Shown here: positions 1 to 64,000 of the stretch, one piece after another
Position numbering within the stretch: position 1 is the stretch's first letter
Layout of the letters: every line of letters begins with the position of its first letter
Assembly: GCF_027247405.1 (NCBI RefSeq)
Contig: NZ_CP097463.1
Span: 3,658,001-3,722,000 of the forward strand
DNA: 64,000 bases
From: Jatrophihabitans cynanchi
GTDB lineage: Bacteria; Actinomycetota; Actinomycetes; Mycobacteriales; Jatrophihabitantaceae
Reading direction: 5' to 3'
Translations under genes and position numbers: made by a program
The notes under the pieces: model-generated
Told to the model about the DNA's origin: nothing
The model's database searches: none
Seen by the model: only the letters and a program-made list of their open reading frames with translations

Positions 1-1
1 C

Positions 2-970
2 ATCGGCGAGCTCACCTTCTTCTCGCGGATCGGGTACGGCGGTGGGGCGGCGTGTGCGAGCGTGCAGCAGGCCGCGATGGCGATCGCGACCGGAATCGCG
101 CAGGTGGTCGTCGTCTACCGCGCGTTCAACGAGCGCTCCGGGGTGCGCTTCGGGCTGGGCCAGGGCGACCGTCCGGTCGACGCCACCGCCGACCGTGCTG
201 CCTACTCGTGGCTGACGCCGCAGGGGCTGCACACGCCGGCGCAGTGGGTGGCCATGTTCGCACGCCGCTACCTGTACGAGTACGGCGCGACCAGCGAGGA
301 TTTCGGCCGCGTCGCAGTGCTCGATCGCAAGCACGCTGCGACCAACCCGAAGGCGTGGTTCTACCAGCGGCCGATCACGCTGGCCGATCATCAGGCGTCG
401 CGGTACATCGCCGAGCCGCTGCGGCTGCTGGACTGCTGCCAGGAGACCGACGGCGGCCAGGCGCTGGTGCTCGTCTCTCCCGAGCGGGCCGGCGACCTGC
501 GGAACCGGCCGGCGCTGGTGCGCGCGGCGGCACAAGGCGCCGGCGCCGACCAGCACATGATGGCGAGCTACTACCGTCCGGACATCACCGGCATCCCGGA
601 GATGGGGCTGGTCGGCCGGCAGTTGTACGCGCAGAGCGGCCTCGGCCCGAGTGACCTGGACGCGGCGATCCTCTACGACCACTTCACCCCACTCGTGCTG
701 CCGCAGCTGGAGGAGCTCGGCTTCTGCAAGCCGGGCGAGGCGAAGGACTTCATCGCCGACGGCAACCTCGAACTCGGCGGCGCGCTGCCGACCAACACGC
801 ACGGCGGCCAGCTCGGTGAGGCCTACCTGCACGGCGTGAACGGCATCGCCGAAGGGGTGCGGTTGATCCGCGGTACGTCGGTCAACCAGCCCGACGGCGT
901 CGAGAACGTGATCGTGACGGCCGGGACCGGGGTCCCGACGAGCGGACTGATTCTGGGAGCTGCGAGATGA
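2..970 (+). CDS. thiolase-fold lipid-transfer protein, 5' truncated
   Basis: The reading frame is open from the first full codon of the window, so the N-terminus lies outside; 322 residues are visible. The protein has the look of the thiolase/SCP-x family (acetyl-CoA acetyltransferase or Ltp2-like aldolase). A GGGAACAS segment lies near the visible start, and the C-terminal part has THGGQLGEAY followed by a GTGVPTSG tail. Family members make or break C-C bonds of acyl-CoA thioesters in fatty-acid, sterol or aromatic side-chain catabolism. Its TGA overlaps the next ATG (ATGA), so it is the first visible gene of a five-gene operon. Family assignment is firm; substrate unknown. Confidence 0.85.
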   Translation: MGELTFFSRIGYGGGAACASVQQAAMAIATGIAQVVVVYRAFNERSGVRFGLGQGDRPVDATADRAAYSWLTPQGLHTPAQWVAMFARRYLYEYGATSEDFGRVAVLDRKHAATNPKAWFYQRPITLADHQASRYIAEPLRLLDCCQETDGGQALVLVSPERAGDLRNRPALVRAAAQGAGADQHMMASYYRPDITGIPEMGLVGRQLYAQSGLGPSDLDAAILYDHFTPLVLPQLEELGFCKPGEAKDFIADGNLELGGALPTNTHGGQLGEAYLHGVNGIAEGVRLIRGTSVNQPDGVENVIVTAGTGVPTSGLILGAAR

Positions 971-1761
971 GCGTGCTGGACACCTTCCGGCTGGACGGGC
1001 GGGTCGCGCTGCTGTCCGGCGCAGGCCGCGGCATCGGTGCCGCGGCGGCACTCGCGCTGGCCGGTGCCGGTGCCGACGTCGCGGTGCTGGCGCGGACCGG
1101 CGAGCAGTTGGAGAAGGTGGCGGCGCAGGTCCGCGAGCAGACCGGACGGCGGGCGCTGCCGGTCGTCGCCGACGCCTACGACGCGCACGACACCGCGGCG
1201 GCAGTGCAGCGGGTGGTCGCCGAGTACGGCCGGCTCGACGTCGTCGTGTCGATCACCGGCGGCGCGTTCCCGCGCCCGTTCGCGAAGACCGACGACGAGA
1301 TGCTGGTCGATTCGTTCCGCAGCAACGTGATCAACGGGCTGCGCCTGGTCCGGTGCGCGCTGCCGCACCTGCTCGAGTCCGACTCGGCCAGCGTGGTCAT
1401 GGTCTCCAGCGCGATCGGGCATGTGGTCGGCCGGGGCTACGTCGCGTACGGCTCGGGCAAGGCGGCGCTGGATCACTCGGTGCGCCTGCTCGCCGCCGAG
1501 CTGAACCCGAAGGTGCGCGTGAACGCGGTGGCGCCCGGGGCGGTGCTGACCGACTCGCTGGAGAAGGTTGCCGCCGACCCGGCGATGAAGGCGCTGCTGG
1601 AGCGCGAGACGCCGCTGCACCGCATCGGCACCGTCGAGGACGTCGCCGCAGCGGTGCTGTACCTGGCCGGGCCGGCATCGTCCTACGTCACCGGGCAGGT
1701 GCTCGCGGTCGACGGCGGGCTGGTGAAGTCGAACCTCGACATGCCCTTCCCGGATCTGTGA
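967..1761 (+). CDS. short-chain dehydrogenase/reductase (SDR)
   Basis: A 264-residue classical SDR, the usual length. The Rossmann motif SGAGRGIG spans residues 17-24. The catalytic Ser is about 147-148, and Tyr161-x3-Lys165 lies in YVAYGSGKAAL. A C-terminal LAGPASSYVTGQVLAVDGG is typical of the FabG-like branch. It should be an NAD(P)(H)-dependent alcohol/ketone oxidoreductase, perhaps oxidising a 3-hydroxyacyl-CoA next to the thiolase and hydratase, but the substrate is not readable. The start overlaps the thiolase stop, and the SnoaL-like gene begins on the base after its own stop. Confidence 0.9.
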   Translation: MSVLDTFRLDGRVALLSGAGRGIGAAAALALAGAGADVAVLARTGEQLEKVAAQVREQTGRRALPVVADAYDAHDTAAAVQRVVAEYGRLDVVVSITGGAFPRPFAKTDDEMLVDSFRSNVINGLRLVRCALPHLLESDSASVVMVSSAIGHVVGRGYVAYGSGKAALDHSVRLLAAELNPKVRVNAVAPGAVLTDSLEKVAADPAMKALLERETPLHRIGTVEDVAAAVLYLAGPASSYVTGQVLAVDGGLVKSNLDMPFPDL

Positions 1762-2187
1762 ATGGACGACCGGCAGGCGATCGTGGAGGTGCTGATCGAG
1801 GCGGCGTGGATCTTCGACCACAAGCAGTGGGAGCGCATGGCTGAGGTGTTCACCCCGGACGCCGTCGCGTACGGACAGCGCGGCCTGGAGGCGATCACGG
1901 CGAACACGATCGGCTACCTCGGCGGCTGCGGTCCGACGCAGCACCTGCTCGGCAACCACCGCGTGCGGGTCGACGGTGACCGTGCGAGCGTGACCAGCTA
2001 CGTGCGCGCGTTCCACCTGCGTGCCGGCGTGGACCCGATGCAGCGTGCCGAGCCCGACCGGTACTGGGACTTCCTCGGCGAGTACCACGACACGCTGGTG
2101 CGTACCGCGGACGGCTGGCGGATAGCGTCCAGGGTGTGCACACCGACGGCGGGGACCGGTCGGCTCGAATTGACGGCGACACCGTGA
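1762..2187 (+). CDS. SnoaL-like / NTF2-fold protein
   Basis: A 141-residue protein of the SnoaL-like NTF2 superfamily. It opens with a helical DDRQAIVEVLIEAAWIFD segment and continues with the beta-rich cone (residues about 40-130), including HLLGNHRV and a WDFLGEYHDTLVRTADGWRI strand pair. Such proteins are small cyclases, isomerases, dehydratases or hydrolases, or binding partners in steroid and aromatic pathways. No catalytic assignment can be made from sequence alone. It sits directly between the SDR stop and the MaoC-like start (GTGA overlap), so it is certainly co-transcribed with them. Confidence 0.75.
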   Translation: MDDRQAIVEVLIEAAWIFDHKQWERMAEVFTPDAVAYGQRGLEAITANTIGYLGGCGPTQHLLGNHRVRVDGDRASVTSYVRAFHLRAGVDPMQRAEPDRYWDFLGEYHDTLVRTADGWRIASRVCTPTAGTGRLELTATP

Positions 2188-2993
2188 CGGAGCCTCATCC
2201 GCTCGCCGGGGCCGACCTCGGCAGCCGGACCGTGCGGTACGACGAGCGGGACGCGATCCTGTACGCGCTCGCGGTCGGTGCCGGCGCGAGCGACCTGGAC
2301 CTGGTCTTCGAGCGGCGGCTGCGCGTCCTGCCGACGTTCGCGCTGACGCTCGCGCAGTGGGCGCCGGACGTTCTGGCCGGGCGGGGTGCGTGGGACGTGG
2401 CCACCGCGCTGCACGGCGCGCAGCGGCTGCAGGTGCTGGACCCGCTGCCGGCTTCTGGCGAGGTGTTGATGACCGCGCGCGTCGGCGACGTGTGGGACAA
2501 GGGCTCGGCGGCCGTGTTCGACGTCGTGGTGCAGAGCCGGTACTTCCGCGCGACGTGGTCGATCTTTGCGCCGGGACGTGGCGGCTTCGGTGGTTCGCGC
2601 GGTCCGGCAACGCCTGCTTCGTCCGAGGGTGTTCCGGACGTCGAGACGACCCTGCCGACGTTCGCCACCCAGGCCGCCCTCTACCGGTTGACGGGCGACC
2701 GGCACCTGATCCACATCGACCCGGCTGCCGCGGCGGCGATCGGCCAGCCGCGACCGATTCTGCACGGGCTCTGCACGCTGGCCGCCGCGGTGCTGCGGAT
2801 CGCGGCGGTGACGGGCGCGCACCCGGCGGACGTGCTTGAGCTCGGTGGCCGGTTCGCGGCGCCGGTGCTGCCGGGCCAGGTGCTCGACCTGCAGCTGTGG
2901 ACCGGGGGCGGCGCCGGCACCGCGTTCCGCGCCGTGCACGCCGGCACCCCGGTGCTGACTGCCGGGACCGTCCGATTCCAGGACAGCCGGTGA
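2184..2993 (+). CDS. MaoC-like hot-dog dehydratase / enoyl-CoA hydratase
   Basis: The start is taken as GTG at 2184, which overlaps the previous TGA and gives 269 residues. An upstream ATG at 2136 would add residues encoded inside the neighbouring gene. Two hot-dog folds are expected, as in eukaryotic-type hydratase 2. The C-terminal half carries YRLTGDRHLIHID, a hydratase-2 motif that keeps the Asp and His but has Arg-His where Asn-Pro is usual. The likely role is hydration or dehydration of an acyl-CoA intermediate from the operon's thiolase/SDR branch. Confidence is good for family, low for substrate. Confidence 0.75.
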   Translation: MTEPHPLAGADLGSRTVRYDERDAILYALAVGAGASDLDLVFERRLRVLPTFALTLAQWAPDVLAGRGAWDVATALHGAQRLQVLDPLPASGEVLMTARVGDVWDKGSAAVFDVVVQSRYFRATWSIFAPGRGGFGGSRGPATPASSEGVPDVETTLPTFATQAALYRLTGDRHLIHIDPAAAAAIGQPRPILHGLCTLAAAVLRIAAVTGAHPADVLELGGRFAAPVLPGQVLDLQLWTGGGAGTAFRAVHAGTPVLTAGTVRFQDSR

Positions 2994-4414
2994 CGGCGGA
3001 CGATCTGCGCTGGCTCGACGCCACCGCGTCCGCGGAACTGGTCGCCGCCGGTGCCCTGTCGCCGGCGGAGCTGGTCGATGCCGCGATCGGTCGGATCGAG
3101 AAGCTCGACCCGGCGATCAACGCGGTGATCCATCAGCGCTTCGACCGGGCGCGGGCGGAGGCGCGTGGCGAGCTGCCGGACGGGCCGTTTCGCGGCGTCC
3201 CGATCGTGATCAAGGACCTGGACGCGACGGCCGGCGACCCATTACACCTGGGCACCCGCTTCCTGCGCGATGCGGGCTACACCGCGGACTATGACACCGG
3301 GTTCGTCACCCGGCTGCGTCGCGCCGGCTTCGTCGTCGTCGGGCGCACCAGTACGCCGGAGTTCGCGCTGTCGATCACGACCGAACCGCTGGCCACCGGG
3401 CCGACCCGCAATCCGTGGGATACCGAGCGGTCGACCGGCGGTTCGTCGGGCGGCAGCGCCGCGGCCGTCGCGGCCGGCATGGTGCCGGTTGCGCACGCGA
3501 GCGACGGCGGCGGCTCGATCCGTATCCCGGCCAGCGAGTGCGGGCTGGTGGGGCTCAAGCCGACGCGTGCCCGGATCAGCATGGCGCCGGATGCCGGTGA
3601 GGGGTGGGCCGGCGCGTCGACCGACGGGGTGCTGAGTCATACCGTGCGGGACACGGCGGCGCTGCTGGACGTGCTGGCCGGCCCGGAGCCCGGCGATCCG
3701 TACTGGGCCCCGCCGTTGTCTCGCCCGCTCGCGGACGAGGTCGGTGCCGAGCCCGGACGGCTGCGCATCGGCATGCTTGCGCGCCCGCCGTTCGCCGACG
3801 TGCCCGGCGATCCAGAGGTGGAGGCGGCCGTGCGCGCCACGGCCGAACTGCTCACCGGGCTCGGGCATCGTGTCGAGGAGTCGTTCCCGGCTGCGATGTA
3901 CGACCCTGAGTTCGGCCCGCACTACGGCACCATCACGTCCTGCTCGGTCACCGCGGAGATCGACCGCTGGGCGCAGGTTCTCGGCGCCCCGGTCGACGAA
4001 TCACGGCTGGAGGGGATGACGCAGCTGTCCCTGCAGCATGGCCGCGCGTCGAGCGGTGCCGACTACGTGAGTGCGGTGCAGTGGATGCACGGCTTCAACC
4101 GGCGCGTGGCGAAATGGTGGGCGGACGGGTTCGATCTGCTGCTGTGCCCGGTGCTCAACGGCACGCCGCCGCCGATCGGTTGGTTCAGCGACATGGCTAC
4201 CGCCTACGAGCGGATCGGTGCACTGTTGCACTACACAGGCCAGTTCAACATCACCGGTCAGCCCGCGATCTCGCTGCCGCTCGGGATGAGTGCCGACGGG
4301 CTGCCCATCGGTGTGCAGCTCGTGGGCGGTTTCGGTCGTGAGGACGTCCTGATCAGGGTCGCCGCGCAGCTCGAGCAGGCTGCCCCCTGGTCCGGCCGCC
4401 ACCCGAGTCTCTGA
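2990..4414 (+). CDS. amidase-signature hydrolase
   Basis: The start is GTG at 2990, overlapping the hydratase stop, giving 474 residues, a normal amidase length. The Ser-cisSer-Lys triad is visible: Lys75 in IVIKDLDAT, Ser152 in [10 protein letters not shown] and Ser176 in [10 protein letters not shown]. The 24-residue spacing between the two serines is canonical. It hydrolyses a C-N amide bond. The amide substrate is unknown, but the context suggests an accessory step in degrading a nitrogen-containing or CoA-linked compound. This is the last gene of the operon. No T-rich terminator was seen after it. Confidence 0.88.
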
Positions 4415-4756
4415 AGCCGATCGACGTCTCTCTGAACCGGTCGACGTCAACTTCTGTCCGCACTCGTGGCGGGCGGCCGGATTTGCCCCGCCGGCGCGCC
4501 GAGCCGAGATCCACTCCTTCAACTCACGCGAGGAGCCCCCATGTCAGTCCCCCATGGCCCGTGACCGGGCCGCTCGGTAGCGGTGAGAATGAAGGGGTCG
4601 CCCGGTGACGTCGCGTGAGCTTGGTGCCGGGTGCCCGAATGTCAGTCGGACGCGGGAGCCTGCGGTACCCGGTATTGCTGCTACGAGCGCGTGATTCAGA
4701 TTCGTTGTCGACAGGCTCCTCCGGGCGACGCCGTTGCGTCGGAAGGAGTGAGGGCG
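4415..4756 (+). other. non-coding stretch, probably with the IS110 left end
   Basis: No convincing gene lies here. The right part should include the left non-coding end of the IS110 element whose recombinase begins at 4757. In the IS110 group this region encodes the bridge RNA. The exact left end was not found. A 9-nt word, GATTCAGAT, at 4693-4701 recurs at 7627-7635 just past the recombinase stop. An AAGGAG Shine-Dalgarno sequence lies about ten bases before 4757. Confidence 0.45.
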
Positions 4757-5078
4757 ATGGATGTGGTGATCGAACGGTGTGCCGGTATCGACATCGGCAA
4801 GAAGACAATGGCGGTGACGATCCGCGCGCCGGGACAGGGCAAGCGTCGACGGCAGGAGACCCGCACGTTCGGCACGATGACCGGCGAGGTGCTCGCTCTG
4901 CGGGACTGGCTGCTCGCCGAGGGCGTGCAGGTCGCGGCGATGGAAGCGACCAGCGACTATTGGAAGCCGGTGTTCTACCTGCTCGAGGACGTGAGCGAGT
5001 GTTGGCTGCTCAACGCCCATCACCTCAAGGCGGTGCCCGGCCGCAAGACCGACGTCAAGGACTCGGAGTGGATCGCCC
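4757..5078 (+). pseudogene. IS110-family recombinase, N-terminal part (interrupted)
   Basis: This is the first 107 codons of an IS110 DEDD recombinase. The RuvC-like acidic residues are visible in GIDIGK, MEATSDYW and KTDVKDSEW. The frame stops resembling the family at 5078, where an IS256-family element begins. It resumes in phase at 6677: the split codon C|AG restores SEWIAQLVEHG across the join. Joined, the gene would encode about 414 residues, a normal length for the family. The start is ATG at 4757 behind GGAAGGAG. The element is inactivated in this copy. Confidence 0.9.
5071..5078 (+). repeat. 8-bp target-site duplication of the IS256 element, left copy
   Basis: GATCGCCC here is repeated at 6669-6676. 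Removing 5079-6676 restores an unbroken IS110 reading frame, so these are direct target duplications of the length expected for the IS256 family. Confidence 0.9.
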
Positions 5079-6668
5079 GAGCCTGTCAAGTCTTCTGTGT
5101 AAGTGGTCAAGATCGTTGGGTTAGAGGCCGGCGGGGAGCCGGCCGGGGTAGGCCAGGTCGAGGGCGTTGATGGCGGCGCGCCAGCCGGTGGTGGTGGCGC
5201 CTTCGATCAGGCGGGGCGGGGCGGTGCGCTTGTTCGCCGGCTTGCCTTTGTCCTTCTCTCGCAGAGCGGCGCGCTTGTCTTCGATGTCGAGGATGGCCAG
5301 CCAGATGAGCTTGATGATGGCGTCGTCATTGGGGAACTGGCCACGGTTCTTGATGATCTTGCGGAGCTGGTAGTTCAACGACTCGATCGAGTTGGTGGTG
5401 TAGATGACCTTGCGAACCTCCAGTGGGAAGGCCAGGAACGGCACGAACCGGTCCCAGGCTCGTTCCCACGCTGCGACGGTGGCGCCGTACTTCTTGCCGA
5501 GTTCGGAGTCGGCGAACGTGGTGAGCTCGTCGAAGGCGGCGTCGGCGTTGACCGCGGTGTAGATCGGCTTGAGCGCCGCAGCGACGGCCTTGCGGTCGTT
5601 GTAGGACACGTAACGCAGCGAGGCGCGAATCAGGTGGACCACGCAGGTCTGCACCACTGTCTGCGGCCAGGTCGACTCGACCGCCTCTGGCAGCCCGACC
5701 AGGCCGTCGCAGCAGGCGATCAGCACGTCGCGCACTCCGCGGTTGCGCAGCTCGCCGAGCACCTGGTTCCAGAACCGAGCGCCTTCTTGCTGCTGAACCC
5801 ACAAGCCCAGCACGTGCTTCACGCCGTCGGTATCGACGCCGATCACCACGTGACAGGCCTTGTTGCGCACTACGTTCTGGTCGCGGACCTTCACCACCAG
5901 GGCGTCGATGAAGATCACCGGATAGACCGCGTCCAGGGGACGGGTCTGCCAGGCCTTGACCTCTTCGAGGACCTCGTCGGTGATCTTGGAGATCGTGTCA
6001 TGGGACAGCTCGGTGCCATAGACCCGCTGCAGGTGGTGGCCGATGTCGCGCACCGTCATCCCACCGGCATAGAGGCTGATGATCATGTCCGACAGGCCGC
6101 CGAGGCGGCGGGTCCCCTTCGGTACCAGCCGGGGCGTGAAGCTGCCGACCCGATCCCGCGGCGTGTCCAGATCGACCGGCCCGACCTCGGTCAACAACGT
6201 CTTCGGCGTCGACCCGTTACGGGAGTTGCCAGACCCGGCCCCGGCCGGGTCACCACGCTCGTAGCCCAAGTGATCGGTGAGCTCGGCCTCGAGTCCACGC
6301 TCGAGCACCGCCTTGATCATCTCCGGCAGGAACCCGCCGTCGCCGGTCAACGCGACACCGTCGTCACCGACCTTCGACATCAGATCGTCCAGCCAGCCCT
6401 GCCCGGCCATCTCGGCCACCAGCTTGCGCGCCGCCACCCGCGCCGGTGGCACCGGCTCGTCCTTGCGGCTGCGCTTGGCCATGTCCTCCAGTGTCGCCGA
6501 CACCAGCTGATCGGCCACCGCCGACGGCACCTCGTTCACCGCAGCGGCCCGGCCGCCCGGCATCATCGTGATCGTCATGATCGTGTTCTCCGATCTGTGC
6601 GACAGCTCCCGCAGGAGCCTCCCGCACGGGGTTAGCTCAACCCCTCACACAGACCATCTGACACGCCC
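5079..6668 (-). mobile_element. IS256-family insertion sequence (1590 bp)
   Basis: A complete element lies between two GATCGCCC copies. The ends form imperfect inverted repeats, matching at about 21 of 29 positions when 5079-5107 is compared with the reverse complement of 6640-6668. It carries one intact transposase gene on the minus strand. Because the transposase is full length and the host frame is restored by excision, this is probably the most recent insertion at the left side of the nested cluster. Confidence 0.9.
5121..6578 (-). CDS. IS256-family (Mutator-type) transposase
   Basis: A 485-residue DDE transposase with the IS256/Mutator signature. The first Asp is in VIFIDALVVKVRD and the second in CCDGLVGLP. 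A CVVHLIR segment precedes the helical insertion, and the Glu lies in TTNSIESLN. The family usually has about 400-430 residues. The extra N-terminal stretch (before about residue 50) may mean that a later start is used, for example a Met within EDMAKRSRKD. No frameshift or stop is present, so it could be active. Confidence 0.93.
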   Translation of the reverse strand: MTITMMPGGRAAAVNEVPSAVADQLVSATLEDMAKRSRKDEPVPPARVAARKLVAEMAGQGWLDDLMSKVGDDGVALTGDGGFLPEMIKAVLERGLEAELTDHLGYERGDPAGAGSGNSRNGSTPKTLLTEVGPVDLDTPRDRVGSFTPRLVPKGTRRLGGLSDMIISLYAGGMTVRDIGHHLQRVYGTELSHDTISKITDEVLEEVKAWQTRPLDAVYPVIFIDALVVKVRDQNVVRNKACHVVIGVDTDGVKHVLGLWVQQQEGARFWNQVLGELRNRGVRDVLIACCDGLVGLPEAVESTWPQTVVQTCVVHLIRASLRYVSYNDRKAVAAALKPIYTAVNADAAFDELTTFADSELGKKYGATVAAWERAWDRFVPFLAFPLEVRKVIYTTNSIESLNYQLRKIIKNRGQFPNDDAIIKLIWLAILDIEDKRAALREKDKGKPANKRTAPPRLIEGATTTGWRAAINALDLAYPGRLPAGL

Positions 6669-6676
6669 GATCGCCC

Positions 6677-7599
6677 AGCTGGTCGAGCACGGGCTGGTGC
6701 GGCCCTCGTTCGTCCCGCCGCCGCCGATCCGCGAACTGCGGGATCTGACCCGCTACCGCAAGACCGTCATCGAGGAACGCACCCGCGAGCTGCAGCGGCT
6801 GGAAAAGGTCCTCGAAGACGCCGGCGTCAAACTCAGCTCGGTCGCCTCCAGCATCGTCGGTGTGTCCGGCCGGGCGATGCTCAACGCTTTGGTGGACGGC
6901 GAGCGCGACCCGGTCGTGTTGGCTGAGCTGGCCAAAGCGAGCTTGCGGCGCAAGACCGGCGAACTGCAGCAGGCGCTGCTGGGCCGCTTCGACGCCCACC
7001 ACGCGATCCTGGTGCGCGAGATGCTGGCCCGCATCGACGCCGCAGACGCGACCTGCGCTCGTCTGTCCTTGGAGATCAACGACCGACTCGAGCCCTTTCG
7101 TCGCCAACTCGACCTGCTGATGACCATCCCCGGTGTCGCCCGCCGCACCGGCGAAGTGATCATCGCCGAGACCGGCGGCGACATGCGCGCATTCGGCTCC
7201 CCGCACCGCCTCGCCGCCTGGGCGGGAGTCTGCCCCGGCAACAACGAGTCGGCCGGCAAACACCGACCCGGCCACACCCGCAAAGGCAACAAGTGGCTCG
7301 GCGCGGCGCTGGTCGAGTCCGCCCACGCCGCCGGCCGAACCAAGAACACCTATCTGGCCGCGCAATACTGGCGACTGTCCGGACGCCGCGGCAAGAAACG
7401 CGCCGCCGTAGCCGTCGGCCACTCCATACTCGTGATCGCCTACCACCTGCTCGACCGCCAACAGCCCTACCACGACCTCGGCGGCGACTACTTCACCAGC
7501 CGCCTGTCCGACGAAGTCCACGTCCGGCGACTCGTCGCCCAACTCGAACGCCTCGGACAGACCGTCACCCTCACCCCACAGGAACCGCCAGCGGCCTGA
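6677..7599 (+). pseudogene. IS110-family recombinase, C-terminal part
   Basis: This is the continuation of the gene split at 5078. It contains the linker coiled-coil (ELRDLTRYRKTVIEERTREL) and the C-terminal Tnp domain (transposase_20). MTIPGVARRTGEVIIAETG is followed by WAGVCPGNNESAGK with the conserved serine, then the GNKWLGAALVESAHAA helix. The stop is at 7597-7599. Only 35 nt separate it from the end of the neighbouring HNH fragment, so the right non-coding end is short. That arrangement is typical of the IS110 group rather than IS1111. Confidence 0.9.
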
Positions 7600-7634
7600 T
7601 TTCCAGCACAATGCTCGCCTATTCACGATTCAGA

Positions 7635-7880
7635 TCAGAACGGTGGTGGTTGGTCGTTGGGGTCGGGTCCGGTCTGCTTCGGTGGTTCGGGTTCGGGTTC
7701 GGGTTGGGGGACGGGTAGTTCGGGTGGTCGGTAGTGGTAGTGGTGTCGGGTTGCCGAGGTCCAGTGGTAGGTGCCGTCGGGGGTGCGGGTGAGGGTCCAG
7801 CCGGCGTGGTGTTTGAGGTCGTGATGCCGCTTGCAGAGGGGTTCGAGGTTGGTCACGCTGGTGGGGCCGTCGGGCCAGGG
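7635..7880 (-). pseudogene. 13E12-type HNH protein, C-terminal fragment
   Basis: On the minus strand this reads PWPDGPTSVTNLEPLCKRHH and ends in a Pro-rich tail with the PPPF terminus typical of the 13E12 family. It is the missing end of the gene whose N-terminal 400 residues lie at 12723-13931. Joining 12723 to 7880 after removing one CCC gives HRTP-WPDGPTS in frame, which restores the HNH zinc/nuclease motif. The IS3 insertion therefore cut the catalytic HNH motif in two. Confidence 0.9.
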
Positions 7881-7907
7881 TGAACCGGCACGGGTTCTCT
7901 GCCGTCT

Positions 7908-8231
7908 TCATGCTGTGCTGCCGACGGGGTTGAGGGCAGCGTAGTGGGCGTGCTCGTACTCGACCGGCGTGATCATGTTGAGCGAGCTGTGCAGGCGCCG
8001 GTTGTTGTACCAGTCGACCCAGCCGGCGGTCGCGAACTCCACGTCGGAGACGGTCTTGTAGGGCCCGTCGTGGAAGATCGTGGTGCGGATGCACTCGGTC
8101 TTGTACAGGCCGTTGATCGTCTCCATCAGCGCGTTGTCGTAGGCGTCGCCGACCGACCCGATCGAGGGCCGGATGTCTTCGAGCGCCAGGTGCTCGGTCA
8201 GCGTGATGGAGGTGTACTGCGTGCCGGCATC
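7908..8231 (-). pseudogene. IS3 transposase orfB, C-terminal part
   Basis: This is the second half of the integrase core, reading DAGTQYTSITLTEHLA, then SIGSVGDAYDNALMETING with the catalytic Glu. WVDWYNNRRLHSSL follows, typical of IS3/IS51 orfB. The first half lies at 11717-12361, and the break falls right at the HHSDAG motif holding the second Asp. The pieces are separated by the RIT element, so no functional transposase can be made. Confidence 0.9.
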
Positions 8232-8234
8232 GGC

Positions 8235-8256
8235 GCTAAGCCGAATTCGGCTTAGC
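8235..8256. repeat. 22-bp perfect palindrome at the RIT left end
   Basis: The sequence reads GCTAAGCCGAATTCGGCTTA followed by GC and equals its own reverse complement. It lies between the IS3 remnant and the RIT inverted repeat and has no counterpart at the other end. Each half contains TAAGCCGA, which resembles the TATGCCGAGG and TAAGCCGAGG words inside the inverted repeat. It may therefore be a recombinase site or a junction scar. Confidence 0.7.
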
Positions 8257-8341
8257 AGCGATTATGCCGAGGTCTGCGTTATGCCGAAGGTCGGCGGGAT
8301 CCCCTTTGCTGGCAGGGCTGCGTGACTGATTCCTCGGCTTA
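8256..8341 (+). repeat. RIT terminal inverted repeat, left
   Basis: This 86-bp sequence matches the reverse complement of 11638-11723 at 82 of 86 positions. Inside it TTATGCCGA occurs twice, 17 bp apart, in direct orientation, and a CTCGGCTTA word lies inverted at the inner edge. These are plausible binding sites for the three recombinases. Confidence 0.92.
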
Positions 8342-8353
8342 ACGATCCGGCGG

Positions 8354-9397
8354 TTAGCGGAGGCTGTAGAGGGCCTGCAGTCGCTCCTTCGTGAGTCGGC
8401 GCGCCTGGGGTGTCGTGACGGCTGGGGTGGCGGCATCGACGGCTTTGCGCATCATGTCGACGGTGGCGAAGGCGTAGAACGCCGAGGTGGTCGACATGTT
8501 CTCGTGGCCGAGGAGTCGCATGATGATCGGCAGCGCGATGCCCTGCTGGTAGAGGTCCATCGCTTTGGTCTTGCGCAGCATGTGGCAGTGGATGTCTTCG
8601 GGAATCGAGGGACATCTTCGGCGTGCGGTTGTGGCGGCGCGTTTGAGCACTGCGGCGACGGTGTCGGTCGACAGCGCGGTCGGTGCCCCGTTGTGCAAGC
8701 TGTAGAACACCGGGCGGGTCGTTTCGGTTCGGGCGATGCCGGGGTGGAACTCGGCGAGGTAGACGTCCAGGTGTTCGATCGTCTTCGCGGTGAGCGGGAC
8801 GACGCGGGTCTTGTCACCTTTGCCGGTGAGGACCACATGGCCGGGCCGGTGCAGGTGCAGGTCGGCCAGCGTCATGGCGGTGAGCTCACCGACGCGGGCG
8901 GCGGTGTCGTAGAGCAGGATCAGCAGCATCCGGTTCCGCCGCGATTTCGGGGTGCGGCCGGTGAATGCGGCGAGCACCGCGCTCGTCTCGGGTTCGGTGA
9001 GGTACTCGATCGGTTCCCTCGCCGCGGTGGGTGCGCGCAGCGTCTTGGCTTGCTGGCTGACCGTGACGAGGGTGAGGTCTTCGGCCGCGCAGTAGGCCAG
9101 GAACGCTTTGACGGCGGTGAGCCGCAGGCCGATCGTCCGTGGCGCGTAGTGCTGCTGCCCGCCCATCCAGGCGAGCCATCCTTTCAAGTGCTGCCGGTCG
9201 AGATGGTCGAAGCTGACGTGTGCGCGGGCGACGTGGTGCTGTTCGGCGAGGTAGCGCAGGAGGCATTCCAGGCTGATCCGGTAGGCCTCGACCGTGTTCG
9301 CCGAGCGGTGCGCCATCGTCGGCAGGTAGACGTGCAGGTAGTCGCGGGCGTAGCGGTAGAAGTCCGGTTCGCGGGTCGCTCGGTCATGCTTGGTCAT
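8354..9397 (-). CDS. RIT tyrosine recombinase, third gene (RitC-like)
   Basis: Start ATG at 9397 (MTKHDRATREPDF) gives 347 residues and a 14-bp overlap with the preceding gene. A longer open frame to 9757 would run through that gene and is rejected. There is an N-terminal SAM-like core-binding domain (about residues 10-110). The catalytic domain has Arg in DTAARVGELT, His-x-x-Arg in CHMLRKTKA, a second His in LLGHENMSTTS and Tyr in SAFYAF. All active-site residues look present. It is the last gene of the trio and presumably acts with the other two in moving the element. Confidence 0.88.
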   Translation of the reverse strand: MTKHDRATREPDFYRYARDYLHVYLPTMAHRSANTVEAYRISLECLLRYLAEQHHVARAHVSFDHLDRQHLKGWLAWMGGQQHYAPRTIGLRLTAVKAFLAYCAAEDLTLVTVSQQAKTLRAPTAAREPIEYLTEPETSAVLAAFTGRTPKSRRNRMLLILLYDTAARVGELTAMTLADLHLHRPGHVVLTGKGDKTRVVPLTAKTIEHLDVYLAEFHPGIARTETTRPVFYSLHNGAPTALSTDTVAAVLKRAATTARRRCPSIPEDIHCHMLRKTKAMDLYQQGIALPIIMRLLGHENMSTTSAFYAFATVDMMRKAVDAATPAVTTPQARRLTKERLQALYSLR

Positions 9398-10370
9398 CGA
9401 ATCCGACCTCCGGCAGCAGCGACTGGCCTGCGGTGGTGAGTCCGTCGTAGGCGTGCAGGAACTCCGGCGAGGTGTGGATGTAGTAGAACGTCGACTCGAT
9501 GCTGGCGTGGCCCATGTAGCGGGCCAGGTAGGGAAGCATCGCCATGACGTCCTTGCCCTGCGCCATCCAGCGATCGACGTTGGCGTAGGCGAAGTGATGC
9601 CGGAAGGCGTAGGGCGTGGGCTGCACCCCGCCGCTCGGCCGTGAAAGAGCGGCCTGGTGCCAGATACGCCGGAAGATCTCATCGATGGTCGCGCCTGTGA
9701 CCTCGTTGCCGGTCCTCGAGATGAAGAAGGTGGCCCGTGACGGTCCGAAATGCGCACGCGTGATGCGGTCGCACTTGGCCAGAACCCTCGTGACGTCGGC
9801 AGTGAGCGGGAGCCTTCGCGACCGGTTGCCCTTGGAGTCGACCACGTCGAGGGTCCTGTCGCGCAGGTGCACGTGCTCGGGGCGTAGCCGCCGGGTCTCC
9901 CCGGTCCGCAGCCCGCAACAGTGCATCAACGTGAAGAACGCGACCGACTGCCACCGCCACGGCGACGCCGCCCGCACCGCCGCCGCAGTAGCGAAGAACG
10001 CCTCGATCTCCGCCTCGCCGAGCAAGTAGGGGTGCGTGGGCAGGCGTTGAGCCTTCCACCGGTCCGACAAGACGTAGGCGTCACACTGCCCGTGGGCCTG
10101 CAGCCAGCGGCCGACATCGCGGATGTAGGACATCCAGGACCGGTAGGGGCCCGTGCGGGCCAGACGCTCGCTGACCCATCCCTCGACCGTGTCGCGGTCG
10201 AACACCGTCCGGTCGTGAGAGGTGCAGTAGGCGTCGAACTGCCTCAGGTACCAGACCCTGGAGGCGCCGTAGAACCCCATCTGCTCCTTGAACGCGAGGT
10301 AGGCGGCAAGGTGCGGTGCGAACGCGCTGGTGAAGTCATGGCCGTTCGCGGCCAGCGCCTTCGTGCTCAT
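9384..10370 (-). CDS. RIT tyrosine recombinase, second gene (RitB-like)
   Basis: A 328-residue phage-integrase-family protein. The core-binding domain (about residues 20-120) is followed by a catalytic domain with Arg in CCGLRTGETRRL, His in YAFRHHFAYANV, a second His in YMGHASIESTF and Tyr in TFYYIHTSPE. The second catalytic Arg of the His-x-x-Arg motif is not obvious after FRHHFA, so this subunit may be catalytically weak or play a structural role. The start ATG overlaps the stop of the first gene (ATGA), so translation is coupled. Confidence 0.88.
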   Translation of the reverse strand: MSTKALAANGHDFTSAFAPHLAAYLAFKEQMGFYGASRVWYLRQFDAYCTSHDRTVFDRDTVEGWVSERLARTGPYRSWMSYIRDVGRWLQAHGQCDAYVLSDRWKAQRLPTHPYLLGEAEIEAFFATAAAVRAASPWRWQSVAFFTLMHCCGLRTGETRRLRPEHVHLRDRTLDVVDSKGNRSRRLPLTADVTRVLAKCDRITRAHFGPSRATFFISRTGNEVTGATIDEIFRRIWHQAALSRPSGGVQPTPYAFRHHFAYANVDRWMAQGKDVMAMLPYLARYMGHASIESTFYYIHTSPEFLHAYDGLTTAGQSLLPEVGFDDQA

Positions 10371-11572
10371 GGCCGCGCGCCGGCGGGGACGTCGAGGACG
10401 CAGTCGAGCAGGCGCACGACATCGACGCTCAGATACAGGTCAGTCGATTTCGGCCGCGCGTGGCCGAGCACGGCCGCGATGGTCGGCAACGGCACCGACG
10501 CCCTCAGCAGCCGTGTCGCGGCGTTGTGCCGCAACAGACGCGTGCTGCCCAGCACGTCCGCGACGCCGGCCCGACGGAACACCGTGGTGATCACCCGGTG
10601 GACCGTGGCGTGGTCGGCCAGCCGCGTGTGCGGGGCCACCGAACGCACGAACAGATGCTCGTCCGGCGAGTCTGGCCGCTGGTCAAGGACGTACTCGGCA
10701 AGCCGGTCGACTACCAGATCGGTCAGCGGCACTGTCAGCGGGTTGTGGGTCTTCTGCTGCACGAGGCTCGCGGTCCGTGCCCGCCAGTCGATGTCGTCAC
10801 GAAGCAGACTGATGATGTCGCATGCGCGCAGCCCCGTCGTGACCGCAAGCAGCGTGATGGCAGCATCCCGTGCCGGTATAGCCGGCGTTGCGCATGCCTG
10901 CACGATCAGGCGCTGCGCCTCGTCCGGCAGCGCCGGCACGATCCGGTGAGAGCGCTTGAGGCCAGCCAACCCGAGCGCGTCGACCAGGTCGCTGCGGCCG
11001 GTGAACTTCAAGAACGGGCGGAAGTTCGACACGACCCAGAACAGCGACGACGTCTTCCACGTAGCCGTCAACGAGTTCAGGTAGCTCAGCACGCTCGCCC
11101 CGTCGGCGTCACGGAGACGGCGGATCCCGCCTGCCTCCAGGAACACCAGGTAATCGCGAGCGACCCGGCCGTAGGCATCCCGGGTCGCGGACGCGAGAGC
11201 CCGGTCAGCCATGTCGGCCTCCCACGCGCCAACAAGCCGGACGAACTCCCGCGAGACAGGACGGGGCCCGCCCCCGCCACGGGTGCAGCAAGCCAACTCG
11301 ACCCGGCCCGTGGTGACGTAGGAGTTGAACACGCGGACCAGCCGTCCGTAGTCGAACCGGCGCTGCACGCTGAACCTGCCCGTCCGCGGGCTGATCGTCA
11401 TCGCCGCGAACTCCGCACCCAGCGCCGGTGTGTACTTGCCGCCCCGCCCGTCGGCGAGTTGCGTCAACGCCCTGATCGACTTCTCGTAGTTGCCGATCGT
11501 TGACTCCATATAGCCGGCCGCGCGCAGCTCCGCGACAACAACCGACCCGATCCCCGTGACCGTCATGTCCAT
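10367..11572 (-). CDS. RIT tyrosine recombinase, first gene (RitA-like)
   Basis: Start is taken as ATG at 11572 (MDMTVTGIG), because GGAGGAG lies about eight bases upstream; an ATG at 11620 has no such site. This gives 401 residues. The N-terminal arm and core-binding region span about residues 1-200. The catalytic domain has Arg in TTGLRACDIISLL, His-x-x-Arg in LLRHNAATRLL, a second His in VLGHARPKSTD and Tyr in DLYLSVD, so it is complete. This is the promoter-proximal gene of the three. Confidence 0.88.
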   Translation of the reverse strand: MDMTVTGIGSVVVAELRAAGYMESTIGNYEKSIRALTQLADGRGGKYTPALGAEFAAMTISPRTGRFSVQRRFDYGRLVRVFNSYVTTGRVELACCTRGGGGPRPVSREFVRLVGAWEADMADRALASATRDAYGRVARDYLVFLEAGGIRRLRDADGASVLSYLNSLTATWKTSSLFWVVSNFRPFLKFTGRSDLVDALGLAGLKRSHRIVPALPDEAQRLIVQACATPAIPARDAAITLLAVTTGLRACDIISLLRDDIDWRARTASLVQQKTHNPLTVPLTDLVVDRLAEYVLDQRPDSPDEHLFVRSVAPHTRLADHATVHRVITTVFRRAGVADVLGSTRLLRHNAATRLLRASVPLPTIAAVLGHARPKSTDLYLSVDVVRLLDCVLDVPAGARP

Positions 11573-11637
11573 GGCCGTCTCCTCCTCCGCATCGCGAATG
11601 GACACGGCGGACGCTGCCACCGAACAGGCCCAAACGT

Positions 11638-11723
11638 TAGCCCGAGGAATCAGTCACGCAGCCCTGCCAGCAAAGGGGATCCCGCCGATCCTCGGCATAA
11701 CGCAGACCTCGGCATAATCGCTG
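11638..11723 (-). repeat. RIT terminal inverted repeat, right
   Basis: This is the reverse-complement partner of 8256-8341 (82/86 identical). Its outer seven bases (CAGCGAT on the minus strand) coincide with what IS3 orfB would have at that point (CAC AGC GAT for His-Ser-Asp). The insertion site therefore resembled the element's own tip. Confidence 0.92.
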
Positions 11724-12361
11724 TGATGGATCAGCCGGCCGGGCTCGGGCTGGTGACCTTCGCGGTCGCGTTGCCACAGCGCGATGCGCAGCGGCGTCAT
11801 GACCAGCTCTACGGCCTTGGTCGTGGCGGCGTGCCAGGCGACGATGCGTTGGGCGAAGACGTCGACGATGAAGGCCACGTAGACGAACCCGGCCCAGGTG
11901 CGCACGTAAGTGAAGTCGGTGACCCACTTCTCGTTCGGCGCGGTCGCGGTGAAGTCCCGGTCGAGCAAATCACCGGCACGCCGGCCGTCCTTGGCCCGGA
12001 TCGTGGTGCGCACGCCCTTGGCGCGGCGAATCCCCTGATGCTGCAAGGTTTTCATCGCCCGCGCCACCGTACACTCGGCGACGACGAGACCGCGCCGACG
12101 CAGCGCCGCGGTCAGCTTGCGCCGCCCGTACAGACCCTCCGGGGTCATGCGCAGCACGCCGTGCTCGTCACGCGCCCAGCACAGCGTCGTGATCTCATCA
12201 ATCAGCTGCGCGTCGCTGACCGTGCGCGCCGCCGGCGCGCTGGTGCGCCACGACCGGTAGGTCCGCGCGGCGACCTGGCAGCCCTGCTCACGCAGCACCC
12301 GGCAGGTCGACTCGACCGCGTGGCCCTCGACGCGCATCTGGTCGATGAACCCCATGATCAT
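11717..12361 (-). pseudogene. IS3 transposase orfB, N-terminal part
   Basis: It begins at ATG 12361, which overlaps the orfA stop (ATGA); an orfA-orfB fusion by frameshift is also possible, as in other IS3 elements. It contains the HTH_21 helper region (DEHGVLRMTPEGLYGRRKL), the linker, and the start of the rve integrase core. The first catalytic Asp is in WVTDFTYVRTW, and the second Asp sits at the break in IHHSD. After that the frame runs into the RIT inverted repeat. Confidence 0.9.
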
Positions 12362-12669
12362 CGGTTGCGGGGGTCGAGTTCCCCCACGAAGAAAGTCGTC
12401 GCCGCTTTCAAGATCGCGACATCTTCCCGCAGCCGGGCGTTCTCGGCCTTGAGCTTCTTGATCTCCGCGTGCTCGACCGAGGTGGTCCCCGGCCGGGCGC
12501 CGGCATCGACATCGGCCTGCAGCACCCACCGGCGCACCGTCTCGGTGCCCAGCCGCTCCTGCTTGGCCACCGCCGCTGAGGCAGCGGTCAGGTTCGGGTA
12601 CTCAGCGCGATGCTCCAGCACCCGACGCACAGCCCGCTCCTTCACAGCGGGATCGATCTTCTTGGGCAT
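12358..12669 (-). CDS. IS3 transposase orfA (HTH_Tnp_1)
   Basis: A 103-residue protein with an N-terminal helix-turn-helix (residues about 8-55: VKERAVRRVLEH, LTAASAAVAKQERLGTETVR). It is followed by a leucine-zipper-like coiled coil (EIKKLKAENARLREDVAILK) and the typical ATTFFVGELDP end. It binds the element's inverted repeats and is normally fused to orfB by programmed frameshifting. The gene is intact but its partner orfB is broken. Confidence 0.92.
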   Translation of the reverse strand: MPKKIDPAVKERAVRRVLEHRAEYPNLTAASAAVAKQERLGTETVRRWVLQADVDAGARPGTTSVEHAEIKKLKAENARLREDVAILKAATTFFVGELDPRNR

Positions 12670-12722
12670 GTCGCCATCCTTCCTGACTCACAAGGAAGCG
12701 GCATCAAACCCGTACCGGTTCA

Positions 12723-13931
12723 GGGTGTGCGGTGATCCAACTGGCAGGTGTGGGCTCTGCGTCGGCAGCCGGGCATGATGCAGTGTTGGTCGCGGGTGAT
12801 GACGTGCCGGGTGATGGTGGTGGTGGGTTGGTAGCGGTGGGTGATCAGGCTGCTGTCGAGCGCCGGCCCGGTCGGCACCGTGGATGCCGTGGGTGCGTGC
12901 GGGCAGGTTTGGTCGAGGAGGTGTCCGGTCTGGTCGACGGGCCAGTAGTGGCGCTGGGCGCCGGGTTGGGTGGCGAGGCGCCGGGCGATGTCGGCGGGGA
13001 CGGGTTCGCCGTTGAGGTAGCCGGGTTGGTTGTCGGTCCCGGCCAGGGTGCTGGCGGCGAGGGTGACGTTCACGGTGGGCTTGAGTCCGTGTTCGGTGGG
13101 TAGGCCGGGCAGGGCCAGGGCGGCGGTGCAGATCTCGACGAGGGCGTCGGCGCGGCGTTGGTCGGCGGTGCGCTGGTCTTGCCGGCTGGTCTTCGTGCCC
13201 CAGGCGTTGACGGCGGTCCATACGGTTTCGATGCCGTCGGCCGGGGCGAACAGGGTGAGCCAGCCCATCCCGTCCTCGACCTGCTCGCGCCGCACGTGCC
13301 GTTGCGCGGCCGCAGCGCGGTGTTTCTCGTTCTGGCTCTTGGCGTCGTGTTTGGCGATCGCGCGGCGCACGGCGGCGCGGAACTCACCGGGTGTCTGTCC
13401 GGGAGCCCGGCGCAGGACCTGGGCCTGCACTTTCGCGGCCACCGGATCGGGCAGGTCGACGGTGGCGGTGGCCAGGATGCGGGCGTGCACCGCGGACAGG
13501 TACCCGGCGCGCAGCAGGTCGAACGTGTCCCACAACCGTGAGCTCAGTTCGCTGGCGCACTGGAGGCGGTCCTGGGTGGTGGCCGGTGCCAGGTGCAGCG
13601 CGAGCGCCGCCTCCTCGCGCAGGAACTGCTCACCGCCGGGGTCGCGGTGGGCGAGTTCGGCGAGCAGCTCGTTCTGTTTGGCATCGACCAGGGCCCGGAG
13701 CCGGTCACAGGCGGTGAGGGCGTCGATCAGGCCGGTGTCCGAGAGCCGGCCCGGCAGCAGCGACTCCACCGCGGTCAACACCGCACCCGAGGGCGTCAGC
13801 ACGCTCGCCGCGCCGGCGGCCTGGTCGGGCCGGTGCAGCACGTCCGAGCTGGTGGGTAGTGGGGTGCATTGGGCGGGGTCGACTAGGTCGACGGTGATCC
13901 CGTCAACCATGATCTGGTCGGATTCGCCCAT
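12723..13931 (-). pseudogene. 13E12-type DUF222/HNH protein, N-terminal part
   Basis: About 400 residues of a 13E12-family protein: an N-terminal DUF222 domain (to about residue 300), then the start of the HNH nuclease motif, CIMPGCRRRAHTCQLDHRTP. The frame stops because the first three bases of the inserted IS3 element supply TGA. The missing C-terminus is at 7635-7880. The family is actinobacterial, often multi-copy, and of uncertain function; its members are probably DNA-targeting. The start ATG at 13931 has a consensus promoter with no room for a Shine-Dalgarno sequence. Confidence 0.9.
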
Positions 13932-13938
13932 GCGTCTG

Positions 13939-13966
13939 ATTCTACAGCACCGACTTGACTTGTCAA
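13939..13966 (-). promoter_or_regulatory. consensus promoter of the split 13E12 gene, leaderless
   Basis: On the minus strand TTGACA (13966-13961) is followed by a 16-bp spacer and TAGAAT (13944-13939). The ATG comes seven bases later. Transcription should begin at or beside the start codon, giving a leaderless mRNA. This is the best -35/-10 pair noticed in the window. Confidence 0.75.
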
Positions 13967-14050
13967 CCCTTGAGGATGGACTTTCGCCTTATTTTATCGG
14001 CAGGTCCCGACAGAACCACGACGTCCGGACCGGATGCAAACCACAGCGGA

Positions 14051-14287
14051 AGGCGACCCAGCAGCGCAACCCGACCGAGCGCCCAGCTCCGCGTCGGTGC
14101 GCACTTCGACGCGGCGCAACCCGAGCAAGAGGCGACCCGGCAGCGGCAACCGGCCGAGCACCCAGGTCCCCGTCGCCGCGAACTTCGAGGCGTCGTAACC
14201 CGAGCGAGAGTCGACTCGGCGGCGTAGGCCGACCGAGTACTCAGCTCCTCCTCGGTGCGCTCTTCGACGGGCACAGCCCGCACGAAA
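14051..14287 (-). repeat. three degenerate 79-bp tandem repeats upstream of the 13E12 gene
   Basis: Units begin near 14051, 14130 and 14209, each about 79 bp. On the plus strand each starts like AGGCGACCCGGCAGCG and passes through a GAGC-CCCAG-TCC block and a CTTCGACG block. Read on the minus strand they contain GCGCACCGACG and GCTGCTGGGTCGC words. The same words are found in repeats upstream of the other 13E12 gene at 52.6-52.96 kb. The rest of 13967-14463 holds no recognised gene. Confidence 0.65.
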
Positions 14288-14463
14288 GGTAACCGGGAAC
14301 CGTGTTTCCGGAGCGCGAGCCCTGCCGCCGCCGCGTTCTTCGACGGGGCACGAGCACAGCGACGGGCGAACGTGGCGCACTTGTGGGATTCCGGGCCGGG
14401 TCGACTTCCCTAGCGTCGAGCGGGCCGGCATCCGCAGCACCGCGCCCAGGGGGATCGACGAGA

Positions 14464-16365
14464 ATGACGCCCACCCGACGAGCCACGATCCTCCTGGTCG
14501 CCGCGGCGGCGACGACCGTCGCGGTAGCCCCGGCGCACGCGGCGCCCACCCGGCGGAATTGGTCCCCGCCACCGCCACGTCCGACCCGGCTGACGCCGGC
14601 TTACCCGACCCGGCTGACGCCGGCTGACCCGACCCGGCTGACGCCGGCCGACCCGACCCGGCTGACGCCGGCTGACCTGCCGGCCGACCCGCCCGCCAGC
14701 CCGACGTCAGCCGATGCGGCGCGCGACCGATCATCCGACGGTGGCACGCAACCGGCAGCGGTCACACCCAGTACCGCCGGCAGCGTCGTGTTCATCCGGG
14801 CCGACAACGTCTGGATCGCCCGCCCGGACGGATCGGCAGCGCGCCGGCTGACGAGCAACGGCACCGCTGCGACGCCGTACCGCTACCCGTCCGAGGACGA
14901 CGCCGGCACGGTGGTCGCGCTGCGCGGAAACGCGATCACCCGGCTCGATCAGGCCGGTCACGTGCTGGCGAGCTTCGCGGTTCCGACCCCTGGCCTCGGC
15001 GTCGACTTCGCCTCGGTCTCCCCGGACGGCAGCACGGTCGCCTATTCGTGGCTCGGCGCGTACACCGACTGCAGCTTCACCCCGTGCCACACCTTCTTCG
15101 AGCACAGCCTCGCCTACACGTCGGCGGCGCGCAGCCACCCGATCAGCGGCGGGCCCGGCGACGTCCAATGGGCGAGTTGGGTGACGAACCGCCGTGTGGT
15201 CGTCGGTGGCCCGAACGAGGACATCCGCTACACCGATCTCGGCGCGACGAACAGCAGCGAGTGGTACACCGACTGCAACTACTCCGGCTCGACCTGCGCG
15301 AGCGACCCGTCCGCCGAGTTCTGGAACCTGTTCCCCGCCGTCAGCAGGCAGGGCGACCGGTATGCGAGCGTGATCGTCAACCTGGACAACAACGGCGGCG
15401 GCCCGCGGCAGACCTTCCTCAACGTGCTGAACACGGCGAACTTCGGCACCGCCGACCCGCCGGCCGCACCGACCGCGCGCTGCGTCGTCAACGGGATCGC
15501 GACACCGGGTGACTGGCCGGCGTCCACCGACGCGACCGTCCAGACGCCGTCCTGGTCGCCGGACGGACGCTCGCTGGTGACCGCCTTCGAGAACGCTGCG
15601 CACCAGTGGCAGGTCTGGCGCGTCGACGTCGGGACGGACGTCACCGACTGCGACTCCTACGCCGGCGGGCCGATCCTCACCGACGCCACGCAGCCGCGCT
15701 GGGGCAAGGCGGCACTGCGGATGCCGACGACCACGACGCTGTCGGTGTCCAGCGCCGCACCCGTGTACCAGCACACCCTCACCCTGTCGGCGCGGGTGAA
15801 CACCACGGCCGCAACGGGATCGGTGCGCTTCCGCGAGGGCAGCAAGGTGCTCGCCACCGTCGCTGTACAAGCCGGTCGGGCAACCTTCCGGACCACCCGC
15901 CTCGGCGCCGGGCCGCACAGCCTGAACGCGGTCTACCTCGGCAGCGGCGCCCTGTACGGCTCGACCTCGCGCGCGACGGTCGTGACCGTCCAACCGACCA
16001 CCCCGCCACGGGGCTGGAAGTTCCACCGGGTCACGTCGACCCGGCTGATCGCGACGAGGCTGGCCGCACGCAGGGCAGTGGACGTCCGGGCCGCGAGACG
16101 CAGTCCGGTGCCGTCCACCGCGAAGGGAGTCCTGCTGCGGCTGGTCTTGTCGCACGGCACCGCCACGACGCGCGTCTACGTGTGCCCGCGCCCGCGAACC
16201 GGCTCCGGCATCACGCCGCGATCCTGCTGGCCACACGCGATCCGGGCTCGGCACACCGGCAGCTGGTACGGAATCAGCCGCATCGGCCGGCGCTACGACG
16301 TGCGGCTCTGGAACCGCACCGGACGGATCAGCGCCCGCCTCTACGTCTACGGCTACTACACGTAG
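14464..16365 (+). CDS. secreted beta-propeller protein with bacterial Ig-like domain
   Basis: A 633-residue exported protein. A Sec signal peptide (ILLVAAAATTVAVAPAHAA) is cut near residue 27. Then comes a low-complexity linker with four PTRLTPAD-type octapeptides encoded by 24-bp DNA repeats (about 14580-14675). The central part (about residues 100-420) has PD40/TolB-like blades such as SPDGSTVAYSW and WSPDGRSLVTAF. An Ig-like domain follows (about 420-510: TGSVRFREGSKVLATVAV), then a Cys-containing C-terminal domain. The function is probably an extracellular or envelope-bound binding protein. Start ATG at 14464 is preceded by a GGGGGA site. Confidence 0.7.
   Translation: MTPTRRATILLVAAAATTVAVAPAHAAPTRRNWSPPPPRPTRLTPAYPTRLTPADPTRLTPADPTRLTPADLPADPPASPTSADAARDRSSDGGTQPAAVTPSTAGSVVFIRADNVWIARPDGSAARRLTSNGTAATPYRYPSEDDAGTVVALRGNAITRLDQAGHVLASFAVPTPGLGVDFASVSPDGSTVAYSWLGAYTDCSFTPCHTFFEHSLAYTSAARSHPISGGPGDVQWASWVTNRRVVVGGPNEDIRYTDLGATNSSEWYTDCNYSGSTCASDPSAEFWNLFPAVSRQGDRYASVIVNLDNNGGGPRQTFLNVLNTANFGTADPPAAPTARCVVNGIATPGDWPASTDATVQTPSWSPDGRSLVTAFENAAHQWQVWRVDVGTDVTDCDSYAGGPILTDATQPRWGKAALRMPTTTTLSVSSAAPVYQHTLTLSARVNTTAATGSVRFREGSKVLATVAVQAGRATFRTTRLGAGPHSLNAVYLGSGALYGSTSRATVVTVQPTTPPRGWKFHRVTSTRLIATRLAARRAVDVRAARRSPVPSTAKGVLLRLVLSHGTATTRVYVCPRPRTGSGITPRSCWPHAIRARHTGSWYGISRIGRRYDVRLWNRTGRISARLYVYGYYT
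14580..14675 (+). repeat. 24-bp coding tandem repeat (four copies)
   Basis: Units of CGACCCGGCTGACGCCGGCT plus four bases encode PTRLTPA followed by Tyr or Asp. The copies are nearly identical at DNA level. That suggests recent expansion and possible length variation in the linker between signal peptide and propeller. Confidence 0.85.
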
Positions 16366-16374
16366 GCCGCCGCC

Positions 16375-17025
16375 TCAGGATCCGTCGAGGTAGCGCAACA
16401 CGGCCAGCACCCGCCGGTTGTCGGTGTCCGACGGGGGCAGCCCCAGCTTGGTGAAGATGTTCGCCACGTGCTTCTCGACCGCGCGCTCGGTGACCACCAG
16501 CCTGGCGGCGATGCCCGCGTTGGACAGCCCCTCGGCCATCGCCTCGAGCGCCTCGCGCTCGCGGGGGGTCAGCGCGGCGAGCGTGTCGGTGCGCCGGCCG
16601 GCGCCGAGCAGTTGCGCGACCACCTCGGGGTCCAGCGCGGTGCCGCCCTGCGCCACCCGGGTCAGCGCGTCCACGAACTCCCGGACGTCCGCTACCCGGT
16701 CCTTGAGCAGGTACCCGACCCCGCGGGCCGAACCGGCCAGCAGTTCGGCCGCGTACCTCGTCTCGACGTACTGGGAGAACACCAGCACGCCGAGCTCCGG
16801 ATAGGTACGGCGCAGTGCGATCGCGGCGCGCAACCCCTCGTCGGTGAACGACGGCGGCATCCTGATGTCGATCACGCAGACGTCCGGCTGGTCCCGGGCG
16901 ACGAACGCCCGCAGCGCGTCGCCGTCCGGCACCGCCGCGATCACCTCGTGCCCGCGGTCGATCAGCAACTGGGCCAGGCCATCGCGCAGGATCGCGCTGT
17001 CCTCGGCGATCGCGACGCGCATCAT
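16375..17025 (-). CDS. NarL/LuxR-family response regulator
   Basis: 216 residues. An N-terminal receiver domain has the acidic pair in IAEDS, the phospho-acceptor Asp53 in VIDIRMPP and Lys in YLLKDRV. The C-terminal LuxR helix-turn-helix is LTPREREALEAMAEGLSN...ERAVEKHVANIFTKL. Two adjacent ATGs (17025 and 17022) are possible starts; 17025 overlaps the kinase stop as ATGA. With the upstream kinase it forms a two-component system. The target genes are not visible, though the secreted propeller protein is the convergent neighbour. Confidence 0.93.
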   Translation of the reverse strand: MMRVAIAEDSAILRDGLAQLLIDRGHEVIAAVPDGDALRAFVARDQPDVCVIDIRMPPSFTDEGLRAAIALRRTYPELGVLVFSQYVETRYAAELLAGSARGVGYLLKDRVADVREFVDALTRVAQGGTALDPEVVAQLLGAGRRTDTLAALTPREREALEAMAEGLSNAGIAARLVVTERAVEKHVANIFTKLGLPPSDTDNRRVLAVLRYLDGS

Positions 17026-18323
17026 CGGCTCGCCGTCTGCATCGGCAACTCCACGGTGACGACGGTAGGGCCACCGTCCGGACTGTCGACGCCCAGCCGC
17101 CCGTCCACGGTGCGCACCCGTTCACCCAGCCCGGTCAGCCCACTGCCCGCGCCGACGCGGGCACCGCCCCGGCCGTTGTCACTGACCTGGATGCGCAGCG
17201 TCCCCGTGACGGTCCGGACGTCGAGCACGGCCCGGGTCGCACGGCTGTGCTTGGCCACATTGGTCAGCAGTTCGGCGGCGCAGAAGTACGCGATCGTCTC
17301 GATGGCGGCGGCGGGCCGTTCGGTGATCGCCGTCCGCAAGGTCACCGGGACGGCGCTGTGCGCGGCCAGGGTGGCGAGCGCGGTGTCCAGGCCGGCATCG
17401 AGGACGGGCGGGTGGATGCCCCTTGCAAGATCTCGCAGTTCGACGATCGCGTCCTTGGCGGTGGTGTGTGCCGACTCCAGCAGCCGCTGCGCCTCGGCCG
17501 GATCGCCGCCCTCGGCCAGCTTCTCCTTGGCCAGCCCCACGTTCATCGCCAACGCCACCAACCGCGCCTGCGTCCCGTCGTGCAGGTCGCGCTCGATGCG
17601 CCGTAGCGTCGCGGCCGAGTCGTCCACCGCGGCGGCGCGGGTCTGCTCCAACTCCGCCACCCGCGCGCTCGTCCAGGTCGGCCCGAGCAGCGCCCGCATC
17701 GCCACGCGGTCCACGCTCACCGCGCCACGCACGGCCCACGGCGCGAGCAGGAGCAGCACCAGCCCGACCAGCGCGAACAGGGTGATTCGGCCCGGGGTGT
17801 CGATGAAGTAGTTGTTCCAGAGCTGCGCGGCGTGATGGCAACCGCCCTGATCATCGGTGTTGCACGGCAGCCAGCGGTACCAGATCCCGTACGACAGTGC
17901 CCCCAGCCCGTAGGCGTAGCAGGTCACCGCCACCACGAACGAGGCGATACCGAGCGGCAGCTTGAGCAGCAGGTACAGGCGCGCCCGCCACGCGGTGCCG
18001 TCCTTCAGGCACGACCCGATCCAGCCGAACAGGCCGGGGCCGGCCCGGAACCGCGGTGGTGCCGCGATCTGCCAGCCGAGGAAGGCGTTCACGCCCTCGC
18101 GCCACTGCCACCCGAGCCACCTGCTGACCAGACCGCTCGCGGCCAGCAGCGGCAGCCCGATGAACGTCACCATCAGGCCGCCGGACACCGACACGGTGAC
18201 GACCACGAACACGAAGCCGAAGACGCCCTGCGGCAGACCGACGAGCGCGTACAACAACTCCGCCCAGGTGCGCCGGGTGAACAGGGCGGTGAAGAACGCG
18301 GGCACGCGGGGACGATCGCTCAT
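17022..18323 (-). CDS. sensor histidine kinase (HisKA_3 type)
   Basis: The start is taken as ATG 18323 (MSDRPRVPAFF), giving 433 residues. ATG 18362 would add 13, and the choice is not settled by a clear ribosome site. An N-terminal sensor region has about four to five membrane segments (residues about 20-200). The dimerisation/phospho-acceptor helix RIERDLHDGTQ carries His248. The ATPase domain has an N-box (ELLTNVAKHSRA) and a G-box (DNGRGG...GLTGLGERV). It phosphorylates the regulator encoded next. The signal is unknown, probably envelope-related given the membrane-buried sensor. Confidence 0.9.
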   Translation of the reverse strand: MSDRPRVPAFFTALFTRRTWAELLYALVGLPQGVFGFVFVVVTVSVSGGLMVTFIGLPLLAASGLVSRWLGWQWREGVNAFLGWQIAAPPRFRAGPGLFGWIGSCLKDGTAWRARLYLLLKLPLGIASFVVAVTCYAYGLGALSYGIWYRWLPCNTDDQGGCHHAAQLWNNYFIDTPGRITLFALVGLVLLLLAPWAVRGAVSVDRVAMRALLGPTWTSARVAELEQTRAAAVDDSAATLRRIERDLHDGTQARLVALAMNVGLAKEKLAEGGDPAEAQRLLESAHTTAKDAIVELRDLARGIHPPVLDAGLDTALATLAAHSAVPVTLRTAITERPAAAIETIAYFCAAELLTNVAKHSRATRAVLDVRTVTGTLRIQVSDNGRGGARVGAGSGLTGLGERVRTVDGRLGVDSPDGGPTVVTVELPMQTASR

Positions 18324-18511
18324 CGCAGGGTCAGCCTGCCAGACGTCGTGCGTGTGGATCATGCCTTCAGCCTTCCGGCTCGGCGGGGCGGGCGCGATGG
18401 AGCCAACTCGCCGGTCCGCGCTCGTGCTAACCCCACCGTGTCCCGGCCCGGACTGGTGCAACCCGGACAGTTGCACGAGACTGCCAGTAACAGATGATGC
18501 TGGGGGACCAC

Positions 18512-20545
18512 ATGGCGTACTTCGTGACCGGCGCGACCGGCTTCATCGGCCGGTTCCTGCTGGCCGAACTGCTCCGGCGCGGCGATTCCGACCTCACGAT
18601 CTACGCGCTGTGCCGCGCCGGATCGCTGCACAAGCTGGAAGAACTCGCCGAGCGCCTCGGGGAAGGCGGTGCCGCCGGCAGCCGGATCGTCCCGGTGATC
18701 GGCGACCTGGACTCCGAACTGCTCGGTGTGAGCCAGCAGGACATCGACGCCCTGACCGACCGCGTCGAGCATTTCTTCCACCTGGCCGCGATCTACGACC
18801 TCACCGCTGATGCCGACAGCCAGCGGGTGGCGAACGTCGAGGGGACGAGGCACGCCGTGCACCTGGCCGCCGCGATCCACGCCGGGCACTTCCACCAGGT
18901 GAGCTCGATCGCGGCCGCCGGGCTGTACCGCGGCACGTTCACCGAGGACATGTTCGACGAGGCGCAGGACGTCGAGCACAACGCGTACTACGCGACCAAG
19001 CACGCGTCGGAGGCGGTCGTGCGCACCGAGTGCACCGTGCCCTGGCGCGTCTATCGCCCGGGCGCCGTCGTCGGCCACAGCCAGACCGGCGAGATAGACA
19101 AGATCGACGGCCCGTACTACTTCTTCCGCGCCATCCAGCGGTTGCGCGGTGCCGCTCCCGCCTGGGTGCGCGGCGTGGGCATCGAAGGTGGCGAGATCAA
19201 CCTGGTGCCGGTCGACTACGTCGCCAAGGCGATGGACTTCATCGCGCACCAACCCGGCCTGGACGGGCAGACCTTCCACCTCACCGACCCCGAGCCGCTC
19301 ACCGTCGGCGGGCTGATCAAGGTGCTGACCAAGGCCGCGCACGCGCCGACGCCGGTACTGAACCTCGACGCGCGAGCACTGGACGGGCTGCCCGCCCGGC
19401 TCGCGTCCACGCTGACCAACCTGCCCGGCGCCCGGCAGCTCACCGACCTCGCGCTCGCCGAACTCGGCATCCCGCGCGAAATGTTCGCCTACCTCACCTA
19501 CCCGACGCACTTCGACTCGACGAAGACGCAGCAGGTGCTGGCCGGCTCGGGCATCACCGTTCCGCCACTTGCCAGCTACGCACAGACGCTCTGGGAGTAC
19601 TGGGAGCGCACCTACAGCCCGGACCGCCGCAAGGACCGGGCGCTGGCGCGCGCCATCTCGGGCAAGACGGTGATGATCACCGGGGCGTCCTCGGGCATCG
19701 GCCGTGCCACCGCGCTTCGGGTCGGCGCCGCCGGTGGGCGGGTGATCCTCGTGGCGCGCGGCCTGGAGAAGCTGGAGCAGACCCGCGCCGAGATCGAGGA
19801 TGTCGGCGGCATCGCGTACGTCTACCGCGCCGACCTCGCCGACATGAGCGACATCGAGCGGATGGCCAAGCAGGTGCTGGCCGAACACGGTCGCGTCGAC
19901 GTGCTGGTCAACAACGCCGGCCGCTCCATCCGGCGCTCCATCTCGCTGTCGTACGACCGGTTCCACGACTTCGAGCGGACGATGCAGCTGAACTACTTCG
20001 GCGCCGTCCGGCTGATCCTGACACTGCTCCCGGTGATGCGCCGGCCGAGCCCGGACGGCCGCAGGGGCGGGCACATCATCAACATCAGCTCGATCGGCGT
20101 GCAGACCAACACGCCGCGGTTCTCGGCGTACGTGGCGTCCAAGGCGGCGCTCGATGCGTTCAGTCGCTGCATCGCCTCCGAGGTGATCGACGACGGCGTG
20201 CACCTGACGACGATCCACATGCCGCTGGTGCGCACCCCGATGATCGCCCCCACCAAGATGTACGACCGGTTCCCGGCGATGACCCCGACCGAGGCCGCCG
20301 AGATGATCTGCAAGGCGATGATCCGCAAGCCCAAGAAGGTGGGTACCGCGCTCGGCAACGCGGGCGAGCTGCTGTACCAGGTCGCGCCCCGGGGAGTGGA
20401 CGTCATCCTCAACGCCGGGTACAAGATCTTCCCGGACTCGCATGCCGCCAAGGGCACGGCCGACCGGCCCGCGACGCCGGCCGAGGACCAGCCGACCAGC
20501 GAGAGCGTCGCGTTCGCGCACATCCTGCGCGGGGTGCACTGGTGA
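18512..20545 (+). CDS. fused acyl-CoA/aldehyde reductase-like extended SDR plus classical SDR (AcrA1-like)
   Basis: ATG 18512 follows GGGGGA and gives 677 residues; an earlier ATG at 18494 is less likely. The N-terminal half is an extended SDR of the fatty-acyl-CoA-reductase type: TGATGFIGR at the start, YYATKHASE as the YxxxK active site, and a NAD(P)-dependent thioester-reductase-like C-terminal part. The C-terminal half (from about residue 385) is a classical SDR with TGASSGIGR, NNAG, and YVASKAALDAF. The same fusion is found in mycobacterial AcrA1-type enzymes, linked to reducing long-chain acyl-CoA toward fatty alcohol. The assignment is by architecture only. Single gene, no operon partner. 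Confidence 0.82.
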   Translation: MAYFVTGATGFIGRFLLAELLRRGDSDLTIYALCRAGSLHKLEELAERLGEGGAAGSRIVPVIGDLDSELLGVSQQDIDALTDRVEHFFHLAAIYDLTADADSQRVANVEGTRHAVHLAAAIHAGHFHQVSSIAAAGLYRGTFTEDMFDEAQDVEHNAYYATKHASEAVVRTECTVPWRVYRPGAVVGHSQTGEIDKIDGPYYFFRAIQRLRGAAPAWVRGVGIEGGEINLVPVDYVAKAMDFIAHQPGLDGQTFHLTDPEPLTVGGLIKVLTKAAHAPTPVLNLDARALDGLPARLASTLTNLPGARQLTDLALAELGIPREMFAYLTYPTHFDSTKTQQVLAGSGITVPPLASYAQTLWEYWERTYSPDRRKDRALARAISGKTVMITGASSGIGRATALRVGAAGGRVILVARGLEKLEQTRAEIEDVGGIAYVYRADLADMSDIERMAKQVLAEHGRVDVLVNNAGRSIRRSISLSYDRFHDFERTMQLNYFGAVRLILTLLPVMRRPSPDGRRGGHIINISSIGVQTNTPRFSAYVASKAALDAFSRCIASEVIDDGVHLTTIHMPLVRTPMIAPTKMYDRFPAMTPTEAAEMICKAMIRKPKKVGTALGNAGELLYQVAPRGVDVILNAGYKIFPDSHAAKGTADRPATPAEDQPTSESVAFAHILRGVHW

Positions 20546-20557
20546 AACCGCGTCGAA

Positions 20558-20605
20558 TCGGATCTCGGGACCACCCCGAAGAACAGGGTGGATCTCGAGA
20601 TCCGA
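20558..20605 (+). terminator. hairpin after the fused reductase
   Basis: Outer arms TCGGATCTCG and CGAGATCCGA (20558-20567, 20596-20605) enclose an inner CCACCC/GGGTGG stem. There is no T-tract, so it is a terminator-like stem rather than a classical one. Confidence 0.45.
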
Positions 20606-20667
20606 GCGGCAAGTTCGCGCCGCGCGCGGCTCTTCGCGCACGCGCTCGTCGTCCGGCGGCTCGCCGA

Positions 20668-20673
20668 TAGGAT
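20668..20673 (+). promoter_or_regulatory. -10 element of nadD (TAGGAT), leaderless
   Basis: TAGGAT ends six bases before the nadD ATG. There is no room for a Shine-Dalgarno site, and no good -35 box was seen. Confidence 0.5.
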
Positions 20674-20679
20674 CGCGCC

Positions 20680-21270
20680 ATGACGACGCGGGTCGGGATC
20701 ATGGGCGGGACGTTCGACCCGATCCACCACGGCCACCTGGTGGCCGCCAGCGAGGTCGCCTCCCTGTTCGAGCTGGACGAGGTCATCTTCGTGCCGACCG
20801 GCGAACCGTGGCAGAAGTCCGAGCGCCGGGTCAGCCCGGCCGAGCACCGCTACCTGATGGCGGTGATCGCGACCGCGTCCAACCCGAGGTTCTGGGTGAG
20901 CCGGGTGGACATCGACCGCGAGGGGCCGACGTACACGGTCGACACCATTCGCGACATCGCCGCCCAACGGCCCGACTCGGAACTGTTCTTCATCACCGGT
21001 GCAGACGCGCTGGGGCAGATCCTGTCCTGGAAGGACGGCGACCGGGCGATCCGGCTGGCGCACTTCGTCGGCGTGACCCGTCCCGGCTACGAGCTGTCCG
21101 CCGAACACCTGCCCAGCGACTCGGTCACCCTGCTCGACGTGCCGGCCATGGCGATCTCCTCGAGTGACTGCCGTGATCGGGTCGTCGCCGGGCACCCGGT
21201 GTGGTACCTCGTCCCGGACGGCGTCGTGCAGTACATCAACAAGCACGGGCTCTACCGCGCCGCCCCGTAG
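20680..21270 (+). CDS. nadD: nicotinate-nucleotide adenylyltransferase
   Basis: 196 residues, normal for NadD. It transfers AMP from ATP to nicotinate mononucleotide to give deamido-NAD in NAD synthesis. The nucleotidyltransferase signature [12 protein letters not shown] is at residues 9-20. The C-terminal [10 protein letters not shown] matches the ISSTxxR phosphate-binding motif. The neighbours are conserved in actinobacteria: rsfS starts 12 bp downstream and a histidine phosphatase follows. The -10-like TAGGAT just upstream suggests a leaderless message. Confidence 0.95.
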
Positions 21271-21282
21271 ACTCGGTGGCCT

Positions 21283-21663
21283 ATGACTGCAACTGACGCC
21301 TCGATCGAGCTGGCCCAGGTCGCCGCTCGCGCGGCCGCCGACAAGCTCGCCTCCGACATCGTGCTCATCGACGTCAGTGACCGGCTCGCCATAACCGACG
21401 TGTTCGTGATCGCGACCGGCAACAACGAGCGGCAGGTCGAGGCGATCGTCGACGAGGTCGAGGAGCAGCTGCGCCAGGTGGGCGTGAAGCCGCTGCGCCG
21501 CGAAGGGCGCCGCGACGGCCGCTGGGTGCTGCTCGACTACGCCGACATCGTGGTGCACGTCCAGCACGCCGAGGAGCGCGTGTTCTACGCGCTCGAGCGA
21601 CTGTGGAAGGACTGCCCGTTCATCCCGGCCGACGTCGACCAGCCGCCGGCAACCGCTCGGTGA
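21283..21663 (+). CDS. rsfS: ribosome silencing factor RsfS
   Basis: 126 residues of the RsfS/Iojap family, with the conserved core SDRLAITDVFVIATGNNERQ and the EGRRDGRWVLLDYADIVVHV strand region. It binds ribosomal protein uL14 on the large subunit and blocks subunit joining when nutrients are scarce. A TAGACT hexamer overlapping the nadD TAG stop (21268-21273) lies nine bases before the ATG and may give it a promoter of its own. The stop overlaps the next gene as GTGA. Confidence 0.95.
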   Translation: MTATDASIELAQVAARAAADKLASDIVLIDVSDRLAITDVFVIATGNNERQVEAIVDEVEEQLRQVGVKPLRREGRRDGRWVLLDYADIVVHVQHAEERVFYALERLWKDCPFIPADVDQPPATAR

Positions 21664-22325
21664 GGCTGATCCTGCTGCGGCACGGACGAACCACCTGGAA
21701 CGCCGAGCGCCGGTTCCAGGGCCAGGCCGATCCGCCGCTGGACGAGGTCGGGCGCGCCCAGGCCTACGAGGTGGCCGCGCTGATCGCCGCACTGCGCCCG
21801 GACGTGCTGGTGAGTTCTGACGCGCAGCGCGCGGCGCAGACCGCCGCGCCGGTCGCCGAGGTCGCCGGCCTGTCGGTGCGCCTCGACCCTCGGCTGCGTG
21901 AGCGCTCGCTCGGGCACTGGGAGGGGCTCACGCGCGACGAGGTCGCCGAACGGTTCCCGTCCGAGTTCGCCGACTGGGTCGGCGGTCGCGACGTCAGCAG
22001 ACGTGGCGGCGAAACCCGCGAGCAGGTCGCGGAGCGCGCGCTCGCCGCGTTCGCCGAACTGCCCGACGTCGCGACCGCGGTACTGGTCACGCACAGCGCC
22101 ACCGCGATGGCGCTGTGCAACGCGCTGCTGTCCATGCCGCAGCAGGTGCACGTGCTGGGCCCCCTCGCGAACTGCCACTGGAGCGAACTGCTCGCCGAGC
22201 ACAACGACCACAGCGGCCCGGTCTGGCGGCTGCGCGCGCACAACATCGGCGCGCCCGGTGCGGTGGCGCCGTTGCCGGTGCGGTTGGACGGCTTCAGCGA
22301 GGACGCGCCCGACGCCGACGCGTGA
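21660..22325 (+). CDS. histidine phosphatase (phosphoglycerate-mutase fold, GpgP-like)
   Basis: GTG at 21660 overlaps the rsfS stop; 221 residues. The catalytic phospho-histidine motif LLRHGRTTWN is at residues 4-13, with the second His in LVTHSATAMAL and the acidic residue in RERSLGHWEG. The order nadD-rsfS-phosphatase matches that around mycobacterial gpgP, whose product dephosphorylates glucosyl-3-phosphoglycerate for methylglucose lipopolysaccharide synthesis. That specific role is likely but is inferred from context; a general phosphatase is the alternative. Confidence 0.85.
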   Translation: MRLILLRHGRTTWNAERRFQGQADPPLDEVGRAQAYEVAALIAALRPDVLVSSDAQRAAQTAAPVAEVAGLSVRLDPRLRERSLGHWEGLTRDEVAERFPSEFADWVGGRDVSRRGGETREQVAERALAAFAELPDVATAVLVTHSATAMALCNALLSMPQQVHVLGPLANCHWSELLAEHNDHSGPVWRLRAHNIGAPGAVAPLPVRLDGFSEDAPDADA

Positions 22326-22453
22326 GCGGGTGAGCGACGCCACAGGACCCGGCCGCCGCGCGCCCGCCGGCAGAGGGCTAGTGTGCACCTCAGGTGCCCC
22401 CGCGCTCGGCGGCGACGGACGGCGGGCGTGGGGCGTGCACCAACGGCACGGGG

Positions 22454-22459
22454 TATTCT
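22454..22459 (+). promoter_or_regulatory. -10 element (TATTCT) of the leuS leader transcript
   Basis: TATTCT lies seven bases before the GTG of a 12-codon open frame. The transcript would begin at or next to that GTG. No clear TTGACA box is present 16-18 bp upstream. Confidence 0.5.
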
Positions 22460-22466
22460 GTGCGAC

Positions 22467-22505
22467 GTGAGCACCGCACGCCGGCTTCTCGGATCGCCGC
22501 GCTGA
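22467..22505 (+). CDS. putative leaderless leader peptide before leuS
   Basis: A 12-codon frame (GTG start, TGA stop) encodes [12 protein letters not shown]. It has two adjacent Leu codons, CTT CTC, at positions 7-8; CTT is rare in this GC-rich sequence. The stop codon lies inside the 5' arm of a 9-bp hairpin, and a strong terminator hairpin follows 22 nt later, before leuS. This is the layout of a ribosome-mediated attenuator that senses charged tRNA-Leu. Too short for homology evidence. Confidence 0.55.
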
Positions 22506-22524
22506 ACCCACCGGGTCAGCGCGG
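22497..22524 (+). promoter_or_regulatory. hairpin overlapping the leader-peptide stop
   Basis: Arms CCGCGCTGA (22497-22505) and TCAGCGCGG (22516-22524) pair perfectly over nine bases around a 10-nt loop. The 5' arm ends exactly with the leader TGA, so a ribosome on the leader would disrupt it. An alternative GCAGA/TCTGC stem (22524-22536) competes with the terminator's 5' arm. Confidence 0.55.
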
Positions 22525-22526
22525 CA

Positions 22527-22560
22527 GAGCCTCTGCGAACCGCAGAGGCTCTTCTTGTGT
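22527..22560 (+). terminator. intrinsic terminator (attenuator) upstream of leuS
   Basis: GAGCCTCTGCG (22527-22537) pairs with CGCAGAGGCTC (22541-22551), an 11-bp perfect stem with a three-base AAC loop. It is followed by TTCTTGTGT. It stands between a promoter-like element and leuS, so it would control readthrough into leuS rather than end the phosphatase operon alone. Confidence 0.75.
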
Positions 22561-22590
22561 CCGAAGCAGGCGAACCTCCAGGGAGAGTTG

Positions 22591-25467
<2,877 letters not shown>

Positions 25468-25470
<3 letters not shown>

Positions 25471-25526
25471 CCCGATCGTGCAACCCGCTGCGTCCTGGCG
25501 GCTCAGGAAATCGCACGATCGGGTCA
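25468..25526. terminator. convergent hairpin containing both stop codons
   Basis: TGACCCGATCGTGC (25468-25481) and GCACGATCGGGTCA (25513-25526) are 14-bp perfect inverted repeats with a 31-nt spacer. The first three bases are the leuS TGA and the last three are the TCA (TGA) of the convergent gene. It would act as a transcription boundary in both directions. Confidence 0.6.
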
Positions 25527-27122
25527 GCACTGTTTCTGTGCGCTCAGCGACGAGCTGATCACCACCGTGCCGCCGCCGGTGGTGTGCACGTCGACGTGCT
25601 CGTTGTCCGCGCTCGGCGTGACGCAGGTGCCGATCGGCCCCGTCACGGTGAGCCACTTGAACCAGCGCAACCGCAGGTGCACGGTCATCGCCTCGGGGGC
25701 GTACACCTCGATGCGGTCGGGGTACTGCCGTACCAGCCGCGCCGGCGCCTCGGCGATCGAGGTGGCGCCGTCGACCAGGTAGAGCGTCCAGTCCGCGTTG
25801 TGCCAGATACGTCGCAGGTACGGCAGGCCGGTCGCGACGAGGTCGCGTTCCTGCTCGCCGACCGTGGTGAGCGCGGTGTCCGGGATGGCCACGTACTGCA
25901 CGGCCTCGCTGCGCAGGAAATCGCGGTACGTCTGCACCGTCGGCCGCCCGTCGAAGAACACGTGCTCGTTCAGTTCGGTGTCGACCTGGCGCAACCAACC
26001 GCGGGCGAGCGGCACGCTCTTGGCGAGCAGCGCGGCGTCCCAGTGGCTGGACTGTTCCGGCGTCTCGACGCGGCCGGTCAACGGGCCGTGCGAGTTGATC
26101 TGGTCGACGAGCGGCTGGTAGTAGGCCTGCCGGCTCGCCTGTTCACCCCACAGCTGCGGGATCTCCGGCGACACCGGCGGCTGGATCACGACCGCGATCA
26201 CCGCCAGGCCGGCCGTCGCCCACCGTCCCCACCGGGAGAACGCGATCACGCAGGGGATGCCGAACAGCAGCCCGAGCCGGATCGCGTTGCTGCCGATCTG
26301 GCTCGGCACCACCCACGCGATGAGCACGACCACCAGGCTGATCGCCGTGCCGAGCCGCAACGTGCGGTGTTGCCGGGGCACCACGAGCAGCACGAGCGCG
26401 CCGCCACCGAGCGCGCGAACCGCCATCGACCACTGGAACTGCTGCAGCGAACCGTCGGCGAAGACGAGCGAGATGATCGCCGACGGGATCGTCGAGCTCA
26501 TCGCGAGCAGCACCGCGTCCAGCCGGCGCTCGCGCTTGACGAACAGCGCCAGCGCGACGATCCAGAGTTCGAGCGTGACCACCGGGCTGGCCGCCCCGGC
26601 GAGAGCGCCCAGCACGATCGCGGCCGCCCGCCGCGCGAGGCCGGGGTCCTTCGCGGCGATGCACACCGTGGCCCCGAGCGCGCAGGTCAGCCCGACCTGG
26701 AAGGTCACCCGGCCCACCGCGACGTCGGCGAGCTGGCACACCGCGACCGCGACGGCGGCGGCAGTCAGGTGCGGCGCCTTCGCGTACTGCAACAGCCGGG
26801 TGGTGAGGATGCTGCCGATGATCGCGGCGGCGACGCCGAGCAGCCGCACGCCGACCACCGAGGCCACCCAGGGCACCCACAGCGAGTAGCCGAGGCTCAG
26901 CGTCCCGCCGAACCAGCGGAAGTCGACCGGGGTGAGGGCGTGGTCGCGGGCGAAGTCGGCGCGCGCCATCTGCGCGGACAGGTCCTGGCCGGTGAGCTTG
27001 GAGAGCAGGAACAGCACGGCCAGCGCGGACGCGACGACGCCGGCAACGACGACGGGTCGCCTGGCGAGGGCGCCGTCCGGCTGCGGGCGCGCGCCGAGGC
27101 CGTACGCGAAGGTCCCCGCCAC
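25524..27122 (-). CDS. multi-pass membrane protein, GT-C-like architecture, unknown function
   Basis: 532 residues with a GTG start at 27122. After a short cytoplasmic end there are about ten hydrophobic segments (residues about 25-325), then a soluble C-terminal domain of about 200 residues with an HTTGGGTVVISSS end. An ARADFARDHALTP region after the first membrane segment resembles the first extracellular loop of GT-C glycosyltransferases, but no sure family is recognised. It may work on cell-envelope glycans like the nearby MptB-type enzyme. It is convergent to leuS and divergent from degV. Confidence 0.6.
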   Translation of the reverse strand: MAGTFAYGLGARPQPDGALARRPVVVAGVVASALAVLFLLSKLTGQDLSAQMARADFARDHALTPVDFRWFGGTLSLGYSLWVPWVASVVGVRLLGVAAAIIGSILTTRLLQYAKAPHLTAAAVAVAVCQLADVAVGRVTFQVGLTCALGATVCIAAKDPGLARRAAAIVLGALAGAASPVVTLELWIVALALFVKRERRLDAVLLAMSSTIPSAIISLVFADGSLQQFQWSMAVRALGGGALVLLVVPRQHRTLRLGTAISLVVVLIAWVVPSQIGSNAIRLGLLFGIPCVIAFSRWGRWATAGLAVIAVVIQPPVSPEIPQLWGEQASRQAYYQPLVDQINSHGPLTGRVETPEQSSHWDAALLAKSVPLARGWLRQVDTELNEHVFFDGRPTVQTYRDFLRSEAVQYVAIPDTALTTVGEQERDLVATGLPYLRRIWHNADWTLYLVDGATSIAEAPARLVRQYPDRIEVYAPEAMTVHLRLRWFKWLTVTGPIGTCVTPSADNEHVDVHTTGGGTVVISSSLSAQKQC

Positions 27123-27205
27123 CTGTGAAGTATTTCAGCAACCGCTGACAGCGTGCGGGTAGCCTGGGCGGCTGTCTCAGCAATTCCTAGGGAGCGGTGC
27201 CGGCG

Positions 27206-28054
27206 ATGGGCGAGCAGGTCGCGATCGTGACCGACTCCACGGCGCACCTGCCCGCGGACGTCGTCGACGAGCTCAACATCCATGTCGTTCCGCTGCGGGT
27301 GCGGCTGGGCACGCGAACCGCCGTCGACGGCGTCGACATCACGCCGGCCGAGGTGACCCGGGCGCTGCGCGCGAAACAGAGCGTCACCACGTCGCGCCCG
27401 AACCCGAGCGAGTTCGCCACGGAGTACCAGAAGCTGCTGGACGCGGGGGCGACCCGCATCGTCTCGGTGCACTTGGCGGCCGCGCTGTCCGGGACGTGGG
27501 AGTCGGCGACACTCGCCGCCCAGGACTTCGGGCACGGCGTGGTGCGCGTCGTGGATTCGCGGTCCACCGCGATGGCGCTCGGCTTCGCGGTGATGGCGGC
27601 GGCACAGGAAGCGGCCGCCGGCGCCTTGGCGGCCCAGGTGCAACAGGCCGCGACCGAGACGGTCGACCGCACCCGCACCCTGTTCTACGTCGACACCCTG
27701 GAGTACCTGCGCCGTGGCGGCCGGATCGGCACGGCGGCGGCGCTGCTGGCGACGTCGCTGTCGGTGAAGCCGTTGCTGCAGATGGTCGAGGGCCGCGTCG
27801 TCGCGCTGGAGAAGGTGCGCACCTCGGCCAAGGCGATCGCCCGGCTCGTCGAGCTGGCCGCGGAGGCGGCCGGTACCGGTCCGGTCGACCTCGCGGTGCA
27901 CCATCTCGACGCGCCAGCTCGCGCTGACGCCGTGGCGGCGGCGTTGCGCGCCGCGATCCCGGCGGTCCGCGAGCTATATGTGGCCGAGCTCGGCGCCGTC
28001 GTCGGCGCGCACCTCGGCCCCGGCGTGATCGGGACGGTCGTCGTCCGGCGCTGA
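27206..28054 (+). CDS. DegV family fatty-acid-binding protein
   Basis: ATG 27206 is preferred to GTG 27197 because AGGGAGC ends about ten bases upstream; 282 residues. DegV signature elements are VTDSTAHLP at the start, SVTTSRPNPSEF, the lipid-contacting HLAAALSGTWESA, and DTLEYLRRGGRIG. FakB-type members bind acyl chains and present them to a kinase, though no FakA gene is seen here. The last 81 bp overlap the 3' end of the convergent mannosyltransferase gene. Confidence 0.9.
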   Translation: MGEQVAIVTDSTAHLPADVVDELNIHVVPLRVRLGTRTAVDGVDITPAEVTRALRAKQSVTTSRPNPSEFATEYQKLLDAGATRIVSVHLAAALSGTWESATLAAQDFGHGVVRVVDSRSTAMALGFAVMAAAQEAAAGALAAQVQQAATETVDRTRTLFYVDTLEYLRRGGRIGTAAALLATSLSVKPLLQMVEGRVVALEKVRTSAKAIARLVELAAEAAGTGPVDLAVHHLDAPARADAVAAALRAAIPAVRELYVAELGAVVGAHLGPGVIGTVVVRR

Positions 28055-29473
28055 GCGCACCGTCCGAACCGCGACCGCGCCGATCAGCAGCGCTCCGGCC
28101 AGGATCGGCAGCGCCCGCCAGTCACTCTCGTACCCGTAGCCGGACGGCGTGATCAACACCGGGAAGGCCATCGCGGCCGCGGTGAGCAGCACCAGCGCGC
28201 GCCGGCCGAGCGGGACGAGCCCGGCGACGGCCAGCCCCCACGCGTAGTACCAGGGCTGGACGGACGGGGCGAGCAGGGCGGCGGCCCCGAACGCGACCGC
28301 AAGCCAACCGAGTACCGCAACCCGGTGCCGGGACCGCACCGCCAACAGCCAGCTCGCGACGAGCACCAGCACGGCGAGCACCTCACCGGCAGTGCGGCAG
28401 GTGCGCAGGGTGCCGTCCACCGTCTTGACGCCGTCACCGGCCGCCGCCTTGGCGAGCATCGACACGGCGGACGGCAGCGAGAGCCAGCTCACCCACTGGG
28501 CGTCGGCTTTCACCTGCTTCGTCCAGCCGAGGCCGAGCCCGGTGGCCGCGGTGACGATCGCGACGGCCGCCCCGGCGCACGCGATCGCCGTGGCCGAGGC
28601 TGCCGCGACGCGGCGCAGTGTCGGCGCTTCCCGGTTGGCCTGCAGCCACACCGGAACGGTGAACGCGACCGCGACCGCGGCCGGCGACTTCACCATCACG
28701 GCCAACCCGGTGACAGCGGCGGCCGCGGCCAGCGCGGGCACCCCGCGGCGGGTGGCGACCGCGAGGCCCGCCAGCGCCAGGCCGAGCATGAGCAGGTCGT
28801 TGTGACCGCCGCCGATGCCCAGTACGACGACGAGCGGGCCGGCCAGGCCGAGCCACAGCCCCGCGACCGCCCGGCCGCCGAGCGCAGCCGCCAGGACCGG
28901 GATCGCCCACAGGCAGAGCAGCAGGCCGGCGAACGCCGGCAGGCGCAACACGAGCGCGGCCAGCGTCGGGTGGCTGCCGCTGAGCCAGTCCGCCGCCTGG
29001 CTCAGGCGCAGCCAGAGCGGACCGTAGGGTGACGCGCTGGCGACCCAGCGAGCGCTCACCTGGTCGGTGAACGCGCCCGGGACGGCGGCCGGGCCGTAGC
29101 TGTAGGGGTCCAGGCCGTGGCGCAGCACGTTCCCCTGCGCCGCGTACGCCCAGAGGTCGCGTCCGAACGGGGCGGCGCCGAGCAGCGGGACTGCGGCAAC
29201 CAGGACGAACCTGCGCACGGTGGCCACCGGCACGCCGCGCGGCGCCCGCAGCACCATGCGGCCGAGTAACAGCCAGCCCAGGGTGAGCGCGGCCAGCCCG
29301 AGGTAGGACAGCAGGTGCGCGAGGGCCCCGTCACGGGGGAACCAACCGACCGGACCGGGCCCGGCCCAGCCGGCGGGCAGCGCGGCGAGCGACCACGAAC
29401 TCACCGCGAGCAGCACCGCTCCGGCGCCCGCGAGTGCGAACAGCGGGCGCGGCGGTCGGAGGTCGGCGGCCAT
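27974..29473 (-). CDS. mptB: polyprenol-phosphomannose-dependent mannosyltransferase (MptB type)
   Basis: ATG 29473 gives 499 residues; a longer frame to 29593 is low-quality coding. About 12-13 membrane segments show GT-C topology. The long first loop has PFGRDLWAYAAQGNVLRHGL and DPYSYGPAAVPGAF, typical of the MptA/MptB family with acidic catalytic residues in the periplasmic loop. The family adds alpha-1,6-mannose to lipomannan core from polyprenyl-phosphomannose. A TACGGT hexamer nine bases upstream of the ATG is a possible -10. The 3' end overlaps degV tail to tail. Confidence 0.82.
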   Translation of the reverse strand: MAADLRPPRPLFALAGAGAVLLAVSSWSLAALPAGWAGPGPVGWFPRDGALAHLLSYLGLAALTLGWLLLGRMVLRAPRGVPVATVRRFVLVAAVPLLGAAPFGRDLWAYAAQGNVLRHGLDPYSYGPAAVPGAFTDQVSARWVASASPYGPLWLRLSQAADWLSGSHPTLAALVLRLPAFAGLLLCLWAIPVLAAALGGRAVAGLWLGLAGPLVVVLGIGGGHNDLLMLGLALAGLAVATRRGVPALAAAAAVTGLAVMVKSPAAVAVAFTVPVWLQANREAPTLRRVAAASATAIACAGAAVAIVTAATGLGLGWTKQVKADAQWVSWLSLPSAVSMLAKAAAGDGVKTVDGTLRTCRTAGEVLAVLVLVASWLLAVRSRHRVAVLGWLAVAFGAAALLAPSVQPWYYAWGLAVAGLVPLGRRALVLLTAAAMAFPVLITPSGYGYESDWRALPILAGALLIGAVAVRTVRSAPDDDRPDHAGAEVRADDGAELGHI

Positions 29474-29610
29474 GGCCCGCTCACCGTACCGGCGGTGCCG
29501 GCTAGCACACCGGTGTGACGAGCCCGGCCGCTCGTCCACATCGCGGTCCTTGTCCACAGTCGGCTCCGGGGCGGTTCGGCGCGCCTGCCGCACTGCCTAG
29601 CGTCGGCCCG

Positions 29611-30444
29611 GTGCGAGGAGCGGGGCGTCCCGGACGCGGGCGGCGCGGCGAGGTGGCCGACCGGGTGCGCGCCCTGCTCGGCGAACCGGACGCGGGCTGG
29701 ACGCCCGCCGACCCACCGGCGGTGCCCGTGGCCGGGGACCCGGTGGGCGGGCCCCATGGGCGGCAGCGATCGCGTGCGGCGGTGCTGCGCTGGCAGCCGG
29801 AGCGACGGGCGGTGCTCGCCGTGGGCCTCGCGGTGGCGGTGGCCGGCGTGCTGACGCTGTGGTGGGTGCTGTCCGCGCGCCCACGCCAGGTCGCCGTGCA
29901 CGGCTCGGGCGCCTCGATCACACCGGTGGCTTCGCTGACCAGCCCGGCCGGGGCTCCTGCATCGGCGGCGGCGTCGCCGTCCCCGACGGGATCGGCGGCG
30001 GCCGTGCGGCTGGTGGTGGACGTCGCGGGGAAGGTCCGCCGGCCGGGCGTGTACCGGCTCCCGTCCGGGGCCCGGGTGATCGACGCGCTTCAGGTGGCCG
30101 GCGGCGCGCTGCCCGGGGTGAGTACCACCACGCTCAACCTTGCCGCGCCGCTGCGCGACGGCCAGCAGGTGGTGGTCGGCGTGCCGGTGCCCGCCAGCGC
30201 CGCCTCGGCGCCCGGCGGCGCGGACGTGCCGCCCGGCTCGGCGGCGTCCGGCCCGGTCGACCTGAACACGGCCACCCTCGATCAGTTGCAGGCGCTGCCC
30301 GGTGTCGGGCCGGTACTGGCCCAGCACATCCTGGACTGGCGTGCCCAGCACGGCCGGTTCGCCTCGATCGACCAGCTCAACGAGGTGAGCGGCATCGGCA
30401 CCGCGAAGTTCGCCGCACTGCGCCCGCTGGTGACCTGCTCGTGA
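29611..30444 (+). CDS. comEA: ComEA family helix-hairpin-helix DNA-binding protein
   Basis: The start is uncertain; GTG 29611 is used (277 residues), and earlier starts to 29515 are open. One membrane segment (AVLAVGLAVAVAGVLTLWWV, about residues 65-85) and a Pro/Ala/Ser linker are followed by an SLBB domain (VVDVAGKVRRPGVYRLPSGA). A tandem HhH unit, VDLNTATLDQLQALPGVGP, follows. It binds double-stranded DNA at the cell surface and hands it to ComEC, whose gene overlaps the stop (GTGA). Confidence 0.9.
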   Translation: MRGAGRPGRGRRGEVADRVRALLGEPDAGWTPADPPAVPVAGDPVGGPHGRQRSRAAVLRWQPERRAVLAVGLAVAVAGVLTLWWVLSARPRQVAVHGSGASITPVASLTSPAGAPASAAASPSPTGSAAAVRLVVDVAGKVRRPGVYRLPSGARVIDALQVAGGALPGVSTTTLNLAAPLRDGQQVVVGVPVPASAASAPGGADVPPGSAASGPVDLNTATLDQLQALPGVGPVLAQHILDWRAQHGRFASIDQLNEVSGIGTAKFAALRPLVTCS

Positions 30445-32789
30445 AGGGCGCCGCGCCGGACCCGACCGCCGAGCGGATCGACGTGCGCGCCGCCTGCGCC
30501 GCGGCGAGCGCGTGGCTGGCGCTCGCGGTGTGCACCGGCCGGTCGGTACGCGCGGTCGTCGTGGTCGCGGCGCTCGCGCTGGTGATCGGCGCCGTCGCGA
30601 CCGTGCTCGCGCGCGCCGACGGGCGATGGGCCGCGCTCGGACTGGCGGCGTTCTGCGTCGCGCTGGTGCTGATCCCCTTCGCCGGGCGGCTGTTCCATGC
30701 ACGCACCTCGCTGCTCGTGGCGCTGGCGGCGCGGCATGCGGCGGTCACCGCGGAGCTCACCGTCACCGCGGACCCACGTCCGCTGGCGGCCACCGGCGTC
30801 GGCGGCGCGCCGCGCGTGCTGGTGGCCGCCGACGCTCGGGCGGTGGTGGCGTTCGGGGTGCGGCACGGGACCGACGGCGCCGTGCTGGTCCTGGCGTCCG
30901 CCGCCGACTGGGACGGCGTGTTGCCCGGGCAGCGGGTGCGGGTCGACGGTGTGCTGCAGCCGCCGCTGGACGCGAGCGCCACCACCGTCGCGCTCGCGGC
31001 GCGGGCGCCGCCCACCCTTCTGGGGCGCCCACCGTGGTGGCAGCGGCTGGCCGGCGTCGTCCGCGCCGACCTGCGGCGCGCCTGCGCGGGGCTGCCGGAC
31101 CTGGCCCGCGGACTGCTGCCCGGGCTGATCGACGGCGACACCAGCCGGTTGGACCCGGTGTTGCAGCAGCGCTTCCGCCTTGCCGGGCTGACACACCTGG
31201 TCGCGGTGTCCGGGACGAACTGCTCGATCCTGGTCGGCGCGCTGCTGGTGGTGCTGCGGCGGTTGCGCGTCCGCCCCGGCTGGTGCGCGCTCGCCGGGAT
31301 GCTCACGGTGGCCGGCTTCGTGGTGGTCGCTCGGCCGTCGCCGAGCGTGCTGCGTGCGGCCGTGATGGCCTGCATCGCGTTGGGCGGGCTGGCGCGCGGC
31401 CGACCGCGCCGCGCGCTACCGGCGCTGGCGGCGGCCGTGGTCGGGCTACTGCTCTGGGACCCGGCCCTGGCCCAGGACGCCGGGTTCGCCATGTCCGTGC
31501 TGGCGACCGCCGCGATCCTGCTCATCGCGCCGGGCTGGTCCGCCGCATTGCGGCGCCGGCACCTGCCCGGCGGGCTGGCCGAGGCGGTCGCGGTCGCGGC
31601 GGCGGCACATCTGGTCACCGCGCCGGTGATCGCCGCCATCGCCGGCCGGGTCAGCCTGGTCGCGATCCCGGCGAACGTGCTCGCCGAGCCGGTGGTCGCG
31701 ATGGCCACCGTCCTCGGCTTCCTCGCCGCGGTGCTCGCCCCGTTGTCGCTCGGCGTCGGCGCGTCGATCGCCTGGCTGGCCGGCTGGCCGGTGCGCTGGT
31801 TGGTGCGGGTGGGCGAGTACTTCGGCGGCCTGGACGGCGCCACCGTGCCCTGGCCCGGCGGCCTCGACGGCGCGCTGGCGCTGCTGGTGGCAGCCGGTGC
31901 CGTCGTTGTGCTGGCCCGCCGTACCGGCCCGCGTCGCGTCCTCGCGGCGGGCGCGGCGGTCGCGTTGCTGGTGCAGCTCCCGGTCCGCTCGGCGACGTCC
32001 GGCTGGCCGCCTGCCGGCTGGCTGTTCGTGGCGTGCGACGTCGGGCAGGGTGATGCGCTGGTGCTGCGTGCCGGACCGCACAGCGCGGTCGAGATCGACA
32101 CCGGACCGGATCCGGTACCGGTCGACCGGTGCCTGCGCGGACTCGGCGTCACCGACATCCCGCTGCTCGTGCTCACCCACCTGCACCTCGACCACGTCGG
32201 CGGCATCGTCGGGGCGCTGCACCAGCGGCACGTCGCGCAGGTGATCGCCGGCCCGCTGGCCGAGCCGGCCTCCGGGGTGGCCGACGTCGATCGCGCGCTG
32301 GCGCCCCGCGGCCTGCACGTGCGCAGTCCACCGCCGGGCGCCCGGTTCGACGTGGGCGACGTGCACCTCGACGTCCTCGGGCCGCCGCGGGCCTACCACG
32401 GCACCCGCTCGGATCCGAACAACTCCTCGCTCGTGCTGCGGGCGACGGTGCACGGCGTGCGGATCCTGCTCCCGGGCGACGCCGAGATCGAGGCGCAGCA
32501 GGCGATGCTCGCCGCAGGCGTCGACCTGCGAGCCGATGTGCTCAAGGTTCCGCACCACGGGTCCGCATACTCCGACGAGCGATTCCTCGCAGCTGTGCAC
32601 GCCCGGGTCGGGGTGATCTCGGTCGGGGCGAACAACGACTACGGCCACCCCTCGCCGCGGTTGCTGCAGCTGATGGCGCGCCTCGGCGTGCCGGTTCGGC
32701 GCACCGACCGCGACGGCGACGTCGCCGTGTGTGGCTCGCCGGGGCACCTGACCGTCAGCCTGCACGGGGTTGCGGCCAGCACCGCGTGA
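30441..32789 (+). CDS. comEC: ComEC/Rec2 DNA-uptake channel protein
   Basis: GTG 30441 overlaps comEA; 782 residues. The N-terminal DUF4131/OB-like part is followed by the Competence membrane domain (about residues 220-500, many hydrophobic helices, LTHLVAVSGTNCSIL). The C-terminal metallo-beta-lactamase domain has His580-x-His-x-Asp-His in LTHLHLDHVGG and VPHHGSAYSD later. It transports single-stranded DNA across the membrane, and the hydrolase domain may degrade the other strand. With comEA it is the core of an uptake machine. No pilus genes are in the window. Confidence 0.93.
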   Translation: MKGAAPDPTAERIDVRAACAAASAWLALAVCTGRSVRAVVVVAALALVIGAVATVLARADGRWAALGLAAFCVALVLIPFAGRLFHARTSLLVALAARHAAVTAELTVTADPRPLAATGVGGAPRVLVAADARAVVAFGVRHGTDGAVLVLASAADWDGVLPGQRVRVDGVLQPPLDASATTVALAARAPPTLLGRPPWWQRLAGVVRADLRRACAGLPDLARGLLPGLIDGDTSRLDPVLQQRFRLAGLTHLVAVSGTNCSILVGALLVVLRRLRVRPGWCALAGMLTVAGFVVVARPSPSVLRAAVMACIALGGLARGRPRRALPALAAAVVGLLLWDPALAQDAGFAMSVLATAAILLIAPGWSAALRRRHLPGGLAEAVAVAAAAHLVTAPVIAAIAGRVSLVAIPANVLAEPVVAMATVLGFLAAVLAPLSLGVGASIAWLAGWPVRWLVRVGEYFGGLDGATVPWPGGLDGALALLVAAGAVVVLARRTGPRRVLAAGAAVALLVQLPVRSATSGWPPAGWLFVACDVGQGDALVLRAGPHSAVEIDTGPDPVPVDRCLRGLGVTDIPLLVLTHLHLDHVGGIVGALHQRHVAQVIAGPLAEPASGVADVDRALAPRGLHVRSPPPGARFDVGDVHLDVLGPPRAYHGTRSDPNNSSLVLRATVHGVRILLPGDAEIEAQQAMLAAGVDLRADVLKVPHHGSAYSDERFLAAVHARVGVISVGANNDYGHPSPRLLQLMARLGVPVRRTDRDGDVAVCGSPGHLTVSLHGVAASTA

Positions 32790-32831
32790 GGCGCGGCCGG
32801 GAACGTCGGCCGGCAATGCCAGGATGGGGGC

Positions 32832-33827
32832 ATGCCCGCCCGCCCGGTGTCCGTCGACGACCTGCCCGAGCGGCTGCCCCCCACCGTCCTGCTGGTGGGT
32901 GACGAGGAACTGCTCGTCGGCCGCGCGATCGCCGCACTCGCGGCGGCGGCGCGCCGGCAGGACCCCGACACGGTCGAGAGCGAGCGTGCCGGCGGCGAGC
33001 TCGAGGGTGGCGAGCTGCACGAGCTGCTGGGCCCGTCGCTGTTCGGCGACGCCCGGATCGTGGTGATCCGCAACGCGCACGACGTCAAGGTCGGCGCGCT
33101 GGCGGTGCTCAAGCCCTACCTCGACGCACCCACCGGCGGTATCACGATCGTGCTGCAGCACGCGGGCGGCGCGAAGGGAAAGGCGCTGCTCGACGCCGCG
33201 CGCAAGGCGAAGGCGCTCGAGATCGGCTGCGCCAAGTTGACCAAGCCGGCCGAGCGTCTGGACTTCGTGCGCGCCGAGGTACGCCGCGTCGGCGGCCGGA
33301 TCAGCCCGGACGCCGTGGCTGCCCTGGTCGACGCGGTGGGCAGCGACCTGCGTGAGTTGGCGGCCGTGTCGGCCCAGCTGGTGAGCGACACCGGCGGGAC
33401 GGTCGACGTCGAGACGGTGCGCGCGTTCCACCGCGGCAAGGCCGAGGTGAGCGGGTTCGCGATCGCCGACCGGGTGATGGAGGGCAACTCGCCGGCCGCG
33501 CTGGAGGCGCTGCGTTACGCGCTGGACGTCGGCGTCCCGCACGTGGTGATAGCCAGCGCGCTCGCCGACGGGGTCAGCGCGCTGGCCCGGGTCGCCTCGG
33601 CCGGCCGCGGTGACGCGTACGCGCTGGCCTCGGCGCTGCGGATGCCGGCCTGGAAGGTCCGCAACGTCCAGGGGCAGATGCGCGGCTGGAACGAGCCGGG
33701 AGTGCGCCGTGCGCTGCAGATCGTGGCCGGGCTGAACGCCGACGTGAAGGGCGAGGCGGCCGATCCGTCCTACGCGCTGGAGCGGGCGATCCGCGGCCTG
33801 GTGTCGGCCCGCTCCGATCGCGGCTGA
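32832..33827 (+). CDS. holA: DNA polymerase III delta subunit
   Basis: 331 residues, the usual HolA length. It is the clamp-loader wrench that opens the beta clamp. An AAA+-like N-terminal region starts [15 protein letters not shown]; the lid and C-terminal collar domain include [17 protein letters not shown] and [15 protein letters not shown]. The holA-rpsT tail-to-tail arrangement downstream of comEC is widely conserved. A CAGGAT word six bases before the ATG may be a -10 element for a leaderless start. The gene ends in a shared terminator with rpsT. Confidence 0.93.
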
Positions 33828-33870
33828 GCGGCGACGTTCTGCAGCTACGGCCCGGACCGTGCAGACAGCA

Positions 33871-33902
33871 CGAAGCCCGCGTCCGGGTGGACGCGGGCTT
33901 CG
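33871..33902. terminator. bidirectional terminator between holA and rpsT
   Basis: CGAAGCCCGCGTCC and GGACGCGGGCTTCG form a 14-bp perfect stem with a GGGT loop. It lies between two converging genes. T-rich tails are weak on both sides. Confidence 0.75.
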
Positions 33903-33915
33903 GTGAAGCGCTGGC

Positions 33916-34176
33916 TCAGATCTGGTTGGCGCGCTGGGCCATGGCCGACTTCTTGTTGGCGGCCTGGTTGGGGTGGATCACGCCCTTGCTCGCGGCCTTG
34001 TCCAGCTGGCGCGAGGCCGCGGTCATCGCCGTGAGGGCGGCGTCCTTGTCGCCCGCGTCGGCCGCCGTACGGAACGAGCGGATCGCGGTCTTGAGCGAGG
34101 ACTTGACGCTCTTGTTCCGCAGCCGCGCCTGCTCGTTGGTGCGGATGCGCTTGATCTGGGACTTGATGTTCGCCAC
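33916..34176 (-). CDS. rpsT: 30S ribosomal protein S20
   Basis: GTG at 34176 gives 86 residues beginning [15 protein letters not shown], the standard length. An upstream ATG would add 18 odd residues. It is basic and helical, with the conserved [13 protein letters not shown] and [19 protein letters not shown] segments. It binds 16S rRNA early in 30S assembly. A GAGG site lies about eight bases upstream. Confidence 0.96.
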
Positions 34177-34294
34177 GAAGAAGCCTCGACGTTCGCAGTT
34201 GGGTGATTCGGATCGGTTACGCCGCAGCACGCAGACGCGCGTGGCACAACCCTGCCAGGCTACCAGCGCGGCCGGTGCCGCCCCAAATCGCGGC

Positions 34295-34666
34295 TCAGGC
34301 AGTCGCTGCGCGGACCGTCACCAGCTCGTAGCGGGTGTAGAGGTAGGTGCGCACGCCGTCCTCGCCGGACACGACATCGCTGACCGGGGCGTCGCCGTCG
34401 TCGCCGGCGACGGTCGCCGTGCCGTCGACCCAGTACACCCCCGAGTCGACGGGCGCGAGATCGGTCAGCTCGACCAGGACGTACCTTCCGGCCAGCGAGG
34501 TGACCAGCTCGCGCACCTCGGCGGTCTGCGAACCGGCGGCGGTCGTGTGCACTGCGAGCACCTCCTGCCAGTCGTCCTCGCCGGGGCTGGTGTTCACCAG
34601 GTCACCCTTGCGCAGCGATGCTGCCGGGATGCGGTACTCGACGGCGGTGCGTGGGTCGGTGCTCAT
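34295..34666 (-). CDS. hypothetical protein
   Basis: 123 residues, ATG 34666. No family is recognised. It looks like a small beta-rich cytoplasmic protein: [18 protein letters not shown] resembles the opening of a small barrel, and later strands include [19 protein letters not shown] hexamer six bases before the ATG, mirrored at holA, suggests a leaderless start. It is divergent from lepA, with 66 bp between the starts. Coding potential is good, function unknown. Confidence 0.65.
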
Positions 34667-34732
34667 GCGCCCATCCTGACGCATGCGACGATTGGGGCCA
34701 GCACAGGCCTCCCTCGAACCGAAAGACCGCTG

Positions 34733-36562
<1,830 letters not shown>

Positions 36563-36569
36563 CCGCGGG

Positions 36570-37397
36570 CTACCTGCTCGCGCGCGCGATCACCGAGTAG
36601 GTCGGGATCGCCAGCGTGCCGTCGTCGCGGACCCAGCGGCTGAACCGCCCGGCCATCACGGCGCGCACCTGCTTCTGCCGCTCGCCGTCCAGTGCGGTCA
36701 GCAGCGCGCCGAACGGGGTGCCGTGCACGGCATCGACGAGCGCGTCCACGCTCGGCCAGCGGGTCAGCAACTCGGTCTCGCGCGCGTCGATCCGGGTGAA
36801 CCCGGCATCGGCGAGCAGGTCGTGCACCTGCTCCGGGCTCAGCACGTAGCTCGTCTCGTCATAGCCACCGGGAAACGGCTCAGGCGCACCGACGTCCTGC
36901 AGTGCGCCGTTCATCGGCCCGAACGGGACGACCTCGTGGCCCGGCGTCCACACCGAGATCCCGGCCACGCCACCGGGGCGCAGCACGCGGTGCAGCTCTC
37001 GAACGGCGCCTGGCCGGTCCGGGAAGAACGGCATGCCCTGCTGGCACAGGGCGACATCGAACTCGCCGTCGGCACAGGGCAGCGCGGTGGCCGGGGCGAC
37101 CGCGGTCCGGATCGGTGCCGCGCCCGGTTCCGGTGGGTGCGCGGCGTTGAAGGCGATCATCGCCGGGCTGATGTCGGTGGCGAGGACGTGGCCCGTCTGC
37201 CCTGCGCGGCGCGCGGCGGCCCGCGTCACGACGCCGGTTCCCGCCGCAACCTCCACGATGCGTGCGCCGGGTGCGACGGCGACCGCGTCCAGCAGCACCT
37301 CGGCCCACGGCGCGAACAGGGCCGGGCCGAGCAACCGCTCGTAGCGCTCGGGCAGGGCGGTGTCGGTGAACGCGGCGGTCCGCTCGGTGTCGCTCAT
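36570..37397 (-). CDS. class I SAM-dependent methyltransferase
   Basis: 275 residues. Rossmann-type methyltransferase: motif I IVEVAAGTGVVTR, acidic loop ATDISPAMIA, motif II region FDVALCQQGMPFFPDRP, and motif III HRVLRPGG. It belongs to the UbiE/Methyltransf_11 group; the acceptor is unknown. TACGGT lies exactly six bases before the ATG, so the mRNA is probably leaderless. It is divergent from the next gene, which has the same TACGGT spacing. Confidence 0.85.
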   Translation of the reverse strand: MSDTERTAAFTDTALPERYERLLGPALFAPWAEVLLDAVAVAPGARIVEVAAGTGVVTRAAARRAGQTGHVLATDISPAMIAFNAAHPPEPGAAPIRTAVAPATALPCADGEFDVALCQQGMPFFPDRPGAVRELHRVLRPGGVAGISVWTPGHEVVPFGPMNGALQDVGAPEPFPGGYDETSYVLSPEQVHDLLADAGFTRIDARETELLTRWPSVDALVDAVHGTPFGALLTALDGERQKQVRAVMAGRFSRWVRDDGTLAIPTYSVIARASR

Positions 37398-37403
37398 GGC
37401 GAC

Positions 37404-37409
37404 ACCGTA
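37404..37409 (-). promoter_or_regulatory. -10 element TACGGT of the methyltransferase gene
   Basis: On the minus strand TACGGT-GTCGCC-ATG. The spacing fits a leaderless promoter. Confidence 0.5.
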
Positions 37410-37454
37410 GACACAACGGTCCGGAACCGGCGAGGCCTTGTCAGCGCCCGGGCA

Positions 37455-37460
37455 TACGGT
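37455..37460 (+). promoter_or_regulatory. -10 element TACGGT of the DinB-like gene
   Basis: TACGGT-CGCCGG-ATG on the plus strand gives the same hexamer and spacing as for the divergent neighbour, 45 bp away. Confidence 0.5.
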
Positions 37461-37466
37461 CGCCGG

Positions 37467-38072
37467 ATGAGTGAGCTGCTTGACCAGCACCGGCACGTCC
37501 TCACCAGGTCGGTGGAGGTCGTGGCGCAGATGCGCCCAGGACAGTTGGACGTCGCGACCCCGTGCGCCGGCTGGGCCTTGAGCGACCTGCTGGCACACAT
37601 GATCGGTCAGCACTACGGGTTCGCGGCAGCGGCAGCGGCAGCGGCAACGGCAGCGGCGGTGCCGGACGTCGGCGAGTTCGCACCACGGGCGATCGGCGCC
37701 GATGCCGTCGCCGAGTACACCGCATCGGTCGAGTCCGTGCTCGCGGCCTTCGCCTCACCCGGCGTGCTGGACCGCACCATGTACCTCCCCGAGATCAGGG
37801 GCGGCATGACGTTCGCGGCGCCGGCCGCGATCGGCTTCCACCTGATCGACTACGTCGTGCACTCCTGGGATGTCGCGCGTTCGCTCGGCGTCCCGGTCGC
37901 GTTCGACGACGAGGCGCTGACGACCGCGCTGCAGATCGCCCGCGCGGTGCCCGAGGAGTCCAAGAGCGATACCCCCGGCGCGGCGTTCGCGCCCGGAGTC
38001 GACACCCGCTCCGACGCGACCCTGGATCGGATAGTGGCGCTGCTCGGCCGCGATCCGCAGTGGGCGCCGTAG
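37467..38072 (+). CDS. TIGR03086-type DinB/maleylpyruvate-isomerase-like metal-binding protein
   Basis: 201 residues. A four-helix-bundle protein of the mycothiol-dependent maleylpyruvate isomerase superfamily. The N-terminal region has TPCAGWALSDLLAHMIGQHY with His residues for a metal site, and a third ligand is in FHLIDYVVHSWDVARSL. An Ala-rich run (about residues 52-64) is encoded by GCG/GCA repeats. Family members are probably thiol transferases or isomerases in mycothiol biology; exact reaction unknown. Confidence 0.82.
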   Translation: MSELLDQHRHVLTRSVEVVAQMRPGQLDVATPCAGWALSDLLAHMIGQHYGFAAAAAAAATAAAVPDVGEFAPRAIGADAVAEYTASVESVLAAFASPGVLDRTMYLPEIRGGMTFAAPAAIGFHLIDYVVHSWDVARSLGVPVAFDDEALTTALQIARAVPEESKSDTPGAAFAPGVDTRSDATLDRIVALLGRDPQWAP

Positions 38073-38073
38073 C

Positions 38074-38442
38074 CTATTGCGGCCGGTGACAGACCGCCTC
38101 GATGTTGTTGCCGTCGGGGTCGCGCACGAACGTCCCGTAGTAGTGCTCGTGGTACTCCGGCCACAGCCGCGGCTCGTGCAGCACTTCGGCGCCGCGCCCG
38201 ATCGCAGCTGCGAAGAACGCATCGACCGTCGCCCGGTCCGGCGCCGTGAATGCGATGTGTGACTCGCGGAAGCCGTCACCTGTCTGCTGGCGGCTGATCC
38301 AGAAACTGGGCTGCTCGGTGCCGTACCCGATGGCCTCGCCGAAGTCCATCATGCGGCGGTGACCCAGGGCCCCGAGCACGGTGTCGTAGAAGGCGGCCGC
38401 CGCGTCCAGGTCGGCTGCCTGCAATCCGAGGTGATCGATCAT
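38074..38442 (-). CDS. VOC (glyoxalase) superfamily protein
   Basis: ATG 38442 gives 122 residues; the ATG at 38451 adds three. Two beta-alpha-beta-beta-beta units: IDHLGLQAADLDAAAAFYD and the second half with FRESHIAFTAPD. The metal-ligand positions, His near the start and Glu in NNIEAVCH, are present, and RDPDGNNIE is a hallmark. It may be a lyase, an extradiol-like enzyme or a resistance protein; substrate unknown. CAGGAT seven bases upstream supports the shorter start. Convergent with the DinB-like gene, with a 1-bp gap. Confidence 0.85.
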   Translation of the reverse strand: MIDHLGLQAADLDAAAAFYDTVLGALGHRRMMDFGEAIGYGTEQPSFWISRQQTGDGFRESHIAFTAPDRATVDAFFAAAIGRGAEVLHEPRLWPEYHEHYYGTFVRDPDGNNIEAVCHRPQ

Positions 38443-38474
38443 GCGCTGCATCCTGGCGCACGCCAGCGACTACG

Positions 38475-39113
38475 TCACGCAACGAGCGCTGAGTATGCGA
38501 CGTCGCCCCGGCCGCCGACCAGGATCGTCGCCAGCCCGGCAACGGTGCCGCGGATGGGGTCGTACCCGGCGGCGACGGTCGCCTGCACGTGGCGGAGCAG
38601 GGGTTTGGGCACCCGGGTCGCGAGGGTGCAGTGCGGCACCCACAGCTTGGGTGCGCTGCGTTCGCCGAACGCCGGCGGCCACCCGGCCTGCTTGAGCGCG
38701 CGGTACGCGGCACGCTGCAGGGCCGGTAGCCCGCGGTTCGGCGCGGGCCCCAGCCACAGCGCGCCGGCCCGGCCGAAGCGACCCACCTCGGTGAGTGCGA
38801 TCGGCACCGGCTGGTGCGACGTGCTGAGTTCGGCGACGAGGGCACACACCCGTGCCAGGTCGATCTCGCGGTCCACCCGTGCGGCCGCGAGGCTGAAGTG
38901 CGGGCGGTGCGGCGGCCGGTCCGGCAGGGCGATGCCGGCCTCTCGGACCCGCTCGCGCACCGCCAGGATCGCCTCGTCCGTCGCCGGGTCGAAGGCGGCG
39001 CACACGACCGCGGTGACGACCCGATTGCGCAACCCGGCGCGCGGTGAGGACGCAGCCGGTCGCTCGATCGGGGCAGGGTCAGAGCTCAAGGACGATCTTG
39101 CCGACCAGGTCAC
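38475..39113 (-). CDS. 2'-5' RNA ligase / cyclic phosphodiesterase family protein
   Basis: 212 residues as drawn, but the first 30 are unlike the family, so the true start may be later (for example TTG near 39030, before NRVVTAVVCAAFDP). Two H-x-S/T-x motifs, HFSLAA and HCTLATR, mark the 2H phosphoesterase superfamily. Activity could be ligation or opening of 2',3'-cyclic phosphates. It lies downstream of the zinc-less alcohol-dehydrogenase-like gene on the same strand and overlaps its end. Confidence 0.78.
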   Translation of the reverse strand: MTWSARSSLSSDPAPIERPAASSPRAGLRNRVVTAVVCAAFDPATDEAILAVRERVREAGIALPDRPPHRPHFSLAAARVDREIDLARVCALVAELSTSHQPVPIALTEVGRFGRAGALWLGPAPNRGLPALQRAAYRALKQAGWPPAFGERSAPKLWVPHCTLATRVPKPLLRHVQATVAAGYDPIRGTVAGLATILVGGRGDVAYSALVA

Positions 39114-40047
39114 CGGCGGCGATCGCGGCCAGCCCCTCGCCCGCCCGCTCCAGCGGCAGGATGCGGTCGACGTGCGGCCGGACCCCGCTCGCGTGCAGGA
39201 ACGCGATCAGGTTCTTCAGTTCGTCCTTGGTGCCCATGGTCGAACCCAGCACCTGCAGTTGCAGGAAGAACACCCGATTCAGGTCGGCCGGTGGGTTCGC
39301 GCCCGACGTCGCACCGCAGATCACCATGCGGCCACCCGGCTTGAGCGCGCGCAGCGAGTGCGACCAGGTGGCCTCGCCGACCGTCTCCATCACCGCGTCG
39401 ACCTTCTCCGGCAGCCGGGCGCCGGACTCGAACGTCTCGTGCGCGCCGAGTTGCAGCGCGGCTGCTTGCTTGGCCTCGGTGCGCGCGGTTGCCAGCACGC
39501 GGAACCCGGCGGCGCGGGCCAGCGCGATGCAGGCGCTCGCCACCCCGCCGCTGCTGCCCTGCACCAGCACCGTCTGACCCGGACGCAGCCCGGACTGGGT
39601 GAACAGCATGCGGTAGGCGGTCAGCCACGCCGTCGACAGGCAGGCCGCCTCGGCCCAGGACAGCTCAGCCGGCTTGGGCACCACGTTGCGCGCCGGCACG
39701 ACCACGTAGTCGGCCAGCGAGCCCTGGTGCTTCTCGGACAGCAGCGAGCGGCGCGGGTCGAGCGTGTCGTCGCCCTCCCAGCCGGCTGCGTTGATCACCG
39801 AGTGGACGACGACCTCCTGGCCGGTCGATTCGTCGACGCCGGCCGCGTCGCAGCCCAGGATCATCGGCAGCTGCTCGCCCTTGATCCCGACGCCGCGCAG
39901 CGTCCAGAGGTCGTGGTGGTTCAGGCTGGCGGCCTTGACTGCCACGCGTGTCCAGCCGTCCGGGATCTCCGGATCGGGTCGCTCGCCGATCACCAGCCCG
40001 GCCAGCGGGTCGTCGGGGTTCAGGGACTCGGCGTAGACGGCGCGCAT
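39079..40047 (-). CDS. MDR-family alcohol dehydrogenase / quinone oxidoreductase
   Basis: ATG 40047 (MRAVYAESLNPDD), 322 residues. GroES-like N-terminal domain with NHHDLWTLRGV and LGCDAAGV, then an NAD(P)-binding Rossmann fold with VLVQGSSGGVASACI. The Cys/His ligands of the catalytic zinc are not obvious, and the structural zinc lobe is absent, which points to a quinone-oxidoreductase-like member. TAGGGT seven bases upstream of ATG (40055-40060) fits a leaderless promoter. Confidence 0.85.
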   Translation of the reverse strand: MRAVYAESLNPDDPLAGLVIGERPDPEIPDGWTRVAVKAASLNHHDLWTLRGVGIKGEQLPMILGCDAAGVDESTGQEVVVHSVINAAGWEGDDTLDPRRSLLSEKHQGSLADYVVVPARNVVPKPAELSWAEAACLSTAWLTAYRMLFTQSGLRPGQTVLVQGSSGGVASACIALARAAGFRVLATARTEAKQAAALQLGAHETFESGARLPEKVDAVMETVGEATWSHSLRALKPGGRMVICGATSGANPPADLNRVFFLQLQVLGSTMGTKDELKNLIAFLHASGVRPHVDRILPLERAGEGLAAIAAGDLVGKIVLEL

Positions 40048-40054
40048 ACTGCCG

Positions 40055-40060
40055 ACCCTA
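40055..40060 (-). promoter_or_regulatory. -10 element TAGGGT of the oxidoreductase gene
   Basis: On the minus strand TAGGGT is followed by seven bases and the ATG. Confidence 0.45.
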
Positions 40061-40131
40061 GCCACCCGCCGTCTCGCCGCCGCCTGCTGCCCGCCTTCCC
40101 CCACCGGCGGACGAGAATTCGCGCGCATTTT

Positions 40132-40193
40132 TGGTAACCGGGTGGGGGGAGCGCGTGAAAGTTGGTAACCGGGTGGGGGGAGCGGGTGAGGGT
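40132..40193 (+). repeat. two-copy 31-bp tandem repeat
   Basis: TTGGTAACCGGGTGGGGGGA followed by GCG(C/G)GTGA and three bases occurs twice in succession. It lies in the 156-bp gap between the oxidoreductase start and the DUF6295-like gene. Only two copies, no further pattern. Confidence 0.7.
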
Positions 40194-40203
40194 TGGCGGG
40201 GCG

Positions 40204-40470
40204 TCAGGCGGTGAGCGCGGCGGGTGCCGAGTCGAGCGCGGCCGCGATCGCTGCCATCAGCGCGCGGGCCGAGGCGGCGGTCAACTCGATGCCGACCCGG
40301 GCGGACGGCCCGCGGGACGGGTCGGCCAGGTCGATGTTCAGGGTGTGCTCGGCCAGGGCGTGCACCGGGTGGTCGAAGTACACGGTCGCGTCGGTGACGT
40401 GGAACCACGCGCCGCCGGGCCCTTTGGCGCTGCCGGAGACGTCGGCGTGCTCGGTCGCGTAGGTGCACAT
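40204..40470 (-). CDS. small DUF6295-like protein
   Basis: 88 residues. The protein begins MCTYATEHADVSGSAKGP and has the GAWFHVTDATVYFDHP and HALAEHTLNIDL segments of a small actinobacterial family (as I recall, DUF6295). Function is unknown; a compact beta fold is likely. It starts 3 bp after the dienelactone hydrolase stop, so the two are co-transcribed. Confidence 0.75.
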   Translation of the reverse strand: MCTYATEHADVSGSAKGPGGAWFHVTDATVYFDHPVHALAEHTLNIDLADPSRGPSARVGIELTAASARALMAAIAAALDSAPAALTA

Positions 40471-40473
40471 GGC

Positions 40474-41217
40474 TCAGGCTCCCAACCGAGCGCCGAAGAA
40501 GGCCTCGATGCGCTCCCAGCCGTCGAGCGCGGCCTCCACCCGGTAGGCCGGGCGGTTGGTCGAGAAGAACGCGTGCCCGGCGCCGTCGTAGCGGTGGAAC
40601 TCGTACGTCTTGCCGTGCTCACGCAGCAGTTGCTCGAGCTCGTCGACGTGCGCCGGTGACGGCGTCTTGTCCTCGTTGCCGAACAGCCCGAGCAGCGGGC
40701 AGCGCAGGTTCGGCAGCTGGTCCACGAGGTTCGTCACGTGCAGCACGTAACCCTGCGGCGGGGTACCGGTGACGAACGCGCCGTAGCAGTCGACCGCGGC
40801 GTCGAGGTCGACGGTGCAGGCGGCCAACACCGACTGGCGCCCGCCCGAGCAGTAGCCGATCACCGCCACCTTGCCGTTGGAGGTCGGCAGCGAGCGCAAG
40901 TAGGCAGCGGCGCCGGCAACATCGCCCACCAGCTGCTCGTCGGAGACGCCGCCCTGCGCCCGGGCGGCCGCGGCGGCGTCGTCGGGTGCGGCCCCGGGCG
41001 CGATGCGCCAGTACAGGTTCGGGCAGATCGCGTCGTAGCCCAGCTCGGCGAAGCGACGCACGATCTCCTTGGTGCCCCGGTCGTAGCCGGGCAGGTGGTG
41101 GATGACGATCACGCCGCCACGCGGTCCGTCCCCTTCGGGCGTGGCGAGGTAGGCCTCGATCTCCTCGTCCCGGTGTCCGACGATCCGGATGGTCCGTGTG
41201 GTCATCGCATCACTCAT
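40474..41217 (-). CDS. dienelactone hydrolase family protein
   Basis: 247 residues from ATG 41217 (41205 is another possible start). Alpha/beta hydrolase with the Cys nucleophile in GYCSGG, Asp in GNEDKTPS and His in GAGHAFF, the Cys-Asp-His triad that separates dienelactone hydrolases from Ser esterases. IHHLPGYDRGTKEI is an early conserved loop. The substrate is probably an ester or lactone from aromatic catabolism, or a general carboxylester. The DUF6295-like gene follows at once. Confidence 0.88.
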   Translation of the reverse strand: MSDAMTTRTIRIVGHRDEEIEAYLATPEGDGPRGGVIVIHHLPGYDRGTKEIVRRFAELGYDAICPNLYWRIAPGAAPDDAAAAARAQGGVSDEQLVGDVAGAAAYLRSLPTSNGKVAVIGYCSGGRQSVLAACTVDLDAAVDCYGAFVTGTPPQGYVLHVTNLVDQLPNLRCPLLGLFGNEDKTPSPAHVDELEQLLREHGKTYEFHRYDGAGHAFFSTNRPAYRVEAALDGWERIEAFFGARLGA

Positions 41218-41252
41218 GGTTCGCATGCAACCACGTCCGGATGTGCGGCGAA

Positions 41253-41258
41253 TAGCAT
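41253..41258 (+). promoter_or_regulatory. -10 element TAGCAT of the secreted RNase gene
   Basis: TAGCAT-CGCGTC-GTG gives a six-base gap to the start codon, consistent with a leaderless transcript for the RNase-barstar-MFS-hemW chain. Confidence 0.45.
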
Positions 41259-41264
41259 CGCGTC

Positions 41265-41669
41265 GTGCCCCGTGTCCGCCGTCCGCTGCTGGCGCTGATC
41301 GCACTCGTGCTCGCCCTGGCAGTGGGCTACGGCGTGAAGGCGGCCCGTTCGGGCGACGACACGAAGCCGCGGCCGGCCGACACCACCTCCAGCGCGCCGC
41401 TGTCCGGGCTGCCGGTGCAGGCGCGCCAGACCGTCAGCCTGATCGAGAAGGGCGGGCCGTTCCCGTATCCGCACAACGACGGGGTGGTGTTTCACAACAA
41501 CGAGCACCTGCTGCCGCGTGAGTCGGACGGCTACTACCACGAGTACACGGTGCCGACACCCGGTTCGGCCGACCGCGGAGCCCGGCGGATCATCACCGGA
41601 CGGGACGGGGAGTTCTACTACACCGCCGATCACTACGAGCACTTCGTGCGGATCGACGTGAACCGGTGA
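41265..41669 (+). CDS. secreted guanyl-specific ribonuclease (RNase N1/Sa type)
   Basis: 134 residues with a GTG start. A signal/anchor segment (LLALIALVLALAVGYGVKA, residues 8-26) is followed by a mature RNase domain. Catalytic residues match RNase Sa: Glu93 in YYHEYTV, Arg108 in GARRIITG, His123 in ADHYEHF. The spacing Glu to Arg is 15, as in RNase Sa. It would cut RNA after G outside the cell or in a rival cell. Its stop overlaps the barstar-like gene (GTGA), so toxin and inhibitor are translationally coupled. Confidence 0.9.
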   Translation: MPRVRRPLLALIALVLALAVGYGVKAARSGDDTKPRPADTTSSAPLSGLPVQARQTVSLIEKGGPFPYPHNDGVVFHNNEHLLPRESDGYYHEYTVPTPGSADRGARRIITGRDGEFYYTADHYEHFVRIDVNR

Positions 41670-41944
41670 CCGGGAAGCGGGCCGCGATCACCGCGATCTA
41701 CCGGCAGGTGCGAGCGCCGGACTGGGCCGCCCCGAACCTGGACGCGCTGGCGGACGTGCTGCGCGACCTGTCCTGGCTGCCGGCCGGTCCGGTGCGGATC
41801 GCGGTCCCGGACCTGACCGGGTTGAACCCGGATGACCGCGCCGCGCTGCTGGTGACGCTGTGGCGGGCGGTGGTCGAGTCGGCGGATGCGCCGCACGCGA
41901 TCACGATCGAGATAACCGTTGCGGGCGGATTCGTGACAGAGTGA
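41666..41944 (+). CDS. barstar-family ribonuclease inhibitor
   Basis: 92 residues, GTG 41666 overlapping the RNase stop. Barstar fold: the helix SWLPAGPVRIAV is preceded by APNLDALADVLRDL, the loop that in barstar plugs the RNase active site with an Asp. A C-terminal strand, ITIEITVAGGF, follows. It would protect the producer's cytoplasm against RNase that fails to be exported. Its stop overlaps the start of the MFS gene. Confidence 0.88.
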   Translation: MTGKRAAITAIYRQVRAPDWAAPNLDALADVLRDLSWLPAGPVRIAVPDLTGLNPDDRAALLVTLWRAVVESADAPHAITIEITVAGGFVTE

Positions 41945-43227
41945 CCGACGTGTCCGTTGACCAGCGGCCGCGGGGAGGGCTGTGGCGGCACCGCGACTTC
42001 CGGCTGCTGTGGGCCGGACAGTCGGTCAGCGATCTCGGCACGGCCATCAGCGGGGTCGTGCTCCCGCTGGTCGCGGTCGTCTACCTGGACGCCTCCGCCT
42101 TCGAGGTCGCCGCGCTCGCCGCGATCGAGTGGGTGCCGTGGCTGCTGATCGGGCTGCCCGCCGGCGTCTGGGTCGACCGGTCTCGACGCCGCCCGCTGAT
42201 GCTGTGGTGCGACCTGGTACGGACGTTGGCGATCGGCAGCATTCCGGTCGCAGCCGCGTTCGACGCGCTGCACCTGCCGCAGCTGTACCTTGCGGCCGCG
42301 GCGACCGGCGTCGCCACCGTGATCTTCCAGGTCGCGTACCAGGCCTACCTGCCGACCTTGATCCGGACGACAGAACTGGCCGAGGGCAACGCGAAGCTGC
42401 AGGGCAGCCAGACGGTGGCCCAGGTCGGTGGCGCCGGGCTCGGTGGCCTGCTCGTGCAGCTGTTCCGCGCCCCGTTCGCGCTGATCGCCGACGCCGCCAG
42501 CTACGCCGTGTCGGCGGCCGCCCTGTTCGCGATCGGCGAGCGGGAGCCGGCCGGCGAACCGGTGGAACGCGACCTGCGCCGCGAGATCGCCGAGGGAGCC
42601 CGGTTCGTACGCGGCGATCCGCTGCTGCGCGTGATGACGATCGCGCCCGCGCTCGCGAACTTCTTCTTCACCGGTTTCAGCGGCATCGTCGTGCTGTTCC
42701 TGGTCCGCAGCGTGCACCTCGCGCCCGCATCGGTCGGGGTGCTGATGGGTGGTGTGAGCCTCGGGGCGGTCGCGGGCGCGCTGCTCGCCCGGCCGGTGGG
42801 TCGCTGGATCGGGACCTCGCGCGCGGTCTGGCTCGGCACCTTGCTGACGACGCCGTTCGGGCTGCTCATCCCGCTGACCACGCGTGGCGCCGGGCTGGTG
42901 TTCTTCGTGGTCGGCAACGTCGTGATCTACATCGGGATCCTCATCTACAACGTCACGATCAGCGCCTTCCGGCAGGCGTACTGCCCGCCGCACCTGCTCG
43001 GCCGGGTGGTGGCCTCGATGCGCTTCGTGCTGTTCGGTGCCCTGCCGCTCGGCGCGCTGACCGGCGGTGCGCTCGCGTCCTGGCTGGGCATCCGGGAGGC
43101 GGTGTGGGTGCTGCTCGCCGGGAACGTGCTGTCCGGCGTGGTGCTGGCCACCTCGCCACTGCGGCGGATGCGTGATCTGCCGGCGGGGCAGACTGTAGAG
43201 CGTGCCCTCAGCCCTGCCGCACGGTGA
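41941..43227 (+). CDS. MFS transporter (MFS_3, enterobactin-exporter-like)
   Basis: GTG 41941 overlaps the barstar stop; 428 residues with about 12 hydrophobic segments. The opening LWRHRDFRLLWAGQSVSDLG is typical of MFS_3 exporters. Between helices 2 and 3 is GVWVDRSRRRPLM, the conserved MFS loop motif. It pumps small molecules; RNase export is not expected from this family, which carries small solutes. The coupling to the RNase/barstar pair may be only operon structure. It overlaps hemW by 26 bp. Confidence 0.85.
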   Translation: MTDVSVDQRPRGGLWRHRDFRLLWAGQSVSDLGTAISGVVLPLVAVVYLDASAFEVAALAAIEWVPWLLIGLPAGVWVDRSRRRPLMLWCDLVRTLAIGSIPVAAAFDALHLPQLYLAAAATGVATVIFQVAYQAYLPTLIRTTELAEGNAKLQGSQTVAQVGGAGLGGLLVQLFRAPFALIADAASYAVSAAALFAIGEREPAGEPVERDLRREIAEGARFVRGDPLLRVMTIAPALANFFFTGFSGIVVLFLVRSVHLAPASVGVLMGGVSLGAVAGALLARPVGRWIGTSRAVWLGTLLTTPFGLLIPLTTRGAGLVFFVVGNVVIYIGILIYNVTISAFRQAYCPPHLLGRVVASMRFVLFGALPLGALTGGALASWLGIREAVWVLLAGNVLSGVVLATSPLRRMRDLPAGQTVERALSPAAR

Positions 43228-44422
43228 TCCCGCACCGGCCGACGGACGCCTGCCTGCCGCGGTGCTCGCCGACGCGGCGCAGCGGCCGTTCGGCGTGTAC
43301 GTGCACATCCCGTTCTGCCAGACCCGCTGCGGCTACTGCGACTTCAACACCTACACGGCGGCCGAACTCGGCTCGGGCGTGAGCCGCGGCAGCTACGCGG
43401 ACACCGTCCTCGCCGAGGTCCGGCTGGCCGGCACGGTGCTGGACGGGCGCACCCCGATCGCGTCCACCGTCTTCTTCGGCGGCGGGACGCCCACGCTGCT
43501 GCCGGCCGAGCACCTGGGCCTGATCATCACCGAGATCCGCGAGACGTTCGGGCTGGCCGCCGACGCCGAGATCAGCACCGAGGCGAACCCGGAGACCGTC
43601 ACCCCGGGCTACTTCGCCAAGCTGCGCGAGGCCGGCTTCACCCGGGTCTCGCTGGGAATGCAGTCCGCGGTGCCCCGCGTGCTGGAGGTGCTCGACCGCA
43701 AGCACCGCCCGGGACGCCCGCAGGAGGCGGTCGCCGAAGCCCGTGCGGCTGGATTCGAGCACGTCAACCTGGACCTGATCTACGGGGCGCCGTACGAGAC
43801 GGACGCGGACTGGCAGACCTCGCTGGATGCCGTCATCGCGGCCGGCCCCGATCACGTCAGCGCGTACGCCCTGGTCGTCGAGGAGGGGACCGCCCTGGCG
43901 CGTCAGGTCGCGCAGGGGGTGCTGCCGGCGCCTGACGACGACGTCCTCGCCGACCGGTACGTGATGGCCGACGAGACGCTGCACGCCGCCGGGTTCGACT
44001 GGTACGAGGTGTCCAACTGGGCGCGCTCGGACGCCGCCCGGTGCCGGCACAACGAGCTGTACTGGAGCGACGCGAACTGGTGGGGACTCGGGCCGGGTGC
44101 ACACAGCCACGTGAGCGGCGTGCGCTGGTGGAACGTCAAGCATCCGGCCCGCTACGCGGTGCTGTTGGAGTCCGGAGCGAGCCCGGCCGCCGGCCGCGAG
44201 ACGCTCGACGCGCAAGCCCGGCTGACCGAGCGGGTGATGCTCGCCGTGCGGATGCGGGACGGCCTGGCTCTGGCCGAGCTGCCGCCCGAACGTGCCGCCG
44301 TCGCGCCGCAGCTGGCCGGTTGGGGGCTGGTCGAGCATCCCGCCCTCGAACAGGGGCGCCTCGTGCTCACCCAGCGCGGGCGCCTGCTTGCCGACGCCGT
44401 GGTCCGCGAACTGCTCGCCTGA
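43202..44422 (+). CDS. hemW: radical SAM heme chaperone HemW (HemN-like)
   Basis: 406 residues. The radical-SAM cluster motif C-x3-C-x2-C is at Cys39, Cys43 and Cys46 (FCQTRCGYCDF), with FGGGTPTLLP as the SAM-binding loop. It lacks the extra N-terminal region and fourth Cys of true HemN coproporphyrinogen dehydrogenase, so it is more likely the heme chaperone. The GTG start lies inside the preceding MFS gene. In actinobacteria this gene usually precedes hrcA, as here. Confidence 0.93.
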   Translation: MPSALPHGDPAPADGRLPAAVLADAAQRPFGVYVHIPFCQTRCGYCDFNTYTAAELGSGVSRGSYADTVLAEVRLAGTVLDGRTPIASTVFFGGGTPTLLPAEHLGLIITEIRETFGLAADAEISTEANPETVTPGYFAKLREAGFTRVSLGMQSAVPRVLEVLDRKHRPGRPQEAVAEARAAGFEHVNLDLIYGAPYETDADWQTSLDAVIAAGPDHVSAYALVVEEGTALARQVAQGVLPAPDDDVLADRYVMADETLHAAGFDWYEVSNWARSDAARCRHNELYWSDANWWGLGPGAHSHVSGVRWWNVKHPARYAVLLESGASPAAGRETLDAQARLTERVMLAVRMRDGLALAELPPERAAVAPQLAGWGLVEHPALEQGRLVLTQRGRLLADAVVRELLA

Positions 44423-44507
44423 TCCGGCGGCGGGCCCGCCCGTTCCCGGCCTGCGCGCCAGAGGTCGGCCGGCTCGGCGGTGCTCCCGGCTGACCGCGCG
44501 GCTCGGA

Positions 44508-44819
44508 TCAGGTCGGTGGACGCAGCGCGTCGAGGTCGAGGACGCGCACGTGCAGCGTCTGCCGGTTCTGCAGCGCCGCGCGCAGGGCCCGGTGCAGGCC
44601 GTCCTCCAGGTACAGCTCGCCGCGCCACTGTACGGCGTGCGGGAACAGGTCGCCGTAGAAGGTCGAGTCGTCGTCGAGCAGGTGGTCCAGCGCCAGCTCA
44701 CGCTTGGTGGTGGTCAGCTCGCTGAGGCGCACGGTGCGCGGTGGCACCGAGGCCCAGTCCCGCGCGGACAGTTCGTGGTCGGGGTACGGACGTCCCTCGG
44801 CCACCGCCTTGAAGATCAC
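44508..44819 (-). CDS. conserved actinobacterial protein next to hrcA
   Basis: GTG 44819 gives VIFKAVAEGRPYPDHEL..., 103 residues; longer frames add non-conserved sequence. Homologs of this type (beginning with IFKxVxEGRPYPDH) recur beside hrcA in actinobacteria. I recall some being labelled VapB-like antitoxins, but no toxin partner is next to it and the label is unproven. The C-terminal LYLEDGLHRALRAALQNRQT is the strongest conserved block. It is antisense-oriented between hemW and hrcA. Confidence 0.7.
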   Translation of the reverse strand: MIFKAVAEGRPYPDHELSARDWASVPPRTVRLSELTTTKRELALDHLLDDDSTFYGDLFPHAVQWRGELYLEDGLHRALRAALQNRQTLHVRVLDLDALRPPT

Positions 44820-44956
44820 GCACGCGCTCCCGGACTTACCTCGCCTGCTGCTACCGACCCTAGCCGCCGCGGCGGCGCGCCCGGGACCACCCGCGGTGCT
44901 CACCAGGCTCGCCCTAAGCTGGAAGCCAGGATAGGCGATGAGGAGGTGACGCCACG

Positions 44957-45976
44957 ATGACCCCGGAGGACCGCAAGCTCGAGGTGCTGCGCGCGATCGT
45001 CGCCGACTTCATCTCGACGAACGAGCCGGTGGGCAGCAAGGCCCTGGCCGATCGGCACAACCTCGGCGTCTCGCCCGCGACGATCCGCAACGACATGGCG
45101 GTGCTGGAGGAGGAGGGGCTGATCGCGCAGCCGCACACCAGCGCGGGCCGCATCCCCACCGATGCCGGCTACCGGCTGTTCGTCGATCAGCTCACCGATC
45201 TCAAGCCGCTCTCACCGGCCGAGCGCCGCGCGATCCAGGCGTTCCTAGACGACGCCGTCGACCTGGACGACGTGCTGCACCGCGCGGTGCGCACGCTGGC
45301 CCAGCTCACCCGCAACGTCGCCGTGGTGCAGTACCCGTCGCTGTCCCGGTCGCAGGTACGCCACCTGGAGCTGGTGCCGCTGACGTCCTCGCGGCTGATG
45401 CTGGTGCTGATCACCGACACCGGACGGGTCGAGCAGCGCGTCGTCGAACTGCCCGGTCCGGTGTCCGCCGAGTCGGTCGCCGAGCTGCGCGGCACGCTCA
45501 ACTCGCGGCTGCGCGATCACGCGCTCGCCGACGCGCCGATGATCATCAGCGAACTTCCCGGCGACGTGGCCCCGGAACTGCGCGGTCTGCTGGCCACGCT
45601 GACCTCGGTGCTGCTGGAGACCCTGGTCGAGCAGCACAGCGACCGGATCGTGCTCGGCGGCACCGCGAACCTGACCGAGCACGCGCTCGACTTCCCGGCG
45701 ATCCGACCGGTGCTCGAGGCGCTCGAGGAGCAGGTCGTGCTGCTGCGGCTGCTGGACCAGTCCGTAGCGACCAGCAGCGTTGTCGTCCGGATCGGGAACG
45801 AGAACCAGCACGAGGCGCTCACCGGCACGTCGGTGGTGACCAGCGGCTACGGCATGCGCGGCGCCTCGCTCGGTGCGGTCGGCGTGCTCGGTCCGCGGCG
45901 GATGGACTACGCGCACACCATGGCACGGGTCGCGGCTGTCGCCCGGTACGTCGGCGAACTGCTCGCCGAACGGTGA
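44957..45976 (+). CDS. hrcA: heat-inducible transcription repressor HrcA
   Basis: 339 residues, ATG 44957 behind a strong GAGGAGGTGA site. The N-terminal winged helix ([24 protein letters not shown], then [17 protein letters not shown]) binds CIRCE. The GAF-like dimer domain and C-terminal [16 protein letters not shown] follow. It represses chaperone genes until GroEL is titrated by unfolded proteins. A CIRCE-type operator is seen not before hrcA but between hrcA and dnaJ2. Confidence 0.96.
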
Positions 45977-45988
45977 GTGCCCGCTCCG

Positions 45989-46024
45989 TACACTGGTCTG
46001 GCACTCGATGAGCGTGAGTGCCAG
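45989..46024 (+). promoter_or_regulatory. CIRCE operator with overlapping -10 promoter upstream of dnaJ2
   Basis: CTGGCACTC (45998-46006), a nine-base spacer and GAGTGCCAG (46016-46024) form a perfect inverted repeat of the CIRCE type; a flanking T/A pair extends each arm by one. TACACT at 45989-45994 is a -10-like hexamer, so the operator would cover the transcription start. HrcA bound here would repress dnaJ2 and downstream genes. Confidence 0.8.
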
Positions 46025-46044
46025 AGGGACTTCGAGGACGGTAC

Positions 46045-47184
46045 GTGGCTGACATCCCGCGCGACTACTACGACCTGCTCGGCGTGCGTAAGGACGCGAC
46101 GCCCGAGGAGATCAAGCGCGCATACCGCAAGCTGGCGCGCGAACTGCACCCGGACGTGAACCCGGACGAGCACGCCGAGGACAGGTTCAAGGCGGTGACC
46201 ACGGCGTACGAGGTGCTCTCGGACCCGGAGAAGCGGCGCATCGTCGACCTCGGCGGCGACCCGCTGTCCCAGGGCGGGGCAGGCACCGCGGGCAACCCGT
46301 TCGCCGGTTTCGGCGGGTTCGGGGACGTGTTCGAGGCGTTCTTCGGCGGCAGCGGGATGGGCGGCGGCCGCGGCCGGCGCAGCCGGGTCCGGGCCGGCGC
46401 CGACGCCCTGTTGCAGCTGTCGCTCACCCTCCCGGAAGCCGCGTTCGGGGTACGACGTGAACTTCAGGTCGAGACTGCCGTGGTCTGTTCGACCTGCACC
46501 GGTTCCGGGTGCGCACCGGGGACGTCGCCGCGTACCTGCGTCACCTGTGGCGGGTCCGGCGAGATCCAGTCGGTGCAGCGCTCCTTCCTCGGCCAGGTAC
46601 TGACCACCCGGGCCTGCTCGGCCTGCGCGGGTACCGGCGAGCAGATCCCGACGCCCTGCCCGACCTGTGCCGGCGAGGGCCGGGTGCGCGCCCGGCGCAC
46701 GATCACCGTGGACGTGCCGGCCGGCATCGAGGACGGCATGCGGATCCGGCTGTCCGGCCAGGGCGAGGTCGGCCCGGGCGGCGGACCGGCGGGCGACCTG
46801 TACGTCGAGGTGTCCGAGCAGCCGCACGAGATGTTCGTCCGCGAGGGCTCCGACCTGCACTGCACGGTCGCGGTGCCGATGACCGCGGCGGCGCTGGGCA
46901 CCGACCTGGTGCTGAACACCCTGGACGGCGAGGAGAAGCTCGAGCTTCGGCCCGGGACGCAGAGCGGCGCCCAGCTGACCCTGCGCGGGCGCGGCGTGCC
47001 GCGGCTGCGCTCGTCCGCGCGGGGGGACCTGCACGTGCACATCGAGGTGCGTACCCCGACCCGGCTCGACGAGGAGCAGGAGCGGCTGCTGCGCGAACTG
47101 GCGGCACTGCGCGACGAGGACGTCACCGCGATCACGAAGAGCTCGGGCCTGTTCGGCAAGGTGCGCGACGCCTTCGGCCGGTAG
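46045..47184 (+). CDS. dnaJ: molecular chaperone DnaJ (DnaJ2)
   Basis: GTG 46045 gives 379 residues. The J domain has HPD ([16 protein letters not shown]), then a Gly/Phe linker ([16 protein letters not shown]). The zinc domain has four CxxCxGxG-type repeats ([36 protein letters not shown]). The C-terminal substrate-binding domains follow. It delivers clients to DnaK. It is the second DnaJ of actinobacteria that travels with hrcA; the dnaK locus is elsewhere. Regulated by the CIRCE site just upstream. Confidence 0.95.
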
Positions 47185-47187
47185 GGC

Positions 47188-47919
47188 GTGAGCACCCCGC
47201 CGCTGTTCTTCCTCGACTACGTCCCCTTGGTCGACGTCGTGCTGCTGACCGGTGACGAGGGACGGCACGCCGGCCAGGTGCTGCGGGTCCGGGCGGGGGA
47301 GGCATTGAACCTGTCCGACGGGCGCGGCGCGCTCCTGGAGTGCGTGGTGCGCGAGGTGCGGCCGGACGGTGTGGTGCTGCGAGTGGGGTCCCGCAGCACG
47401 GTGCCGGTACCGCGGCCGCGGCTGACCGTGGTGCAGGCGCTGCCCAAGGGCGATCGCGGCGAGTTGGCGGTGGCGACGATGACCGAACTCGGCGTCGATG
47501 CGGTCGTTCCGTGGCAGGCGTCCCGGTGCGTGACGCAGTGGGTGGGCGCTCGCTCGGCGAAGTCGCTGGACAAGTGGCGGCGGACCGCGCGCGAGGCGGC
47601 CAAGCAGAGCCGGCGACCGCACGTGCCGAAGCTCGCCCCGCTGATGTCCACCGCCGAGGTCGTCGCGCTGCTGGCCGAGACGTCCGCCCTCGTGTTGCAC
47701 GAGTCGGCGGACGAGCCGCTGGCCACGTGTGCCCTGCCCGACGTGGACGAGTTCGTGCTGGTGGTGGGCCCCGAGGGCGGCATCACCGAGGAGGAGCTGG
47801 CCGCGTTCGCCTCGGTCGGCGCGCGGGCCGTGCGGCTGGGCAGTCCGGTGCTGCGCACCTCGACCGCCGGCGTGGCCGCGCTGGCCGCGCTGTCGGTCCG
47901 GCTGGGCCGCTGGACCTGA
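47188..47919 (+). CDS. rsmE: 16S rRNA (uracil-1498-N3)-methyltransferase
   Basis: 243 residues, GTG 47188, 3 bp after the dnaJ stop. A PUA-like N-terminal part with LTGDEGRHAGQVLRVRAG, then a SPOUT methyltransferase with a trefoil knot: VVGPEGGITEEEL and the C-terminal RLGSPVLRTSTAGVAAL. It methylates U1498 in helix 44 of 16S rRNA. The hrcA-dnaJ-rsmE order is widely conserved. Confidence 0.95.
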   Translation: MSTPPLFFLDYVPLVDVVLLTGDEGRHAGQVLRVRAGEALNLSDGRGALLECVVREVRPDGVVLRVGSRSTVPVPRPRLTVVQALPKGDRGELAVATMTELGVDAVVPWQASRCVTQWVGARSAKSLDKWRRTAREAAKQSRRPHVPKLAPLMSTAEVVALLAETSALVLHESADEPLATCALPDVDEFVLVVGPEGGITEEELAAFASVGARAVRLGSPVLRTSTAGVAALAALSVRLGRWT

Positions 47920-47978
47920 TCCCGCAGAGCCGGGACGCCGCGCGTTTGCCGCACGGGTGCACGGGGTAGGGGGCGGGC

Positions 47979-48989
47979 ATGCGCATCGTCGTCACCGGGG
48001 GATCGGGCAACGTCGGTACCGCGTTGCTGCGCTGCCTGGCCGGGTCCGGCCGGCACCACGTCGTCGGCGTGAGCCGGCGCCGGCCGCCGGATGTTCCTCC
48101 CTACGACGCGGCAGAATGGGTCTGCGTCGACGTCGGCGCGAAGGACGCGATACCCGCGCTGCGCGACGCTTTCGCCGGTGCGGACGCCGTGGTGCACCTG
48201 GCCTGGGCGATCTCACCGTCGCACGACCGCGACCGGCGCAGACGTACCAACCAGAACGGGACCGCCGCGGTCGTGGCTGCCGTGCGGGCGGCCGGGGTGG
48301 GGCACCTGGTGCACCAGTCCTCCGTCGGCAGCTATGCGCCCGGCCCGGGACGCACGGTCGACGAGAGTTGGCCGGTCACCGGCATCGAGACCTCGAGCTA
48401 CAGCGTGGACAAGGCGGCCGCCGAGGTGATCGTCGCGCGTGCCGAGGACCAGGTGACGGTAGCGCGGGTGCGGCCCGCGCTGATCTTCCAGGACGCCGCG
48501 GCCAGTGATGTGGCGCAGTACTTCGCCGGCCCGCTGGTGCCGCGCCTGCTCATCCGCCGCGGGGTGCTGCGGTTCGCACCGCTGCCCGCCGCGCTCGCGT
48601 TCCAGGTCGTCCACGCCGACGACGTCGCCCGGGCCCTCGAGCTGATCCTCACCCAGCGCGCCGGCGGCGCGTTCAACGTCGCGGCGCAGCCGATCATCGA
48701 CCGGGATACCTGGCGCGAGGTCTTCGGCGGGGTCGGCCCGCCGGTGCCGCCGTCCGCCCTGTGCGCCGCGGCCGCGGCGACCTGGCGCGCCAGGCTGCAA
48801 CCGACCGAGCCCGGGTGGCTGGACATGGCCGTGCACGCGCCGTTCCTGGACACCGGGCGGATCGAGTCGATCGGCTGGACGCCGCGGCACGACGCGCGCA
48901 CGGTGCTGGGCGAGTTCATCGACGCGATGGGTCGTCGCGACTCGCACCCCGGGCCGCTGCTGCACGGCCGCCGGCGCCGGCGCGACTAG
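47979..48989 (+). CDS. NAD-dependent epimerase/dehydratase family protein
   Basis: 336 residues of the extended SDR family: GGSGNVGTALLR at the N-terminus, DAVVHLAWAISP, and a catalytic region SSVGSYAPG. YSVDKAAAE is the YxxxK site. The sugar nucleotide or other substrate is unknown. A TAGGGG word six bases before the ATG is a weak -10 candidate. Its TAG stop is part of the TAGGTT hexamer before the HIT gene. Confidence 0.83.
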   Translation: MRIVVTGGSGNVGTALLRCLAGSGRHHVVGVSRRRPPDVPPYDAAEWVCVDVGAKDAIPALRDAFAGADAVVHLAWAISPSHDRDRRRRTNQNGTAAVVAAVRAAGVGHLVHQSSVGSYAPGPGRTVDESWPVTGIETSSYSVDKAAAEVIVARAEDQVTVARVRPALIFQDAAASDVAQYFAGPLVPRLLIRRGVLRFAPLPAALAFQVVHADDVARALELILTQRAGGAFNVAAQPIIDRDTWREVFGGVGPPVPPSALCAAAAATWRARLQPTEPGWLDMAVHAPFLDTGRIESIGWTPRHDARTVLGEFIDAMGRRDSHPGPLLHGRRRRRD

Positions 48990-48992
48990 GTT
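48987..48992 (+). promoter_or_regulatory. -10 element TAGGTT of the HIT gene, built on the upstream stop codon
   Basis: TAG of this hexamer is the stop of the epimerase gene. Seven bases separate it from ATG 49000. A leaderless start is probable. Confidence 0.45.
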
Positions 48993-48999
48993 GGCAGGT

Positions 49000-49338
49000 A
49001 TGGCGAAGGACTGTCTGTTCTGCTCGATCGTCGCCGGCGAGGTACCGGCCACCACGGTGTACCAGAACGCGGACGTAGTGGCGTTCGACGATCTCAACCC
49101 GCAGGCCCCCACCCACGTGCTGGTGGTACCCCGCAAACACGTGCCCGACCTCGCCGAACTGGGCACCGATCCACACACGTCCGCCGCGCTCACCGCAGGC
49201 ATCCGGGCAACCGCCGAGCACCTCGGACTGGCCGATTTCCGCACCGTGTTCAACACCGGCGCGGGCGCCCAGCAGACCGTCTTCCACGTACACGCGCACG
49301 TGCTGGCCGGGCGCGAGTTCTCCTGGCCGCCGGGCTGA
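49000..49338 (+). CDS. HIT family protein (HINT-like nucleotide hydrolase)
   Basis: ATG 49000 gives 112 residues. The histidine triad is HVHAHVL, preceded by GAGAQQTVFH. The N-terminal DCLFCSIVAGEVPA holds a Cys pair typical of the HINT branch. It hydrolyses AMP-N or related phosphoramidates such as aminoacyl adenylates. This gene is a usual member of the rsmE-phoH interval. Confidence 0.93.
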   Translation: MAKDCLFCSIVAGEVPATTVYQNADVVAFDDLNPQAPTHVLVVPRKHVPDLAELGTDPHTSAALTAGIRATAEHLGLADFRTVFNTGAGAQQTVFHVHAHVLAGREFSWPPG

Positions 49339-49385
49339 GCGCGGCTGTCTCGGGTAAAAACCGGCTTGGCCCGCGCGGACGCCGG

Positions 49386-49391
49386 TACAGT
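49386..49391 (+). promoter_or_regulatory. -10 candidate TACAGT upstream of phoH
   Basis: TACAGT lies 35 bp before the presumed phoH TTG start, leaving room for a short leader with a GAGAG site. The -35 region is weak (TTGGCC, only about 14 bp away). Confidence 0.35.
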
Positions 49392-49426
49392 GGGCGAGTA
49401 CCTGATCACCGAGCAGAGAGCGCAAC

Positions 49427-50446
49427 TTGTCCGATCCCACCCCTAGTCCGGATCGTGTCTCGACGGTAGTCGTCGTCCCGGGCGAGCAGGCGATGGTCGC
49501 CCTGCTCGGTACGCGCGATGAGTTGCTGCAGGTGATCGAGGGCAGCCTCGCCAGCGACATCCACGTTCGCGGCAACGAGATCACGATCACCGGCGCACCC
49601 GCGGACAACGCCGTCGCGGTCCGGCTCATCGAAGAACTTCTCGAACTGATCCGCGCCGGGCAGAACCTCACCCCCGACGCCGTCAGCCGCGCCGTCGGCA
49701 TTCTCGGCGCCGGCACCGGTGAGCGGCCCGCCGAGGTGCTCAGCCTGTCCATCCTGTCGCGGCGCGGAAAGAACATCCGGCCCAAGACGCTGAACCAGAA
49801 GCGGTACGTCGACGCGATCGACCAGCACACCGTCGTCTTCGGCATCGGGCCCGCCGGCACCGGCAAGACGTACCTGGCCGTGGCCAAGGCGGTGCAGGCG
49901 CTGCAGGCCAAGCAGGTCAGCCGGATCATCCTGACCCGGCCGGCGGTCGAGGCCGGCGAGCGGCTCGGCTTCCTGCCCGGCACGCTGTTCGAGAAGATCG
50001 ACCCCTACCTGCGGCCGCTGTTCGACGCGCTGCACGACATGCTCGACCCGGACTCGATCCCGCGGCTGATGCAGGCGGGCACCATCGAGATCGCCCCGCT
50101 CGCCTACATGCGCGGGCGCACCCTCTCGGACGCGTTCATCATTCTGGACGAGGCGCAGAACACCACGGCCGAACAGATGAAGATGTTCCTCACCCGGCTG
50201 GGTTTCGACTCGCGGATGGTGGTGACGGGCGACATCACGCAGGTCGACCTGCCCGGCGACACCCGCAGTGGGCTGCGCGTGGTGCGCGACATCCTCGGTG
50301 ACATCGAGGACATCCACTTCTCCTACCTGAGCGCCAGCGACGTGGTCCGGCACCGGCTCGTCGGCAACATCGTCGACGCCTACGAGCGTTACGACGCGCG
50401 CTCGGCCACGGCAGAGCAGCAGCGCGCGAAGCCCGGCCGCAGATGA
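49427..50446 (+). CDS. phoH: PhoH family ATPase
   Basis: 339 residues from a TTG start behind GAGAG; no better ATG/GTG exists near this frame start. Walker [13 protein letters not shown] and Walker [12 protein letters not shown] are visible, with [18 protein letters not shown] between them. A KH-like N-terminal part has [14 protein letters not shown]. PhoH proteins are putative RNA-linked ATPases or helicases; the partner YbeY overlaps by 4 bp (ATGA), which suggests a joint role in rRNA maturation. Confidence 0.93.
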
Positions 50447-50994
50447 TCGAGGTCAACAACGAGTCGGGCGCCGACGTCGACGAGGCGGCGCTGGTCACGC
50501 TCGGCCGGTTCGTCCTGGAGCGGATGGGCATCAACCCGGCCGCCGAACTCTCGATCGTCCTGCTGGACACCGAGGCGATGGCCGCGCTGCACGTGCAGTG
50601 GATGGACCTGCCCGGCCCGACCGATGTGATGGCCTTCCCGATGGACGGCGCCGACAGCCCGGACGCGCGGCTCGACCCGACCGCGCCGCCGGGCACCGAC
50701 GAGCCGGCCGCGGAGGCGATGCTCGGCGACGTCGTCCTGTGCCCGGCCGTCGCCGCCGACCAGGCCGCGTCGGCAGGCCACTCGGTCGAGGCCGAACTGC
50801 ACCTGCTGTGCACACACGGCGTCTTGCACCTGCTCGGCTACGACCACGGCGACCCGGACGAGGAACGCGAGATGTTCGAGCTGCAGGCCGAACTCGTCGG
50901 CGAGTGGGCGAAGCGCTCCGGCCGCGGACCGATCCGCGCACCGCTGCCCGGCACCGGCGGCGAGGTCCGCGATACCGCGGGGCGCGGGCGCTAG
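50443..50994 (+). CDS. ybeY: endoribonuclease YbeY
   Basis: 183 residues. The zinc-binding motif [11 protein letters not shown] is complete (three His). The N-terminal part has [21 protein letters not shown], and [12 protein letters not shown] is conserved. It trims the 3' end of 16S rRNA and joins ribosome quality control. There is an extension of about 30 residues at the C-terminus ([14 protein letters not shown]), common in actinobacteria. Confidence 0.95.
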
Positions 50995-50998
50995 TTTC

Positions 50999-52312
50999 AT
51001 GAACAGCGCCGACATCATCGCGCTCGTGGTCGCGATCTGCCTGGTGCCCATCGGCGGCCTGCTCGCCTGCGTCGACTCGGCCCTGGCGCGGATCTCGGTC
51101 GCGCGGGTCGAGGAGTACCTGCGCGAGGAGCACAGGGGCGCCAAGGCGCTCAGCGTGATCATGGGCGACCGGGCCCGGTACACCAACTTGCTGCTGCTGC
51201 TGCGCGTCGTCTGCGAGCTGACCGCGACCGTGCTCGCGGCGATCGTCGCCCGCTCGCAGTTCGGCGCCCGCTGGCCCGTCCCGATGATCACGATCGCGAT
51301 CATGGTGGTCATCTCGTACGCAGTGATCGGGGTCGGGCCGCGCACGCTCGGCCGTCAGCACCCCTACGCGGTGGCGCTCGCCGGGGCCGGGTCGGTCAAG
51401 GCGCTGGGCCGCGTGTTCGGCCCGCTCGCCTCGCTGCTCACCCTGTTCGGCAACGCGATCACACCCGGACGTGGCTTTCGTGACGGCCCGTTCTCGTCCG
51501 AGATCGAACTGCGCGAGCTCGTCGACATGGCCGAGCAGCGCGGCGTGGTCGAGCACGGTGAGCGGGAGATGATCCAGTCGGTGTTCGCGCTGGGCGACAC
51601 GATCGCGCGTGAGGTGATGGTGCCGCGCACCGACGTCGTCTGGATCGAGCACACCAAGACCGTGCCGCAGGCGCTCGCCCTCGCGCTTCGCAGCGGGTTC
51701 TCCCGGCTGCCGGTCACCGGCGAGAGCGCCGACGACGTACTCGGCGTCGCCTACCTCAAGGACCTCGCGCGGCGCGCTCAGGACGCCGAGCGGGCCCGCA
51801 CCACGCGCGTCGAGGAGGTGATGCGGGTAGCCAGCTACGTCCCGGAGTCCAAGCCGGTCGACGAGCTGCTGCGCGAGATGCAGGCGGCGCGCACCCACAT
51901 CGCCATCGTCATCGACGAGTACGGCGGGACGGCCGGGCTGGTCACGATCGAGGACATCCTGGAGGAGATCGTCGGCGAGATCACCGACGAGTACGACGAC
52001 GAGCGGCCGCCGATCGAGCGCATCGACGACGACACCGCCCGGGTCAGCGCGCGCCTCGCCGTCGAGGACCTGGCCGAGCTGTTCGACGTCACCGTGCCCG
52101 ATCGCGACGACGTCGAGACCGTGGGCGGGTTGCTGGCCGAGTCGCTCGGGCGGGTCCCGATTCCTGGCGCGCACACCCGCGCGTACGGCCTGGAGTTGAT
52201 CGCCGAGAACGCAGGTGGACGCCGCAACCGGATCGACACCGTGCTCGTGCGACGCTTGGCCGAACCGGAGGCCGGCGCCGAGACCAGCGAGGACGCGCAT
52301 GAGCGAGCTTGA
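50999..52312 (+). CDS. CNNM/CorC-type CBS-domain membrane protein
   Basis: 437 residues. DUF21/CNNM membrane domain with three or four helices (about residues 5-140). A CBS pair follows (about 200-330: [11 protein letters not shown], then [28 protein letters not shown]). A C-terminal CorC_HlyC domain (about 345-430) ends the protein. The family transports or regulates Mg2+/Co2+. It is 4 bp downstream of ybeY and overlaps the deaminase-like gene by 14 bp. Confidence 0.93.
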
Positions 52313-52604
52313 TCCAGAGGACGCGAAGCTGCTGACGCTCGCGCGTTCGGCCCGGGCGCGCACCCGGGTCGAGCAGGGGGCGGCCGTGCGCGACACCGAC
52401 GGGCGCACCTACGTGGCCGCCACCGTGACGTTGCCGTCGTTGCGGTTGAGCGCACTGCAGGTGGCTGTCGCGATGGCGGTGTCCTCCGGTGCACTCGGGC
52501 TGGAGGCGGCGGTGGTGTTCGGCGACGACGCGACCGACGAGGCGGGTGCTGCGGCGGTGCGAGATGTCGCGCCCGATGCGCTCGTGTTCACCATCGCGGG
52601 CTGA
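52299..52604 (+). CDS. cytidine-deaminase-like small protein
   Basis: 101 residues, ATG 52299 inside the end of the CBS gene. It resembles a degenerate cytidine-deaminase fold: [26 protein letters not shown]. The zinc-binding HxE and PCxxC residues are missing, so deaminase activity is unlikely. The same small gene lies between the CBS protein and era in Mycobacterium. Here era is 3.8 kb further on. Confidence 0.8.
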
Positions 52605-52960
52605 GCGGGTTCGCGCCGGGTCGGCTAGCGCCGCCGGGTTGCCTCCGCCGGTAGTGAAGGGGCGCACCGACGGCCTTGATCGCGCGGCTCGCGCTGCCGG
52701 GGTCGCGTTTCGTCCTTGGTGAAAGGCGCACCGACGGTGGCAGTTCGCCTCCGGGTCGGCTCGCCCTGCCGAGTCGCGTTCCGGACGTGGTGGGCAGCGC
52801 GACGATGGTGGCGGTTGCTCTCGTGCCTGGCTCGCGCTGCTGGGTCGCGCTTCGTGCGTGGTGAAAGGCGCACCGACGGTGACGGTTGCTCTCGCGCCTG
52901 GCTCGCGCTGCCGGGTCGCCCCTTGCGCTGGGCTGCTGGGTTTGCGTCTGTCGTGGTCGA
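52605..52960 (+). repeat. degenerate 64-71 bp tandem repeats upstream of the intact 13E12 gene
   Basis: GCGCACCGACGG or a near match begins units at 52662, 52726, 52797 and 52868, spaced 64, 71 and 71 bp. Each unit runs through GGCTCGCGCTGCCGGGTCGC and, in several, ends with GTGGTGAAAG. The first partial unit starts near 52610. The same words occur upstream of the other 13E12 gene. No gene is recognised in 52605-53064. Confidence 0.7.
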
Positions 52961-53051
52961 GTCCCGATGCGCATGTTCCGATCGCCCGAAAATTCGCCGA
53001 GGAATCTCCAGTAACGGCGTGTTTCGGGTGAAATCTGTCGGTGACACCTGC

Positions 53052-53057
53052 TATTAT
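53052..53057 (+). promoter_or_regulatory. -10 element TATTAT of the intact 13E12 gene, leaderless
   Basis: TATTAT ends seven bases before ATG 53065, the same geometry as the promoter of the other 13E12 gene. No good -35 is visible. Confidence 0.55.
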
Positions 53058-53064
53058 CGCTAGC

Positions 53065-54441
53065 ATGTTCGGCAGTGACGTCAACCCGGAAGCCGGCACC
53101 GTGCTGGCCGAACTGGACACCGTGTTGCAGCGGCTGAACACCCTGGTGCTGGACTCTCACAGCGACAGCGAAGTCCTGGCCCTGTGGCGCGAACTGGAAC
53201 ACCGGCGCCGCACCCTCGCCCCGATCGATCACGCCCTCATCGCCCAGTTGCAGACCCGCAACGTCCCGCACACCCTCGGCGAGCGTTCGATGACGACACT
53301 GGCGCGCAGCGTGCTGCGGGTCGGCATCGGCGAGGCCAAAGCCCGCGTCGTCGCGGCCGAAGCACTCGGACCGCGCCGCACCCTGCTCGGCGAACCCCTC
53401 GAACCCCTCTACCCGGTCCTGGCCGCGGCGCAAGCCGCCGGTCAGGTGTCCGAACCGGCCGCGAAGCTGATCGTGCACACCATCGAACAGCTCCCCGACG
53501 CGGTACGGGCCGAGGTCGACCGGGACCTCGAACACACCCTCACGAAGCAGGCCGGCGAGCTGGACCTGGACCAACTACGCACCCTGACCCGGCACGTGTC
53601 CGCGCTGCTGGACCCGGACGGGCTGCTCACCCAAGAAGCCCAGCGGCAACGCCAACGCGAGGTCAACCTGGCCATCCGCCCCGACGGGTCCGGCCGGTTG
53701 AGCGGCAACTGCACCGTCGAGTTGACCGAATGGATCAGAACCATCTTCGACACGCTCGCCAAACCCAAGCCTGCCACCACCGGCGCCACCACCGGCGGCG
53801 CCACTACCGACAGCACCGCCGGCGGCGCCACGGACGCGGCGGCGAAGGACCCCAGGACTGCGCCGCAACGGCGCCACGACGCGCTCCTGGAGGCGCTCAA
53901 ACTCACCGCCCGCGCCGAACTGCTGCCCGACTGCGGCGGCATCTCCAGCACCCTGCTACTCAGCATGACCCGCGAGGCGTTCCTCACCGGCACCGGCACC
54001 GCCACCACCGGACACGGCACCATCGTGCACGCGAAAACGGCGCGCGAGTGGGCCGGCGGCGGGGACACCCTCGTACAACCCGTCTGGATCAACCAACACC
54101 GGCGCATCGAAGCCCTCGGCACCCCCTGCCGCATCTTCACCCGCCAACAACGCCACGCCCTGATCATCCGAGACAAAGGCTGCTCATTCCCCGGCTGCGA
54201 CGCACCCCCACAACACTGCCAAGTCCACCACATCGTGCCCTGGGCCGACGGCGGACCCACCCACATCGACAACGGCTGCCTACTCTGCACCTACCACCAC
54301 CGCACGTTCGAACGCCTCGGCTGGGTGTGCACGATGTTGAAGGGGGTCCCGCACTGGGTCCCACCCGCCTGGACAGGCAACCAAACCCCCATCCGCAACA
54401 CCGCACACGACCCACGACCGAGCTTTCCCCTGAAGACATAG
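53065..54441 (+). CDS. 13E12-type DUF222/HNH endonuclease-domain protein
   Basis: ATG 53065, 458 residues. A DUF222 domain (about residues 20-320) contains an internal Thr/Gly/Ala-rich linker (about 238-262). The C-terminal HNH domain has KGCSFPGCDAPPQHCQVHH and IVPWADGGPTHIDN, then CTYHHRTFE. Cys and His ligands and the catalytic His are all present, so unlike the copy at 12.7-13.9 kb it looks intact. The family is abundant and variable in actinobacteria, with unproven DNA-cleaving function. It interrupts the otherwise conserved cluster before era. Confidence 0.9.
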   Translation: MFGSDVNPEAGTVLAELDTVLQRLNTLVLDSHSDSEVLALWRELEHRRRTLAPIDHALIAQLQTRNVPHTLGERSMTTLARSVLRVGIGEAKARVVAAEALGPRRTLLGEPLEPLYPVLAAAQAAGQVSEPAAKLIVHTIEQLPDAVRAEVDRDLEHTLTKQAGELDLDQLRTLTRHVSALLDPDGLLTQEAQRQRQREVNLAIRPDGSGRLSGNCTVELTEWIRTIFDTLAKPKPATTGATTGGATTDSTAGGATDAAAKDPRTAPQRRHDALLEALKLTARAELLPDCGGISSTLLLSMTREAFLTGTGTATTGHGTIVHAKTAREWAGGGDTLVQPVWINQHRRIEALGTPCRIFTRQQRHALIIRDKGCSFPGCDAPPQHCQVHHIVPWADGGPTHIDNGCLLCTYHHRTFERLGWVCTMLKGVPHWVPPAWTGNQTPIRNTAHDPRPSFPLKT

Positions 54442-54636
54442 GGCAAGCGGCGCCAAGTCGTGTCATCGGATGCCAAGCTGGGAATCCCGAGCCTCTCGGC
54501 ACGATCCCTCCCTCGCGCATCTGCAGACGAGCGGGCGTCTGCTTCGTTCCGCAGATCGCCCGCGTTGTGCCCCGTAGATCGGCATAACCGTGCGCGCGGC
54601 GTCCCGGGCAGCTGCGTGCTGCCTAATGTGGGCGAG

Positions 54637-54801
54637 GTGTCGCACCGGAGTTGGCTCGCATTGTTCGTCATCGACGTCGCTGACCTGGACCGCGGCGCTG
54701 CCTTCTGGAGCGCCGCGCTCCGGGGCACCGTCGTGCAGCAACCGTATGGCGCGACGACGACTGGCCAGCTTGGTGACCGACTGTTGGTCCAGGCCGGCCT
54801 G
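54637..54801 (+). pseudogene. glyoxalase/VOC gene remnant
   Basis: From GTG 54637 the frame reads SWLALFVIDVADLDRGAAFW, the usual start of a VOC protein, continuing to GDRLLVQAG. After about 55 residues the similarity fades and the frame runs on as low-complexity sequence. A full VOC protein needs about 120 residues. Probably a decayed gene trapped between the 13E12 gene and the hydrolase. Confidence 0.45.
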
Positions 54802-54977
54802 ACATCGCCACAACTCACGCCGACTACGGCGCATCCGGTCGCTTCTTCCAGCGTGGCCGGACTCTCGTTTCACGTGTCCGTGCCGCCGACCGCTCAGCGA
54901 CCGACCACCCGGCGCAGCAGTTTCGCCGGGTCCATACGTACGTATGGCAACTCGACGGCGCGGGTATCCGTGGCAGG

Positions 54978-55703
54978 TCAGCGGGACGGCAGAAGTTCGG
55001 CCACGGCTCCGAGTGCGAGCGCCCAGTCCGGGGTGCTGGGATCGATCATCGTGTAGTGGTCGCCGGCCGTCTCGATCAGCACCGCGTCGCCACCGGCCGC
55101 CGCAGCGGCCGCGACATAGGCCCGGCTCTGCGCGATCGGCACCTCGTCGTCGGCGGCCGAGTGCAGGCACACCACCCGCGGCGGCACGGGGACCCGGCCG
55201 AGCGGGTCGGCGGCCGCGTACCGGTCGGGGACCTCGTCCGGCCGGCCTCCGAGCAGATCCAGCACCGCCGTGTGGCCGACCCCGGTCGTCGCGGCCGTGA
55301 CCAGGTCGAGCACCCCGGCCTGCGCGATGACCCCGGTCAAGGCGACGCGGGGCCGGCTGCGTCCGGCAGCCCAGACGGCGAGGTGACCGCCGGCCGAATG
55401 CCCGATCGCGACCAGCCGAGCGGTGTCGACACCGAGGTCGGCCAGATGATCGATCCCGGCGGCGACGTCGTCGAGCGTGCGAGGCCAGCCGCCACCGACA
55501 CTCACCCGTCGGTACTCGAGATTCCACGCGACGTAGCCGCGGGCCGCCAGGTCGGCGGCGAGCGGGCGGCCCAGCGAGCAGTCGTAGCGAGCCCGCCAGA
55601 AACCACCGTGGATCACCACGACCGTGCCCAGCGCTCGCTCGGCGGACGGTAGGTAGAGCTCGCCGAACTGCGCGGGGTCAGGACCGTAGCTGTGCCGCTC
55701 CAT
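54978..55703 (-). CDS. alpha/beta hydrolase (BD-FAE/esterase-lipase-like)
   Basis: ATG 55703, 241 residues. Oxyanion region VVIHGGFWRARYD, nucleophile elbow IGHSAGGH, Asp in SAADDEVPI and His in AGDHYTMID. It is a serine esterase or peptidase-like enzyme of unknown substrate. The ATG overlaps the stop of the upstream lipoprotein gene (TGATG), so the two are coupled, which suggests an envelope-linked function. Confidence 0.85.
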   Translation of the reverse strand: MERHSYGPDPAQFGELYLPSAERALGTVVVIHGGFWRARYDCSLGRPLAADLAARGYVAWNLEYRRVSVGGGWPRTLDDVAAGIDHLADLGVDTARLVAIGHSAGGHLAVWAAGRSRPRVALTGVIAQAGVLDLVTAATTGVGHTAVLDLLGGRPDEVPDRYAAADPLGRVPVPPRVVCLHSAADDEVPIAQSRAYVAAAAAAGGDAVLIETAGDHYTMIDPSTPDWALALGAVAELLPSR

Positions 55704-56329
55704 CAGCGCCCCCGAAGAAGCACGTTGGCCAGCGCCACCGCGTTCACCGAGGTGTCCGTGACCACGGTCTTGATCACCGTAAGGCCTGCGCCACGCGTAA
55801 AGGCACAAACCCAGTCGCGCCCGCGATCGTGCGGATCGAAGCTCGTGCGGTAGACCACGCCGACCGTGCCGCCGTGCAGTTGGACCTGCGAGCCGGACGT
55901 TCCCGCACGCGCGAGCAGCACCATCGCGTTGTGCGCGGCGAGATCGGTGCCGTACCGCGACGTGACGATCGAGATCACCGGCTGCTTCGGACCGGGCAAG
56001 TGCTCGGACGTCGCCAGCGGCGAACCCTGCAGCGCGAAGAAGTTGCAACCGATCACCGTCCCGCCGCTGCGCAGCACCGTGATCCGAGCCAGCCGCATGC
56101 CGACGTTGTCGGCCGCCGTCCGCGTGGCCATAAGCGGGCAGCTGCGGGCGCCGGCCGCTGTCGTCGGGCCGGCGACGATCGGGTGCGGGTCCGGTGCGAC
56201 GCTGCGGGTGGCCGTCTTGGTGTGCGTGACGGTGACGTCCGGAGTGACCGGTGCGCGCGAGGGTGTGGACGTGCACGAGGCGAGCGGCGCGGCGGCACAC
56301 GCGGCCAGGATCAGCAGCACCCGTCGCAC
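55703..56329 (-). CDS. putative lipoprotein (DUF2020-like)
   Basis: GTG 56329 gives 208 residues: VRRVLLILAACAAAPLASC is a lipoprotein signal with the lipobox Cys at about residue 19. A Thr/Pro-rich spacer is followed by a globular domain with two more Cys (CPLMATRTAADNVGMRLARI, GCNFFALQGSPLA). It resembles actinobacterial DUF2020 secreted proteins; the role is unknown. It is divergent from era, the starts being 75 bp apart. Confidence 0.72.
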   Translation of the reverse strand: MRRVLLILAACAAAPLASCTSTPSRAPVTPDVTVTHTKTATRSVAPDPHPIVAGPTTAAGARSCPLMATRTAADNVGMRLARITVLRSGGTVIGCNFFALQGSPLATSEHLPGPKQPVISIVTSRYGTDLAAHNAMVLLARAGTSGSQVQLHGGTVGVVYRTSFDPHDRGRDWVCAFTRGAGLTVIKTVVTDTSVNAVALANVLLRGR

Positions 56330-56404
56330 GTCGCCCCCCGTCGTCCCGGGCCGGTGCCCGCTGCGGCCAGTATTGCAATCGCCGGAATCTGGGAGGATGG
56401 CGTG

Positions 56405-57292
56405 ATGGTCTTCCGCTCCGGCTTCGCCTGCTTCGTCGGCCGCCCCAACGCCGGGAAGTCGACGCTGACGAACGCCCTGGTCGGTAGCAAGATCGTGATC
56501 ACCAGCGCGAAGCCACAGACCACCAGGCACGCGGTGCGCGGCATCGTGACCCGTGCGGACGCCCAGCTGATCCTCGTCGACACGCCCGGCCTGCACCGGC
56601 CGCGCACCCTGCTCGGCGAGCGGCTCAACGACATCGTCCGCACCACGCTGGCCGAGGTCGACGTGATCGGGTTCTGCGTGCCCGCCGACGAGAAGGTCGG
56701 GCCGGGCGACCGGTTCATCGCGGCCGAACTTGCGGCGTTACGCGCCCCCGTGGTGGCGATCGTGACCAAGACCGACTCGGCGAGCCGCAAGCAGGTCGCC
56801 GAGCAGCTCATCGCGGTGTCCCGGCTGGGCGAGTTCGCCGACATCGTCCCGGTGTCCGCGGTCGCGGGGGAGCAGGTCGGCGTGCTCGCCGACGTGTTGG
56901 TGGGCCACCTGCCCGAGGGTCCGCTGCTGTACCCCGAGGACGTGCAGACCGACAACGACACCGAGACCCGCATCGCCGAGCTCATCCGCGAGGCCGCGCT
57001 GGAGGGCGTGCGCGACGAACTGCCGCACTCGATTGCGGTGACGATCGACGAGATCCGCCTGCGCGAGAACAACCCCGGGATCACCGAGGTGTTCGCGACC
57101 ATTCACCTCGAACGCAGCAGCCAGAAGGGCATCGTGATCGGGCACAAGGGCTCGCGACTGAAGGCGATCGGCACCACCGCGCGCGCCGGGATCGGCGAAC
57201 TGCTGGACACCCGGGTGCACCTCGATCTGCACGTCGCCGTCGAGGCCGACTGGCAGCGCGACCCGAAAAAGCTCGACCGGTTGGGGTTCTAG
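56405..57292 (+). CDS. era: GTPase Era
   Basis: ATG 56405 (GTG just before it also possible), 295 residues. G1 GRPNAGKST, G3 DTPGLHRPR, G4 region TKTDSASRK, then a C-terminal KH domain with GIVIGHKGSRLKAIG. It binds the 3' end of 16S rRNA during 30S assembly. In related genomes it directly follows the CBS and deaminase-like genes; here 3.8 kb of other genes intervenes. Confidence 0.96.
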   Translation: MVFRSGFACFVGRPNAGKSTLTNALVGSKIVITSAKPQTTRHAVRGIVTRADAQLILVDTPGLHRPRTLLGERLNDIVRTTLAEVDVIGFCVPADEKVGPGDRFIAAELAALRAPVVAIVTKTDSASRKQVAEQLIAVSRLGEFADIVPVSAVAGEQVGVLADVLVGHLPEGPLLYPEDVQTDNDTETRIAELIREAALEGVRDELPHSIAVTIDEIRLRENNPGITEVFATIHLERSSQKGIVIGHKGSRLKAIGTTARAGIGELLDTRVHLDLHVAVEADWQRDPKKLDRLGF

Positions 57293-57297
57293 GCACC

Positions 57298-58500
57298 GTG
57301 CTCGACACCTACCGCGCGGTCTTCCGCGTGCCGGGCTCGGCCGCGTTCTGCGCGGCCGGCTTCGTCATGCGCCTGCCGTACGCGATCTATCCGGTCGGAC
57401 TCGTGCTGATCGTGTCCGCGCAGACCGGCCGCTACACGTTCGCCGGTGCCCTGGCCGGGATCTACGTGGCGGCGAACGGGGTGGGCAATCCGGTGCTCGC
57501 CCGGCTCGTCGACCGGTTGGGCCAGCACCGGGTGCTGCTGCCCGCGACGGCTGCGCATGTTCTCGGACTGCTCGTGCTCGGCGTCCTGATCAAGACCGAC
57601 AGCCCGCTGTGGACGTACGTCCCCCCGACGATGCTGGCCGGGTTCGCCTACCTCGCGGTGGGCTCGCTGACCCGCACCCGCTGGTCCTTCGTACTGGCCG
57701 GACGTCCGGAGCTGAGCACCGCGTACTCGGTGGAGTCGACCATCGACGAGGTGGTGTTCACGCTCGGTCCGCTGATCGCGACCGTGCTGGCGACCCAGGC
57801 AGACCCGGTGCTGGTGCTCGTGGTCGGCGGCGCACTCGTCGCCGCCGGCGCGTTGCTGCTCCGCCCGCAGCGGGCCACCGAGCCCCCGGCTCACGAAGCG
57901 GGTGCGCCGCGCGGCGCCTCCGCGCTGCTCGCCCGCGGGATGGTGTTGCTCACCCTGACGGCGGTGGCGATGGGCGCGATCTTCGCCAGCGCCGAGGTGA
58001 CCATGGTCGCGTTCGCCGGCCAGCACGGCGACCGGGTGGCCAGCGGCATCCTGCTGGCCTGCTTCGCGGCGGGCAGTGGCGTCGCCGGATTCGGCTACGG
58101 CGCGCGGCACTGGTCCGGGACGGTGCTGGTGCGCTTCCGGCTGCAGGCACTGATCTTCGGCGCGCTGCCGTTGCTGTTCCTCATCGCCCCGAACGTCCCG
58201 GTGCTGGCGGTGTGTGCGTTCGTCGTCGGACTCGGCATCGCGCCGACGTTGATCACCGCGTTCGGGCTGATCGAGCAGCTCGTCGCGTCCAGCGCGCTCG
58301 CCGAGGGGCTGGCCTGGCTGACCACCGGGCTGAGCATCGGCTACGGCGCCGGCTCCAGCCTGGTCGGGCCGATCGCCGATGCGCACGGGGCGCGGCTGGC
58401 GTTCACCGTCACCGTCGGCGCCGGGCTCGCCATGGCCGCGCTGGCGCTGGTGCTGTATCGCCGCCTGTCGCCCGCGTCGGAGCCGGTCACCGTCGGATAG
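57298..58500 (+). CDS. MFS transporter
   Basis: GTG 57298, 400 residues, about 12 hydrophobic segments. The conserved loop after helix 2 reads NPVLARLVDRLGQHRVL, and the C-terminal half has WLTTGLSIGYGAGSSLVGPIADAHG. Substrate unknown. It lies 5 bp after era and is co-transcribed with it; such an inserted MFS gene is common between era and recO in actinobacteria. Confidence 0.83.
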   Translation: MLDTYRAVFRVPGSAAFCAAGFVMRLPYAIYPVGLVLIVSAQTGRYTFAGALAGIYVAANGVGNPVLARLVDRLGQHRVLLPATAAHVLGLLVLGVLIKTDSPLWTYVPPTMLAGFAYLAVGSLTRTRWSFVLAGRPELSTAYSVESTIDEVVFTLGPLIATVLATQADPVLVLVVGGALVAAGALLLRPQRATEPPAHEAGAPRGASALLARGMVLLTLTAVAMGAIFASAEVTMVAFAGQHGDRVASGILLACFAAGSGVAGFGYGARHWSGTVLVRFRLQALIFGALPLLFLIAPNVPVLAVCAFVVGLGIAPTLITAFGLIEQLVASSALAEGLAWLTTGLSIGYGAGSSLVGPIADAHGARLAFTVTVGAGLAMAALALVLYRRLSPASEPVTVG

Positions 58501-58546
58501 CAGTGCGAGGATTGGGCGGTGATGACCGCGACCATCGGAGAGCGCC

Positions 58547-59308
58547 GTGCCGCTCTACCGTGACGACGCGGTCGTCCTGCGGGTGCACAAGCTCGGTGAG
58601 GCCGACCGGATCGTCACGCTACTGACCCGCCGCCACGGCCGGGTGCGCGCCGTGGGCAAGGGGGTGCGCCGGACCTCGTCCAAGTTCGGTGCCCGGCTCG
58701 AGCCCGGCAGCCACATCGACGTCCAACTGCATTCGCGGCTACCCGAGGGACAGGCACCCGCGGGCGGCAGGCGCGGCCTGGACCTGGTCACCCAGACCGA
58801 GTCGCTCGGCGCGTACGGCGCCCAACTGGCCAACGACTACCCGGCCTGGACGGCCGTGTCGGCCATCTGCGAGACGGCCGAGCGGCTGACCGAGGAGGGC
58901 GAGCCGGCGTTGCGGCTCTACCTGCTGCTGGTCGGCGCGCTCAAGGCGCTGGTCGCGCGCGAGCACGACGCCGGGCTGGTGCTCGACGCGTTCTTGATCC
59001 GGGCCATGGCGAACGCGGGGTGGGAGCCGGCGCTGCGCGAGTGCGCCACCTGCTCGGCCCCCGGCCCGCACGCCGCGTTCAACGTGCCCGCCGGCGGAGC
59101 GGTGTGCGAGCGGTGCCGTCCGCCCGGTTCGGCGCGGCCGGCGGGGGAGACGGTGGCGCTGATGACCGCGCTGCTCGGCGGCGAGTGGCCGGTGGCCGAT
59201 GCCAGCGCGGCGGGGCACCGGCGTGAGGCGAGCGGGCTGATCGCGGCGCACCTGCAGTGGCACCTCGAGCGCGGGTTGCGCTCGCTGCCACTGGTCGACC
59301 GCGTGTGA
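58547..59308 (+). CDS. recO: DNA repair protein RecO
   Basis: 253 residues, GTG 58547. OB-fold N-terminus ([23 protein letters not shown]), then helical domain. A Cys4 zinc site is formed by [13 protein letters not shown] and CERCRPP. It anneals single strands and loads RecA in the RecFOR pathway. The order recO-uppS-glyS is as in Mycobacterium. Confidence 0.95.
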
Positions 59309-59342
59309 GCGCGAGCTCGCCGCGGGCTCAGGGCCACGCGGG

Positions 59343-59348
59343 TACCGT
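59343..59348 (+). promoter_or_regulatory. -10 element TACCGT of uppS
   Basis: TACCGT-GTCCGG-GTG gives a six-base gap to the uppS start. It is consistent with a leaderless mRNA; no -35 match. Confidence 0.4.
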
Positions 59349-59354
59349 GTCCGG

Positions 59355-60152
59355 GTGACCTGGCCCGATCCGCCGCCGCACCGCACCGGAGCCCGGCCGC
59401 CGCAGATCCCGGCGGCCCTGGTACCCAAGCACGTCGCGATCGTGATGGACGGAAACGGACGCTGGGCGCACGCGCGCGGCCTGCCCCGCATCGAGGGGCA
59501 CCGCGCCGGCGAGGCGAGCCTGATGGACGTCCTGCACGGGGCGATGGAGCTGGGGGTCGGCACGATCTCGGCCTACGCGTTCTCCACCGAGAACTGGCGC
59601 CGCTCGCCGGAGGAGGTCCGCTTCCTGATGGGCTTCAACAAGGACGTCATCCGGCGGCGCCGCGACGAGCTGGCGGCGCTGGGCGTTCGGATCCGCTGGG
59701 CCGGCCGGCGGCCGCGGTTGTGGCGCAGCGTGATCGACCAGCTCGAGGACGCCGAGCAGTTCACCCGCGACAACGACCGGCTCACCCTGCAGTTCTGCGT
59801 CAACTACGGCGGCCGCGCCGAGATCGTCGACGCCACCCGCGCCATTGCCCGTGACGTCGCGGCCGGCAAGCTGAAGGCGAACAAGATCGACGAGCGGACC
59901 ATCGGCGCCTACCTCGACGAGCCGGGTCTGCCCGACGTGGACCTGTTCATCCGCACGTCCGGTGAGCAGCGCACGTCCAACTTCCTGCTCTGGCAGTCGG
60001 CCTATGCGGAACTGGTCTTCATCGACACGCCCTGGCCGGACTTCGACCGCACCCACCTGTGGGCCGCCTGCCTGTCCTACGCGCAGCGGGACCGCCGCTT
60101 CGGCGCGGCCGGGCCGGTGGCCGCCCCGGTCGTCACGGCGCAGCAGCCGTGA
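59355..60152 (+). CDS. uppS: isoprenyl transferase (cis-prenyl diphosphate synthase)
   Basis: 265 residues, GTG 59355. Catalytic Asp in [12 protein letters not shown], then [22 protein letters not shown] and [18 protein letters not shown], all hallmarks. It makes the long-chain polyprenyl carrier (undecaprenyl or decaprenyl diphosphate) for peptidoglycan and for mannosyl donors such as those used by MptB. The next gene overlaps the stop (GTGA). Confidence 0.95.
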
Positions 60153-60490
60153 TCTCGGTGACCCACTTCGCCGCCGGCGGCGAGCAGTCCGGCGACTTCG
60201 CCGAGCGCGCCCGCACCGCGCTCGGCGTGCTCGCGCAACGACCCGGCTTCCTGCGCGGCAGCCTGGGCCGGTCGACGGACGGGCCGGGCGAGTGGGTACT
60301 GATCACCGAGTGGGAGAACGTGGGGTCCTACCGCCGCGCCCTCGGCGCGTACGAGGTCAAGCTGCACGCGGCGCCGCTGCTCGGCGAGGCGCTCGACCTG
60401 CCCAGCTCGTTCGAGCCGCTGCTCGAGATCGCGCCCGGCGGTGCGGCGATCACCCGCGCCAGCGACCGGGAACCGGCCGGCGATGACTGA
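60149..60490 (+). CDS. antibiotic biosynthesis monooxygenase (ABM) domain protein
   Basis: 113 residues, GTG 60149. A ferredoxin-like single ABM domain: [33 protein letters not shown], and [18 protein letters not shown]. Members oxidise quinols or degrade heme, and others are of unknown function. It overlaps uppS and the PAP2-like gene, so expression is coupled to both. Confidence 0.8.
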
Positions 60491-61604
60491 CGCGACCGTG
60501 CGCGCCTGGCGGGTGCTGCTCGCCTACCGCACCGAAGTGTTGCGGGGGGTGCGCTGGGGTGCGAGCGCGCTGTGGCTGGTACTGCTGGCGCGCGAGTGCT
60601 ACTACGAGGGCGTCCCGTTCGACCGCGAGGGCCTGCTGCTGTGGGTGGCCACCGGCGCGGCCGCGTTCACCATCGGCCGCCGCGCGCTCTGGACGGTGCT
60701 CGTCGACTTCCTGCCGTTCGCCGCGGTGCTTATCGCCTACGACTATCTGCGCGGTTTCGCCGACACGCTCGGCATGCCCACCTGGTGGCATCCGCAGGTC
60801 GATGTCGACCGGTTCCTGTCCTTCGGCAGGGAGCCCACCGTCTGGCTGCAGGAGAAGCTGAAGTACCCGGACGTGCGCTGGTGGGACGTCGTGGTGTGCC
60901 TGTGCTACATCTCCTTCTTCCTGCTCCCGTACGTCACCGCCGGGGTGCTCTGGATCCGCGGCCGTGCCGACTTCCATCGCTGGGCGGGCCGGTTCGTCAC
61001 GCTGTCCTTCCTCGGCTTCGGGCTGTTCGCCCTGATCCCCGCCGCGCCGCCGTGGGCCGCCGCGCGCTGCACCGCCGCCCAGGTCGCCGACCATCCGTCC
61101 AACCCCGGCTGCCTCGGACTGGACGGCCGGTTCGTCCCGAGCGGCGGCATCCTGGGCCGGATGAGCGAGGTCCGGCCGGGCGCGAACCCCTGGGTGGAGC
61201 GGCTGTCCGGCAAGGGCTGGAGCGAACTGCACCTGACCGTGGCGCAGTCGCTGCTGCGCAAGGGCCAGGGCACGGTCGACCTGGTCGCCGCCGTCCCGTC
61301 GCTGCACCTCGGCGGGACGATGCTGTTCGTGCTGTTCATGTGGGGCCGGGTGAACAAGTGGTGGCGGCCGCTGCTCGTCGCGTACCCGATCGTGATGACC
61401 TTCAGCCTGGTCTACTCGGCCGAGCACTTCCTCGCCGACTGCCTGGCCGGCGCCCTGCTCGCGTTCGGCGTGCACTTCGCGTTCAGTCGCTTCGAGCGGT
61501 GGCGAAAGGCACGCAAGGCGGCCGATACGCTGGAGCCGCCAGATCCGACCGAGCGCAGCGTGGAGTCCTCGTGCCCGACAGAAACGACAGTGTCGTCAAC
61601 CTGA
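60483..61604 (+). CDS. PAP2-superfamily membrane phosphatase / AUR1-like
   Basis: ATG 60483, 373 residues, six to eight hydrophobic segments. PAP2 motifs: [11 protein letters not shown] (second motif with His) and [13 protein letters not shown] (third motif, His and Asp). The first motif is less clear. The long loop with [15 protein letters not shown] is on the outside. It could dephosphorylate a polyprenyl diphosphate or transfer inositol phosphate to lipid; the neighbouring uppS favours a lipid-carrier role. The glyS start lies inside its last codons. Confidence 0.8.
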
Positions 61605-62947
61605 GCAAGCGGCGCGGGTTCGTCTTCCCCTCCAGCGAGATCTACGGCGGCACGCGATCGGCGTGGGACTACGGGCCGCTCGGCGTCGAGCTCAAGGAGA
61701 ACGTCCGGCGGCAGTGGTGGAAGAACATGGTCACCGGCCGCGACGACATCGTCGGGATCGATTCGGCCGTGATCCTGGCGACGGACGTGTGGCGGGCATC
61801 CGGCCACCTGGAGGTGTTCACCGACCCGCTGGTCGAGTGCCTCAACTGCCACAAGCGCAACCGGGCCGACCAGTTGGAGGAGGCCTTCGAGGCCAAGCAC
61901 GGGCGCGCGCCGGAGGGGCTGGCCGAGGTGCCCTGCCCGCACTGCGGCACGCGTGGGCGATGGACCGAGCCGCGCGACTTCAACATGATGCTCAAGACGT
62001 TCCTCGGGCCGGTGGAGTCGGAGGAGAACGTGTATTACCTGCGCCCGGAGACGGCGCAGGGCATCTTCGTCAACTTCCTGAACGTCATGACGACGGCACG
62101 CAAGAAGCCGCCGTTCGGCATCGCCCAGGTCGGCAAGAGCTTCCGCAACGAGATCACGCCCGGCAACTTCATCTTCCGGACCCGCGAGTTCGAGCAGATG
62201 GAGATGGAGTTCTTCGTCGAGCCGGGCACCGACGCGCAGTGGCACGAGTACTGGCTGCAGCAGCGCTGGGACTGGTACACCGACCTGGGGATCGACCCGG
62301 CGAACCTGCGCTTCTTCGAGCACCCGAAGGAGAAGCTGTCGCACTACTCGACCCGCACCGTCGACATCGAGTACCGCTTCGGCTTCGGCGGCACCGAGTT
62401 CGCCGAACTCGAGGGCATCGCGAACCGCACCGACTTCGACCTCAAGACGCATTCGGCGCACTCCGGGACGGACCTGACGTACTTCGACCAGGAGAAGAAC
62501 GAGCGCTGGACGCCGTACGTGATAGAGCCCGCCGCCGGTCTGACCCGGGCGGTGCTCGCGTTCCTGCTCGACGCGTACAGCGAGGACGAGGCGCCGAACG
62601 CGAAGGGCGTGCCGGAGAAGCGGACCGTGCTGCGCCTGGACAAGCGGCTGGCGCCGGTCAAGGCCGCGGTGCTGCCGCTCTCGCGCAACGCCGACCTCTC
62701 GCCGGTGGCGCGCGATCTGGCCGCCGAACTGCGCCGGAACTGGAACGTCGAGTTCGACGACGCGCAGGCGATCGGCCGGCGCTACCGGCGCCAGGACGAG
62801 ATCGGCACCCCGTTCTGTATCACGGTGGACTTCGACACCCTCCAAGACCGTGCGGTCACCGTGCGCGAGCGCGATTCGATGCAGCAGAACCGCATCGCGC
62901 TCGAGCAGGTGCAGGCATACTTGGCGACGAATTTGGCAGGTGTCTGA
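61571..62947 (+). CDS. glyS: glycyl-tRNA synthetase (alpha2 type)
   Basis: GTG 61571 overlaps the PAP2 gene by 34 bp; 458 residues. Class II synthetase: [11 protein letters not shown] and [10 protein letters not shown] at the N-terminus, motif 2 region [19 protein letters not shown], motif 3 [12 protein letters not shown], and a C-terminal anticodon-binding domain. It charges tRNA-Gly as a homodimer. A GACCGGGCC/GGCCCGGTC hairpin directly after the stop (62946-62973) may be a weak terminator. Confidence 0.97.
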
Positions 62948-62973
62948 CCGGGCCGGTCGTAGGCGGCCCGGTC
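62946..62973 (+). terminator. hairpin after glyS
   Basis: GACCGGGCC (62946-62954) and GGCCCGGTC (62965-62973) form a 9-bp stem with a 10-base loop and no T-tract. The 5' arm starts within the glyS stop codon. Confidence 0.4.
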
Positions 62974-62995
62974 GTCAGCGGAGGGAAGACCGGAC

Positions 62996-63952
62996 ATGAC
63001 CTACCCCGGATCGGGGGAGCCGCCGTACGGCGGCGACCAGCAGAATCCAGCGCAGCCCTACGGCCGGCCGCCGGCGCAGCCCGGCTACGGTCCACCGACC
63101 CAACCTCAACCGGCCCAGCCCGGGTATGGGCAGCCGGGCTACGGCCGGCCGCCGGCGCAGCCTCCGCAACAGCCGGCCGGCTATCCGCAGCAGCCGGGAT
63201 ACGGCCAGCCGGGCTACGGCCAACAGCCTGCGTATGGTCAGCCCGGGTACGGCCAGCAACCGCCCGGCTATCCGCCCGCCGCTTACCCGGGTGCGGGCGG
63301 TCAACCGCCCGGCTATCCGCCCGCCGCGTACCCGGGTGCGGGTGGTCAGCCGCCGGTCAAGGGCGGCAACCGCACCGCGCTCATCGCCGCGATCGTGGCC
63401 GTGCTGCTGGTCGGCGGCGGGCTGTTGACCTACTTCCTGGTCAAGGGCGATGGCGGCAAGGCCAAGCCCGTCGCGCATACCGGTGCTCCCACCTCCCACG
63501 CGTCCGGCACCGCGGTGCCGACCGAGTCGTCGTTCCCGACCGAATCGTCCTTCCCGTCCGGGTCGTCCGCTCCGACGGACATCTCCTTCCCCAGCGGGTC
63601 GACGCTGCCGACCGGGAACACCAACCCGGGCACGGCGCCGGACGAGCAGGCCGCCCGAGCGGTGGTGAAGTCGTACCTGCAGGCGGTTGCCGACGGCGAC
63701 AAGACCGAGGCGGTTCCGTTGATCTGCGGCAGCTTCATGTCCGAGTGGCAGGCGAACCACACCGACGTCTTCTCGGCGGGCATCAGCCACATCGACTTCA
63801 CCTTCCACCAGTCGGCACCGGACTCCTCCGGCGGGCTGGCGATGGAGTACACCCTGAAGTACAAGGTCGACGCCAAGGACTACTCAGACGACGTGGTCTT
63901 CCTCGTCGCGGACGACTCCGGCCCGAAGATCTGCGGCATCGCCACGCAGTGA
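62996..63952 (+). CDS. Pro/Gln/Tyr-rich membrane-anchored protein, extracellular NTF2-like tail
   Basis: 318 residues, ATG 62996 behind GGAGGGAAG. Residues 1-120 are built of PGYGQ/QPGYG and [15 protein letters not shown] repeats (the latter twice, 42-bp DNA repeats). There is one membrane helix ([22 protein letters not shown], about 125-146), a Ser/Thr/Pro spacer with [12 protein letters not shown] repeats, and a C-terminal domain (about 215-318). That domain begins [19 protein letters not shown], like DUF4878/NTF2-fold secreted domains. Function unknown; the disordered cytoplasmic tail could mediate clustering or cell-wall links. Confidence 0.75.
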
Positions 63953-64000
63953 GCGAGCGTGCCGGCGAACAAGGGCACGGTGGCACTGGCACCATGAAGG

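Follow-up and report, generated by a model that had tools for sequence, protein, structure and literature searches.

A two-box repeat array upstream of 13E12 (DUF222-HNH) genes looks like part of a relocating gene unit in four actinobacterial genera

The closest described relatives of the genes analyzed here are the 13E12 genes of Mycobacterium tuberculosis (REP13E12), which are described as showing characteristics of mobile elements (PMC5005354) and as hotspots of gene conversion (PMC13061034), and are reported to be controlled by LexA/RecA upon DNA damage (PMC8151990, PMC5005354). Like them, the genes of the present study are multicopy chromosomal DUF222-HNH genes, with the difference that the DNA-damage regulation reported there is predicted here and that, unlike under LexA/RecA control, the promoter is of the PafBC type, judging by its sequence. 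It shares with the mycobacterial promoters of PafBC, a regulator of the RecA-independent DNA-damage response, the motif tTGTCRgtg-N8-TAnnnT located right before the gene (PMC5656591; variants in PMC8151990), but whereas the reported PafBC promoters serve repair genes, those considered here are found on DUF222 genes of many actinobacteria, in four genera with a two-box array ahead of them. A third point of comparison is given by the free-standing HNH homing endonuclease genes, which likewise are intergenic nuclease genes with an intact HNH motif that spread to new places; however, an array is untypical of those genes, and the copies studied here occupy many unrelated loci. Finally, mycobacterial interspersed repetitive units (MIRUs) are tandem intergenic units of similar length that often abut stop codons. 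Unlike the array units described below, MIRUs are, to our knowledge, not linked to a single gene family. In summary, the 13E12 gene family and its damage control are already known, and what is new, being absent from the literature searched, is the dedicated two-box array, its tight coupling to the gene, and the limits that can be set for the relocating unit. The same searches found no description of an upstream two-box array for REP13E12 or of PafBC-type promoters on DUF222 genes.

The window, i.e., the whole stretch of 64,000 nucleotides from Jatrophihabitans cynanchi that we analyzed, contains two 13E12 genes, one intact and one split, each preceded by a repeat array (Table 1). The intact gene starts at ATG 53065 and not at a GTG further upstream. 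Its DUF222 domain (Pfam PF02720) scores 140.8 bits, compared with 81.4 bits in the split gene, and its C-terminal HNH domain (PF01844, 27.5 bits) has retained an intact HNH motif. In the split gene the HNH domain is cut off and lies at 7880-7638, 4.8 kb from the rest of the gene and beyond an IS3-type insertion. This insertion (7881-12722) ends in the inverted repeats TGAACCGGTACGGGTT and AACCCGTGCCGGTTCA, with a possible 3-bp duplication (CCC), and contains an IS3-family transposase gene together with three consecutive tyrosine recombinase genes (8354-11620) in a recombinase-in-trio arrangement. Divergent from the split gene, its neighbor (14302-16365) codes for a protein that looks secreted and has an Ig-like domain, with a 24-bp tandem repeat close to the start. 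Translation probably begins later than at the listed GTG (14302), and the ATG at 14465 agrees with a signal peptide. The complete host genome of 4.5 Mb holds 24 DUF222 matches with PF02720, which makes the family multicopy. The split gene belongs to a group of paralogues (group A) that are 78-95% identical to each other, and the intact gene to a second one (group B, 88-94%). Proteins of groups A and B share only about 24% identity over most of their length, and group B is nearer (about 38%) to two genes without an array (L001 and L007).

Table 1. Positions of the 13E12 genes, their promoters, and their upstream arrays in the window
Feature	Position	Strand	Basis or remark
Group A array, split gene	14036..14348	minus	TRF and unit model
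Group A, three good units	14036-14108, 14110-14187, 14191-14269	minus	79-bp units
Group A, decayed fourth unit	14272-14348	minus	unit model
Split gene promoter, TTGACA-N16-TAGAAT	13939..13966	minus	7 nt before ATG
Split group A 13E12 gene, 5' part, 403 codons	12720..13931	minus	
Split group A 13E12 gene, 3' part, HNH end (equivalent to residues 403-479)	7638..7880	minus	
Group B array, intact gene	52607..52931	plus	five 64-71 bp units
Group B, five units	52607-52652, 52658-52720, 52721-52792, 52797-52860, 52863-52931	plus	
Intact gene PafBC-type promoter, CTGTCGGTG-N8-TATTAT	53035..53057	plus	7 nt before ATG
Intact 13E12 gene (DUF222 + HNH), 458 aa	53065..54441	plus	Pfam

Tandem Repeats Finder (TRF) reported 2.9 copies of a 79-bp period ahead of the split gene (14051-14280) and a 71-bp period ahead of the intact gene (52686-52919), and a profile built from 21 units on the basis of sequence only (R1) extends both arrays beyond these limits. 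The original prediction had counted three 79-bp units before the split gene and four to five units of 64-71 bp before the intact one. Both TRF and the unit model agree with the first count, the latter adding the decayed fourth unit, and the second count can be settled at five, two of which match the unit model poorly. The interval first proposed for the split gene, 13939-14287, takes in the promoter and the array, but contains the fourth unit only in part. The words GCGCACCGACG and GCTGC(C/T)GGGTCGC, which had been read as common to both arrays in the direction of the gene, are indeed present in both. The group B array begins 3 bp past the stop codon of the gene upstream. Under closer inspection, a unit consists of two conserved boxes, GCGC(R)(S)CGACG and CGCTGC(Y)GGGTCGC, laid out as GAAgnGCGC(R)(S)CGACGR followed by CGCTGC(Y)GGGTCGC, with box starts about 36-38 bp apart. 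The period amounts to 79 bp in group A, 70-71 bp in group B, and about 72 bp in an array-bearing genome of another genus (G006), and arrays comprise about one to six units.

A scan of the host genome with R1 (E≤1e-3) yielded 18 unit clusters, all of which lie on DUF222 genes or their remnants; none was located away from the 13E12 family. Fourteen are positioned directly upstream of a DUF222 gene and in the same orientation, including two cases in which an insertion sequence parts the gene and the N-terminal codons still adjoin the array. The other four, which at first seemed to be orphans, sit on group B remnants: one retains promoter-proximal sequence of group B with the gene gone (L029), and in the others the array is joined to the last 28 residues (L030), to 58 HNH residues (L033), or to the last codons, NYPLKT, and the stop (L031). 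The proposed tie between a conserved array and 13E12 genes is thus borne out, and the unit is not widespread elsewhere in this genome. Six other 13E12 loci of the same genome have no array.

Outside the host genome, the array is confined to few relatives. A second profile, built from 22 units of four genera (R2), matched only the host genome (46 matches) and three draft assemblies, G006 (23), G007 (12), and G016 (8), among 24 genomes of the family (E≤1e-4), and the same four genomes were the only positives among 250 genomes of the order (E≤1e-5), the unit being absent from the other 246. Of the clusters in the three draft assemblies, 15 precede the start of a DUF222 gene or a remnant, six reach the end of a contig, and five have no DUF222 gene in the same orientation. 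The array-bearing genes found there represent further DUF222 subfamilies in three other genera: the one in G016 is 53% identical to an array-less gene (L022), and those in G006 are about 40% identical to L001, L007, and group B. At one locus in G006 (C63, L293), the array leads into a promoter resembling that of group A (TATAAAATAAGG) and then a DUF222 gene that has an internal deletion and ends in DPGPPPF, which indicates relatives of group A in another genus. We took single weak R1 matches in other families of the order to be due to chance, as no DUF222 gene was nearby at the loci inspected. None of 40 other DUF222 genes that we examined has the unit signature upstream, while a weak unit-like sequence was recognized by eye before one gene each in G013 and G007. 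Absence from other 13E12 loci, which had been named as evidence against the original prediction, therefore applies in part: the unit is restricted to four genera of one family and to part of the DUF222 subfamilies, and the majority of 13E12 genes elsewhere are without it. Given this distribution, the array is a lineage-specific module that 13E12 genes in general do not need, and we rejected the notion of a universal 13E12 feature. We also rejected an array carried by phages or plasmids: no DNA match was obtained among 50,697 records for phages and 72,556 for plasmids, and protein relatives were lacking in phage and limited to distant ones in five plasmid records. Scans of viral contigs returned no relatives, a scan of genome contigs only a distant Corynebacterium match, PADLOC no known defense system, and a search for solved structures no relative.

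Between array and gene lies the promoter, which in the intact gene reads CTGTCGGTG-ACACCTGC-TATTAT in full and fits the pattern YTGTCR..-N7/8-TAnnnT. In the split gene the TGTCRG box is degraded, and it is intact in five paralogues (L010, L011, L014, L016, and L019); group A has kept the −10 element together with a TTGACA −35. The −10 element precedes the ATG by exactly seven bases in both genes of the window (TAGAAT and TATTAT), as had been noted originally. To assess the promoter more broadly, we used a regular expression for the PafBC motif with a start codon 3-12 bases on, and found such a motif just before the start codon at 50 of the 112 non-duplicate DUF222 loci, which represent many families (the loci examined include L092-L096, L101-L106, L114-L119, and L251-L253), and in none of 656 control windows taken from these loci. 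The leaderless promoter thus generalizes well beyond the two genes for which it was proposed, and these counts identify a PafBC-type, leaderless promoter as the common predicted promoter of DUF222-HNH genes across actinobacterial families, with a predicted role in the DNA-damage response. As a separate observation, DnaA-box 9-mers (TTRTCCACA or TGTGGAYAA) are found in the 450 bp preceding 21 of 112 DUF222 loci (L084-L089, L101-L104, L109-L111, L113, L117, L119, and others) and in 2 of 690 control windows, counts that are not independent since the copies are related.

Comparison of copies at unrelated loci delimits the unit. Group A copies resemble each other up to and including the stop codon and are unrelated right after it, and the far half of the split copy (7880-7638) ends at this same right limit; group B copies share it as well, two of them having about 11 further bases in common. 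On the upstream side, homology continues beyond the promoter over one to five units and breaks off at a variable point. The unit thus has defined ends at unrelated sites, with the right end at the stop codon and the left end variable within the array. In 7 of the 9 cases in which both neighbors could be called, the gene upstream of the unit runs in the same direction and the one downstream is convergent with it, i.e., a tail-to-tail arrangement, with orientations being approximate because neighbor genes were called by GC-frame. Taken together, the shared array, promoter, and gene, the end of homology at the stop codon, and the tail-to-tail sites suggest that array and gene behave as one relocating unit, which looks to have been inserted after a stop codon, although the tail-to-tail bias could reflect survival and not targeting. 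The junctions, compared by eye and with no empty site of the same genus among the comparisons, show no consistent target duplication. The same pattern is seen in a further genome of the family (G014), where seven similar, array-less DUF222 copies have homology limits about 125 bp before the ATG and shortly before the stop. The reading frames of these multicopy genes (L084-L090) do not stop where homology ends but continue into the flanking DNA, which gives each copy its own C-terminal tail, and the left limit of homology between them starts at a DnaA box.

Could the array instead be a genomic landing site, a target or homing footprint into which 13E12 genes insert? A few arrays are now gene-less (C411, C549, and C118 in G007; C490 in G006), as such a reading would expect, but every gene-less array of the complete genome has a 13E12 promoter or C-terminal remnants. 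Two empty sites were available in several relatives, one after the cytidine-deaminase-like gene that ends at 52604 and one after a recB-like gene (at L014): both have the same upstream gene and then a nearby, apparently convergent gene, with neither array nor DUF222 gene. Since these two empty sites lack the array, gene-less arrays of the complete genome bear remnants, and copies at unrelated sites have the array in common, the homing footprint of the original prediction is weakened to an unlikely explanation; the array moves with the gene instead of marking empty targets.

We then focused on whether the repeats themselves are constrained. With box positions set by a fixed register and not by sequence, box columns are 82% (group A) and 84% (group B) identical, as opposed to 68% and 59% for the linkers, and the true register lies at most one base from the best of all 79 (A) or 71 (B) offsets. 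Both boxes recur in all four genera and in several DUF222 subfamilies that have diverged from each other, and chance similarity of GC-rich DNA was rejected by the profile-model searches. Because boxes are more constrained than linkers, the regulatory or recognition region that had been suggested for the array is plausible, even though most 13E12 genes do without one. The main rival to this operator or recognition reading is that the array is a passive hitch-hiker, that is, functionless tandem-duplicated DNA at the 5' end of the relocating 13E12 unit that grew by slippage or repair. The variable copy number, the fast divergence of the linkers, the many DUF222 genes without array, and the unrelated tandem repeats upstream of other DUF222 loci (L113, L114, and L118) are all in line with it, and units at matching positions across copies are no closer to each other (0.766) than other units are (0.761), so that loose hitch-hiking also fits. 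However, it accounts poorly for boxes that are the same in four genera and several divergent subfamilies and clearly better conserved than linkers in both groups, and we regard it as possible but clearly the less probable of the two. Far less credit is due to the idea that the array encodes a structured or guide-like RNA, or a coding repeat. HNH nucleases of the IscB kind, with an RNA encoded upstream, offer a precedent, but a domain search found no RuvC domain here, single-strand folding of the array is no better than that of shuffled sequences (z = 0.32, 0.95, 0.55, and −1.41), one pair of nine is compensatory, and none of the periods (79, 70, and 71) is divisible by three. We rejected both versions on these grounds and consider them very improbable.

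What is seen in the sequence, then, is a fixed order and orientation, a near-exclusive association, co-inheritance of array and gene, a sharp right limit, a preference for tail-to-tail sites, and boxes conserved above linkers. We favor, with a probability of roughly 0.55, the reading that a small relocating gene unit has the array as its 5' module and that the two-box repeats serve as a multi-site protein-binding operator or recognition array. The unit would run from the two-box array through a short spacer and a PafBC-type promoter to a leaderless DUF222-HNH (13E12) gene ending at the stop codon. Each repeat would be bound by a protein, which may be that of the 13E12 gene or a DNA-binding factor of the host, and the array may act as an operator or recognition platform that sets the expression or handling of the gene once DNA damage turns on the promoter. 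Box sequences vary with the host genome more than with the DUF222 subfamily, with identical boxes in groups A and B at about 24% protein identity and slightly different ones in G006 and G016; a host factor or exchange between arrays therefore fits no less well than would binding by the individual 13E12 proteins. Copies probably spread via ectopic recombination or via repair following a putative HNH cleavage step. It is tempting to speculate that array and gene form an autonomous one-gene mobile element, in which the damage-induced HNH protein binds its own 5' array and copies the unit into tail-to-tail intergenic sites up to its own stop codon, but we hold this bolder version to be doubtful, with a chance of about one in five by our own reckoning.

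The 13E12 family, which is repeated in most actinobacteria and has long been unclear in function and mobility, now has limits, a 5' array and a 3' stop codon, and gains a likely switch in the form of a PafBC-type promoter that DUF222 genes of many families have in common. In four genera, it also comes with a dedicated repeat array of 70-80 bp units with two conserved boxes. With limits, promoter, and array defined, binding, cutting, induction, and movement become directly testable.
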